IMG/VR virus record: IMGVR_UViG_3300028794_000013
Coordinates: 1 to 38,719 of that record
DNA from: a virus
Direction: 5' to 3' (one strand)
DNA length: 38,719 bases
A program made the translations under genes and the position numbers. The notes beneath the pieces are model-generated. The model saw only the letters and a program-made list of their open reading frames with translations. It was not told the DNA's origin and made no database searches. Below are positions 1 through 38,719 of the stretch, piece by piece (within the stretch, counting starts at the first letter, position 1; every line of letters starts with the position of its first letter).

Positions 1-127
1 TTCGTCAGTTGGGTCTGCCACCGTGACCTCAACACCCTGGCGAGTGAGCGAGGCGAGATTGCCGGGGAGTTTGCACCCCGTCGTGCAGCTCTTCGCGAAG
101 TCGCACGCGAGGAGTCCTGCTGCGATC
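1..127. repeat. Terminal direct repeat, left copy (contig circularity)
   Basis: These 127 bases are identical to 38581-38707; base 128 (t) differs from base 38708 (a). A connector gene on the minus strand reads in frame from this copy into 38580, so joining the ends restores a complete gene. A length of exactly 127 is also a common assembler k-mer size, so this is better read as circular-assembly overlap than as a physical terminal repeat. Confidence 0.95.
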
Positions 128-675
128 TGACCAGCTGGGGGGACCGGGGTACCGCGGGTGTACGAGACGACGAACGTACCTTCGGTATCCGGATCGACTC
201 CACTCAGGTTGAAGTCCTGGCATTCCGGCCAGCACTCGCCATCTTCGCGAACGAGGATGTTGTTGTTGTCAATGCGATACGCGGTCGGGGGGATGACGAC
301 TCCGTCAACGCGAACATCGGTGACCGTGTCGACAGGGCCGGGAAGCCACACCTCGCAGCGAGCCTTGCAGCTGCAGCCACCGATGCACGCACAGTTCCGC
401 CACACTCCCGCACCGTCGATGAACGGAATCCAGGAAGCCCCGCTCACACCACCGTTGCCGTCCAGGCCTACGGGCCACGTCATGTACCCGCCGTTGTGAC
501 AACCCCCACTGCAGGGTCTGACGATGATTGGGCAGCTTCCGAACCTGCGGCCGGTCAGTGCCCAGAGAATGCCTGTTGCCCAAGCCGTTGCATCAGCTTG
601 GAGTTCCGGACTGAACGAGTCCCAGTCTGAGCAACAGTTCGTGTTGATCGGCCAGCTGCAGGGCGCTTCTGCCAT
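1..675 (-). CDS. Head-tail adaptor-like protein (N-terminal 225 codons; crosses contig join)
   Basis: Translation starts at an ATG at 675, preceded by a strong AGGAGGT site, and runs off base 1. Across the circular join it continues through 38580 to a TGA at 38449-38451, giving 268 aa in all. The product is unusually cysteine-rich: clusters occur near residues 6-16, 48-60, 93-107 and 190-200. The C-terminal half contains the phrase GCKLPGNLASLTRQGVEV, which I associate with actinophage head-tail adaptor proteins sitting between capsid and tail-completion genes. The downstream gene starts at a GTG overlapping this stop. The gene order (capsid, tube-like protein, this gene, connector, HK97 gp10-like, chaperones, tape measure) supports a connector role. 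The exact adaptor class is inferred. Confidence 0.7.
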   Translation of the reverse strand, partial: MAEAPCSWPINTNCCSDWDSFSPELQADATAWATGILWALTGRRFGSCPIIVRPCSGGCHNGGYMTWPVGLDGNGGVSGASWIPFIDGAGVWRNCACIGGCSCKARCEVWLPGPVDTVTDVRVDGVVIPPTAYRIDNNNILVREDGECWPECQDFNLSGVDPDTEGTFVVSYTRGTPVPPAGQIAAGLLACDFAKSCTTGCKLPGNLASLTRQGVEVTVADPTDE

Positions 676-722
676 GCCGCACCTCCTATCATGTGTTCTT
701 CCATGATATCGGGTGCGGGTGA

Positions 723-908
723 TTACGGGAGCATAGCGATGGCGTTGAACATGTCCTCGTTCATCAGGGTGTCGTTGACAGTAGCTCCGCAGTCTCGGAA
801 GTATGTATCGCCACCCTGATACCGGAAGTCGAGGTACAGCTCGGGGTCTTGTCCAGCCAGGTCTGCCCAAGCTTGGACCGACTGCCATACGCAACTGATT
901 GCAGGCAT
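723..908 (-). CDS. Small structural-operon protein, unknown
   Basis: A 61-residue product begins at ATG 908, chosen over the in-frame ATG at 926 because GGAG lies about 8 nt upstream of 908, while 926 abuts a hairpin and has no ribosome site. The sequence has two cysteines and several aromatic residues and ends in a short hydrophobic stretch. It lies between the tail-tube-like gene and the head-tail adaptor in the late operon. No family is recognised. A virion or assembly role is inferred only from position. Confidence 0.55.
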   Translation of the reverse strand: MPAISCVWQSVQAWADLAGQDPELYLDFRYQGGDTYFRDCGATVNDTLMNEDMFNAIAMLP

Positions 909-925
909 GTGTGGGACTCCAGACA

Positions 926-965
926 TGAGAATAGGGACGCAGCGTATGCCACGTCCCTATTCTCA
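926..965. other. Perfect 14-bp inverted repeat in structural operon
   Basis: TGAGAATAGGGACG at 926-939 is exactly complementary to 952-965, with a 12-nt loop. No T-run follows on either strand, so it is not a typical intrinsic terminator. On the minus strand a TATACT hexamer (970-965) abuts the repeat. The hairpin could therefore form the extreme 5' end of a transcript for the 61-aa gene, or be an mRNA processing or stability element. Confidence 0.75.
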
Positions 966-975
966 GTATAGTGCC

Positions 976-1680
976 TTACGGAGTGTCTGCGGGAAGCGCA
1001 GTAGCACCACATGCGGCGGCAGGAGGAGCAACCGTGACCTGCTCGAAATGCATGTGGTCGTCCGGACCGATCGGTGTCAGGATCTGCTCAGGGGTACCAG
1101 AAACCGCATCCCGACGAACCAGGTAGGTGTCCGGCCCGATACCCCAGCCGCTGCCCGCCTTGGTGACGGCAGAGAGCGTGAGTGTCAGACCCTCGTTCTC
1201 GAACGTCCACTCGCCCACAGTGCCCTGGACCACGAAGGGGAACAGGAAGTATCCGTAGGGAGCCTCGGTCGGGTCGGTGCAGGGAGCGCCGGTTACCTTG
1301 GACCAGATCTCCAGGGCGAACGAGGATGTGCACAGGTCGTTGCCAGACTGCCGGAAACCAACAGCCTCGGGAGCAACGGCATCGTTCAGGACCAGGGCAT
1401 CGCCGGTGACGATGTTCCATGCATCGGGGTCGATGTTGCAGAACACGATCTCCAGTTCGTCCCACTTGAACTGGGGGCAGGTGCGGTCGGTGATGCACAG
1501 TTCAGCGTTGGCGTTGGTGACTTCGATCTCGTCGGCATCCCGGTATACCGGAGTAACTCCGACCGAGACGAACCCCGAAGTAGTCACCACCGAGGCGGCA
1601 CCGACGACCGGAACACCACACTCATCGAGTCGGGTCAGCCGCATCCGGGCGCCCCGTGCCAGGGTTGAACAGACGGTCAC
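976..1680 (-). CDS. Major tail protein-like virion protein
   Basis: The 234-aa product starts at GTG 1680, overlapping the stop of the preceding gene in a GTGA junction. The layout is a beta-rich N-terminus, a central cysteine-containing segment, then a stretch with WTFENEGLTLT followed by GWGIGPDTYLVRR, and a C-terminus ending in a PPAAACGA-type tail. I recognise this C-terminal pattern from actinophage proteins annotated as the major tail (tube) protein. Here the gene sits directly after the capsid genes and before the connectors rather than next to the tail chaperones, which is unusual for a tube protein. A capsid decoration role is the main alternative. Confidence 0.55.
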   Translation of the reverse strand: MTVCSTLARGARMRLTRLDECGVPVVGAASVVTTSGFVSVGVTPVYRDADEIEVTNANAELCITDRTCPQFKWDELEIVFCNIDPDAWNIVTGDALVLNDAVAPEAVGFRQSGNDLCTSSFALEIWSKVTGAPCTDPTEAPYGYFLFPFVVQGTVGEWTFENEGLTLTLSAVTKAGSGWGIGPDTYLVRRDAVSGTPEQILTPIGPDDHMHFEQVTVAPPAAACGATALPADTP

Positions 1681-1901
1681 TGCTCCACCTCTTTCTTCCT
1701 AGGGCGCCTAGTGCGGCGCACGGGCTTGGGTTCGACGGCAGTTGCCGGGATCCCGTTGTACACCTCTGCCAACCATGACGGGACCGTGATCTCGTATGCC
1801 CCGTCTACGGTGGCGTCGGCGTGACCCCCGGAGAGTTCGTTCAGTCGCCGGAGGACGTTCTTCAGCTGCCCCGGTTCCGGGACGATCGTTGCAGTCTCCA
1901 T
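1677..1901 (-). CDS. Small basic-tailed protein, unknown
   Basis: A 74-aa product starts at ATG 1901, overlapping the upstream stop as TGATG, and its stop overlaps the next GTG. The N-terminal two thirds look globular, and the C-terminus is a lysine/arginine-rich tail (RRTRRPRKKE). Translational coupling on both sides implies expression with the capsid genes. The basic tail could contact DNA or acidic partners in the head. No family is recognised. Confidence 0.65.
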   Translation of the reverse strand: METATIVPEPGQLKNVLRRLNELSGGHADATVDGAYEITVPSWLAEVYNGIPATAVEPKPVRRTRRPRKKEVEQ

Positions 1902-2773
1902 CACACGGGCACCACCGGAGCGGTTGCCACTGCGGGGGCAGCGATCGGAACCTGAACCGTGAAGACTTCGGGGCATTCCCAGGTGTAGGCGTAGGCGCGG
2001 ATGGCTTCCACCTCCCACTGGTTGTTGATCCGGTCGAGAGTCTGCATGACATCAGGGACCCGGATGTCCGTGCGTCGGACGTCCATCCCTGCCGTCATGA
2101 AGGCGTAGGCGAACCCAGCGGCGGGAGCAACGCCTGCCGGCCCGGTGACGTCATAGCCCGCACCGAAACTGAGTGCAGTCCCCAGCGGAGTACGCCACAG
2201 GTTGCCGTCTCGAACGAGAAGTTGCGAGTAGGCGAGAGCTGCGTAGGCCTGCTGGTTGACGTGGATGACGCCCTGGTAGCCGAACACCTGGTACGCCGCG
2301 TTCTCCAGGGCCGCGATGGCAGCTCCGGCTCCGGCAGCTACCGGAGTGACAACAGTAGCGCCAGAACCCGTGAGCGTCGGGGACTGGCCGGTGACACCGC
2401 CACCATCCCAGATGACCGACTCCACCACGGTCTGTTCAGCGCTGATGAGTTGCTGACGAACAGCCGCTTCCATCTCGCCAGCCGTGCGACCGACCGTTCC
2501 GCAGTGCTTCTTGGCGAACACACGGAACGGGAGTGCCTCCATCAGGTCGGAGCCCTCTACGAATTCCTTGGTGGGGGTGACCCCGCAAGCGTCATCGTAG
2601 ATCTGACCCCCGCCGCAGTGATCAGTGAGGAAGCTGTAACCAGCGCCCCACAGACGGCCCGCGTCGATGCCGTCGAGTTCCGTGATCCGAGCGACGTTGA
2701 ACACGCCGTACCTGAGTGGACCGACCGGAGGTGCCGGAATCAGGTTCGGCACAAGTCCTGCGATTCCTGCCAT
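1901..2773 (-). CDS. Second capsid-associated protein (candidate pentamer/hexamer or decoration subunit)
   Basis: The 290-aa product begins at ATG 2773 after AGGAAGGAGGG. The central region holds helices with acidic residues (GEMEAAVRQQLISAEQTVVES) followed by a small glycine-rich loop, and then a segment resembling capsid A-domains (AYQVFGYQGVIHVNQQAYAAL). A GRLWGAGYSFL motif resembles CRLWGSGVGML in the upstream major capsid protein. Its position one hairpin after the capsid gene, and a size near that of minimal HK97-fold proteins, suggest a second shell component. The specific role is inferred; the family was not confirmed. Confidence 0.5.
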   Translation of the reverse strand: MAGIAGLVPNLIPAPPVGPLRYGVFNVARITELDGIDAGRLWGAGYSFLTDHCGGGQIYDDACGVTPTKEFVEGSDLMEALPFRVFAKKHCGTVGRTAGEMEAAVRQQLISAEQTVVESVIWDGGGVTGQSPTLTGSGATVVTPVAAGAGAAIAALENAAYQVFGYQGVIHVNQQAYAALAYSQLLVRDGNLWRTPLGTALSFGAGYDVTGPAGVAPAAGFAYAFMTAGMDVRRTDIRVPDVMQTLDRINNQWEVEAIRAYAYTWECPEVFTVQVPIAAPAVATAPVVPV

Positions 2774-2791
2774 CGTCCCTCCTTCCTAAGA

Positions 2792-2825
2792 GCCGGGGTG
2801 GTGGGGGACGCTCCACCACCCCGGC
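2792..2825 (-). terminator. 13-bp hairpin after major capsid gene (partial terminator)
   Basis: GCCGGGGTGGTGG at 2792-2804 is perfectly complementary to 2813-2825 with an 8-nt loop. On the minus strand the stem is followed by CTCTTAGG, a weak T-rich run. It sits between the capsid gene stop and the ribosome site of the next gene. Many phages attenuate or stabilise transcripts at this point to overproduce capsid protein. Confidence 0.7.
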
Positions 2826-2836
2826 AGTTTGGGGGA

Positions 2837-4567
2837 TTAACCGACGATGCAGTTGATGCTGTGAGCACCAGTCACGCCACCGACGCAGGCAGCGAAGCTG
2901 TAGTTGCGGAGACCTGGGCAGGGGTAGACCGGGGCGAAACCTTCCTCAGCGAAGAGCGAGGTGAACTCGTTCGTCGCCAGGCTCGCGGCGTCGTACACGT
3001 TGGTCAGAGTCACGACGTCCTGGCGAGCGACCGCAACCGCACCGGCCGGGTAGGCCATGAAGTTGACCGTGGTGGGGAGCGCAGTCAGGAACGGGGGAGC
3101 CGCGATGCCGCCGGGGAAGGCAGCGTTCAGGGCGCCACCGGTGATCAGGCCATCCTGGTAGCCGCGGACGAACTGAGCGCGGAGGTTGCGGACCGAGAAG
3201 TAGGACGCGATCTCCGCATCAGTCACGGCCAGCATGTCGACGCCCGAACGACGACTCAGGTCGGCTCGTACCTGAGGGAGGACCCAGTGCGGGTAGACCA
3301 GTTCGATGGTGGCATTGAGCGGCATGCCCTCGCGGTACCGGATGTCCTCGGCAGCAAGCTCCGCGGACGCCAGCAGCGACGCCGTGAACGAGTCCAGGAG
3401 ACCCGCGTCAGGGTCGGGATCGGCGAACGCGGTGACTGCTCCGCCTCGGGTGACCATGTCCGCGAGGATGATGCGGTTCATCTCCTGAGCATTGCTCTCC
3501 AGAAGACCGTCCGTCCAAGCGCTGACGACTTCCGGGTAGCCCGCGGCCTGGAGGAAGCTGACGCGGATGCAGAGGGCCAGGACGTCGAGGCGCCGGTTCT
3601 CGAAGGTCGGGCAGGGGAGCTCGGAGCACGTCTTGGCCGTGTCCGCGATGACCTGAGCTTCGGTGAGGAAGTTGGAGCCACCGCCCGCAGCAACGGCGTT
3701 CGCGTAGATCGCAGCGAACCCGGGATCGTCGGTGTAGTTCAGACCACCGCGGCGAACGGTGATGGTCGGGACGTCCAGCATGCCGACACCGGAACCCCAG
3801 AGGCGGCAGATGTCATAGCGGTTCTCGGACGGTGCACACCAACCGGCAGCTGCGGTGAGGCTTGCGGAACCACTGTCCAGCTGCTTCTGCCAGGCCTGCG
3901 CCAGGGATCCACCGTTCAGGCGCTGCTCATCTCGCGCGTGACGCAGGACTCGCATGCCCTCCTCGGGGCGGTCGACCGTGAACTCGGATCCGCGATCGGT
4001 CCGGAACTGTGCAATGGCCTGCTTCGAACCCTGGCCACCACCCCGGGAGCCGAAGCTCTCGGCGTTCTTGATGAGCGCGGTGGAGATGTCATCCATGCCC
4101 GCGTACTCATCGCCCACGTTCTTGCCGACCAGGCCAGCACCGCCGGAGCTGACGTAGGCCACGATCTCCCGACCGCCGCTGGAAGACTTGGCGGGAACCA
4201 CGGGGGTGGACTTGTTGCTCATACTGGCGACCGACGGAACCGGAGCGGACTCGTCACTCTTCTGAACCGCGGTGATCTCAGCAGTCTCGATGACCGGCTC
4301 AGTAACCTCGGCGACCGGAGGAGTGTAGTTGGCGAACCGCTCACGACTGGCGGCAATCTGCGCAGCCTTCTCGGTGCGGCTGTTCGTCTCGCCCTGGTAG
4401 GCGTCGAACTCGCCTGCGAGCGTGCTCAGCTCTGCGATCTCGTCGGCAGTCAGGTCGTCCTTGGTGCTCAGCTCAGCACCTCTCGCCTGAACGGCAGAGA
4501 ACTTCTCCGCGAGTTCGGTGTCGTTGAGTGCAGTCACGTCCAGTGGCTGCGGGGTGTTCTCAGACAT
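2837..4567 (-). CDS. Major capsid protein (HK97-type with N-terminal scaffold-like domain)
   Basis: The 576-aa product starts at ATG 4567. Residues 1-110 are acidic, alanine/glutamate-rich and predicted helical, like the delta/scaffold domain of HK97-type capsid proteins. Residues 110-150 form a serine/proline-rich linker that would suit a maturation cleavage. The remaining 420 residues contain capsid-like stretches such as the helix SAWTDGLLESNAQEMNRIIL and PLNATIELVYPHWVLPQVRADL. The gene follows the portal, MuF and protease genes in the expected order. No separate scaffold gene is visible, which supports the fused-scaffold reading. The fold assignment rests on context and residue patterns, not on a search. 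Confidence 0.75.
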   Translation of the reverse strand: MSENTPQPLDVTALNDTELAEKFSAVQARGAELSTKDDLTADEIAELSTLAGEFDAYQGETNSRTEKAAQIAASRERFANYTPPVAEVTEPVIETAEITAVQKSDESAPVPSVASMSNKSTPVVPAKSSSGGREIVAYVSSGGAGLVGKNVGDEYAGMDDISTALIKNAESFGSRGGGQGSKQAIAQFRTDRGSEFTVDRPEEGMRVLRHARDEQRLNGGSLAQAWQKQLDSGSASLTAAAGWCAPSENRYDICRLWGSGVGMLDVPTITVRRGGLNYTDDPGFAAIYANAVAAGGGSNFLTEAQVIADTAKTCSELPCPTFENRRLDVLALCIRVSFLQAAGYPEVVSAWTDGLLESNAQEMNRIILADMVTRGGAVTAFADPDPDAGLLDSFTASLLASAELAAEDIRYREGMPLNATIELVYPHWVLPQVRADLSRRSGVDMLAVTDAEIASYFSVRNLRAQFVRGYQDGLITGGALNAAFPGGIAAPPFLTALPTTVNFMAYPAGAVAVARQDVVTLTNVYDAASLATNEFTSLFAEEGFAPVYPCPGLRNYSFAACVGGVTGAHSINCIVG

Positions 4568-4620
4568 CTCTGAGACTCCGTATCTCTAGATTCGTGTCGT
4601 ATCGTCCCTACACGCAAGAA

Positions 4621-4667
4621 CGGTCCGCAACCAGCCTCCTGCAATCTCAAGGCTAGCACGCGGACCG
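4621..4667. other. Inverted repeat in capsid-gene leader
   Basis: CGGTCCGC at 4621-4628 pairs with GCGGACCG at 4660-4667, with inner AGCC/GGCT pairing. It lies in the 120-bp gap between the small CxCGG gene and the capsid start. There is no T-run, so an mRNA 5' stabiliser or processing hairpin for the capsid transcript is more likely than a terminator. Confidence 0.6.
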
Positions 4668-4689
4668 AACCTGCGAATCTAAGGCGCAA

Positions 4690-4878
4690 CTACTTGGTAA
4701 CCGGATGGGTCGTCTTCAGCACCTGGTACATCGTGCCGCCACCCTTGCGGGACGAGATGGCGATGCGGGCTTCCGACTTGGATCCGAACACCTCCTTCGT
4801 CCCATCCTTGAACACGACTTGGGTGTTGTACTGGTTGGAGGTGTTCTTACCTCCGCATGCGCACCCGATTTCAACCAC
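4690..4878 (-). CDS. Small CxCGG protein (DUF7196-like)
   Basis: The 62-aa product starts at GTG 4878, overlapping the end of the protease gene. It opens with a GCACGGK motif, followed by a short beta-rich region with a DGT..F.S..EAR pattern. I recognise this layout as the small conserved actinophage family DUF7196, commonly found beside capsid genes. Its function is unknown. The paired cysteines suggest metal binding or a disulfide. Confidence 0.65.
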   Translation of the reverse strand: MVEIGCACGGKNTSNQYNTQVVFKDGTKEVFGSKSEARIAISSRKGGGTMYQVLKTTHPVTK

Positions 4879-6001
4879 GCCCCTTCATCTGTCGCATCTT
4901 CCAACCCCAACGCGCTTGAGCAGCAAGGGCTTCCGACCTGCTGCCGGCCAGCTCTTTCACCTGTTCCTCAACGACCTCGGGCATCTGAGCCGCGGCAATG
5001 AGGCTGATCTGATTGCCCGCGGAGAACTTCACGCGCGCACGAGGTATGGGGAACCCAGGGACGTTCACCGCGTGGGCGGCGATCAGTTCCAGGTTGCCAC
5101 CGATGCGTCGCCAGTCTCCGGAGAGCGGAGATCGCAGCAATGCCGACAGTGCTTCGTGCGACGTGCCGGGAAGGACCCAACCGGATACCCAGATGCCGTG
5201 CTCATCCTCTCCTGCGAACACCGAGGCAACCGCGGTGCCGACGTCGTCGTAGTGATCTGCCGCGGCGACGAATCCCGCGTTCGGCTCAGCGTGGCCACCG
5301 CCGACGGTCAGCTTGCCGACGGGGACTTCCACCCCGTCCGAGGTGATCTCGGCTCCAGTCATGAAGTAGGCGTACTCCGCCACCGATGAAGGGGCGGTAA
5401 CGCATCCGGGAAGACCGACGTGGCAAACGCCCCACGCGGCTACGTGACCTCCCACCCAAGTCCAACCCTCCATCTCCTTCGTGTGGACCGCGGTTGCCTG
5501 CTCGAAGTGCGGGTTGGCGAAAGCCGTCAGCGGGGGCCTGAAGGGAGCAGCGGCGGCAGTGAGTACCGGAGCAGCAATCGCGGTGTCGTCCGCGGACATG
5601 TGGATGGAGACCTCTGCGAACGCTTCGATCGGAACCAGTGTGACGCCGCCGATACCCGCGGATGTGATCACCGCCTGGTCGCTGTCGTTAATCACGTATT
5701 CGACGTTGTCCGCGAGGTCGACGGACGGACCGACCACTCCGGCGCGGATAAGCTCGAACACCCGCTCCTTGTCCGGGAACAACTCCAGGAAGGTGCCTGA
5801 CGCGGTGACCATGTCCGCGGTGTACTCGATCGTGTCGATGCTGCCGACCGTCACAGCACCTGAGTGGCCTTCTCCAGTCTTCTCCTGCCACATGAGCGGC
5901 ATCGGGAGGTCCCGGTTCGTAATACCGCCGGGCGACAGGACACGGCCATCACCCGTTGGGGTTCCCAGCCTCGCTAGGACTGCAGTCCATTTCTCTGCCA
6001 T
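4871..6001 (-). CDS. Capsid maturation protease
   Basis: The 376-aa product begins at ATG 6001, one base after the MuF stop. The N-terminal 150 residues resemble a prohead protease-like beta domain. The centre (about 180-330) contains GWTWVGGHVAAWGVCH, GGGHA and SGWVLPGTSHEAL segments and a conserved SGDWRRIGGNLELIAAHAVN stretch typical of actinophage capsid maturation proteases. The C-terminus is helical and basic. It acts in the procapsid, cleaving capsid or scaffold domains before DNA packaging. I cannot assign the catalytic triad with confidence; histidine and serine residues in the 180-320 region are candidates. Confidence 0.7.
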   Translation of the reverse strand: MAEKWTAVLARLGTPTGDGRVLSPGGITNRDLPMPLMWQEKTGEGHSGAVTVGSIDTIEYTADMVTASGTFLELFPDKERVFELIRAGVVGPSVDLADNVEYVINDSDQAVITSAGIGGVTLVPIEAFAEVSIHMSADDTAIAAPVLTAAAAPFRPPLTAFANPHFEQATAVHTKEMEGWTWVGGHVAAWGVCHVGLPGCVTAPSSVAEYAYFMTGAEITSDGVEVPVGKLTVGGGHAEPNAGFVAAADHYDDVGTAVASVFAGEDEHGIWVSGWVLPGTSHEALSALLRSPLSGDWRRIGGNLELIAAHAVNVPGFPIPRARVKFSAGNQISLIAAAQMPEVVEEQVKELAGSRSEALAAQARWGWKMRQMKGRG

Positions 6002-6002
6002 G

Positions 6003-6893
6003 TCATGACTCCTGATCTTGTTCGAGATCGTATTCAGCCCAGACGTCCTCAGCGGACTGCCGGAACTGTCGGTCGCTCCAATCGAGTTCCTCCCCCTGCG
6101 TTACAGACAGGATTGTGCAGCGGCAGTTGATGACTTCCTGGGGTGGGCCGGTCGGATCGCCCGGGAACTGAAGTGGGAATCCGCCTACGAGAAACGATTG
6201 TGCCAGCGGGACTCTCTGACCGTCTGCGACCCTGTGGGTTTCTCGGGTGCGGGAGTCATCGGTGGCAAGCCAGATCTTCTCTGGGGCGGGATCTCCGGTG
6301 ACCTCTGCGAGTGCACGAGCTCCTGCGAACGCTCCCGCGTTGGTGGCTCCGATGACTTCGGTGCGCGCCACCGTAGTTGCTCGGTTGCGGTAAGCCTCGT
6401 TCCCCCCGACCGTGAGGACGCGACGCACCTCCGCAGCCGTGTCCGGGATGCTGGACCCGATGCCAAGGGCGTTGGCGATGATGCTCTGCAGCCGGGCATA
6501 CAACTCGTTGGGGAAGTTCCTCAGGCGGTTGCGAGACTGTGTCAGGTAGTCGACCACGTATGGGTCCTGGCCGGATGACCGTCTCACACCTACGGGAGCC
6601 GCGGACATCGTACTGTTCCACGGTTGCTCGACTGTGCTACGAACGATCGGCATCACTTGCTCATCGATCTCGCTGTCCCACAGTGATTGTGTCGCAGTAC
6701 CGAAAGCGTGAGACGAATCCGGGGGGAGCGTACCTCGGGAACTGTCGTACGGTCCCATTACTGTGGGACGGACGCTATCTGTGAGACGTTGGGCAGCGCG
6801 GAACCACGCCCCGGCCACGAGACGCTCGTTGCGCACGATGAACGCCAGGCGCCGCAGACGGGAAGGAAGAAGCGGATCTACCGGCTCAGCCAT
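6003..6893 (-). CDS. MuF-like minor head protein
   Basis: The 296-aa product starts at ATG 6893, overlapping the portal gene by 16 nt. The C-terminal half carries the MuF/SPP1 gp7 signature: an ARTEVIGATNAGAF helix, a WLATDDSRTRETHRVADGQ stretch, GFPLQFPGDP and a terminal NCRC motif. Such proteins bind the portal and are incorporated in few copies inside the head, often assisting DNA ejection. Position between portal and protease is canonical. Confidence 0.88.
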   Translation of the reverse strand: MAEPVDPLLPSRLRRLAFIVRNERLVAGAWFRAAQRLTDSVRPTVMGPYDSSRGTLPPDSSHAFGTATQSLWDSEIDEQVMPIVRSTVEQPWNSTMSAAPVGVRRSSGQDPYVVDYLTQSRNRLRNFPNELYARLQSIIANALGIGSSIPDTAAEVRRVLTVGGNEAYRNRATTVARTEVIGATNAGAFAGARALAEVTGDPAPEKIWLATDDSRTRETHRVADGQRVPLAQSFLVGGFPLQFPGDPTGPPQEVINCRCTILSVTQGEELDWSDRQFRQSAEDVWAEYDLEQDQES

Positions 6894-8650
6894 GCGCGCA
6901 TCGTCTCCCTGTCGTGAACAACCTGCTCGCTGATCAGATAGGAACAGTAGGAGTGAAGTTTCCTGGTCAGAGATGCGGCGTCCTCGTTGAACGCGGGTGC
7001 CACCGCCTCAACGAATTGGAAGCTCCCTTCGAGGACAGCGTTTGGAGAGCCTTTGATGACCGTGTGCAGCTCATGCTTGGGGACGTGTCCGAGCTGGCCT
7101 CGGTACTCCCGAGTGAGCATCCGTCCGCCAGCGCGTGACAGTGCATCGAACACGATCAGCTCAGCTGCAGCTGTGACACCGTTGCTCTCGTCCGACTGTG
7201 ACGCACGCTCCGGGATCTCTCGCGTCTGTGAGACATCGGACTGTGGTGCAGTTGATTCCGCAGGTGGGAGCTGTGGCACAGTCTCTGTCTGTGTGACAGT
7301 CAGTTCTTCAAGACCGAGAATCTGTCTCACACTCGGATCTTTTATGAGCGAGGTATCCTGCAGCACCAGCTTCTCTATGAAACGTCGATCATGCTCTTCA
7401 TCGCTGGGAATGTCGTCATCGGGCACCGACGCCTCGGAGCGGACCGCTTCATCGGAAACGAGCAGACGGTCGTGGAGTTCCAGGAGTTCTGATTGACGGT
7501 TCGGCCTGCTGACGATGGCTGTGGTATCGAACGCGAACACGTACTGATCGACGTTCTGCTCACCCGCGGCAAGGAGGGCCGGGCGAAGGTATTGGATTGT
7601 GAGGGCATCAGCGAAGCGGTCGAGTACGGGGGCAACGTGGATCTTGTACCCGGACTCCTCAACCTGCCAGGCAGTCCAGTGGTTAGACCCGCCGTTGCCT
7701 TCGATGACCTCTGTGGGCATGTCGAGCGTTCGGGCCAGGCGTTGCATCGCAGCCACCCGGAGTTCGAGGATCTCCGCGGTGAGCTCGGTCGCAAACGTCT
7801 GGTAGTTGAAGTTGGCCACCTGCTCGCCAGGCGCTTCGAGCACGATCGGCACCTGAGCAGACGCCTGCCCAGGATCGTTCAGCGATGCCGACGCCGTGCG
7901 CACGAGAGCGTCCATCACACCCTGCGCACCCTCAGGGTCCCCATCGTTGGCAGCGAAGTCGAGTTCCTTGGGGATGATCCACACACCGGCGCCAGCGAGA
8001 CGGGAGTCCAGCCGGGACGCGATGTTCATCGACGTGCGCTCGATCTCCTTCAGGATGGGGAGGGCTGCACGGATGGGACTGTCAGCGTGAGTCTGCTTGC
8101 GCGGATGCGGTTGCCACAACCGGATGAGCATGTCCGTGCTGGAGTTCATCTCGATCTTGGCGCCGGTGAAAGGGTCGGAGTACGTGAAGACTCCCGAACG
8201 CTCCGACACCTCGGTGCTGCTGAGCACCAACCACTCATCGTCCTGATTGCGGCGTGGACGGATGAGAATGAAGACCTCCCCAGCTACCTGCCAGTTCAAC
8301 GCCATCGTAGACTGCGCCTGAGACCGTCGGGTCGCACCTCCGAACACAGAACGGAGGATCTTCTGAGCGACCTGATTCTCCGTCGGGCCGGTGATGAGCC
8401 CGGTGTTCTCGTCCACCTCGGCTACGTACATGTCACAGAGGCTCACCGCGTTGGCGAGCCAGTTCAGAGCGAACCTCATCTCCCCGATGGCATCGTAGAA
8501 GTACCAAGCGTCTTTCTGCCAGACGTCCTCCCCGTTGCGTGCACGCCACGACTGGGGGACTTCGGCGAGATTCACAGCCGCGGCCAGCACGGTGCGAGGC
8601 ACGGCATTCCCCTCAACCGATGACGGCACAGACCGTCGGAACAATCCCAT
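6878..8650 (-). CDS. Portal protein
   Basis: The 590-aa product starts at ATG 8650, overlapping the preceding small membrane gene. It has the portal layout: an N-terminal alpha/beta wing with RLWQPHPRKQTHADSPIRAAL, a central stem region with ELRVAAMQRLARTLDMP, and a clip/crown. An acidic, Ser/Thr/Gln-rich segment follows at about residues 440-490. The dodecameric ring forms the packaging vertex and docks the terminase. The low-complexity C-terminal stretch is encoded by DNA with several CTGTG..CACAG-like words, one of which matches a promoter spacer elsewhere in the genome. Confidence 0.9.
   Translation of the reverse strand: MGLFRRSVPSSVEGNAVPRTVLAAAVNLAEVPQSWRARNGEDVWQKDAWYFYDAIGEMRFALNWLANAVSLCDMYVAEVDENTGLITGPTENQVAQKILRSVFGGATRRSQAQSTMALNWQVAGEVFILIRPRRNQDDEWLVLSSTEVSERSGVFTYSDPFTGAKIEMNSSTDMLIRLWQPHPRKQTHADSPIRAALPILKEIERTSMNIASRLDSRLAGAGVWIIPKELDFAANDGDPEGAQGVMDALVRTASASLNDPGQASAQVPIVLEAPGEQVANFNYQTFATELTAEILELRVAAMQRLARTLDMPTEVIEGNGGSNHWTAWQVEESGYKIHVAPVLDRFADALTIQYLRPALLAAGEQNVDQYVFAFDTTAIVSRPNRQSELLELHDRLLVSDEAVRSEASVPDDDIPSDEEHDRRFIEKLVLQDTSLIKDPSVRQILGLEELTVTQTETVPQLPPAESTAPQSDVSQTREIPERASQSDESNGVTAAAELIVFDALSRAGGRMLTREYRGQLGHVPKHELHTVIKGSPNAVLEGSFQFVEAVAPAFNEDAASLTRKLHSYCSYLISEQVVHDRETMRAWLSR
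7273..7289 (+). promoter_or_regulatory. 17-bp operator-like word inside portal gene
   Basis: CTGTGGCACAGTCTCTG here is identical over 17 bases to the spacer of the metalloprotease promoter at 28006-28022. It contains the palindrome CTGTG-G-CACAG. No TTGACA precedes it, so it is not a promoter by itself. It could be a binding site for the same regulator, or a coincidence of repetitive coding sequence. Confidence 0.35.
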
Positions 8651-8940
8651 CAGTCGTCCGCCTTTGAGTTGAGGAATCCGGCAGCATAGCTAGCACTCAA
8701 TGCTAGCGCTACTGCTTGCCATACAGTTGACGCTCCCCATGCCCACCACGTGCTTGCTACCGCGGCGCCTATGTAGACGGACGCGCACCAGTCGCACACA
8801 AGGAGGTATGCAAGCTTGCCTTCGTGATCGAGCCGGCTCATGACTGCAAGGCGGATTGGCTCTACGATGACGTCGGTGGTGACCAACCGAGTCAACCGAG
8901 CCGTCGAAAGGATTGACAGAAGCAGCGTGATAGCGTCCAC
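8650..8940 (-). CDS. DUF1360-like membrane protein
   Basis: The 96-aa product starts at GTG 8940, and its stop overlaps the portal ATG. It contains STARLTRLVTTDVI near the N-terminus, a GKLAYLLVCDWCASVY motif and two hydrophobic segments (about 42-60 and 70-88). This matches small phage and bacterial DUF1360 membrane proteins. Its presence between large terminase and portal is common in actinophages. Function unknown; host-membrane location inferred. Confidence 0.65.
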   Translation of the reverse strand: MDAITLLLSILSTARLTRLVTTDVIVEPIRLAVMSRLDHEGKLAYLLVCDWCASVYIGAAVASTWWAWGASTVWQAVALALSASYAAGFLNSKADD

Positions 8941-8960
8941 AACACCAGCCTACCTTTGAT

Positions 8961-10454
8961 TCATCGGGTGAACCGCGCCCCGGAGCTTTGATTCGCAGCG
9001 TGGGGCAGTACAATCTTGGCCGGTGCATGGGTGAGGAACCTGTTCACGCCCTGGCACACCGCGTCCACCATGTCGTCGTGCGGCGCCTTCGGGAAGGACA
9101 CCATCTGTTCCTCAAGGTCCCGAAGCTTGCGAACGTGGAACACCCGGCCCACCTGGTAGTGATTGAGGGCGTCCGAGGCGCGGACCTCCTTCGACTTCGA
9201 GCCGGAACCCTTCGGGGTCACCGTGATCCTTCTGCCGTCGATCACCATGTCGTGGAGAACGCGATCCCAGAGGCCTTTCCACTGGTTATCCTCCACCAGG
9301 ATCTCCGACACCCGCGGATGGTCTACGCACAGGCTCATCAGCTTCGATCGCAGGTCGTCGGGGCCTAGCTTGACCTGCAGTGCCTCGTGCACCGTGCACC
9401 TGCGCTCGCCCTGGCTATAGCTGATCACCGCGATTCCCGTGTAGTCGGAGCTCTGCTTGATGGTCACCGCGGGATCGACGCTGATGATCCACTTGGTGTT
9501 GCTGGCGGTGCTCCCGTACCGGAAATCCTCCAACCGCCAGAAGTTCCCGCCCGCACCCATGGGATCGTTGGCGTAGTTCTTCGCGTACTGCCGGGTGTGC
9601 TCGATACCCGCGAGGAACTCCATCGACCACTTTTCGGGCCACAGAGAGCGTCTGGAGCCGTCGCCCCCGGAGATGATGGCGGGGTGATGGTGGACGTCGA
9701 AGTTCTGGTCGGTAATCCATTCAGCAGGTTCGACGCCCTTGGCATGCTTGATCATCTGATGAGCTATCGAGCCGGACATCGTCACGGTGCCGGAGTACAC
9801 CACGGACGCAAAGATGTTCAGCGGAAGGATGGCGTCCGTCAGCGTGGCCAGGCGCTTCTCCATCTGCATCAAACTGTAGTTGCTCTCGTCGGGCTCCGGG
9901 TCATCGATCAGTAGGAGGTCCGGACGTTGGTCGCCCACCTTCATGCCAAGGGTGGAGGAGTCCATACCGCGGGCTGCGAGCACGAACCCGTTGCCGCGCA
10001 CCATCAGATCCACGGTGTCAGTCTCGCTCTTGCCGCCGGAGCGCTTGGAGGGGTTGCAGAGGTCCGGGAAGTCCCGGCGCAGCAACTGGTTGTTGTCCAG
10101 CTCCCTGCGGAACGAGGCAGCGTGCTGACGCGCCTGCGTGGTGGTGTCAGCGAAGATGGCCGCAAACTTGACGTGACCGTGAGCTGCAGCCCACAGTGGA
10201 AGAATCTTCAGCCACCACGTCGACTTGCCCGTGGACCGCGGTGCGAAGAACGCGTGCCGGTTCTTCTGAGGTTCGGTCTGCTTCTCCACCCAGGACATCG
10301 CGAGGTTCGACCAGGTGTGATGACACTCCGCAAACGAGACTGACCCGTCCTGGCCCGTGATCGCGTTGCGCAGGTAGATGTACGCGAACGCCATGGGGTC
10401 CAGACGGGTCAGCTCCCTGCGGAAAGCTGGCTCATGCAGGGGAGGACTGTCCAC
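8961..10454 (-). CDS. Terminase large subunit
   Basis: A 497-aa product is predicted from GTG 10454, chosen because AAGGAGGG lies 7 nt upstream; the frame is open further upstream but only inside the small-terminase gene. Walker A is APRSTGKST at about residues 71-79, and Walker B is LLLIDD at about 180-185. The RNase H-like nuclease carries acidic residues in SVDP (about 327), LVEDNQWKG (about 388) and PHDDMVDA (about 459-464). It packages DNA through the portal and cuts concatemers. It overlaps the small subunit gene by 23 nt. Confidence 0.92.
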   Translation of the reverse strand: MDSPPLHEPAFRRELTRLDPMAFAYIYLRNAITGQDGSVSFAECHHTWSNLAMSWVEKQTEPQKNRHAFFAPRSTGKSTWWLKILPLWAAAHGHVKFAAIFADTTTQARQHAASFRRELDNNQLLRRDFPDLCNPSKRSGGKSETDTVDLMVRGNGFVLAARGMDSSTLGMKVGDQRPDLLLIDDPEPDESNYSLMQMEKRLATLTDAILPLNIFASVVYSGTVTMSGSIAHQMIKHAKGVEPAEWITDQNFDVHHHPAIISGGDGSRRSLWPEKWSMEFLAGIEHTRQYAKNYANDPMGAGGNFWRLEDFRYGSTASNTKWIISVDPAVTIKQSSDYTGIAVISYSQGERRCTVHEALQVKLGPDDLRSKLMSLCVDHPRVSEILVEDNQWKGLWDRVLHDMVIDGRRITVTPKGSGSKSKEVRASDALNHYQVGRVFHVRKLRDLEEQMVSFPKAPHDDMVDAVCQGVNRFLTHAPAKIVLPHAANQSSGARFTR

Positions 10455-10878
10455 CGAGAGCCCTCCTTGCCATGAACTCACGCGCGAGTTCCGCAAGCTC
10501 CCGGTCGCGCTCATCGATCTGGTGAACGGTAACGTCGTGCAGCTCAGGGCGGTCCAGACCGTGGAGCTTGTGCAGGCGCTCCAGCAGCTTGATGGCGACC
10601 TCAATGGCGCGGGTGTCACCAAGCTCTATCTTGTGGTCGAGAGCAGCGAGCAGTCGGTTCAGGCGCTCATCTTCGACCTTGCGCATCTCCTCCACACCGG
10701 GGAGGACGATCAGTCGGTTGGCCATGTCGAGGCGGTTGGCGACGGTCTGATGGTTGAGCTTCATGGCTTTTCCGATGGCCCGCAAGCTCAAACCCTTCAG
10801 GCGCAACTCGAAGCACTGCCAGGCCTCGGCGACCATCTCCTCTCCCTTGGTGTCGGGGGTGTTCCCCACTCTTGCCAT
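10432..10878 (-). CDS. Terminase small subunit (helix-turn-helix)
   Basis: The 148-aa product starts at ATG 10878. Residues 25-55 form a helix-turn-helix (LKGLSLRAIGKAMKLNHQTVANRL). The middle is a long charged helical region suited to oligomerisation, and the C-terminus probably contacts the large subunit. Location immediately upstream of, and overlapping, the large terminase gene supports the call. It would recognise the packaging site, which I could not locate. No pac or cos sequence is evident. Confidence 0.75.
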   Translation of the reverse strand: MARVGNTPDTKGEEMVAEAWQCFELRLKGLSLRAIGKAMKLNHQTVANRLDMANRLIVLPGVEEMRKVEDERLNRLLAALDHKIELGDTRAIEVAIKLLERLHKLHGLDRPELHDVTVHQIDERDRELAELAREFMARRALGGQSSPA

Positions 10879-10883
10879 CGTCC

Positions 10884-11408
10884 TTACTCCCTGATCTCTG
10901 CGCACGCCAGCATCGGCGTGAAGCTGTATTTGACCGTTCTCAATTCGTAACCCTCAGGGCAGGTGGGTCCGGGCTCGCCCTGATCGCCCTTCTCGCCCTG
11001 GGGTCCCTGTGGTCCTACAGCTCCGTCGACTCCGTCCCTGCCGTCAGATCCGTCCTTGCCGTCAGATCCGTCAGCTCCGGGAACCCCGTCGGTGCCATCG
11101 CTCCCAGCCTTTCCGGGCGAACCGTCAGATCCGTTGGACCCGTTCGCTCCCGGAGTTCCGGGATTGCCGTCTGTTCCGTCTCTACCGTCTGTCCCTCGCT
11201 GCCCTGCAGCACCTCTTGGACCAGCAACGGGAGTACCTCCAAGGTCTTTGACCTGCTGAGCAAGAGCGGCCCTGTCCTTTCTGACCTGCGAGAGATCTTT
11301 CTGTAGATCCACTACGGCTACAGTGGTCCACCCGATGATGCCGAACACCGCGGTCGCCGAAACCCAGTAGGTGATTCCGAATCTCAGCTTGGCGTTCCGG
11401 CTTTGCAT
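10884..11408 (-). CDS. Membrane-anchored collagen-like protein
   Basis: The 174-aa product has a basic N-terminus, one transmembrane segment (about 10-32), a heptad-rich coiled coil (about 33-60) and then nearly 30 Gly-X-Y triplets rich in Asp, Ser and Ala (about 63-150). A short cysteine-containing C-terminal cap with the phrase CPEGYELRTV ends it. The layout predicts a membrane-tethered trimeric collagen-like stalk with an external cap. It sits between the lysis genes and terminase. Phage collagen-like proteins are often virion fibres, but the N-terminal anchor here points to the host membrane. Confidence 0.75.
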   Translation of the reverse strand: MQSRNAKLRFGITYWVSATAVFGIIGWTTVAVVDLQKDLSQVRKDRAALAQQVKDLGGTPVAGPRGAAGQRGTDGRDGTDGNPGTPGANGSNGSDGSPGKAGSDGTDGVPGADGSDGKDGSDGRDGVDGAVGPQGPQGEKGDQGEPGPTCPEGYELRTVKYSFTPMLACAEIRE

Positions 11409-11411
11409 GAT

Positions 11412-11687
11412 CTAACTCCCGCTCGTAAGCACGTAGAAGATGAACGCGACCAAGAGGGGGAAGAGGAAGGCTGACAGAACGATGTGCCGCATCGTCTCCT
11501 TGCCCTTCTCCAGGTCCGTCACGCGGCCTTCCAGCTTGGCGATGTCCCGGGCGGTGACGTCGTGCTCGATCGTGTATCTCTCAGTAGAGACTAGCTCACC
11601 AAGGCGTGTCTCTACTCGGGCCAGGTCACGGCGAACCAACTCAAGCTGATGCAACACGGCAGCGTTGACGTCGGGTTGGTCCGCCAT
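11412..11687 (-). CDS. Coiled-coil membrane protein, lysis-cassette associated
   Basis: The 91-aa product starts at ATG 11687 with GAGG 5 nt upstream. Residues 8-65 form charged heptads (LHQLELVRRDLARVETRLGEL onward), and residues 68-88 are one strongly hydrophobic segment ending in TSGS. This single C-terminal anchor with a cytoplasmic coiled coil resembles small proteins beside holins in actinophages. A second holin or a lysis regulator is possible but unproven. Confidence 0.6.
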   Translation of the reverse strand: MADQPDVNAAVLHQLELVRRDLARVETRLGELVSTERYTIEHDVTARDIAKLEGRVTDLEKGKETMRHIVLSAFLFPLLVAFIFYVLTSGS

Positions 11688-11694
11688 GACATCC

Positions 11695-11907
11695 TCAGAT
11701 CTTCTTTGAGAGCGACGCGGTGGAGGGGTCACCGACGCGCGTAGCGTAAGCGGATTTGATGACGCTCAGGGCTGGAGCCAGGCCTGCACTGAGGGCAGCC
11801 CACCACATGCTGATGTTGCCGATCTGAGCGAGGACGACGCCGCTGACGGCACCCTCTACGAACGCCCACGCAGCGCGCTCCAGGGTGTCCCTGAGGTGCT
11901 TGCTCAT
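11695..11907 (-). CDS. Holin (r1t/Hol_44-like)
   Basis: The 70-aa product overlaps the endolysin stop by an ATGA junction. It has a short charged N-terminus (LRDTLERAAWAFVEG), two hydrophobic segments (about 17-33 and 35-52) and a polar tail. That pattern and the adjacency to the amidase gene fit the small phage holin family of actinophages. It would form membrane lesions releasing the endolysin. Confidence 0.7.
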   Translation of the reverse strand: MSKHLRDTLERAAWAFVEGAVSGVVLAQIGNISMWWAALSAGLAPALSVIKSAYATRVGDPSTASLSKKI

Positions 11908-12989
11908 ACCGACCTGATCCAGGTCTGCATCTTCAGCTGCGCCGTGTTGAGGTACACCACGTCGGTCGTGAAGTTGCCAATCTGGACACCGATGTTCTTG
12001 CCGGCATCGAGCAATCCGTTGAAGGGGATCGCGATGAACGTGCTGCCGTCGGAACCGAGTCCCTCTGCGATGGGGTGAGTCTTGGTGACGGCGTTGGTGC
12101 TGTTGCTGCGCTCTACCAGGCGGACTTGAATCTCGTCACCCTTGGGGACGCCCGAGAGGCTGACGTAGAGCTGGCCGCTGTAGGTGCAGTGTCCGTTGAT
12201 GCGGTAGTCGCCGATCGTGAACTGATTGTCCTCGTCCTTCGTCTCCGTGAGGAACGGGATGTCAGTCCAGGTGCCGTCAGCGGGGAGCACGATCGCGACC
12301 GCCCTGGAGAGGTCGATCTGGAAGGGGCCGCCGAAGTCGGTCGGGTTGCTCAGGGGAAGCTCTGTCACTGTGGGTGCCTTCGGAGGAGTCGTGGGTTTGG
12401 TCGGCGTGAGTCGCGCCTGCACGTCCTTGCGAAACTGGACCATGGAGAAGGACGGGTCGATCTTCTGGTTCGTCCACTCCTTGTGCCCGATGACGGACTT
12501 CGAGGACCATCCGTGCGCCCGGCAGATGGCAGCGGCCCACTTCACCGCGGCCTGGTACTGAACAGCCGGGTAGGGATCCTTGCCGTTGCCGAGGTTGGCA
12601 ATCTCGATGCCGTAGAAGGCGTCGTTCCCGTCCACGTTGCTGCGTGTCGGCTTGGGGAGGCTCATCTCTGCCACTACGGCGTGCCTAACCGAACCGTCAC
12701 CAAGACCTGCATGGTTGGCGCGCCCGTTGCCTGTGAGAACGACAACGCCGCTCTTACTTAGGTACGCGTGGGCAAGAGGGCCCGGGAGGTCTGATCGGCC
12801 GTTGTACACGAGTCCGATGCCCGCGCTGCTGTCGGTGCCCGCGGTGTGGTGGATGATGATTCCGTGGACTGGCCCCCAAGCGCCATGGCCTTCGCGGTTG
12901 TGCGTACGCCAGCCAGGGCGCTCGGAGACCTTAACGCCTTCCTTTCTAAGGGCTGAGAGCATCTTGTCTGCGGAAAGAGGTGTGGCCAT
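11904..12989 (-). CDS. Endolysin, N-acetylmuramoyl-L-alanine amidase
   Basis: The 361-aa product has an Amidase_2 domain at about residues 25-190. Zinc ligands are visible as H47 in GIIIHHTAG, H169 in VIGHKEW and the acidic D178 after QKID. A proline/threonine-rich linker (about 194-212) leads to a 145-residue beta-rich C-terminal domain that I do not recognise. It is probably cell-wall or capsule binding. The enzyme cuts the amide bond between N-acetylmuramic acid and L-alanine. It is translationally coupled to the holin. Confidence 0.9.
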   Translation of the reverse strand: MATPLSADKMLSALRKEGVKVSERPGWRTHNREGHGAWGPVHGIIIHHTAGTDSSAGIGLVYNGRSDLPGPLAHAYLSKSGVVVLTGNGRANHAGLGDGSVRHAVVAEMSLPKPTRSNVDGNDAFYGIEIANLGNGKDPYPAVQYQAAVKWAAAICRAHGWSSKSVIGHKEWTNQKIDPSFSMVQFRKDVQARLTPTKPTTPPKAPTVTELPLSNPTDFGGPFQIDLSRAVAIVLPADGTWTDIPFLTETKDEDNQFTIGDYRINGHCTYSGQLYVSLSGVPKGDEIQVRLVERSNSTNAVTKTHPIAEGLGSDGSTFIAIPFNGLLDAGKNIGVQIGNFTTDVVYLNTAQLKMQTWIRSV

Positions 12990-13065
12990 GAACGCGTCCC
13001 TTCGTTTGTACTATTCATCGTAACTCAGAGCTACGCAGGGATGTACCAGACTACCGGGGCATGGA

Positions 13066-13099
13066 GAAGCCCCCGAGACTGTCAAGTCCCAGGGGCTTC
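13066..13099 (-). terminator. Hairpin upstream of endolysin gene
   Basis: GAAGCCCC at 13066-13073 pairs with GGGGCTTC at 13092-13099. On the minus strand it follows the 70-aa gene stop and precedes the endolysin start by about 75 bases. The T-run after the stem is weak (TTCTCC). It probably ends or attenuates transcripts from the promoter at 13365-13393, which would leave the endolysin to a separate start. Confidence 0.6.
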
Positions 13100-13112
13100 G
13101 TGGCGTGTTGGG

Positions 13113-13325
13113 TCAGTGCTTCTTCTCGATGGCCTCGGCGTGGCGAGCGTAGCGGCTCATGAAGTTCTTGTACACCGCTTCCAGATCAGAGCTGGGGCTG
13201 AACACCTCGCGACCGCGGACGATGATCCTGGCTGCCGTGTAGTTGACGTCTTCCTGGTAGCAGACCGCACCATCGTCGCTCATGAAGCTGTTGAAGGTGA
13301 TCCACTCGACGGTTTCGATGCTCAT
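13113..13325 (-). CDS. Small acidic protein, unknown
   Basis: The 70-aa product starts at ATG 13325 after AAGGGGAGAA. It is mixed alpha/beta with aromatic residues and no membrane segment. It is the only gene between a clear promoter (13365-13393) and a terminator-like hairpin (13066-13099), so it appears to be a monocistronic unit. No family is recognised. Confidence 0.65.
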   Translation of the reverse strand: MSIETVEWITFNSFMSDDGAVCYQEDVNYTAARIIVRGREVFSPSSDLEAVYKNFMSRYARHAEAIEKKH

Positions 13326-13364
13326 CTTGTTCTCCCCTTGTCCGTGTTCTTCCCTACATCGAGA

Positions 13365-13393
13365 ACACTACGGGTACTGTGTCACGGTGTCAA
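13365..13393 (-). promoter_or_regulatory. Promoter with palindromic spacer for 70-aa gene
   Basis: On the minus strand TTGACA (13393-13388), a 17-nt spacer and TAGTGT (13370-13365) form a good sigma70-type promoter. The spacer CCGTGACACAGTACCCG matches the spacers at 14474-14490 and 28006-28022 in most positions and contains a CCGTG-A-CACAG near-palindrome. The -10 overlaps the TAG stop of the 44-aa gene. Confidence 0.7.
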
Positions 13394-13502
13394 GTCCATC
13401 GTCGTCTTCAGCGAACAGCGGGTCCGGTGCACACGGGAAGTGGCTGAGCGGGAAGTGTCCTCCGCAGTTGGTGCAGTAACAGGTAGTGAAGTCAATCGCC
13501 AC
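13368..13502 (-). CDS. 44-aa zinc-finger-like peptide
   Basis: The product begins at GTG 13502, overlapping the previous gene by 11 nt. It opens with TTCYCTNCGGHFPLSHFPC, where two or three cysteines and two histidines could bind zinc. The C-terminus is acidic. The gene is short but in a coupled arrangement. Its last codons hold the promoter for the next gene. Function unknown. Confidence 0.5.
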   Translation of the reverse strand: MAIDFTTCYCTNCGGHFPLSHFPCAPDPLFAEDDDGLDTVTQYP

Positions 13503-13788
13503 TTCGGACCTCCGTGCGCTTTGGGTGTACGATGAACATAACCCCTTCTGGACCCCTCTCGACTCTCTCCACCTCAACGCTCTCATCTGCGAAAACGTCC
13601 TGAGAAGGGGCTTCTTCCGAGAGTGGGGGAGTGGTAGACACGTCGCGTCGAACAGCCCTGTAGAGGGACACAGCCCCGAGTACCCAGAGTGACAACAAGG
13701 CCGCGGCGTCTGAGATGGCGTAGGCGGCTGCGAACGCCCCGATACTGAGTACCAAGACGACGCAGCCACCCTGAAGATTGCTGCTCAC
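13492..13788 (-). CDS. Small two-helix membrane protein
   Basis: The 98-aa product starts at GTG 13788, overlapping the upstream stop as GTGA. Residues 8-22 and 26-42 are hydrophobic (CVVLVLSIGAFAAAYA and AALLSLWVLGAVSLY), followed by an acidic cytoplasmic tail (about 52-80). It belongs to a run of three coupled membrane-protein genes. Such clusters in phages can act in superinfection exclusion or lysis timing, but nothing in the sequence decides this. Confidence 0.6.
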   Translation of the reverse strand: MSSNLQGGCVVLVLSIGAFAAAYAISDAAALLSLWVLGAVSLYRAVRRDVSTTPPLSEEAPSQDVFADESVEVERVERGPEGVMFIVHPKRTEVRSGD

Positions 13789-14294
13789 TGGAAGACGCCG
13801 TAGACCACGTTGCCGATGTTGTTGACTGCGATGGCGAGTGGGACTGCGGCGAAACCGGCGATGCCCGCGGATGTCCCGAGGCAGATGCCGCACCACAGGC
13901 CCATCTTCAGGTCGTTGCGGTAGCGGGACGTCTTGATGGCAACGATCATCGCAGTCGCCATGATGAGCACAATCCCACCACCAGCCTGAGTGAGAGGCAG
14001 GTACGTCGCTGCGGACGCATTCCTGTCCCACTCACCGCCGACACCCCAGACGAGTGCAGCGTCACCCAGCCAGTTGGTGATCCAACGAGCGGTGCGGGCT
14101 GTCCATCCGATCAGACCTCCTATACCAAGGACTGCCAGGCATCCGAACGTCCAGGAGAGCAGGAACGGCAGGAGGTTGGCCGCATGCTTCAGCGGATCCC
14201 GCTTGAGCGCCTTCACCCCCGGGAACCACCTGAAGATCGTGGCGACGAGAATGCAGATGCCTATGGTGACGCCACCCATCGTTACGTAGGTCAT
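13785..14294 (-). CDS. Polytopic membrane protein, unknown
   Basis: The 169-aa product starts at ATG 14294. Four to five hydrophobic segments are visible at about 5-23, 39-63, 103-121, 130-150 and 152-167. It is coupled to small membrane genes on both sides. No conserved motif is recognised. Location in the host inner membrane is inferred from hydropathy. Confidence 0.65.
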   Translation of the reverse strand: MTYVTMGGVTIGICILVATIFRWFPGVKALKRDPLKHAANLLPFLLSWTFGCLAVLGIGGLIGWTARTARWITNWLGDAALVWGVGGEWDRNASAATYLPLTQAGGGIVLIMATAMIVAIKTSRYRNDLKMGLWCGICLGTSAGIAGFAAVPLAIAVNNIGNVVYGVFQ

Positions 14295-14295
14295 G

Positions 14296-14442
14296 TCAAC
14301 CCACGATCACGAGGGTGATGGTCGCCAGGCCCATGATGAGCATCCACGTCCAGAGGATGTGGGGCACCCCCTTGCCGGCCAGGTGTATAAGTCCCGCCAC
14401 ACCCAGCAGCATGCACATACCGAAGAACACTGTCAGTTCCAT
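14296..14442 (-). CDS. 48-aa membrane peptide
   Basis: A short gene starts at ATG 14442 after AGAAGGGA and stops at TGA 14296. The product is almost entirely hydrophobic, with two segments (about 3-21 and 29-47) around a KGVPH turn. It directly follows a TTGACA promoter inside the endonuclease gene and precedes the 169-aa membrane protein by one base. Size and topology suit a holin-like or accessory peptide. Confidence 0.6.
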   Translation of the reverse strand: MELTVFFGMCMLLGVAGLIHLAGKGVPHILWTWMLIMGLATITLVIVG

Positions 14443-14466
14443 AGTTGCGTCCCTTCTTGTCTCTAC

Positions 14467-14496
14467 ATACTCACAGGGACTGCGTCACGGTGTCAA
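14467..14496 (-). promoter_or_regulatory. Promoter with palindromic spacer for membrane-gene cluster
   Basis: TTGACA (14496-14491) is followed by CCGTGACGCAGTCCCTG, nearly the same 17-mer as at 13371-13387, then a poor -10 (TGAGTA or GAGTAT). It lies in the last codons of the endonuclease VII gene and points at the 48-aa membrane peptide. The weak -10 suggests activator dependence. Confidence 0.5.
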
Positions 14497-14880
14497 GCGC
14501 CGGTACGGGGGATTCCTCAGGTAGTCGATGGCGCGCCGGAAGTACTGGGGGTCGCGACGACTGGCGATGCCAAGAACCTGATAATTACATGTTTGACACA
14601 GTAGGCCGTACACCTCCCCCGTCTCGTGGTCGTGGTCGACGGCCAGCCTCTTCGATGCCCCGGTGGCTCGCTGACACAGTGCACAGACGCCGCCCTGAGC
14701 GGCGTAGAGGCGCTCGTAGTCGCCGGGTGCCAGGTTGTACGTAGCCTGCACTCGTCGCTCGTGGGAGGCAGCGCTGCGGGCTTTCTTGACGGCCCTGTGG
14801 TGAGTTACGCATCGGGGGCCCGGGTGGGGTGCCGGCCGCTTCGATCCCGGCTCGCAGTCCTTGCAGGCGTTTGGTGTCAC
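14485..14880 (-). CDS. Recombination endonuclease VII-like (HNH) protein
   Basis: The 131-aa product starts at ATG 14880, overlapping the previous stop by ATGA. It carries a zinc pair CALC (66-69), the catalytic DHDH stretch at 82-85 in LAVDHDHETG, then LLCQTCN (93-99) closing the zinc site. This is the endonuclease VII signature, a His-Me finger nuclease that cleaves Holliday junctions and branched DNA before packaging. The N-terminus is basic with an extra CKDC pair. It is one gene removed from the replication gene in a late operon, consistent with debranching. Confidence 0.88.
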   Translation of the reverse strand: MTPNACKDCEPGSKRPAPHPGPRCVTHHRAVKKARSAASHERRVQATYNLAPGDYERLYAAQGGVCALCQRATGASKRLAVDHDHETGEVYGLLCQTCNYQVLGIASRRDPQYFRRAIDYLRNPPYRRLTP

Positions 14881-15074
14881 GACCCACCCCCGAACAACGT
14901 GTTGAAGAGGCCCACGATCCTGCGGGCATCGAGTAGGCGATCGACGTCAGGACTGTCCGAACGAATGGTACGAAGGTTCTCATCAACGGCATCTACCGTA
15001 TCGATACGGTAGATGGCGCCAGCGTGACCGTCCAACACAAGGTGGTCACCGATCTTCCGAACGCGGTATCCCAT
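14877..15074 (-). CDS. 65-aa small protein, unknown
   Basis: The product starts at ATG 15074 after TTTAGGAG. The N-terminal half is beta-rich (KIGDHLVLDGHAGAIYRID) and the C-terminal half helical. It overlaps the endonuclease VII start. No family is recognised. The strong ribosome site and tight coupling support a real gene. Confidence 0.6.
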   Translation of the reverse strand: MGYRVRKIGDHLVLDGHAGAIYRIDTVDAVDENLRTIRSDSPDVDRLLDARRIVGLFNTLFGGGS

Positions 15075-15117
15075 TGTCTACTCCTAAAGCGTCTAGTGTG
15101 TTGCACTGCCCGGTACA

Positions 15118-15161
15118 CCACAGTGGACCCTGGCCTGTGGGAGCACCAAGGTCCACTGTGG
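15118..15161. other. Perfect 12-bp inverted repeat
   Basis: CCACAGTGGACC at 15118-15129 is exactly complementary to 15150-15161 across a 20-nt loop. It fills most of the 91-base gap between two small genes. There is no T-run on the minus strand, so it may be an RNA processing hairpin. It also contains CCACAGTGG words resembling the CTGTG/CACAG operator core. Confidence 0.65.
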
Positions 15162-15165
15162 ATCA

Positions 15166-15357
15166 TTACGACGTCTTCATCTCGATACTGTGGATCGCTT
15201 CCACCCTGATCAGGACGGCACCCCCGACGACGTTGATGTGGACCCAACTGGTCTCAGGGTCCCTCAACGCATTGGCCAGGTCCCTGAAAGACACGTTCCT
15301 GCTGTCCACCTCATACTTGAGGATCCCGTCGGTGTAGGTATGCACCGAGAGCTTCAT
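15166..15357 (-). CDS. 63-aa small protein, unknown
   Basis: The product starts at ATG 15357 with GGGGAGCAGGGT upstream. It looks like a compact beta-alpha-beta protein (KLSVHTYTDGILKYEV, FRDLANALRD, AVLIRVEAIHSIEM). It follows the polymerase gene by 42 bases and has an extended -10 element upstream (15388-15396). No family is recognised. Confidence 0.6.
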   Translation of the reverse strand: MKLSVHTYTDGILKYEVDSRNVSFRDLANALRDPETSWVHINVVGGAVLIRVEAIHSIEMKTS

Positions 15358-15387
15358 ACCCTGCTCCCCTCTGTCGTTGTCTGTCTC

Positions 15388-15396
15388 AGTATAGCA
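15388..15396 (-). promoter_or_regulatory. Extended -10 promoter element
   Basis: TGCTATACT on the minus strand is a near-ideal extended -10 (TG-N-TATACT). It is followed by GAGA, so CTATACTGAGA matches the element at 971-961. No good -35 is present. It would drive the 63-aa gene and the genes after it. Confidence 0.5.
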
Positions 15397-15399
15397 GGG

Positions 15400-18300
15400 T
15401 CAATAGCAGAGACTCCAGTTCTCCCCGTACTTCGAGGTGCCCCAGGTGATCGGGACACCGCGGTGTTCGAAGGTCATGCAGTCGACTACCGTGCGGCAGA
15501 CATCCTCCACGATGTCCTTCGGGATACTAACCACGATCTCGTCGTGGACCACCACGCGCAACATGGGAAGAATCTCCGCAGGAAGCTTCAGAAGACCCTC
15601 CGCCAGCAGATCTCGGGTGCCACCCTGGCCCATGAGCGCGGGAGCCTGCGTGTACGCCCACTCCGGGTTGAGCCGCATGCGCCTGCCAAACCCGTTCGTC
15701 AGCAAACCAGACGCCTCACCCTGGGCACGGATCTCGCTCTTCCACTCCTCCAGACGGGGGAAGCTGTCCCGCATCCTCTGTGCGAACTGCTCAGCCTTCT
15801 CTCGCTCCACGCCGTTGCGAACCTGGCCGTTGACACCGAGCCCGTAGTTGTAGCCGTGGCCGATCACCTTGGCATCCTGTCGGCTCAGCCCGACCATCTC
15901 AGCAATGTCGGTGTGGGGGTCGACCTTGGACCCGTCAGCCTTGGGGAGGAAGAGACCCATGTACCCGCGATCCTGGCTCTCCGCGGCGATGGCTCGCATG
16001 TCGACCTGGTCGGCGTCGAAGGCAACGAGCACGTGTCCCTCGTCGGGAAGGTAGATGGCTCGCTCGTGCACCTTCTCCCCCTTCTTGCCGACGACCGTCA
16101 GTCCGGGATCGGTGACCGACCAGCGACCGGACGCCTGTTCCGGGGAGATCCGCGGGTGCACGCGTCCCCCAGTGGTCAGCCAGTCGAGGCAGTTGCCGTA
16201 GATCGAGCGCACCCCGTTCATCTCCAGGATGGCGTCACACAGGGCAGCTGCGTCGGGCTTGGGGCCATCGAACAGCTCCCGCTTCTCGGTCAGCACCTCC
16301 TTGCCGAGGCTGAGAGTGCCGTCCTTGTTCTTGGGCCAGTTCTGAGCGAGCCAGCTCTCCCCGATGCCGGAACCCTTCAGAGCCTCGTAGAACGCCTCCT
16401 TCCCTGCCTTGGACCGCTGGGGGGCAGCGCCACCGGTAGGGAAGCCGTAGGCCGTGTGGAGCCGCTCCTTGATGGTGTTCAGCTTGTCCTGTCCAGCCTG
16501 GTGCCGCTCGGTGACCAGCGGGACGTCAACCCGGAAGCCGTTGAGGCTCATCCGCCCCATGATGGCCTGCACTCGGTGCTCCCGAGCGATGTACGGGTCC
16601 GCTGCCGCTGCGTCTTTCAGTGCCTCGTACACGGCCTGGGAAGCGATGACGTCACCCTCTAGGTAGGAGATGTACTCGTCGTCGTCCAGGGGGATGGAGT
16701 CGAACCCGCCGTGCTTCCTGGCCAGGCGCTTGATGTCATCGGTCTTCATCGGGACACCAAGGCGCTCCGCTAGGGCGTTGAGGCCGTAGTACCCCTGGGG
16801 CATCCCCTTGCTGAGAGGAGGGTCCACCTGCTTGGCGATGACCATCGTGTCGAAACTCTTGGCGGCCAGCGCCTCATAGTCGGCTCCGTGGTGGTGGGCC
16901 AGCGCCTGCAGGTCGAAACCGAGGATGTTGTGCCCGGTGATGACCTCTGCCTGGTTCAGATGGCGGAGAAGGATGTCCATGCGGTGGCCCACGTGGGTGG
17001 GACCGGTCGGACCCATGAGGGCGCCGATCCTCACGAAGTCGGAGCGCTGGTACAGCTCATCGACCGAGCACGTCTCCAGGTCGAAGGCGACCGTGGAGGC
17101 ACTTTCGGATGGCCACACAACGGGGGAGGCAGAAGCGGTGAGCGAAGGTGTCTCCGAAGCGTTCAACGAAAAGGCCTGGTCAGGGGCTTGCGGCTGCTCT
17201 GGCGTAGGCAGATAGGCATTTTCTAGACCACCCTGCCCATAGGAATCAACATTTGTTTTTGTTGTTGTGACGTATAGAGAGGGTGTGTTTGATTCTGCCT
17301 CTCTGCCTACATTGCGATCTTCGTTTGGGGAAAACCCCTGGTCAAAGGTGTCGTCGTCTCGGACCACCACGTTGAACGCTCGTGCCTTCGTTCCTGCCTC
17401 CCTCACCTCCACCACGTCTCGTATCTGCCTCATGCGCTCGAACACCTTCCGCTCCCCCATTGGGTGGCCGCCGTTGCGCTCTGCCCATCGCTTGAATCCC
17501 TGCGCCAGGTCACGCCTCTTGGTGCACTGCGTCACCGGGAGGTACTGCCCTTCCTTCGCCTCGAAGATCTGGCACACCTCCATGACGAACTGAGCTACTC
17601 GGTCCGACTTCGTTTCGAACTCCTTGCGCACCCGCTCATCGGTAGCTAGGAAGCCACCACGGGCCAGCACGCGCCTGTACGCGGCCACCCAGCGCACCAG
17701 GATGCCGGGGAGCTCCTCAAGCATCCCTGCCTCGATTGCGGGGTTCTCCTTGCCGGCGAAAGAGTTCGGGAACTCGAACGGCTTGATGCGCTCCGAGTAC
17801 GCGCGGGACGTCTCGCTCACGGTCGGCAGCTCGTTGGCGGAGAACGCGAACAACGCCTGGTTGGTGAACGTGAACTGGTTGCCGTACTTCCGGTTCCCCT
17901 GGATCGGGTCCTCTCCCGTCATCATCTTGAAGACAGAGAGGTCCGCCACGTGAGCCGAGGAGAGGTCTGCCGCGGAGTTGAGCATCTTTCCGTACACGTT
18001 GGCCGCAGCGAAGCGATCCGAGGACAGCTCGTGCAGCGTCACCGCGGTCCGGTTCTCCACCCCTGCGATGGCCTGCATCAGCCGCAGGAACGTCGACTTC
18101 CCAGAGCGGCTCGGTCCGAAGAGGAACGCGGCCTTGGAGGGTGTGCGGGACGGGTCGAGCATGGTGGATGCGACCTCTTCGAGATCGTCCGCCTGAGAGC
18201 CGCACGCGGACTCCAGCCATGCCTCGTACGTCGGGCACCGCGCGGACGGGTCCCACTCCACAGGGACCTGCCGGACGGAGAGGTACTTCGGAGAGTGCTC

Positions 18301-19251
18301 CAGCAGTTCCAGCGTCGCGAGGTTCAGCATTCCGTTGGAGACGTTCAGCAACTGATGGGGGGACCGATCCGGCAGCAGTGTGGCGGACTCGAAGAGGATG
18401 CCGATAGCCACATCCTCCATGGCCGCTCGCCAGTTCGGGCGGTACTGGTCATCGAGCATCCGGGAGACCGCCGCAAGGAACGCGGAACCGTCGATGTGGT
18501 ATGCACCGTTCAGGTACAGGGCCACCTTGCGCTCAGACGTCAGCGCGGCCGGTTGCTTCTCCAGGAGGAACTCGGTAGCCGTGCGGACCTGAAGCGCGCC
18601 CTTCTCGAAGAACGGGTTCTTGTCCCGCTTGGCAGGAGCCTTGGGGAGCTTGTCCACGGCCTGGGAGATCCACAGCGCCAGGAGCTCCGACCGCTTCCCT
18701 TCCGGAAGGCGTGCGAGGACGTCATCGAGCCCGTCAGTGCCTCGCGCCGGGGTCTTGACGAACTTTACAGAGCTGGCGGCGTGCTGCTCCAGGGCTTCCT
18801 TGAACTGCGATGCCGCGTCGTACACGTCTCGGTTGGACACGAAGTCCCCGTCGAACACGATGAGCACATCGCGGCCCATGAACGGCAGGAGGTCGGCATC
18901 CGTCCAGCACCAGCATCCCGCCATGCCGTACACCGAGTAGTTCTCAGGTGCCCACGACAGTGCGGCGTACTGCTGCTTCGTTCCCTCGCAGATGAGTACC
19001 GGCCCGAACCCCGTCTCTCGCAGCTGGTTGAGGATCATCTTTGAACCGGCGGGGAACCGGTACTTGATCGGCTTGCCCTGTTCGTTCATGGGGGGGTTGT
19101 CCGGTCGGTATTGCACGAGCCGGGTTCCGTTGCCGTCCCACCACGGGAACGCGATGCCCGTCGGTGTCGATTCGATGCCCGAGGTACTGATCACTTCAGG
19201 CTTGATCGCAGCGTCCAACAGGAGTTGTCGGTGCTGATCAGAGAGCGTCAT
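15400..19251 (-). CDS. Primase-helicase-DNA polymerase fusion
   Basis: One uninterrupted 1283-aa product. Residues 80-140 form a TOPRIM-like domain (ICEG at 87-90, FDGD at 133-136). Residues 230-520 are a D5/SF3-type helicase with Walker A GPSRSGKST (379-387) and motif C around SANELP (471-476). Residues 640-718 are a Ser/Pro/Glu-rich linker. A DnaQ-type exonuclease follows with D724/E726 (FDLET), the NILGFD region (775-780) and YLEGD (863-867). Family A polymerase motifs are FDADQVDMR (about 1078-1086), the O-helix RQDAKVIGHGYNYG (1124-1137) and VHDE (1235-1238). It could supply priming, unwinding, synthesis and proofreading at the phage fork. The O-helix position equivalent to E. coli F762 is histidine. 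Low-GC codons at about 17250-17340 mark the linker. Confidence 0.92.
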   Translation of the reverse strand: MTLSDQHRQLLLDAAIKPEVISTSGIESTPTGIAFPWWDGNGTRLVQYRPDNPPMNEQGKPIKYRFPAGSKMILNQLRETGFGPVLICEGTKQQYAALSWAPENYSVYGMAGCWCWTDADLLPFMGRDVLIVFDGDFVSNRDVYDAASQFKEALEQHAASSVKFVKTPARGTDGLDDVLARLPEGKRSELLALWISQAVDKLPKAPAKRDKNPFFEKGALQVRTATEFLLEKQPAALTSERKVALYLNGAYHIDGSAFLAAVSRMLDDQYRPNWRAAMEDVAIGILFESATLLPDRSPHQLLNVSNGMLNLATLELLEHSPKYLSVRQVPVEWDPSARCPTYEAWLESACGSQADDLEEVASTMLDPSRTPSKAAFLFGPSRSGKSTFLRLMQAIAGVENRTAVTLHELSSDRFAAANVYGKMLNSAADLSSAHVADLSVFKMMTGEDPIQGNRKYGNQFTFTNQALFAFSANELPTVSETSRAYSERIKPFEFPNSFAGKENPAIEAGMLEELPGILVRWVAAYRRVLARGGFLATDERVRKEFETKSDRVAQFVMEVCQIFEAKEGQYLPVTQCTKRRDLAQGFKRWAERNGGHPMGERKVFERMRQIRDVVEVREAGTKARAFNVVVRDDDTFDQGFSPNEDRNVGREAESNTPSLYVTTTKTNVDSYGQGGLENAYLPTPEQPQAPDQAFSLNASETPSLTASASPVVWPSESASTVAFDLETCSVDELYQRSDFVRIGALMGPTGPTHVGHRMDILLRHLNQAEVITGHNILGFDLQALAHHHGADYEALAAKSFDTMVIAKQVDPPLSKGMPQGYYGLNALAERLGVPMKTDDIKRLARKHGGFDSIPLDDDEYISYLEGDVIASQAVYEALKDAAAADPYIAREHRVQAIMGRMSLNGFRVDVPLVTERHQAGQDKLNTIKERLHTAYGFPTGGAAPQRSKAGKEAFYEALKGSGIGESWLAQNWPKNKDGTLSLGKEVLTEKRELFDGPKPDAAALCDAILEMNGVRSIYGNCLDWLTTGGRVHPRISPEQASGRWSVTDPGLTVVGKKGEKVHERAIYLPDEGHVLVAFDADQVDMRAIAAESQDRGYMGLFLPKADGSKVDPHTDIAEMVGLSRQDAKVIGHGYNYGLGVNGQVRNGVEREKAEQFAQRMRDSFPRLEEWKSEIRAQGEASGLLTNGFGRRMRLNPEWAYTQAPALMGQGGTRDLLAEGLLKLPAEILPMLRVVVHDEIVVSIPKDIVEDVCRTVVDCMTFEHRGVPITWGTSKYGENWSLCY

Positions 19252-19293
19252 ATTGCGCTATCCTGTCTGTGTGAGGTAGTGCATTGGCTGACA

Positions 19294-19325
19294 GAGGCCC
19301 CTGGCTGTGACGGCGCAGGGGCCTC
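19294..19325 (-). terminator. Hairpin between ribbon-helix-helix gene and polymerase
   Basis: GAGGCCCCTG at 19294-19303 is perfectly complementary to CAGGGGCCTC at 19316-19325, with a 12-nt loop. It overlaps the stop codon of the 93-aa regulator on the minus strand. The T-run after it is weak (TCTGTCAG), so attenuation into the polymerase gene is likelier than full termination. Confidence 0.7.
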
Positions 19326-19605
19326 AGTCATGTGCGGAGCAGAGCCACTTACCGTCGATGATCTCGTACGGCGGCTTCCCCAGTTTGTCCGGTGCAGCAA
19401 GACCCACTTCCGAACAACCGTCGCACTGGACGATGTAGTCACCGTAGAGGGTCTTCAGTTCGAGGATGCGCGACTCAGCCACGACGCGGGCCATGTGGTT
19501 GCGGAGATCCTGCGACGCGTTGCGGTTCAACACGTTGCACGCCAGTCGGAAGTTGTCCCACAGTTCGTCGGGCACCCGGATGTTTCTGATCGGTGTGTTT
19601 GCCAT
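19324..19605 (-). CDS. Ribbon-helix-helix protein with zinc pair
   Basis: The 93-aa product starts at ATG 19605. Residues 5-50 have the RHH pattern (NIRVPDELWDNFRLACNVLN), with a short strand followed by two helices. A C-terminal CDGC (62-65) plus a late Cys-His (WLCSAHD) could bind zinc. It resembles the 99-aa protein at 19691-19990 in architecture, though not closely in sequence. It is probably a DNA-binding regulator of nearby promoters. No partner toxin is visible. Confidence 0.7.
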   Translation of the reverse strand: MANTPIRNIRVPDELWDNFRLACNVLNRNASQDLRNHMARVVAESRILELKTLYGDYIVQCDGCSEVGLAAPDKLGKPPYEIIDGKWLCSAHD

Positions 19606-19611
19606 GTCCCC

Positions 19612-19640
19612 ACACTATCATCTGTACCTACAGACAGCAA
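19612..19640 (-). promoter_or_regulatory. Promoter, possibly giving a leaderless mRNA
   Basis: TTGCTG (19640-19635), a 17-nt spacer and TAGTGT (19617-19612) lie on the minus strand just after a terminator. A start 6-7 nt after the -10 would fall on or next to the A of the ATG at 19605, and no spaced ribosome site is present. The spacer contains CTGTAGGTACAG, a perfect palindrome apart from its central two bases. Confidence 0.5.
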
Positions 19641-19672
19641 GACGCCCCCGGCACCGAAGCACCAGGGGCGTC
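19641..19672 (-). terminator. Intrinsic terminator-like hairpin
   Basis: GACGCCCC at 19641-19648 pairs with GGGGCGTC at 19665-19672 around a TTCGG-containing loop. On the minus strand it follows the 99-aa gene stop by under 20 bases and is followed by TTGCTGTCTGT. The last of these also supplies the next -35. Confidence 0.7.
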
Positions 19673-19690
19673 CGCGCGTGGATGTACAGC

Positions 19691-19990
19691 CTACTCTCGA
19701 ACTTCCTTCAGCACCGAGCGGACCACGTCTCGCTCACCCCAGTTGTACTGATGACCTTGGCCGCACCAGGCCTGGTCACCACTACGCTTCATAGGCTCGA
19801 TGCACTGCGGGCACATCATGCCGTGCATCGAGGCGCTGTGCAGAGTGTTGAGGTAGTCATCGAGTGCCAGTCGTACGATGTCAGCCGGCTTCACTCCGCG
19901 GTGGTCAGCGAGCTTCTGCACCTGCGCCTTGCGGACCGCGGTGACCCGCACGTTCAGCGTGGGGGAAGTCCCCGTACCAAGTGATTCCAT
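19691..19990 (-). CDS. Ribbon-helix-helix protein with zinc ribbon
   Basis: The 99-aa product starts at ATG 19990. Residues 10-52 fit an RHH/CopG fold (LNVRVTAVRKAQVQKLADHRG, then an ADIVRLALDDYL helix). A zinc ribbon follows: CPQC at about 60-63 and a Cys-His pair in WCGQGH near residues 75-80. It is a likely transcriptional regulator with a metal-stabilised tail. It forms an operon with three upstream small genes. Confidence 0.7.
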   Translation of the reverse strand: MESLGTGTSPTLNVRVTAVRKAQVQKLADHRGVKPADIVRLALDDYLNTLHSASMHGMMCPQCIEPMKRSGDQAWCGQGHQYNWGERDVVRSVLKEVRE

Positions 19991-19992
19991 AC

Positions 19993-20157
19993 CTAGTCCT
20001 CCTTCTCGAACTTGAGCGCAACCCGCTCAGCCTCATCACGATTCCGGAACCAGCCGTTGATGACGTTCCGGTCTTCCAAGGTGTCCCAGACGACCCAGCG
20101 CAACCCCTGCCGGTACACCTCGGGGCCCTGCTCGATCTCTCGGATCTCGTACCTCAC
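19993..20157 (-). CDS. 54-aa small protein, unknown
   Basis: The product starts at GTG 20157, overlapping the previous TGA, and ends with TAG two bases before the next ATG. It is charged and mixed alpha/beta (EVYRQGLRWVVWDTLEDRNV). The pattern resembles small phage proteins with a WVVWD..ED...G core, but no family is named. Its expression should be coupled to the regulators on either side. Confidence 0.6.
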   Translation of the reverse strand: MRYEIREIEQGPEVYRQGLRWVVWDTLEDRNVINGWFRNRDEAERVALKFEKED

Positions 20158-20351
20158 GGGCGTGCCTTGCTGATCGTGCCTACCGTGACATCCATGCGCC
20201 GGACGACGCGCCAGCTGCCAGCGCGCCCGACAGACGCCTCATTCATCACCAGCAGTGCTCCGGCCTCGGTCGCCGCGTCGCCCTCCCAAACGGTAATCCA
20301 GGTGCCGTTCTCCAACCGCTCCCGGACCAAGTAGACCTCTGTGTAGTTCAC
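20154..20351 (-). CDS. 65-aa small protein, unknown
   Basis: Translation is predicted from GTG 20351 because GAGGGAG lies 8 nt upstream; an in-frame ATG at 20405 would place the start inside the terminator hairpin region and has no ribosome site. The product is beta-rich in its first half (EVYLVRERLENGTWITVWEG) and basic near the end. It is the first gene of the four-gene operon with the RHH regulator. A CATTGTGGTACAGTG word upstream resembles the operator family. Confidence 0.6.
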   Translation of the reverse strand: MNYTEVYLVRERLENGTWITVWEGDAATEAGALLVMNEASVGRAGSWRVVRRMDVTVGTISKARP

Positions 20352-20411
20352 GTTCCGACTCCCTCTGTCGTGGTGAGACTTCACTGTACCACAATGTCCG
20401 GGCAAGAAGAA

Positions 20412-20448
20412 GGGGCCTACCGGCGACAGGGGGAAACCGGTAGGCCCC
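20412..20448 (-). terminator. Intrinsic terminator of MerR-like gene
   Basis: GGGGCCTACCGG (20412-20423) is perfectly complementary to CCGGTAGGCCCC (20437-20448). On the minus strand the stem is followed by TTCTTCTT. It lies 19 bases after the stop of the helix-turn-helix gene and isolates it from the operon below. Confidence 0.85.
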
Positions 20449-20466
20449 AGGAGAGGAGAACTGCGT

Positions 20467-20649
20467 TCAGCTTAGCACCCTGCTGGTGGTGTTCAGCTCA
20501 CGAACCTCCTCGGCATCGAACAGCGTGCTGCCCAGCCTCTTGTACTTGGTGAGATGACCTTCGCTGACGTACCTGTCGATCGTCCGCACGCTGACGCCCA
20601 GCGCATCGGCCGCTGTCTTCCTGGTTATGAACACTGCGTTGTCTTCCAT
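20467..20649 (-). CDS. MerR/excisionase-type helix-turn-helix protein
   Basis: The 60-aa product has a single DNA-binding domain: ITRKTAADALGVSVRTIDRYVSEGHL (about 8-33) is a winged-helix MerR/Xis-like motif, followed by a KYKRLGSTLFDAEEV wing. It is transcribed divergently from the early operon, is bounded by its own terminator, and sits next to a palindromic operator. It could be an autoregulated switch protein or a recombination directionality factor. The absence of a visible integrase favours a transcriptional role. Confidence 0.75.
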   Translation of the reverse strand: MEDNAVFITRKTAADALGVSVRTIDRYVSEGHLTKYKRLGSTLFDAEEVRELNTTSRVLS

Positions 20650-20673
20650 GTTCCCCAGTGTCGCACGTCTGAC

Positions 20674-20707
20674 TTGACACGTCGCCCCTACTTCACATAG
20701 TGTGAAG
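20674..20707 (+). promoter_or_regulatory. Early promoter with palindromic operator
   Basis: TTGACA (20674-20679), a 16-nt spacer and CATAGT (20696-20701) form the probable early promoter for the plus-strand operon. The -10 lies inside CTTCACATAGTGTGAAG (20691-20707), a perfect 7-bp inverted repeat with a 3-nt centre, so a dimer bound there would block RNA polymerase. A second GTGTC/GACAC pair spans 20658-20662 and 20676-20680 towards the divergent gene. Confidence 0.7.
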
Positions 20708-20733
20708 ACATCGCAAGACGAACAGGGGAGAAA

Positions 20734-20964
20734 ATGGAACTCAAGCCAGAGGTTCAGCAGTTGATCAAAAGCCGGGAATCCGGCGACGGACTCTCCGTAG
20801 CGGAGACGACACTGCTGAGCAGCGAGATCATCAACCTACTCACCGTCGCAGGCATCGACGTGCGCACCGCGGTGGACCTCGTCCACAAGTATCGAGACGC
20901 CCACTGGTTCGCCGGATACGACGCAGGTTACCGCCGCGGCACCCACGATGGGCCTGTGGGGTGA
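20734..20964 (+). CDS. First early protein, unknown (76 aa)
   Basis: The product starts at ATG 20734 after AGGGGAG. The N-terminal 55 residues are helical with an SRESGDGLSVAETTLLSSEI stretch, and the C-terminus is Gly/Tyr/Arg-rich (WFAGYDAGYRRGTHDG). It is the first gene after the palindromic early promoter and is coupled to the next by GTGA. Leading early phage genes commonly encode host-takeover proteins, but no homologue is recognised. Confidence 0.65.
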   Translation: MELKPEVQQLIKSRESGDGLSVAETTLLSSEIINLLTVAGIDVRTAVDLVHKYRDAHWFAGYDAGYRRGTHDGPVG

Positions 20965-21182
20965 GGTACATACCCCCGTTGATGTGGATGGGCAGCGTAG
21001 TCCCCGGAGACGTGCGAGGCGAGTGGCTGGGCTGCGCTGGCAAGTACTGGCGGCTCGGTGTTCTCGACGCTCTGAAGACCGTCAGCAAGACCCACGATAT
21101 TTCAACCATGGTGAACCTCTGGGCATACGGGGAGCACGCCGACAGAGATGCACGAGCAGCAGCAAGGAAGGGGAGGTCGTGA
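20961..21182 (+). CDS. 73-aa early protein, unknown
   Basis: The product starts at GTG 20961, overlapping the upstream TGA. It has several tryptophans in a hydrophobic N-terminal half (MWMGSVVPGDVRGEWLGCAG) and a charged helical C-terminus. It continues the tightly overlapped early operon. No family is recognised. Confidence 0.6.
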   Translation: MRYIPPLMWMGSVVPGDVRGEWLGCAGKYWRLGVLDALKTVSKTHDISTMVNLWAYGEHADRDARAAARKGRS

Positions 21183-21403
21183 ACGACTACACCATCTGGG
21201 AAGTCTCCGTGTTCGTGGATCTGGGCTTCGAGCAGCACTGGCACGAGGTGGGCCGCATCAATCAGAACCGTCGGCTTACCGACGAGCGGATGATGGCAGA
21301 CTGTGAGAGGATCATCGATCGCTGCTCCGCCCGACACCCCGGCATCTACCGCATTCAGAAGACCGTCGAGACCGAGATCAGCGTGAAGGATTACAAATCA
21401 TGA
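21179..21403 (+). CDS. 74-aa early protein, unknown
   Basis: The product starts at GTG 21179, overlapping the previous stop, and ends in an ATGA overlap with the next gene. It has a beta-alpha-beta look (YTIWEVSVFVDLGFEQHW, then the RRLTDERMMADCERIIDRC helix, then YRIQKTVETEISV). No family is recognised. Coupling implies stoichiometric expression with its neighbours. Confidence 0.6.
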   Translation: MNDYTIWEVSVFVDLGFEQHWHEVGRINQNRRLTDERMMADCERIIDRCSARHPGIYRIQKTVETEISVKDYKS

Positions 21404-21537
21404 TCGAGTTCAGCGGGTTCGTCATCAGCAACGGTGAGATCACCGAGACTCACAACCTGACGGAGCAGGAGCATCAGGAGCTGCAGGAGACCGTGGACAC
21501 CCTCGCGGCCATTGATGCCATAGAGGACAAGGCGTGA
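21400..21537 (+). CDS. 45-aa early peptide
   Basis: The product runs from ATG 21400 to TGA 21537 and overlaps both neighbours. It is strongly acidic with a helical TEQEHQELQETVDTL core. Such small acidic phage proteins sometimes mimic DNA or bind host enzymes, but there is no direct evidence here. Confidence 0.5.
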   Translation: MIEFSGFVISNGEITETHNLTEQEHQELQETVDTLAAIDAIEDKA

Positions 21538-21653
21538 CTGAAGAGCACGGCAAGGCCCCTGAGGAATCGGAACCCGGCAGGCCTCACCAGGAGGAAGTCA
21601 TTATCGACTTCTGGTCCGAGGTTGCCGAGGATGATTGGAAGGAAGAGGAATGA
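21534..21653 (+). CDS. 39-aa acidic early peptide
   Basis: The product runs from GTG 21534 to TGA 21653, overlapping the genes on both sides. It is extremely acidic, with more than a third Asp/Glu and a C-terminus ending in DDWKEEE. It is supported mainly by the continuous overlap chain. Function unknown. Confidence 0.45.
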   Translation: MTEEHGKAPEESEPGRPHQEEVIIDFWSEVAEDDWKEEE

Positions 21654-21817
21654 GCACCTGGAATGATCTCACCCCGCAAGAGATGGCCGACGAGTTCGAC
21701 GCCTCCTACGAGAACCCGCGGGAGTACGCAGCCGAGGAGTTCCCCGACGGGGCACCCGCCCCGGTAGTCCTCCCCGACCACGCCGTCGAGAGAACCCCGT
21801 ACCCGCCTAGCAGCTGA
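21650..21817 (+). CDS. 55-aa early protein, last before first mini-tRNA element
   Basis: The product starts at ATG 21650 with GGAAGAGGA upstream. It is acidic and proline-rich towards the C-terminus (APAPVVLPDHAVERTPYPP). Its TGA at 21815-21817 lies exactly 8 nt before the first tRNA-like element. No family is recognised. Confidence 0.6.
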   Translation: MSTWNDLTPQEMADEFDASYENPREYAAEEFPDGAPAPVVLPDHAVERTPYPPSS

Positions 21818-21825
21818 ACACCGCA

Positions 21826-21867
21826 GCCCCGTGTGGAGAAAAGACCGGTTCGAATCCGGCGCGGGGC
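21826..21867 (+). ncRNA. Mini-tRNA-like element 1 (acceptor stem + T-arm only)
   Basis: GCCCCGT (21826-21832) pairs with GCGGGGC (21861-21867) as a 7-bp acceptor stem. ACCGG-TTCGAAT-CCGGC (21844-21860) forms a T-arm with a canonical T-loop, and one A-C mismatch at the base. The D and anticodon arms are replaced by an 11-nt linker (21833-21843). The element starts 8 nt after a stop codon and is followed by ACTCCA, not an encoded ACCA. RNase P and CCA-adding enzymes are known to act on acceptor/T-arm minihelices, so processing by them is plausible. Coding capacity as a tRNA is excluded. Confidence 0.8.
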
Positions 21868-21893
21868 ACTCCACAACCAGATAGGGGAACACC

Positions 21894-22193
21894 ATGTTCA
21901 ACAAGGGCGACAAGGTCACGCACGAGCGTCTCGGCATCGGTGAAGTGATCGAGACGGGTTATGTCCGAGTGGCTTTCAACGAGGGTCATGGGAATAACAG
22001 CTTCTACTACTTCCCTGAGTCCGAACTCAAGGCGGTTCCTAAGTATTCGATCGGCCAGAACGTGTCTCTTTACGGGCATCCGTACACAATCTTGTCGGGG
22101 GTCTTCGTTGACACGGATGGGCATCGGTCGTACGTGACGCGGGACCACGAGGGAGACTGCCACCTGGTACCGGAGACATCACTCGAAGACTGA
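21894..22193 (+). CDS. SH3-like small protein, copy 1
   Basis: The 99-aa product starts at ATG 21894 after AGGGGA. It begins FNKGDKVTHERLGIGEVIE and has the KGDKV...G.G.V....V.V.F pattern of small SH3/KOW-like beta barrels. A conserved C-terminal half follows (VFVDTDG.RSYVTRD, then GDCHLVPETS). It is a tandem paralogue of the 96-aa protein at 22269, sharing start region and 5' flank. Possible roles include RNA or protein binding. It lies between two mini-tRNA elements. Confidence 0.7.
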   Translation: MFNKGDKVTHERLGIGEVIETGYVRVAFNEGHGNNSFYYFPESELKAVPKYSIGQNVSLYGHPYTILSGVFVDTDGHRSYVTRDHEGDCHLVPETSLED

Positions 22194-22201
22194 GCACTAC
22201 C

Positions 22202-22242
22202 GCTCCGATGGTCGCAGGGGAGGTTCGACTCCTCCCCGGAGC
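22202..22242 (+). ncRNA. Mini-tRNA-like element 2
   Basis: GCTCCGA (22202-22208) pairs with CCGGAGC (22236-22242) over six base pairs with a terminal A-C mismatch. GGAGG-TTCGACT-CCTCC (22219-22235) is a perfect 5-bp T-arm with a 7-nt T-loop. A 10-nt linker (22209-22218) replaces the other arms. Compared with element 1, the third acceptor pair changes from C-G to T-A and the whole T-stem differs while staying paired, which is covariation and argues for selection on structure. It again starts 8 nt after the upstream stop. Confidence 0.8.
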
Positions 22243-22268
22243 ACTCCACAACCAGATAGGGGAACACC

Positions 22269-22559
22269 ATGTTCAACAAGGGCGACAAGGTCACGCACGA
22301 GACGTACGGCGACGGAGAGGTCATCGGCACCTACTTGTACGGAGTCCGCTTCGAGGGTGGCGACATTCGGAACGTGCACGTTTCAGAACTCAAGACGGTT
22401 CCGAAGTACTCGATCGGCCAGACTGTAGCCCTTTACGGGGGTGTTCAGCACACGGTTCTGTCGGACGTTTTCGTTGACACGGATGGGCGTCGGTCGTACG
22501 TGACGCGGGACGACTGCGGAGACTGCCACCTGGTACCGGAGACATCATTCGAAGACTGA
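22269..22559 (+). CDS. SH3-like small protein, copy 2
   Basis: The 96-aa product starts at ATG 22269. It shares FNKGDKVTHE, VPKYSIGQ, VFVDTDGRRSYVTRD and GDCHLVPETS with the 99-aa protein upstream, while the middle differs. The 5' flank from the tRNA-like element's 3' edge to the start is duplicated as well (21868-21905 versus 22243-22280). Its TGA lies 8 nt before the third mini-tRNA element. Readthrough of that TGA would continue in frame into the next gene. Confidence 0.7.
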   Translation: MFNKGDKVTHETYGDGEVIGTYLYGVRFEGGDIRNVHVSELKTVPKYSIGQTVALYGGVQHTVLSDVFVDTDGRRSYVTRDDCGDCHLVPETSFED

Positions 22560-22567
22560 GCAAGGCC

Positions 22568-22610
22568 GTCCGGGAAAAGAAGCCATCGGGGTGCGAGTCC
22601 CCGCCCGGAC
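22568..22610 (+). ncRNA. Mini-tRNA-like element 3
   Basis: GTCCGGG (22568-22574) and CCCGGAC (22604-22610) form a perfect 7-bp acceptor stem. CGGGG-TGCGAGT-CCCCG (22587-22603) is a perfect 5-bp T-arm whose loop keeps T54, C56, G57, A58 and T60 but has G at position 55. A 12-nt linker (22575-22586) joins them. It starts 8 nt after the upstream TGA. This is the best-paired of the four elements. Confidence 0.82.
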
Positions 22611-22637
22611 ACGCAGAACATTGAGAGGAGAACGTGC

Positions 22638-22856
22638 ATGAGCGCACGAAGCAAGGTCGCAAGGTTCCTGATGCACGGTCGGGGGATGGGCCACGACCAG
22701 GCAGAGCAGATGTTGCAGGACGCTCTCGATGAGCACGCCCGAGAGTTGGCGGAGAAGATTCGCTCCGAGGTTGCCGACATGGATGGGTGGCCCGAGGAAC
22801 AGCACGTGGCCAGGAAGTACGCAGACCTCATCGACCCCGACAAGGAGAAGTCATGA
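22638..22856 (+). CDS. 72-aa helical protein, unknown
   Basis: The product starts at ATG 22638 after GAGAGGAGAA. It is charged and mostly helical (DQAEQMLQDALDEHARELAEKI) without cysteines or membrane segments. It overlaps the MazG-like gene by ATGA, which could mean a functional partnership. It is in the same frame as the upstream SH3-like gene across the third mini-tRNA. Confidence 0.6.
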   Translation: MSARSKVARFLMHGRGMGHDQAEQMLQDALDEHARELAEKIRSEVADMDGWPEEQHVARKYADLIDPDKEKS

Positions 22857-23164
22857 CCAAGAAGGCAGTGCGGGACCTCATCCACGAGACGCCCGGCAAG
22901 GACTGGACGTTCGAGCAGGTGGATAATGAGACGTTCCTGGGGCTTCTGCTGGCCAAGCTGACCGAGGAGTCCGCGGAGGTGCAGGATGCCGTGAAGAACG
23001 GCACCCGCGAGGACATCGTCAACGAGTTGGCCGATCTCCTGGAAGTCATGGACGAAGTGGCGCAGCGACTCGTCATCTACCCGTATGAAGTTGATGAAGC
23101 TATGTACTCGAAGGTCAACCGGTGCGGCAGGTTCGTGGAGAACTGGGTGGGGGAGAAGCTGTGA
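22853..23164 (+). CDS. MazG-like nucleotide pyrophosphohydrolase
   Basis: The 103-aa product starts at ATG 22853. A helix with KLTEESAEVQDAV (about 35-47) and a second with NELADLLEVMDEV (about 57-69) supply the E-E-x2-E...E-x2-D metal ligands (E38, E39, E42, E58, D61) of the all-alpha NTP pyrophosphatase superfamily. Members hydrolyse NTPs or dNTPs to monophosphates, cleaning nucleotide pools or affecting alarmones. It is coupled with a basic protein and the dCMP deaminase, consistent with nucleotide metabolism. Confidence 0.82.
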   Translation: MTKKAVRDLIHETPGKDWTFEQVDNETFLGLLLAKLTEESAEVQDAVKNGTREDIVNELADLLEVMDEVAQRLVIYPYEVDEAMYSKVNRCGRFVENWVGEKL

Positions 23165-23334
23165 CGTACGTCAACGGTGGTGAGGGTCCTCCCGAGGACG
23201 ATGACGATGATGAGCTGCTCGATCAGGTCGGACAGAACCCGACCGGCAGGAAGCGGAAATCGTCGGCTCGCACGCGGAGGAAGAAGGACAACCGTCTCTT
23301 CAAGGGAACGATCTGGGAGAGGAAGAAGTCGTGA
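23161..23334 (+). CDS. 57-aa charged protein, unknown
   Basis: The product starts at GTG 23161, overlapping the upstream stop. It begins with a Gly/Pro/Asp-rich acidic stretch and then becomes strongly basic (GRKRKSSARTRRKKDNR). Such bipolar charge suits nucleic-acid contact or disorder. The gene is coupled to the deaminase by GTGA. No family is recognised. Confidence 0.55.
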   Translation: MTYVNGGEGPPEDDDDDELLDQVGQNPTGRKRKSSARTRRKKDNRLFKGTIWERKKS

Positions 23335-23852
23335 CAAGGCCAGGCTGGGACGAATGGGCGCTGAGGCTAGCGGAAGTGGTGGCGACCAGGGCTGACTGTA
23401 CCCGCGCGCGGGTTGGGGCGGTTCTTCTGTCTCGGGATCACCGAGTCCTCAGCGTGGGTTACAACGGACTGCCTGCGGGAATCCCGGGGTGTGCCACGGC
23501 CGGGAACTGTCCCCGCGGTCGACTGTCCTACAGCGAGGTTCCCGCCGACAGCGACTACGCTAACTGTGCGGCGACGCATGCTGAACGAAATGCGATCGAG
23601 CATGCAGATCCGTACGAGCTGCCAGGCTCCACGCTGTACGTGACGCGTCCCCCGTGCCCCGGGTGCACGACGCTCATCGAAGCGTGCGGTATCGTCCGCG
23701 TGGTGAACCCTCCTATCGTCGTGGAGGCTGCCGAGGAATGCACGCACCCGTGGAATCGGCAGTCTGTTGCACGTGTGGAGCACACCAACCGCATACGGGT
23801 GTGGTGCGAGATCTGCGGCGAAGTGAAGTTCCGGAAGGAGCAGGAGTCGTGA
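23331..23852 (+). CDS. dCMP deaminase with C-terminal zinc ribbon
   Basis: The 173-aa product starts at GTG 23331. It carries the cytidine/deoxycytidylate deaminase zinc site: HAE at 83-85 and PPCPGC with C109 and C112. E85 is the expected general acid/base. The substrate-side GYNGLPAG motif (43-50) is typical of dCMP deaminases that make dUMP for dTMP synthesis. An extra tail after about residue 135 contains CTH and CEIC (C137, H139, C159, C162), a likely additional zinc ribbon. Confidence 0.9.
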   Translation: MTRPGWDEWALRLAEVVATRADCTRARVGAVLLSRDHRVLSVGYNGLPAGIPGCATAGNCPRGRLSYSEVPADSDYANCAATHAERNAIEHADPYELPGSTLYVTRPPCPGCTTLIEACGIVRVVNPPIVVEAAEECTHPWNRQSVARVEHTNRIRVWCEICGEVKFRKEQES

Positions 23853-23950
23853 TCTGGATTGAGATCCTCGCGGCCATCTTCGGACCCAGCTACGCAACGT
23901 ACTGGTTGATCATCCGTCTGGTGTGGAAGTATGCCGGGCCGGTGGACTGA
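23849..23950 (+). CDS. 33-aa membrane peptide
   Basis: The product starts at GTG 23849, overlapping the deaminase stop. It is one hydrophobic segment (WIEILAAIFGPSYATYWLII) followed by a short basic end. Its tail overlaps the next reading frame. It is plausible as a small inner-membrane peptide but is supported only by coupling and hydropathy. Confidence 0.4.
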   Translation: MIWIEILAAIFGPSYATYWLIIRLVWKYAGPVD

Positions 23951-24293
23951 TCCCGACCTCTACGCCGACCACGCTTCCAAGTCGAAGTGTGGTCGGTGTG
24001 GGGCTCCGGTCATCAAGGCTCGTGCTGGGCTCGTAGCCGCTCTCGACGTCCGGGTGGATCCGGAACCCGTGCTGGACGACAGGTGGGTTCTGGGGACCGG
24101 CAGAATGCTCTGGTGCCGCCGCGGTAAGCGGATGATGTGGCACGATCACAGACAATGTGGGAACGTGGTCTACGCCGACCACGTATGCGATGAAGGGGAC
24201 GTACATGAATCCGGGTTGGATAGTGCTGTGCTTCCTGTTGGGGTGGCTCACATCCCTGTTGTCATCGATCATCAGGGACAAGCGGAGGAACCG
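23931..24293 (+). CDS. Zinc-finger ORF running in frame into the exonuclease (no own stop)
   Basis: An ATG at 23931 opens a frame encoding SKCGRCGAPV near residue 20, a VDPEPV segment, a Cys-Arg-Arg-Gly stretch, and a HRQC...DHVC end near residue 85. It resembles small zinc proteins of actinophages that normally stop about there. Here there is no stop, and the frame continues through about 35 low-identity codons into the exonuclease. A stop would appear if reading shifted by -1 near 24191. A lost stop, an indel or a genuine 470-aa fusion are all possible. The end given is the last base before the exonuclease start. Confidence 0.5.
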
Positions 24294-24297
24294 ATGA
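24205..24297 (+). CDS. 30-aa membrane peptide nested in another frame
   Basis: The product starts at ATG 24205 with AGGGG 7 nt upstream; an in-frame ATG at 24190 is less likely. It has one hydrophobic segment (WIVLCFLLGWLTSLLSSII) followed by RDKRRNR, so positive-inside topology is clear. Its TGA overlaps the exonuclease ATG as ATGA. The good ribosome site and overlap suggest a real gene displacing the frame of the zinc-finger ORF. Confidence 0.5.
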   Translation: MNPGWIVLCFLLGWLTSLLSSIIRDKRRNR

Positions 24298-25343
24298 GCG
24301 AAGCAGATCCGTTCGGGATCGATGAGGCACCGAAGAGCAAGAAGCCCGCATCACCGTACGTAGGGACGATCCATCCGGTTACGGGGAAGGTCGTAGGTCG
24401 ACACGCGAGGGCCACCAACTTCATCAAGGGCATAGCCGACGACTTCGGGTTGCAGTTGTGGATGCGGCGGGTGATCGTCAAGGGGCTCTCTCCAGAGGAT
24501 CTGACGGAGCTCATGCCGCTGGACGTAAGCCGGGACGCAGCACGCATAGACGAGATCTGCGCCACCGCGAAGGCAGCGGCCGGCGGTGACGACGCCTCGA
24601 AGCTCGGCACCAAGCTCCACGACCTGACCGAGCACGCGGACCGCTGTGAGTGGGACCAGGTCGATAAGGAGTACGTCGACCGCATGCACGAGTACCGCAC
24701 CGCGCTGGACGCCGCGGGTCTCACCATCATTCCCATGTTGATCGAGCGCCGCGTCATCCACCTCGGTCTTGGCCCGTCGCCGGTCATCGGGAAGTTCGAC
24801 CGCATCGTGCGCACCGCGGATGGTGACCACGTCATCCTGGACGTCAAGACAGGCTCTCTCGACCCTGACAAGTTCACGGAGAAATGGCTGGAGATGGCTG
24901 CGCAGACCAACATCTATCAGGAAGCGGCCAACGCGCACGGCGTGTACGACACGGTGAACAAGCGGTGGACCGAGGTGCCGCCGGTCAACAAGGACTACGC
25001 CATCATCGCGCACCTGCCGGCCAAGGGTGAGGGGTGCCGCCTGTACACCGTGGACCTGGAAGAGGGCCGGGAGGTCCTGGCTGCGCTCCAGAAGCTGCGG
25101 CAGAAGCGGAAGACAAAGGGGTTCGTCCGCACCTACGAACGCCCGGCTACGGTCAACGTGGACATGAAGGCACTAGCGGACGGGGTGGCTGAGCGGAAGG
25201 ACTTCCCGTTCCTGATCGACACGGCCATGACCAAGTCCGCCCTGCTCGGACTGATGGCTGATGCGAAGGCCTTGAGCTGCTGGAACACCGACCTGGCCAG
25301 CCGCTGCAAGGCTCGCCTCGAAGTCATCAACAGCAGGGCTTGA
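24294..25343 (+). CDS. RecB/Cas4-like PD-(D/E)XK exonuclease
   Basis: A 349-aa product is predicted from ATG 24294, chosen because GGAGG lies just upstream and the start overlaps the preceding stop. The nuclease core has GTKLHDLTEHA (about 105-115), GKFDR with D169, ILDVKTG with D183 and K185, and the AAQTNIYQEA QxxxY motif (Q204, Y208) of RecB-family exonucleases. It probably resects phage DNA ends for recombination. The SSB-like gene lies downstream. No annealase is visible. Confidence 0.85.
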   Translation: MSEADPFGIDEAPKSKKPASPYVGTIHPVTGKVVGRHARATNFIKGIADDFGLQLWMRRVIVKGLSPEDLTELMPLDVSRDAARIDEICATAKAAAGGDDASKLGTKLHDLTEHADRCEWDQVDKEYVDRMHEYRTALDAAGLTIIPMLIERRVIHLGLGPSPVIGKFDRIVRTADGDHVILDVKTGSLDPDKFTEKWLEMAAQTNIYQEAANAHGVYDTVNKRWTEVPPVNKDYAIIAHLPAKGEGCRLYTVDLEEGREVLAALQKLRQKRKTKGFVRTYERPATVNVDMKALADGVAERKDFPFLIDTAMTKSALLGLMADAKALSCWNTDLASRCKARLEVINSRA

Positions 25344-25368
25344 CACACAGCGCCAAGTAGGGCAATCT
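25340..25368 (+). promoter_or_regulatory. Promoter candidate for structured RNA
   Basis: TTGACA (25340-25345) overlaps the exonuclease TGA stop. A -10 can be drawn as CAATCT at 25363-25368 (17-nt spacing) or AATCTT one base on; both are weak. Transcription would begin near 25375, just before the first long hairpin. The stop-in-minus-35 arrangement matches the metalloprotease promoter at 28000. Confidence 0.5.
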
Positions 25369-25383
25369 TAAGACAAGCAAGAA

Positions 25384-25625
25384 GCCCCGGGGGAAGAGGG
25401 AAGGCACAGACTCCCTAACCCCCGGGGAACCAAACTCCTGCTGAACATCAGGTCAGCATCGGGATCACGGCCCGACAGGAGTACGAGGTACCGGGAGGAA
25501 AACTCCTCGGGCTGTCGGTCCAATGCCGATACCTCCCGGTACCGCGAGACCCCCAGGGCGGGTCAGAGGGAGGTTACTCCCCGAACCTCCCGGAGCGCCT
25601 AAGACTACGCTCCCCGCCCTGGGTC
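25384..25625 (+). ncRNA. Large structured RNA of unknown class
   Basis: This 306-base gene-free interval is dominated by perfect complementary pairs. P1: 25385-25393 with 25419-25427 (9 bp) plus 25397-25401/25412-25416. P2: 25435-25440 with 25476-25481, enclosing a 4-bp and a 5-bp hairpin. P3: 25487-25498 with 25532-25543 (12 bp). P4: 25552-25562 with 25613-25623 (11 bp), enclosing 25568-25575/25584-25591 (8 bp) and 25592-25597/25608-25613. P2 and P4 are thus three-way junctions. It could be a stand-alone RNA, a 5' leader regulating the 60-aa gene, or a DNA-level element such as a replication origin. I match it to no named family. Confidence 0.75.
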
Positions 25626-25649
25626 TGAAGGGGAACTAGGGAGCCGACA

Positions 25650-25832
25650 ATGAGGAAACTCGAAGTCGGAACACACGGCAAGGTCTGCTGCGATGTCCTG
25701 AAGGGTGAGGGCGTCACGGTGGTGGGGACAACAGAAGAGGGTGTTCTCCTGAAGTTTGACGGAGACGACCACGCCTGGCCGCTGGGGAATGCGGCGGTGG
25801 ACAGCGGTCGGTTCGTCACCTTCGAGGAATAG
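25650..25832 (+). CDS. 60-aa SH3-like protein
   Basis: The product starts at ATG 25650 after AGGGAG. The pattern HGKVCCDVLKGEGVTVVGTTEEGVLLKF is that of a small beta-barrel (SH3/KOW-like) domain. Its TAG at 25830-25832 is again 8 nt before a tRNA-like element, as for the two other SH3-like genes. It directly follows the structured RNA, so it may be regulated by it. Confidence 0.6.
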   Translation: MRKLEVGTHGKVCCDVLKGEGVTVVGTTEEGVLLKFDGDDHAWPLGNAAVDSGRFVTFEE

Positions 25833-25840
25833 CAAGACCA

Positions 25841-25906
25841 GCGCCGTAGTAGTGGGGATACTGCACCCGAATGTGGGAGACGTGAGGTTCGAATCCTCTC
25901 CGGCGC
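25841..25906 (+). ncRNA. tRNA-like element 4 (longer, degenerate)
   Basis: GCGCCGT (25841-25847) pairs with CCGGCGC (25900-25906) over six pairs. The T-arm TGAGG-TTCGAAT-CCTCT (25883-25899) has four pairs and a canonical loop. Between them, 35 nt can form a D-arm-like hairpin (AGTA/TACT) and a CCC/GGG hairpin with a 6-nt loop. There is no U33-like position or clear anticodon, and the total of 66 nt is short for a tRNA. It starts 8 nt after the upstream TAG. It may be an intermediate between a full tRNA and the three minimal elements. Confidence 0.65.
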
Positions 25907-25954
25907 ACTAGCCGATCATCTGGTCGGTGAACACAGGAAGCAAAGGAAACAAAA

Positions 25955-26404
25955 ATGGAAGATCTCTTCGGTACCGAGGTTCGTCTTGGACTCCAGTTCC
26001 CCAAGATCGGAACTGAGTACAAGGGATGCAAGATCCTTGAGTACACCCACGAAGAGCAGAAGGACATGGACGGGGAGACCAAGACTTGGGCTGATGGCAA
26101 GCCCAAGATGCAGGTGGTCATCAAGCTTCAGGTCCCCGGCATCGCGGAGAAGGGCAAGTACGACCGCAACACCGAGACGTGGGACCTGGTTGAGGACGAC
26201 GAAGGTACCCGCTACCTGTTCTGCGCTGGGGGCCTGTTCACCGCAGCCCGCAACGGCCTGAAGGAAGCGAAGCTCAAGCTTCCTCCGATTGGTGGTGAGC
26301 TGGACGTCAAGTTCACCAGCGTCGGTAAGCCCGCACAGGCAGGTTGGAACGCACCCAAGAAGTACGAGATCACTTTCCGTGCCGAGGACCCGTTCGCGGT
26401 CTGA
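25955..26404 (+). CDS. Single-strand DNA-binding-like protein
   Basis: The 149-aa product starts at ATG 25955. It is beta-rich with WADGKPKMQVVIKLQ, GLFTAARNGLKEAKLKLPPIGGELDVKFT and a C-terminus ending in AEDPFAV. I associate this pattern with OB-fold, SSB-like proteins of actinophages, although the classical acidic DDxIPF-type tail is reduced to a short acidic end. It follows the exonuclease region and ends at a strong terminator. SSB function is inferred. Confidence 0.55.
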   Translation: MEDLFGTEVRLGLQFPKIGTEYKGCKILEYTHEEQKDMDGETKTWADGKPKMQVVIKLQVPGIAEKGKYDRNTETWDLVEDDEGTRYLFCAGGLFTAARNGLKEAKLKLPPIGGELDVKFTSVGKPAQAGWNAPKKYEITFRAEDPFAV

Positions 26405-26418
26405 CCTTTACCGAGATT

Positions 26419-26450
26419 GCCCCTGGAATCATAGCCTTTCCAGGGGCTTT
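26419..26450 (+). terminator. Intrinsic terminator after SSB-like gene
   Basis: GCCCCTGGAA (26419-26428) is perfectly complementary to TTCCAGGGGC (26438-26447), with a 9-nt loop followed by TTTCTC. It ends the early transcript before the XRE regulator, which should therefore have its own promoter. Confidence 0.85.
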
Positions 26451-26483
26451 CTCAGCCAAGGTCATTACACGGAAATGGATACT

Positions 26484-26780
26484 ATGAACGAGATCAATCG
26501 AACGGTGAGCAGCAGGCTGAGAAACCTGCGAGAGAGCGTCGACATGAAGCAGGGGACGCTGGCCAGGCACCTCGGAGTTGCTCAGTCCACGGTGTGCAAC
26601 TGGGAGCACGGCATTCGCAACCTCACGCCCTCCCACGTCGAGGACATCTGCGAGGTCTTCAAGGTCACCCCCGACTACCTCTTCGGCTTCACCACCATCA
26701 AGAACCAGGGAGCCGTGCTGGCACAAGCTCTGGATGAACTCGCAAGGCTGAAGAACGTCAACTGCAACGAAGAGAGGTAG
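26484..26780 (+). CDS. XRE-family transcriptional regulator
   Basis: The 98-aa product starts at ATG 26484 (an in-frame ATG at 26475 is possible). Residues 8-65 form a Cro/cI-type helix-turn-helix: RLRNLRESVDMKQGTLARHLG, then AQSTVCNWEHGIRNL and VTPDYLFGF. The C-terminal 25 residues are helical. It lies after a strong terminator, with a GATACT hexamer just upstream, so transcription is probably separate. It is a candidate reader of the repeated operator-like sites. It has no cI-type cleavage domain. Confidence 0.82.
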   Translation: MNEINRTVSSRLRNLRESVDMKQGTLARHLGVAQSTVCNWEHGIRNLTPSHVEDICEVFKVTPDYLFGFTTIKNQGAVLAQALDELARLKNVNCNEER

Positions 26781-26785
26781 AGACG

Positions 26786-27148
26786 ATGGACTGCGAACAC
26801 ATCTGGTTCGTGAAGGGGTGCATCCACTGCGAGCGGCGGGGTCCTGTCCCTCATGAGGCGCTGACCGACTATCACGGCGTCTGCTACATCTGCGGGGAGG
26901 TGCACGCCGACGAAACCGAGGAGAACCTGGGCTGGTTCGGCACCTTCGAGCACGAGGGTGAGGCGTTCTGCTGGGGTCCCGATGACGCGATCCTCGGGTA
27001 CACCGTAGTCATCGACAGTCACGACCAGCCCGTTGCTGTAGCTCATACCCCTTCGCTGGCGGTTGAGAAGGCGCGATACGAGCTGGACTGCCTGAGGGAC
27101 ATCGTTGACGGTCTTCTGGACGACCTGTTTCCCAAGGAGGAGAGGTGA
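26786..27148 (+). CDS. Cysteine-rich 120-aa protein, unknown
   Basis: The product starts at ATG 26786 after AGAGAGG. Cysteine pairs (CEHIW..CIHC near 3-13, CYIC near 33-36) suggest one or two zinc sites in the first 40 residues. The rest is acidic and helical, ending in LFPKEER. It overlaps the next gene by GTGA. No family is recognised. Confidence 0.6.
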   Translation: MDCEHIWFVKGCIHCERRGPVPHEALTDYHGVCYICGEVHADETEENLGWFGTFEHEGEAFCWGPDDAILGYTVVIDSHDQPVAVAHTPSLAVEKARYELDCLRDIVDGLLDDLFPKEER

Positions 27149-27282
27149 GGAACAACCACTACGCCGCGGAGTTTCGGCACCACAGGAAGCTCTGCGATCT
27201 ATGCAGCAGGGGGAACCGCCTGTGCACCGCGGGCCACCGACTGTGGATGAAGATGACCAAGTGGAAGCGGGCGACGAAGTAA
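27145..27282 (+). CDS. 45-aa basic zinc-finger peptide
   Basis: The product runs from GTG 27145 to TAA 27282. It is very basic and includes CDLC followed by CTAGH, a C-x2-C...C-x3-H pattern that could bind one zinc. It is coupled on both sides (GTGA and TAATG overlaps). A nucleic-acid-binding role is likely but unproven. Confidence 0.5.
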   Translation: MRNNHYAAEFRHHRKLCDLCSRGNRLCTAGHRLWMKMTKWKRATK

Positions 27283-27446
27283 TGATCGAGAAGATGATCG
27301 CAGCATCGGGTACAGCAGGCTGGTGGGTCACAGCCTACTGCGGGATGCAGTGGAGCAAGCCTGCATGCACGGCGTCAGCGCTGGTGTTCGGCATTCTCCT
27401 CTATCTGATGTTCGAGTACGCGAAGACCGACGGGAGCGACCTCTGA
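27282..27446 (+). CDS. 54-aa membrane protein
   Basis: The product runs from ATG 27282 to TGA 27446. Two hydrophobic stretches (about 6-20 and 33-47, the second SALVFGILLYLMFEYA) flank a Cys-containing loop. Both ends overlap neighbouring genes by one base. Function unknown. Confidence 0.5.
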   Translation: MIEKMIAASGTAGWWVTAYCGMQWSKPACTASALVFGILLYLMFEYAKTDGSDL

Positions 27447-28003
27447 TGTTCCAGCTGATTCGAGACGTGGTGTCCAGCAACTCCGAGTACGAACTGAAGC
27501 GAGCGACGCTCAAGGTGTGCTCCGAGTCTGCCAATGCTACCGAGGCGTCCGAGCTGCTCACCATACTGGGTCTGATGGAAGGTGAGCAGAAGCCCGAGAA
27601 GCCTGAGTTCTACAGCCTCTGCGTCCGGGGAAAGCATCGCCTGGTTCCGGAGAACGTAGAAGTTGGAGAACGTGGAGGCAGGAAGTGCAAGGCCTGCCAG
27701 GACGTCACGGACCTGGAGTTGACCGTCGAGACGATGTACTGCGGCGGCCGGTTCGAGCGTCACGAGCGCACGGACAGGAACACCACGGTCAGGGCAGACG
27801 GAGTCCTGCGGTGCCTGGACTGCCAGAAGATCCACAACGAACGGAACAAGGCGAACCGTGCAGGCAGACTGACGACCCAGGAGGCTCGCAGAACCCAGTG
27901 CCTGTACGGCCACCCGTGGAAGGAGGGCTTCTTCTCCGTCGACAACAACGGACGTCGCCACTGCCTGGTGTGCAGGGCTGAGAAGAAGAACAAGAGGGCT
28001 TGA
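27446..28003 (+). CDS. Triple zinc-ribbon protein
   Basis: The 185-aa product starts at ATG 27446. After a 50-residue helical N-terminus come three successive units of the type C/G-x-H...N...G-x-x-x-C-x2-C: GKHRLVPENV...CKACQ, CGGRFERH...CLDCQ and CLYGHPWKEG...CLVCR. Each resembles the half-site found in HNH/endonuclease VII-like zinc regions, but catalytic DHDH-type residues are missing. It may be a nucleic-acid-binding scaffold or a decayed nuclease array. Its stop is embedded in the -35 of the next promoter. Confidence 0.6.
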   Translation: MFQLIRDVVSSNSEYELKRATLKVCSESANATEASELLTILGLMEGEQKPEKPEFYSLCVRGKHRLVPENVEVGERGGRKCKACQDVTDLELTVETMYCGGRFERHERTDRNTTVRADGVLRCLDCQKIHNERNKANRAGRLTTQEARRTQCLYGHPWKEGFFSVDNNGRRHCLVCRAEKKNKRA

Positions 28004-28028
28004 CTCTGTGGCACAGTCTCTGCATACT
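28000..28028 (+). promoter_or_regulatory. Promoter of the metalloprotease gene
   Basis: TTGACT (28000-28005), a 17-nt spacer CTGTGGCACAGTCTCTG and CATACT (28023-28028) form a good promoter about 30 bases before the protease ATG. The spacer is the same sequence as 7273-7289 and closely matches those at 13371-13387 and 14474-14490. A regulator bound at CTGTG-G-CACAG would sit between -35 and -10. Confidence 0.75.
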
Positions 28029-28058
28029 GGGGGTATGGCACAGACAAGAGGAGACAAA

Positions 28059-28754
28059 ATGAAGAAGATCACGATTGCCGCGGCACTCCTCGCGGTTGCG
28101 ACCACGGTGGTCATCGCCAATGCCGACGACGCACGGAGCACGGAGTCCTACAGCACGGTGGACGACGTCTACAGCGGCACCGGTTGGAAGATCTTCACCA
28201 GCGAGAAGGTTCTCAGCATCGACCCCAGCCAGACGTACGTGGTCACCTACGCCTCAACGTCAGCTCGGTCGAAGCTGCAGCCCATGCTGGAGAAGAGCAT
28301 CACGCAGCTGCAGGCTCTCGGCATCAAGATCTACAACACGACCCAGATCGAAACCATCGCGACCACGTCGTGCGCACCGAAGAACCACATCGTCATGGGG
28401 ACGAAGTACCGTCCGGCCGGCAGCACCAAGGGCGGCGTCAGCATCGGAGACCCCTGCTACAACACGACGAACATGAGCATGTGGTCCGGCAAGGTGTGGA
28501 TGGACAGCGAGTATAAGCAGCTGGGCGGCACGTGGAGCCTGAGCGACAAGGCTTGGAAGAACGGCGTGGTCCACGAGTTCGGGCACGCTCTCGGTCTGGA
28601 CCACGCTCCGGCAGTATCACCCAAGCCGACCAACGGTGACACGCCCATCATGACTGCGCCGAACGGTGGCTTCAACACCACCAGCAAGTACGGCCAGCTC
28701 ACCAGCTGGGACATCGCCGGGTTCAAACAGCTGAAGGAGAACTTCGATGTCTGA
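28059..28754 (+). CDS. Secreted zinc metalloprotease (matrixin/snapalysin-like)
   Basis: The 231-aa product starts at ATG 28059 after AAGAGGAGA. Residues 1-22 are a Sec signal peptide (KKITIAAALLAVATTVVIANA). The catalytic site HEFGHALGLDH (172-182) is the metzincin HExxHxxGxxH, with H172, H176 and H182 as zinc ligands and E173 as catalytic base. M198 in TPIMTAP fits the Met-turn. C105 and C133 may form a disulfide. It would act outside the host membrane. A moron-like gene with its own promoter inside an otherwise coupled operon, it may alter the surface of the infected cell or aid release. Substrate unknown. Confidence 0.85.
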   Translation: MKKITIAAALLAVATTVVIANADDARSTESYSTVDDVYSGTGWKIFTSEKVLSIDPSQTYVVTYASTSARSKLQPMLEKSITQLQALGIKIYNTTQIETIATTSCAPKNHIVMGTKYRPAGSTKGGVSIGDPCYNTTNMSMWSGKVWMDSEYKQLGGTWSLSDKAWKNGVVHEFGHALGLDHAPAVSPKPTNGDTPIMTAPNGGFNTTSKYGQLTSWDIAGFKQLKENFDV

Positions 28755-28959
28755 CGAGCCGCTGAAGACCTACCGCACCGCTCGTACTCGGAAGTATTGC
28801 GAGGACACGCACCGCCCGCCGTTCCACCACATCGAGCCGGGAGAGAGATACCTCAGGGCTGCACTCCCTCCGAACTCTGAACTCGGCAACGAGCACTGGT
28901 GGATCATGAACATCTGCAAGAGCTGCATGACATCGGAGAAGGAGAACCACGATGCCTAG
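28747..28959 (+). CDS. Small zinc-finger protein, tandem copy 1
   Basis: The 70-aa product starts at ATG 28747, overlapping the protease stop. It has TYRTARTRKYCED, IEPGERYLRAALPP and a terminal ICKSCM. The spaced cysteines and PGERY motif match a common small actinophage zinc-binding family. It is followed by a paralogue. Confidence 0.65.
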   Translation: MSDEPLKTYRTARTRKYCEDTHRPPFHHIEPGERYLRAALPPNSELGNEHWWIMNICKSCMTSEKENHDA

Positions 28960-29161
28960 GAGTCTGGGGACGTACCGCACTTCGAGCCGGATGCGGCGTT
29001 GTGATTCGGAGGGGTGGGACTGCTGGAGAATGATTCAGCCGGGGGAAAGATACCTCCGCGTCTCGTTCCCTCCCGGTGGCGAGTTCGGCTACTACGTATG
29101 GTGGCACCAGAACCTCTGCTCATCCTGCATGGTGCCGGAGAAGGGGGACTTCGATGGTTGA
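28952..29161 (+). CDS. Small zinc-finger protein, tandem copy 2
   Basis: The 69-aa product starts at ATG 28952 and overlaps copy 1. Shared features are TYRTS, a single early Cys pair, IQPGERYLRVSFPP and LCSSCM. Divergence is large outside those positions, so the duplication is old. Function unknown; nucleic-acid or protein binding is likely. Confidence 0.65.
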   Translation: MPRSLGTYRTSSRMRRCDSEGWDCWRMIQPGERYLRVSFPPGGEFGYYVWWHQNLCSSCMVPEKGDFDG

Positions 29162-29546
29162 GTACTGGACGGTGGCAGTGACGAAGCGGGACCTTGATTG
29201 GGTCACCACCCACTTCGGCGTGCGTCTTGACGAAGCGCTGCGGTCTACCGACGCCCCGTATTACTTCGATGGGCTGGCGCCACTCCCGCTGGACACGCAG
29301 GAGTGGCGCTGGTTGACAGCTCAGACAAGTTTTCGATCTGACTGCCCTGAGGGACTGAGGTTCGCTCTCGACACCGCAGCCCCTTCGGATGTGACTACCA
29401 TAAGACATCGGGAATGGGCTAGGAGCCATACGGTTACGGCAGTGCTTCCAGAGTACAACCCCGTGCACCATCTCTTCCCGGCAGACCCGTTCGTCGCTGC
29501 GGAGGATGAACCGGATTACCCGGATCACTACCCGTTCGAAGGCTGA
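29154..29546 (+). CDS. 130-aa protein, unknown; last early gene
   Basis: The product starts at ATG 29154, overlapping the upstream stop. It is acidic with several Trp and Pro residues and an unstructured C-terminus (EDEPDYPDHYPFEG). It ends 13 bases before the bidirectional terminator. No family is recognised. Confidence 0.6.
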   Translation: MVEYWTVAVTKRDLDWVTTHFGVRLDEALRSTDAPYYFDGLAPLPLDTQEWRWLTAQTSFRSDCPEGLRFALDTAAPSDVTTIRHREWARSHTVTAVLPEYNPVHHLFPADPFVAAEDEPDYPDHYPFEG

Positions 29547-29559
29547 GCACAGCAGAAAG

Positions 29560-29584
29560 CCCCCGGAGTCCGAAGCTCCGGGGG
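29560..29584. terminator. Bidirectional terminator between early and tail operons
   Basis: CCCCCGGAG (29560-29568) and CTCCGGGGG (29576-29584) form a perfect 9-bp stem with a 7-nt loop, preceded by GAAAG and followed by TTTCG. The flanking A and T runs allow termination from both convergent operons. Confidence 0.88.
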
Positions 29585-29589
29585 TTTCG

Positions 29590-30168
29590 TCATGTCGCCA
29601 TCCGCATGCCGTACAGCTCCCGGTTGAGGACCCACACCGGACCCACGCCGTTGTGCTGCAACGAGACGTTCATCGTCTGGCCGGCCAGCATCGGATGCAT
29701 CCACGCCGCGCTGTATTCGAACCGACTCTGAGCTCCGGTACTGAATTCCTGGTCGGCAACGAAGACCTCGGTGGTGGAGTTCAACCGCATCCGCAGAACG
29801 AGGTTGGTCCAGTTGGTGACCGGCGCCGTGATGAGAACGTGGAACATGTAGAAGCCCGCGGTGTTGATGGTCAGCACGGTCGGGGAGGTCACGGTGTTGA
29901 CCATGTTGTCCGTGTCCCGTAGCTGAATGTTGTACGTCAACGATGTCTCGATATTCGGCTGAATCGTCTGGGCACCGCTCGCCCGCATGTGACCGAGAGG
30001 ACGATTCGCGGACGTCACCGGCGCGAGGTTGGCAGTGATGTCATCGTCAACGGTCTGTGCCAGGTCTTCTATGGCAGCAGGGATCCCGTAGGGACTGGCG
30101 GAGTTTGGGTTCAGCGTGTCGGTAGGCAGTGGGTAGGGGTAAGCCCGGTTCGGTGTTGTGCCCGGCAT
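29590..30168 (-). CDS. Minor tail protein, jelly-roll type (copy C)
   Basis: The 192-aa product starts at ATG 30168 after CTAGGAG. It opens with TPNRAYPYPLPTDTLN and an AAIEDLAQTVDDDI helix, then a beta domain with TINTAGFYMFHVLITAPV. That glycine-aromatic strand resembles the core of C1q/TNF-like jelly rolls. It shares layout with the proteins at 30177-30731 and 31551-32123. As the most distal late gene it is a good receptor-binding candidate. Confidence 0.6.
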   Translation of the reverse strand: MPGTTPNRAYPYPLPTDTLNPNSASPYGIPAAIEDLAQTVDDDITANLAPVTSANRPLGHMRASGAQTIQPNIETSLTYNIQLRDTDNMVNTVTSPTVLTINTAGFYMFHVLITAPVTNWTNLVLRMRLNSTTEVFVADQEFSTGAQSRFEYSAAWMHPMLAGQTMNVSLQHNGVGPVWVLNRELYGMRMAT

Positions 30169-30176
30169 GAGGACTC

Positions 30177-30731
30177 CTAGAGGATCGTGTTGCCCGTCAT
30201 GCGGGTGATGTTCATCTGGAACATGTTGACGGTGGTGGCCACCGACGAACCTGCAAGCAGGTTGACCACGGATGCCGCGGGGACGTTGCTGAGCATCTTC
30301 CCCTCCACCGTGATCTGCGTGGAGGTGCCGGCACGACGGCGTGTGTTCATGCACCGGACGAACCCGCCTATGCCCAGCTGGACCAGGCGCACGCCGTTGT
30401 TCGGGCCGGTGAAGGTGACGTTGAACCCGAACAGGTACAGGCCCTCTGTGGCGATCGTGATGGTGGGGCTTGGAGCCACGATCATGTTGGTGTTGTCGTA
30501 GATCTCGGTGACAAAGGTGAGCGGGATGACAGCACCCGCCGCGATGGGCGTGGCCACTCCGGTCGTCTGCACCTTCAGCGACGGGGAGTTGTTCCGCGCC
30601 TGAGTGACGTCCGTGAGGATCCCCTGCACGTCCCCGTCGATGTCTGTAGCGAGATCCTGCATCTGCGCAGGGAAGTTCGTGGGGTCGGTGTAGCAGGGGT
30701 AGGTGTACCCCCGCGGCGTGTTCATGGTCAT
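30177..30731 (-). CDS. Minor tail protein, jelly-roll type (copy B)
   Basis: The 184-aa product starts at ATG 30731 (ATG 30725 possible). It opens with TPRGYTYPCYTDPTNFP and AQMQDLATDIDGDV, then a beta domain with TIATEGLYLFGFNVTFTG. The layout is the same as its two relatives: a short Tyr/Pro-rich start, one helix with paired acidic residues, then a C1q-like beta sandwich. It is probably a trimeric tail-tip or fibre component. Confidence 0.6.
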   Translation of the reverse strand: MTMNTPRGYTYPCYTDPTNFPAQMQDLATDIDGDVQGILTDVTQARNNSPSLKVQTTGVATPIAAGAVIPLTFVTEIYDNTNMIVAPSPTITIATEGLYLFGFNVTFTGPNNGVRLVQLGIGGFVRCMNTRRRAGTSTQITVEGKMLSNVPAASVVNLLAGSSVATTVNMFQMNITRMTGNTIL

Positions 30732-30732
30732 G

Positions 30733-31551
30733 TCAGCCCATCCTCCTGCAAGCTACGGCGTCGAATCGGATGCTGCTGACAGCGTTGGCCGGGAACTCGC
30801 ACCGCAGGCCCACCCTCAGGAACCCGCCGTTCGTCATGGCAGAGGGCACCGATACAGCTCCGTGCATGAACGTGTACGGGGGTTTCGTCCGGAGGAACTG
30901 GACTCGCTCGATCATCGTGTAGTCGTTGGCCAGCGTGCCGGACGGGAAGGTTTCCACGTCCGTCGAGAACCAACACGCCATCAGCTGAACACTGGTGGGG
31001 GGTGTCGTGAACGCCCCAGTTGGAGCCGTGAAGTTCGCGTTGGCTGCGTACGTCGACAGGAAGTACAGCTCTCCCGGCTGAACAGCAATCGCGCTGGACG
31101 TAAGCACCACGTCGAGGGTGCCACCCGGAGAGTTCGGGTTGATGTTGACGACCTGACCAGACTGCGGCGCGTCGGTGTCGGTGTTGACGTTGACGCTAGC
31201 TGGAGTAGCGACCGCACCGTTGATCGCAGTGAAGCTGAACCAGTTCAAGGGGATGGTCCCCGGCGCCGCGGTAGCGGTCGGGACGGAATCCTCGAAGGAC
31301 GGGTTCAGGATGTTGTTGAAGCCCGCACCCGCGTATCTACCGAGGCACAACCACGAACTGTCCTGCTGAAGAACGGCTACGAGGTCACCCTGAATGGGGG
31401 GCTGGTACCAGTCGAGATACGCCGCCTGAATCTCCGTGCCGCCGACGTTCACCTGAAGGAACTGCGGGTCCCAGTCGGTGACGATGCCCGTGCGCACGAT
31501 GGCGGATGTGGGCTTGGCGGAGAGAAGGGCATCGCTCAGGTTCGTTGGCAT
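30733..31551 (-). CDS. Minor tail protein
   Basis: The 272-aa product starts at ATG 31551, overlapping the upstream TAA as TAATG. The first 90 residues include IVRTGIVTDWDPQFLQVNVGG and DLVAVLQQDSSWLCLGR, an OB-like pattern seen in tail-hub accessory proteins. The rest is a beta-sandwich, carbohydrate-binding-like domain (ILNPSFEDSVP, a pattern common in CBM-like modules). It may bind host surface glycans. The specific role is inferred. Confidence 0.6.
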   Translation of the reverse strand: MPTNLSDALLSAKPTSAIVRTGIVTDWDPQFLQVNVGGTEIQAAYLDWYQPPIQGDLVAVLQQDSSWLCLGRYAGAGFNNILNPSFEDSVPTATAAPGTIPLNWFSFTAINGAVATPASVNVNTDTDAPQSGQVVNINPNSPGGTLDVVLTSSAIAVQPGELYFLSTYAANANFTAPTGAFTTPPTSVQLMACWFSTDVETFPSGTLANDYTMIERVQFLRTKPPYTFMHGAVSVPSAMTNGGFLRVGLRCEFPANAVSSIRFDAVACRRMG

Positions 31552-32123
31552 TACAGGGGCCCCAGTCTGACGGCAGAGAACTCGCACTGTTCGACGTCCA
31601 GGGTAACGGTCCCGACGGTGCGGAGAGAGACCTGCACCAACCGGCCGGCGATCAGCCGGAGGATGACACTGCCATTGACCTCTCCCGGCAGAGTCGTGAT
31701 GTTGAAGTTGGTGGCCAGGCCTTCCGAACTCAGGTCCCCAACACCCTGAATCGAGAATATTACCTTCAGGCTGTCAAGCGGCGGCGTCGGCCCCTGGTCC
31801 ACCTGAACCCAGCTGGTGAAGAGGTACGTACCGTCGATGCGTGCCCTGATTCCGAGAGTCTCGTTCATCACGGCGCCGGGGGTGTTGTCGAACCGGAGCA
31901 CGGAGAAGCTGATCGGGTCACCCTGCTGAATCGTCTGCGCAGCGCCAGCGATGTGACAGCCGTCGGGAGAGAGCAGGTTGTTATCCACCGTGGTGAATAG
32001 GTTCGTCACGTCGGCGTCGATGGTCAACGCGAGGTTGGCAACCTGGACGATGTCAGAAGCGTCCTCCGTGATGGGAGGGACACATTCGCTATAAGGGTAC
32101 AGCCGGGGTGAGGTCTGGTCCAT
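31551..32123 (-). CDS. Minor tail protein, jelly-roll type (copy A)
   Basis: The product is 190 aa from ATG 32123, or 191 aa from the GTG at 32126, which overlaps the upstream stop; the ATG has better spacing from GGAG. It shows SPRLYPYSECVPP, then a VANLALTIDADV helix and IRARIDGTYLFTSWVQVDQG. It is the first of three layout-related genes and probably arose with them by duplication. Confidence 0.6.
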   Translation of the reverse strand: MDQTSPRLYPYSECVPPITEDASDIVQVANLALTIDADVTNLFTTVDNNLLSPDGCHIAGAAQTIQQGDPISFSVLRFDNTPGAVMNETLGIRARIDGTYLFTSWVQVDQGPTPPLDSLKVIFSIQGVGDLSSEGLATNFNITTLPGEVNGSVILRLIAGRLVQVSLRTVGTVTLDVEQCEFSAVRLGPL

Positions 32124-33238
32124 CACGACTCCGATGAGATTGGGCTGACAGACGAACGCGTGGTCATCGACATGGTAGAGCTGGGAGTGAGGCCGATACT
32201 CCAGCTGTCGATCACCTGGACAGTCTCGACACCGCGGTACCGGATGCGGATGGTGTCCCCCGGCTCCAGGAAGTGAAATGCGGGCGTCTCAAGACTCCAC
32301 TGCTCGGTCAACGCCAACGATGCCGCCAGCTGCTGTCGGGCCAGGGTGTCGGCTTCCGTACCCGAGAGCGGCGTCTGGGGCTTGAGAATCTGGGACACCT
32401 TCCCGAACAAGCCACCGAACACAGTGGGGGACGATGTAGCCGTGTCACGACGACGGACGATGATGGGCGCTGATCCGTCCATGCGCTCCGACACCACGGT
32501 GATCGAGTTCGCCGTGGCGTCCCGCGTGATCGTCTTGCTCGCACTGATGATCAGGCCCTGGTTGTCCGATGCGGTTCCGTCGACCAGGAAGGCCACCACG
32601 GTGCCCGCCGTATAGGGGAACTCGCGTATCACGAACTGCCCGTTGCCAAGGGTGTACCAGCGGGCTCCGAGAGCGGACGCAAGGTCGTCCAGCGCCTGCC
32701 CCCTGTCGTCATCCCAGACGAGAGGGGGGCACGTGGTGTCGTCCACGTTGTTGGAACCGAACACCGGGTTGTTCACAGCCTCGGCTATCAGAGACTGCAT
32801 CTGCTGAACGATCGATACGTTCGGCTGAGAGCTCTGAGGTTGCTCGAACCTGAAGGCGAGCACGTCTGCCGCGAGGTCATCCGCCCGGAGGTTTACAGCG
32901 CCATCCCCTGCCAATGTCGCCTCGTATATCCGGCCGGTGAACAGCGGGAAGAACTCCGTGGTGCCGTCGAGATATCTCGGACCGCTCTCAACCATTACCG
33001 TAGCCCGGTAAGGACTCAGGAGGTCTGTAGGGTTGTGCGGGAAGAACTCGAACGGCACCTGTAGGTCCAGGCTGCGAGTGACCCTGGAATTCAGGGCAGC
33101 GCTCACGGACCCGTCGACAACAGGGACCCCACCATCCGGAGTAACCTCGGTTGTCCCGTGGAACACCCGAACTCGCGTGACCTGTTCGTGGGGTCCCTTG
33201 ACGACCGCGTTGTACGCTGACGAAATCGGGAGAACCAT
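32123..33238 (-). CDS. Minor tail protein (DUF5047-like hub component)
   Basis: The 371-aa product starts at ATG 33238. Features include VTRVRVFHGTTEVTPDGGVPVVDGS near the start, RSLDLQVPFEFFP, and a central WDDDRGQALDDLASALGARWY region. A C-terminal segment with LEPGDTIRIRYRG follows. This matches my memory of the DUF5047 minor tail proteins of actinophages, which resemble baseplate hub domains. It probably forms part of the tail tip after the distal tail protein. Confidence 0.7.
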   Translation of the reverse strand: MVLPISSAYNAVVKGPHEQVTRVRVFHGTTEVTPDGGVPVVDGSVSAALNSRVTRSLDLQVPFEFFPHNPTDLLSPYRATVMVESGPRYLDGTTEFFPLFTGRIYEATLAGDGAVNLRADDLAADVLAFRFEQPQSSQPNVSIVQQMQSLIAEAVNNPVFGSNNVDDTTCPPLVWDDDRGQALDDLASALGARWYTLGNGQFVIREFPYTAGTVVAFLVDGTASDNQGLIISASKTITRDATANSITVVSERMDGSAPIIVRRRDTATSSPTVFGGLFGKVSQILKPQTPLSGTEADTLARQQLAASLALTEQWSLETPAFHFLEPGDTIRIRYRGVETVQVIDSWSIGLTPSSTMSMTTRSSVSPISSES

Positions 33239-33253
33239 AAAGCCAGTCTACTG

Positions 33254-34081
33254 TCAGAATCCGCCTTGAACCACGTCACCCCAAGTCAGCCCAGATGCCG
33301 TGAGATCGGCATACGTAGCGTAGGTGAGATCGACCGCGCACCACGTCTGGCCGGCCACACCTTGGATGTTGTCGATGGCTGGACTGTCCACCACTGCGAG
33401 CGGAACCGACCACAACCGCCAGGGTTTTCGCTGATCCCGGCTGATGTAGTCCATCTGCAGCTCACCCGGCTGAACGAACCTGTCGGGCCAGCAGTAGACG
33501 GTGGGGGCCTGGATCAGGATTGGGCCGCCTGCTGTGAACAGCTGGTAGATAGCATCGATAGCCTCGCACGTCCGGGAGGCAAACGTGATGCTGGTGGTCG
33601 GTGCCTTCCTACGCGAGTACACGTCCGCGGGGAACTCATCGGCCAGAAGAGGGAAGAGCCCGAAGTCACCGCTGCGTGCCTCAGAGCCGAACTGCACGAG
33701 AGCTATGGGTTCCTCGGGCGGAGCACAGTCGGGCGTTGCAGGCGGCGTTGGTGTCGTGCAGAGGTCAAGTCGGATGTTCGCCCAAGGACGCCCCGGATCC
33801 TTCAGCCACACGAATCCGTCGGAATCCACTGTGGACGTGCAGGTGCTGACGAACCCATCGTTGGAGGTGCCCCGGTAGGTGATTGGCGTGTCCAGCGGCA
33901 TCGTCGTGTCGAAGTAGTACCCCTGCTGACAGAGCAACCCGTAGTTGATGAAGGAGTTGAACGGGCCGCCGTTGATGGAACGCTCGATCAGGACGGAAGT
34001 CTGGGTACCAGCTTCACCCGTGTAGTCCATGGTGATGAGCATGTTGGACAGGTTGCTGTCTGGTGTACACGTGATCGGCAC
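33254..34081 (-). CDS. Minor tail protein (distal-tail-like)
   Basis: The 275-aa product starts at GTG 34081 with AGGAGGTAGCA upstream, three bases after the tape-measure stop. It is beta-rich with a proline-rich middle (CTTPTPPATPDCAPPEEP) and ends with GLTWGDVVQGG. The first gene after the tape measure usually encodes the distal tail protein, which connects tube and tip. Assignment is by position and general composition. Confidence 0.6.
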   Translation of the reverse strand: MPITCTPDSNLSNMLITMDYTGEAGTQTSVLIERSINGGPFNSFINYGLLCQQGYYFDTTMPLDTPITYRGTSNDGFVSTCTSTVDSDGFVWLKDPGRPWANIRLDLCTTPTPPATPDCAPPEEPIALVQFGSEARSGDFGLFPLLADEFPADVYSRRKAPTTSITFASRTCEAIDAIYQLFTAGGPILIQAPTVYCWPDRFVQPGELQMDYISRDQRKPWRLWSVPLAVVDSPAIDNIQGVAGQTWCAVDLTYATYADLTASGLTWGDVVQGGF

Positions 34082-34083
34082 TG

Positions 34084-36495
34084 CTACCTCCTGATTCCCT
34101 GAGCCGTAGCCCTGTCGCGACGTCGATCGTTGGCACCGATTCGTACGTCGACATACTTGTCAACCACCTGGTTGCCGATCATCACCGTGACGTTCGGGGT
34201 GCCGAGATTCTCCCCACCGAACGTCAAGCCGTGACTGAGGGCTCGTGCAGGCGCAGTGAAGGCGCTGACCCTGTCGTTGCGAGCAGCGATCGACGGGCTG
34301 AACTGCATCTGAGAGCTGGCCAGGGTTTGCGAGATCGTCCGTCGAAGGTTGCCCTCCTGCCCCTTGATGCCTTCGATCAATCCCTCCATCAGCGCGGCGC
34401 CGGAGTAAGTGGTGTACCCGCGGCCGGAGAAGGGGCCCTCCTTGGCGGGGGAGAACGGCAGCAAGTTTCGAGCGTTGCTGAGCACTCCCTTGACAGCGTT
34501 CTTCACCGCACCGCCGAGAGACTTGATGCCGTTGATGAATCCCTGCAGCAAGGCCTTTCCGGAGTTGTACAGAAGAGATCCAATCGAACCCAGGGCAGAC
34601 TTAGCCTTGCCCGGCAGTGATCGAAGGATGTTGATGACGTTGCCGATCTGTTCCTTCACCACGTTGTACGCGTTCCGGAAGGTAGTGGCGATGAACCTAC
34701 CAAGCCCCTTGACCACGTCCCCCGCAGCCTTCAACGCGCCGGAGAAGTTACCCTTCAGAATCTGAACGATCAGCTTGATGACAGGGATCACGATGTTCTG
34801 GATCGTATTGACAAGCTGTGCTACCAGGAACTTAACTAGCGTGGCAACGATCGGCACAACCGCTAGGATCACCTTGCCGAGGAATTGAATGATTGGGATC
34901 AGCACGGGCAGCAGTGCTTGGATGAGCGGGGTTAGAGCCAAGGCCAATTCGAGAATCACGTCGATCAGTGGCAGAACCGCAGGCAGAAGCTCCGCAAGGA
35001 TGCTGACAGCGACCTTGGCAAACTCGATGCCGATGGTGACTATCAGCTGAATCAGTGGCGCCAGCAGCGGAACCAACTGCAGGATCACCGGCACCAGTGC
35101 AGAGAGCAGGGTATCCACGATTTCAATGATCGGGGGCAACAGTTCAGTGAATGCTGTGATTACCTGATCGAGAATAGGGGTCAGCGCACTGAGGAACAGG
35201 TCGGCCAGTTTGGCAACTACTGGGAGGAACTTGACGAACAGTCCTGCAAGCTGGGCAATGATTGGCACCAGCGCCGCACCAAGCATTCCGACGATCTGAG
35301 TTATGGTCGGAGCCAGCGCGATGAAGAGGTTAGCGATCTGGCCTATGACCGGACCCAGGATACCCGCGAGAGTGCTACCCAGTTGACCGATCACGGGGAT
35401 AAGCGGGGTGAACGCACTGAGTATGCCGCTGAGTGCCGTGCCGAGCGTCTCCAAGATGGGGCCGCCGAACTGCGCTACGGCTCCGAGCAACTGACCCAGG
35501 AACGGCAGGAGCGCGTTGATCACTTCGAAGATGCCCGCGAGAGCAGACGCACCGCCCTCTGCGCCGGTAGTAAGCCCCTGGAAGAAAGCTCCGAGACTCG
35601 GACCCAGTGAAGAGATGCCGGCCGCTAGAACATCGATCACGGGTGCAGCGTCATCGATCAATCCAGCGAGAGCAGGAGCCAGGGTGCCGATGAAGCTGGC
35701 GAAGTTCTCACCAAGCGTCTTGACCAGGGGGGCTACTGCCGTGAACGCGGTCTTGAGCGCTGGTGCGATCTGATCGAACGTAGTCTTGAACGTCCCTGCA
35801 AGATCCACCAACACCGTCTTGATGGGCCCGACCATGCCTTGGATTTCGCTGGTGACGTGGTCTTTCAGGCCACCAAACGCACTCTGAACTTGCTTGGACT
35901 GAGCCGCAGCCGCGATGCCGATGCCCGCGAACAGCAGAGGTACTCCAGCCAGAGCAGCGCCCACACCCACCCCAGCCGCTGCAGTGGCACCGAGCGCCGT
36001 ACTCAGCCCCCCAATTGGAATTGCCGCAGCACCTGCGGATGATCCAACAGAGTCCAGGTTTGGAGTGACGCCGCTCAGGAAGTTCCTACCGAACCCCTGC
36101 CCCGCGTTTCGACCTGCCGCTACGAACCTCCCCTGAGCATCGCGAAGCCTTCCGCTGGCATCACGAGAGAAGGACTCCGAGAAGCTCTGCCCCGCGGCTG
36201 CACCTTCTGATGCGAACCGACCCTGCGCATCGTGTAGTCGACCGCTTGCATCGCGGGTGAAGCCATCTGCGAAGTTTCGCCCCGCGGCTGAGCCCTCCGC
36301 TGCGAACCTGCCCTGCGCATCGTGCAGCCTGCCGTTGATGTCCCGCACCATCCGGTCGGTATCAACATCAACTTCAATCTCAACTGGCGGAATGCTGCGC
36401 TCAGCCGCGCGCACCGCGGTGGTGAGATCATGCTCAATCTGCTGCTCAACGCCGTCTGTGTTGGCTATGACGTTGACGAAAGCTTCGCTTGCCAC
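34084..36495 (-). CDS. Tape measure protein
   Basis: The 803-aa product starts at ATG 36495. Residues 51-140 are three tandem 30-residue repeats. A hydrophobic, glycine/alanine-rich segment follows (about 150-200), and then a very long Leu/Ile/Val/Pro-rich helical region (about 230-600) with few charges. The C-terminus holds a basic helix region (about 620-700) and a LLPFSPAKEGPFSGRG motif typical of tape measures. It spans the tail lumen during assembly and sets tail length. Membrane-active segments may help DNA entry. 803 residues imply a short siphovirus tail. Confidence 0.88.
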   Translation of the reverse strand: MASEAFVNVIANTDGVEQQIEHDLTTAVRAAERSIPPVEIEVDVDTDRMVRDINGRLHDAQGRFAAEGSAAGRNFADGFTRDASGRLHDAQGRFASEGAAAGQSFSESFSRDASGRLRDAQGRFVAAGRNAGQGFGRNFLSGVTPNLDSVGSSAGAAAIPIGGLSTALGATAAAGVGVGAALAGVPLLFAGIGIAAAAQSKQVQSAFGGLKDHVTSEIQGMVGPIKTVLVDLAGTFKTTFDQIAPALKTAFTAVAPLVKTLGENFASFIGTLAPALAGLIDDAAPVIDVLAAGISSLGPSLGAFFQGLTTGAEGGASALAGIFEVINALLPFLGQLLGAVAQFGGPILETLGTALSGILSAFTPLIPVIGQLGSTLAGILGPVIGQIANLFIALAPTITQIVGMLGAALVPIIAQLAGLFVKFLPVVAKLADLFLSALTPILDQVITAFTELLPPIIEIVDTLLSALVPVILQLVPLLAPLIQLIVTIGIEFAKVAVSILAELLPAVLPLIDVILELALALTPLIQALLPVLIPIIQFLGKVILAVVPIVATLVKFLVAQLVNTIQNIVIPVIKLIVQILKGNFSGALKAAGDVVKGLGRFIATTFRNAYNVVKEQIGNVINILRSLPGKAKSALGSIGSLLYNSGKALLQGFINGIKSLGGAVKNAVKGVLSNARNLLPFSPAKEGPFSGRGYTTYSGAALMEGLIEGIKGQEGNLRRTISQTLASSQMQFSPSIAARNDRVSAFTAPARALSHGLTFGGENLGTPNVTVMIGNQVVDKYVDVRIGANDRRRDRATAQGIRR
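36076..36345 (-). repeat. Three tandem 90-bp repeats in tape measure gene
   Basis: Residues 51-80, 81-110 and 111-140 each begin RD-x-x-GRL-x-DAQGRF and end with a glycine/phenylalanine segment. The repeats abut with no spacer, and each is exactly 30 codons. Most differences lie in the second half of each unit. Confidence 0.85.
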
Positions 36496-36522
36496 GGGTG
36501 CCTCCCTTCGAATCTAAGCCTA

Positions 36523-37074
36523 CTACCCGGACCGAGCACCAGGCATACCCTGGAAACCCTTGATCATGTCTTCGAAACTGCTGTCCTCCTCCTCGTCAAT
36601 CGCCTCAGGAGGAGGTGCGCTGAACTTGGCATCCCACTTCATGCGTTCCTTGGGTTCCAAGTTTCTTGTTGCCAACACGTAGACCGCGGCGCACCACCTG
36701 CCGAAGGGGATGTCCGCAGGGTCGATACCTCTGATTGTCATCTCCCCGATGACGCTGGGGCCTCCTTCTGCCATGCCGACCAGCCTGAGAGCTTCCCACC
36801 ATCTGAAACCCGAAGCTGCGGTGACTGCTTCAAACGCGGGCTTGCGCAGATCCTCTACATCAACACGACCGTCTTCCATCAGGTCGAGAATCCGATCGAA
36901 GTCTCCCGAAGACAGGAGTCCCGGAAACACCTCGCTCACGGGCTCAGGTCCGGAGAGGGCTACAATCCAGTTCGATGCGGGCAAGACGGGGATGGTGAAC
37001 GAACGGCCGGCAGCCTCCACCTGCACCGGTTGGGGTGAGATGGAGGCTGCAATCGGAGAGGGTTTACTCGCCAT
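36523..37074 (-). CDS. Tail assembly chaperone-like protein 2
   Basis: The 183-aa product is predicted from ATG 37074, overlapping the previous gene by 11 nt, with GGAGGAG about 10 nt upstream. It contains WIVALSGPEPVSEVFPGLL, GFRWWEALRLVGMA and an acidic C-terminal tail. Its frame is open back to 37152, inside the first chaperone gene, in the +1 (or -2) register. A frameshift fusion is therefore possible, as in lambda G/GT. Position before the tape measure supports the call. Confidence 0.65.
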   Translation of the reverse strand: MASKPSPIAASISPQPVQVEAAGRSFTIPVLPASNWIVALSGPEPVSEVFPGLLSSGDFDRILDLMEDGRVDVEDLRKPAFEAVTAASGFRWWEALRLVGMAEGGPSVIGEMTIRGIDPADIPFGRWCAAVYVLATRNLEPKERMKWDAKFSAPPPEAIDEEEDSSFEDMIKGFQGMPGARSG

Positions 37075-37375
37075 CAGCCGGAGACTCCTCCGGCCAGTCG
37101 TAGTTCGAAAGCTCTCCAAACAACTCGGAGAACTCTTCAACCGCAGCTTCACCCACGATCATGAGCTCTTCCATGCGCGTCCAGTCGGCCGGCTCAACGA
37201 CCAGCGATTCGATGACACGGAAGAATCGGAGCGCTGCTTGGCCGCCGCTGCCCTTGTTGTTCTGGGCAGACATGTAGATGGCCATCGCTTGACCGTTCGT
37301 GGGCCTGTACAACTTGACGGGCTTACCCTTGAACGGAAGTGTTGCTTGCTGTCTGTCCTTGTTATCGCGTCCCAT
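37064..37375 (-). CDS. Tail assembly chaperone-like protein 1
   Basis: The 103-aa product starts at ATG 37375. It is basic at the start (RDNKDRQQATLPFKGKPVKL) and helical and acidic later (VGEAAVEEFSELFGELS). Size, position just upstream of the tape measure, and overlap with the next gene match the gpG-type chaperone that coats the tape measure before tube assembly. Confidence 0.65.
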   Translation of the reverse strand: MGRDNKDRQQATLPFKGKPVKLYRPTNGQAMAIYMSAQNNKGSGGQAALRFFRVIESLVVEPADWTRMEELMIVGEAAVEEFSELFGELSNYDWPEESPADGE

Positions 37376-37384
37376 ACCTGTATC

Positions 37385-37804
37385 CTATCTCGACCTAGCT
37401 CGATACACCCATCCGCGGGCTCGTGCCACTTCCATCAGCGCACGATCCAAGAATGGTCGGGCCCTGGTACCCGGATGATGAACAACCTTGGCGAACACCG
37501 TGCGGCCACCAACTCGGAACCTCAACGCCTGGCGACGCTTCGGACGGATCTCATGGGGCCTGGTGCCATCATGGACGTAGGGCGCGTACTCGACGTCGGT
37601 CGACACCCGGAACGATGGGCTGTCCCCTGCGAGGTTGAGCGATGAACGCACTGAAGCCCTCAGTCTGCCGGTGTCAACTGGAGTCAGAAGCTTTGCCCTG
37701 TTCGTCACCAGCTGAGACCCCACCACCAGTTCCTGCCTCGCTGCCTCCCGACTCGCCGCTCTGATCTGTGCCTGGTCGATGCGGAAGCGTGCCAACGTCC
37801 TCAA
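37385..37804 (-). CDS. HK97 gp10-like tail completion protein
   Basis: The product is 139 aa if translation begins at TTG 37804, or 136 aa from TTG 37795; no ATG is available, and a GAGGGAGG site lies beside both. It has the family signature TPVDTGRLRASV, YAPYVHDGTRPHEI and VVHHPGTRARPFLDRAL. Such proteins complete the head-tail interface or tail terminus. It overlaps the preceding gene by about 130 nt, which is unusually long. Confidence 0.8.
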   Translation of the reverse strand: MRTLARFRIDQAQIRAASREAARQELVVGSQLVTNRAKLLTPVDTGRLRASVRSSLNLAGDSPSFRVSTDVEYAPYVHDGTRPHEIRPKRRQALRFRVGGRTVFAKVVHHPGTRARPFLDRALMEVARARGWVYRARSR

Positions 37805-37928
37805 CCTCCCTCAGGTATCCGATCTTGAGGAGCCCTTCGATTCGAGAGGTCCTGTCCACGGTGCCGAGGTCGCCCTTGCGGACGTTCTCGAACGACACGA
37901 CTGCAAGAACCTGAACCTTCTTCTTCAT
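37674..37928 (-). CDS. 84-aa small head-tail region protein
   Basis: The product starts at ATG 37928 with GGAG upstream. The first 48 residues form a compact domain (VQVLAVVSFENVRKGDLGTVDRT, then the GLLKIGYLREV helix) typical of small actinophage connector-region proteins. The remaining 36 are Gly/Ser/Glu-rich and overlap the gp10-like gene in another frame, so this tail may be a by-product of overlapping coding. Confidence 0.6.
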   Translation of the reverse strand: MKKKVQVLAVVSFENVRKGDLGTVDRTSRIEGLLKIGYLREVEDVGTLPHRPGTDQSGESGGSEAGTGGGVSAGDEQGKASDSS

Positions 37929-37930
37929 GG

Positions 37931-38452
37931 TCAGCACTCCGAACACGAGATCTGTATGGTGACGTTCATCTGGCCGCCGATGCAACCACCCTGGTTGTCG
38001 ATAGGTCGCCACTCACCGGTGACGATCTGGTCGATCAGCGTGGTGTTGGTGTCGACCAGGTCGAACAGGCAGCACACCGCGCGACGCATGGACGCCGCAT
38101 CTTCGTCCACCTGGAGGAACGCAGCTGTCCACTGGTCGCAGCTGGGACCCGCCTGGTTGTCACCGAACGGCATGCACCGCACGGCACCCATCTCCAGCTC
38201 AATGGCATACGCGCTGCGCTGACAGTCGTTGGGTGTGGTGTCCGTCTGGGGGAAGACTGTGCTGGGGTAGATGCGCAGAATGCGGACCCACGCGAACCCT
38301 TCGCAGCACAGATCCTCGCTGAGACCTGCGCTGAACGGCACCTCACCCACTCGCAGGCAGATGTTGCCGTCGGGAGGCGGGTTGGGGCCTTCCTGTAGCG
38401 CAGCATCGAAGCATGAGAGGAGTTGCTGAGCAGCATCGGATGAGAACGTCAC
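37931..38452 (-). CDS. Head-to-tail connector protein
   Basis: The 173-aa product starts at GTG 38452, overlapping the adaptor stop. Cysteines recur through the chain (LSCFDAAL, ICLRVGEV, LCCEGFAW, CQRSAYAIE, CDQWTAAF, CCLFDLVD). The ELEMGAVRCMP segment is one I associate with actinophage connector proteins that follow the adaptor. It is likely to be a ring component at the neck. Confidence 0.65.
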   Translation of the reverse strand: MTFSSDAAQQLLSCFDAALQEGPNPPPDGNICLRVGEVPFSAGLSEDLCCEGFAWVRILRIYPSTVFPQTDTTPNDCQRSAYAIELEMGAVRCMPFGDNQAGPSCDQWTAAFLQVDEDAASMRRAVCCLFDLVDTNTTLIDQIVTGEWRPIDNQGGCIGGQMNVTIQISCSEC

Positions 38453-38707
38453 GGAGCCCTCACCACCCGCGGCGGCACCAGATCCGGGGAGTACACGCGC
38501 ATCCTGCCGGGAAGACGTGCGGGGTTGACGGACCTGATCCACTGATCGACCTGTGGAATGCCGGTCAGGCCTGCGTTGAGTTCGTCAGTTGGGTCTGCCA
38601 CCGTGACCTCAACACCCTGGCGAGTGAGCGAGGCGAGATTGCCGGGGAGTTTGCACCCCGTCGTGCAGCTCTTCGCGAAGTCGCACGCGAGGAGTCCTGC
38701 TGCGATC
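38449..38707 (-). CDS. Head-tail adaptor-like protein, C-terminal part (joins to 1-675)
   Basis: The frame that leaves base 1 resumes at 38580 and encodes the last 43 residues, ending TGA 38449-38451. Bases 38581-38707 repeat the codons already present at 1-127. After joining, the product is 268 aa with no frame break. The tail includes a GIPQVDQWIRSVNPARLPGR segment. Confidence 0.8.
38581..38707. repeat. Terminal direct repeat, right copy
   Basis: This is an exact copy of bases 1-127. It duplicates sequence inside the head-tail adaptor gene and should be removed once when circularising. Confidence 0.95.
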
Positions 38708-38719
38708 AGTGGATCAGGT
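38704..38719. other. Inverted 16-bp copy at contig end (fold-back)
   Basis: The last 16 bases are the exact reverse complement of 38532-38547. The final 12 do not match the continuation at 128-139. The switch occurs at a shared GATC. This looks like a template-switch or fold-back chimera at the assembly edge. Confidence 0.8.

Follow-up and report, generated by a model that had tools for sequence, protein, structure and literature searches.

Acceptor/T-arm mini-tRNAs behind the genes of an actinophage-like contig as putative RNase P punctuation marks

Why would a phage place tRNA-like hairpins without D or anticodon arms between its genes? Three such elements, on the plus strand at 21826-21867, 22202-22242 and 22568-22610, were reported in a preliminary description of a 38.7-kb virus contig (IMG/VR record IMGVR_UViG_3300028794_000013), analysed here over its full 38,719 nt and termed the window. 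Inspection and a strict scan confirm all three. Across both strands, the strict scan returns only these mini-tRNAs and a longer element at 25841-25906, all on the plus strand. The elements and the genes that precede them are as follows.

21635-21817, plus strand: ORF of 60 aa, with its stop 8 nt before mini-tRNA 1
21826-21867, plus strand: mini-tRNA 1, with an acceptor stem of 7-8 bp (GCCCCGT/GCGGGGC), linker GTGGAGAAAAG and T-loop TTCGAAT
21894-22193, plus strand: gene of 99 aa between mini-tRNAs 1 and 2, with its stop 8 nt before mini-tRNA 2
22202-22242, plus strand: mini-tRNA 2, with an acceptor stem of 6 bp (GCTCCG/CGGAGC), linker ATGGTCGCAG and T-loop TTCGACT
22269-22559, plus strand: gene of 96 aa between mini-tRNAs 2 and 3, a paralogue of 21894-22193, with its stop 8 nt before mini-tRNA 3
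22568-22610, plus strand: mini-tRNA 3, with an acceptor stem of 7 bp (GTCCGGG/CCCGGAC), linker AAAAGAAGCCAT and variant T-loop TGCGAGT
25650-25832, plus strand: ORF of 60 aa, with its stop 8 nt before the longer element
25841-25906, plus strand: longer tRNA-like element, with a 6-bp acceptor stem, a T-arm with loop TTCGAAT, and a 35-nt body that contains two small hairpins

Each mini-tRNA measures 41-43 nt, with a linker of 10-12 nt replacing the D and anticodon arms. T-stems of five nucleotides per side had been proposed for all three; this holds for mini-tRNA 3 (CGGGG/CCCCG, 7+5 bp), while mini-tRNA 2 is better paired as 6+6 bp with a 6-bp T-stem (GGGAGG/CCTCCC), and the T-stem of mini-tRNA 1 (ACCGG/CCGGC) carries an outer A·C mismatch, an 8+4 bp split being equally good. 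The strict scan has a Markov-1 null expectation of 0.25 elements per window, or 0.09 for linkers of ≤14 nt, and a generalised scan finds three elements in the real window, none in the reversed sequence and none in 10 Markov copies. Folding z-scores of mini-tRNAs 1, 2 and 3 are -3.1, -2.3 and -2.9, respectively; folded in isolation, mini-tRNA 1 has a lowest-energy structure other than the mini-tRNA one. ARAGORN and Rfam at gathering thresholds give no match in the window, and the 66-nt element at 25841-25906 scores 15.6 bits with the Rfam tRNA model (RF00005), under its 29-bit cut-off.

A covariance-model search, proposed along with the original observation, brought up homologues with strong covariation in other phages. 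The model R1, built from 22 diverse mini-tRNAs of other phages (set A2) and containing none from the window, recovers mini-tRNAs 1, 2 and 3 with 38.4, 58.4 and 31.4 bits and rough E-values of 3.2e-6, 3.8e-11 and 1.7e-4. Within set A2, 11 of the 12 pairs are altered on both sides, comprising all acceptor pairs and five of the six T-stem pairs, and the covariation score of 0.737, against 0.148 after shuffling and ≤0.136 after sliding, bears out the claim of an acceptor/T-arm fold whose pairing is kept by covariation. Descriptor-based sets favour paired elements, so the 99.6% pairing seen there is partly a product of selection; a relaxed descriptor proved too noisy and was set aside. Because these sets had been chosen by pairing, we ran a test anchored on the linker and T-loop alone, with pairing not required, in which 9.8 of 12 pairs form, compared with 7.6 ± 0.3 in permuted sequences (maximum 9.06 in 500). 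In a scan limited to helices of 11-13 bp, the stacked helix is 12 bp long in 93 of 135 mini-tRNAs, 11 bp in 34 and 13 bp in 8. It is thus strongly supported that the window elements are RNA-level acceptor/T-arm mini-tRNAs maintained by covariation.

The single-stranded parts are conserved in a different manner from the stems. In 74 of 80 short linkers (6-12 nt), GG lies at index 0-4, and the TGGTCGCAGG linker of mini-tRNA 2 is found unaltered, between other stems, in unrelated phages, mycobacteriophage SWU2 among them. Linker GG accompanies a U55 T-loop in 176 of 180 cases and a G55 T-loop in 3 of 12 (Fisher 1.8e-10); mini-tRNA 3, a G55 element, carries AGC in its linker where others have GG. 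The scans required a T-loop, which in the window elements reads TTCGANT or TGCGAGY, and placed no requirement on linker/T-loop coupling. Since the coupling of GG to base 55 was outside every search criterion, it points to an elbow contact like that of tRNA, in which the conserved linker GG would stand in for G18G19 of the D-loop. On the 3' side, the four window elements continue from base 73 with ACT, ACT, ACG and ACT (ACTCCA behind mini-tRNA 1), and none encodes CCA in place. Among 122 unique fixed-geometry mini-tRNAs, whose 3' flank was unconstrained, A73 occurs in 54%, C74 in 74% and T75 in 52%; R73-C74 is present in 123 of 135, while the last base of the RCC motif, C75, is not conserved, T or G standing in its place. 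Pairing between bases -1 and 73 occurs 8 times versus 17 expected, a difference confounded by the helix-extension rule of the scan.

The elements also share a position. All four in the window start exactly 8 nt past the stop codon of the preceding ORF, and 63 of 122 unique mini-tRNAs begin 5-10 nt past a stop codon, against 2.2% expected. They separate co-directional genes, lying 6-10 nt behind the stop and typically 20-50 nt ahead of the next start, and all elements of a genome occupy one strand (68/68 in the eight sequences checked). Within the window, the small genes 21894-22193 and 22269-22559 are the copies of a tandem duplication, and their products have a weak CarD/TRCF-like (CarD/TRCF-RID-like) N-terminus. 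The 3' flanks of mini-tRNAs 1 and 2 are near-identical (59/60) because the intervening gene is duplicated, while the mini-tRNAs themselves differ at ~40% of positions with pairing kept; owing to this duplication, the three window mini-tRNAs are not fully independent. The fourth element, the constant 8-nt stop distance and the tandem duplication extend the preliminary description. The same gene block encodes, at 28059-28754, a protein that weakly matches matrixin/reprolysin-like metalloproteases and contains the motif HEFGHALGLDH.

Two readings of this position were tried and rejected. A T-tract (≥4 T in 8 nt) follows the stem in only 2 of 135 mini-tRNAs, which therefore are not intrinsic terminators, and in-frame stops at the elements are not depleted (34 vs 40), arguing against a readthrough signal.

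Named mycobacteriophages carry the elements in series. Fowlmouth has ~11, MrMiyagi ~10 and Cuke ~13, all unannotated and on the coding strand, nearly all starting 8-10 nt past an annotated CDS stop; the Cuke mini-tRNAs give no Rfam match at E 0.5. By our count, 10 of the 15 same-strand gaps of ≥75 bp in the mini-tRNA-bearing region of Cuke hold one. Most Fowlmouth elements agree in their linker (ACGGTTTTCG), in a TTCGATT T-loop and in the ACG of the 3' flank, with stems that nearly all differ. Compensatory swaps occur between Fowlmouth and Cuke in the same slots: GCCCAC/GTGGGC vs GCTCAC/GTGAGC, GCCCCG/CGGGGC vs GTCCCG/CGGGAC, and GGGGAG/CTCCCC vs GGTAGG/CCTACC. The element in one orthologous slot is 64 nt long in one of the two phages and 42 nt long in the other, indicating that the extra arm is dispensable.

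Recurrence extends well beyond these phages. In viral contigs, one degenerate pattern (acceptor GCCCC[CG], then a gap of 10-38 nt, then a T-arm) matches at least 119 stretches, and a narrower pattern matches 117 stretches of bacterial genomes, most of them from Actinobacteria such as Streptomyces and Nonomuraea. Linker length has its mode at 10-12 nt, and a single locus can hold up to 11 elements with different acceptor stems. A first look at prevalence was positive for 8 of 61 genomes of Streptomyces and for none of 60 from Pseudomonadota, with a lossy filter that missed a Rhodococcus contig carrying nine mini-tRNAs. Those nine adjoin an anti-restriction gene, other inspected bacterial carriers have a phage exonuclease or an FtsK/SpoIIIE-type protein nearby, and judged by such neighbours the inspected bacterial loci look like mobile elements. 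Clusters in Nonomuraea (L313) and Streptomyces acidicola (L328) adjoin NUDIX and FtsK/SpoIIIE-type genes, which suggests integrative conjugative elements as carriers besides phages. Four mini-tRNA-like elements with the common linker ACAAGGCGTGCAC lie in a Chloroflexota MAG (L284, 1114-3210), and single mini-tRNA-like elements occur in phage contigs of 42-46% GC outside the Actinobacteria-like contigs (L131, L124, L115 and L193). The predicted mini-tRNAs belong to a class that is widespread yet unannotated, and whose carriers are mainly actinobacterial phages and further mobile elements of these bacteria.

What function would account for this combination of features? RNase P recognises a consensus of a 12-nt acceptor plus T stem, a T-loop and a 3' RCCA (PMC10731613), and it cleaves hairpins composed of acceptor stem, T-stem and T-loop at the right site (PMC11143913). 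The 11-13 bp helix and the T-loop agree with this consensus; of the 3' motif, R73-C74 is kept and C75 is not. The match in helix length, T-loop and elbow GG, the partial match of the 3' motif (R73-C74) and the position behind stops lead us to favour RNase P punctuation: the mini-tRNAs are probably punctuation marks of phage polycistronic mRNA, a role that would fit their position, strand, helix length and 3' flank. In the proposed mechanism, the mini-tRNA would fold in the polycistronic mRNA directly behind the terminating ribosome, its acceptor stem stacking on the T-arm as a single 11-13 bp helix. Host RNase P would recognise the T-loop, the ~12-bp helix and R73-C74, and cut at the 5' edge of the element, 6-10 nt past the stop codon of the upstream gene. 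Cleavage would split the messages, the downstream one starting with a base-paired 5' end or being trimmed further by 3' tRNA-processing enzymes. We infer that the elements are transcribed, that RNase P cleaves them, and that cleavage affects message stability or independent decay. A protected 5' end or a free mini-RNA would be further conceivable gains. The broader proposal, on which we are evenly divided, is a dedicated gene-punctuation system of Actinobacteria phages and mobile elements, in which minimal tRNA mimics after many genes would have RNase P cut the operon transcript; this would be mitochondria-style punctuation without tRNAs, using a two-base substitute for the D-loop and possibly engaging CCA-adding and 3'-processing enzymes as well. 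Counting against RNase P punctuation, C75 is not conserved, strong mini-tRNAs are missing from the window's closest relatives, and several well-studied actinophages lack the elements, an R1 search of Giles, phiC31, Patience, D29 and TM4 giving nothing better than E 0.16.

Features that suit RNase P would also suit other tRNA-binding proteins. The T-loop, elbow and A73-C74 are contacts for the CCA-adding enzyme, EF-Tu and elbow-binding proteins, and these parts, including the coupled elbow GG, are kept while the stem sequences vary freely. The mini-tRNAs could accordingly be released as stable small RNAs that, once given CCA, act as decoys or sponges occupying tRNA-binding host proteins or those tRNA defence enzymes that attack the acceptor/T half. 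Such a decoy, however, needs neither a 6-10 nt spacing from the stop nor 10-13 copies, one per gene gap, across an operon, and the missing in-place CCA also speaks against it; we consider it unlikely.

That spacing is what recommends a role in place without cleavage, in which a stable stem behind the stop would protect the upstream 3' end or shape ribosome termination and restart. The constant 6-10 nt distance and folding z-scores near -3 are in its favour, but simple hairpins would suffice for such a task, leaving the T-loop consensus, the coupling of GG to base 55 and R73-C74 unexplained, and we rate it slightly below the decoy.

Descent from tRNA genes is raised by the window's own clade. 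The primase-polymerase of the window is closest to those of Woodruffvirus Streptomyces phages and some IMG/VR contigs; close relatives sought by DNA and by flanking small proteins were not found. ARAGORN reports no tRNA in the first set of relatives, and in the wider clade the Rfam tRNA model reveals canonical tRNAs, 88-124 nt forms with an enlarged anticodon arm and truncated forms of 65-69 nt. Greatly enlarged anticodon arms occur in Woodruffvirus-like phages at L011 24860-24962 (Xkcd426 39516-39618, unannotated and downstream of a phrog_870 gene), L022 7267-7354, G014 37782-37905 and G029 10254-10368; acceptor and T arms are intact in these tRNA-likes, as is the D arm where read, and they cannot decode normally. 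YDN12 carries a ~104-nt tRNA-like insertion (L013 23323-23426) at an intergenic site that lacks it in TP1604 (L012 23340-23540). At G027 11293-11822, a 0.5-kb cluster comprises five tRNAs or tRNA-likes 64-121 nt long, and in several of them the anticodon arm is truncated or enlarged. R1 finds no strong mini-tRNA among the clade relatives, its single match scoring 21 bits (in G001); the element is therefore dispensable there, and the mini-tRNAs as shrunken forms of the clade's tRNA-likes were rejected on this ground. As strong mini-tRNAs are missing from these relatives and numerous in unrelated phages, horizontal sharing fits better.

The clade's true tRNAs and its tRNA-likes with giant or truncated anticodon arms would make it conceivable that the mini-tRNAs are relics of tRNA genes, shrunk by deletion and retained by chance. 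This very improbable reading is already contradicted, as neutral decay cannot give compensation in orthologous slots, a common linker, a constant post-stop position and numerous copies in each genome. Equally improbable are sites acting at the level of DNA, whether as operators, as attachment sites or as inverted repeats associated with starts: mycobacteriophages are known to carry recurring inverted repeats between genes (SAS/ESAS, PMC3203893), but the mini-tRNA stems share no sequence while keeping their complement, the constant parts being loop, linker and 3' flank; ESAS, by contrast, have constant sequence and little hairpin support (PMC3203893), and as many as 13 sites in one genome, each with a different stem, are not attP-like; ESAS and attP readings were both rejected.

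If RNase P punctuation is correct, the mini-tRNAs would represent an overlooked class of structured RNA in many phages, including laboratory-grown mycobacteriophages in which they are unannotated, and would suggest how phages obtain separate messages from one long transcript with a host tRNA enzyme alone. They would supply RNase P, and possibly the CCA-adding enzyme, with minimal substrates of natural origin, turn RNase P punctuation of bacterial and phage mRNA into a directly testable question in M. smegmatis, and matter for phage genome annotation and engineering. The earlier statement that no named family has this form stands, with no matching Rfam family and no report in the literature searched, from which subscription papers were largely absent. 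As a kind, the tRNA mimic or RNase P substrate is already known; as far as could be found, the use of a natural acceptor/T-arm element behind many of the genes in a phage operon is new.

Compared with known systems, the mini-tRNAs resemble mycobacteriophage SAS/ESAS in being repeated intergenic elements near gene starts in the non-structural half (PMC3203893). SAS/ESAS, however, are constant 13-bp and 17-bp sequences, the ESAS being a constant 17-bp inverted repeat beside a SAS, without a covarying hairpin (PMC3203893), whereas mini-tRNA stems differ; TM4 carries ESAS yet has no mini-tRNA. With tRNA (RF00005) and armless mitochondrial tRNAs they have acceptor/T-arm features and A73 in common, but unlike tRNA they lack anticodon and D arms and are missed by ARAGORN and Rfam. 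The phi80 M3 RNA and the P1/P7 C4 antisense RNA are likewise phage-encoded, and are cleaved by host RNase P (PMC10731613, PMC11143913), as we infer for the mini-tRNAs; they are single RNAs of particular coliphages, unlike the one-per-gene-gap mini-tRNAs, and C4 has an extended stem in place of the T-loop that the mini-tRNAs possess. Synthetic minimal RNase P substrates such as AT1 and pMini3bp also combine stacked acceptor and T-stems with a T-loop and no anticodon arm (PMC11143913). These are man-made and carry RCCA (PMC11143913), whereas the mini-tRNAs are natural, have a GG linker and R73-C74 followed by U or G, and are located after stops. Mitochondrial tRNA punctuation relies on full tRNAs that also decode, whereas the mini-tRNAs have no anticodon arm; in shape and place the two are similar, both putting tRNA-shaped elements between the genes of a polycistronic RNA, where in mitochondria they serve as cut sites.
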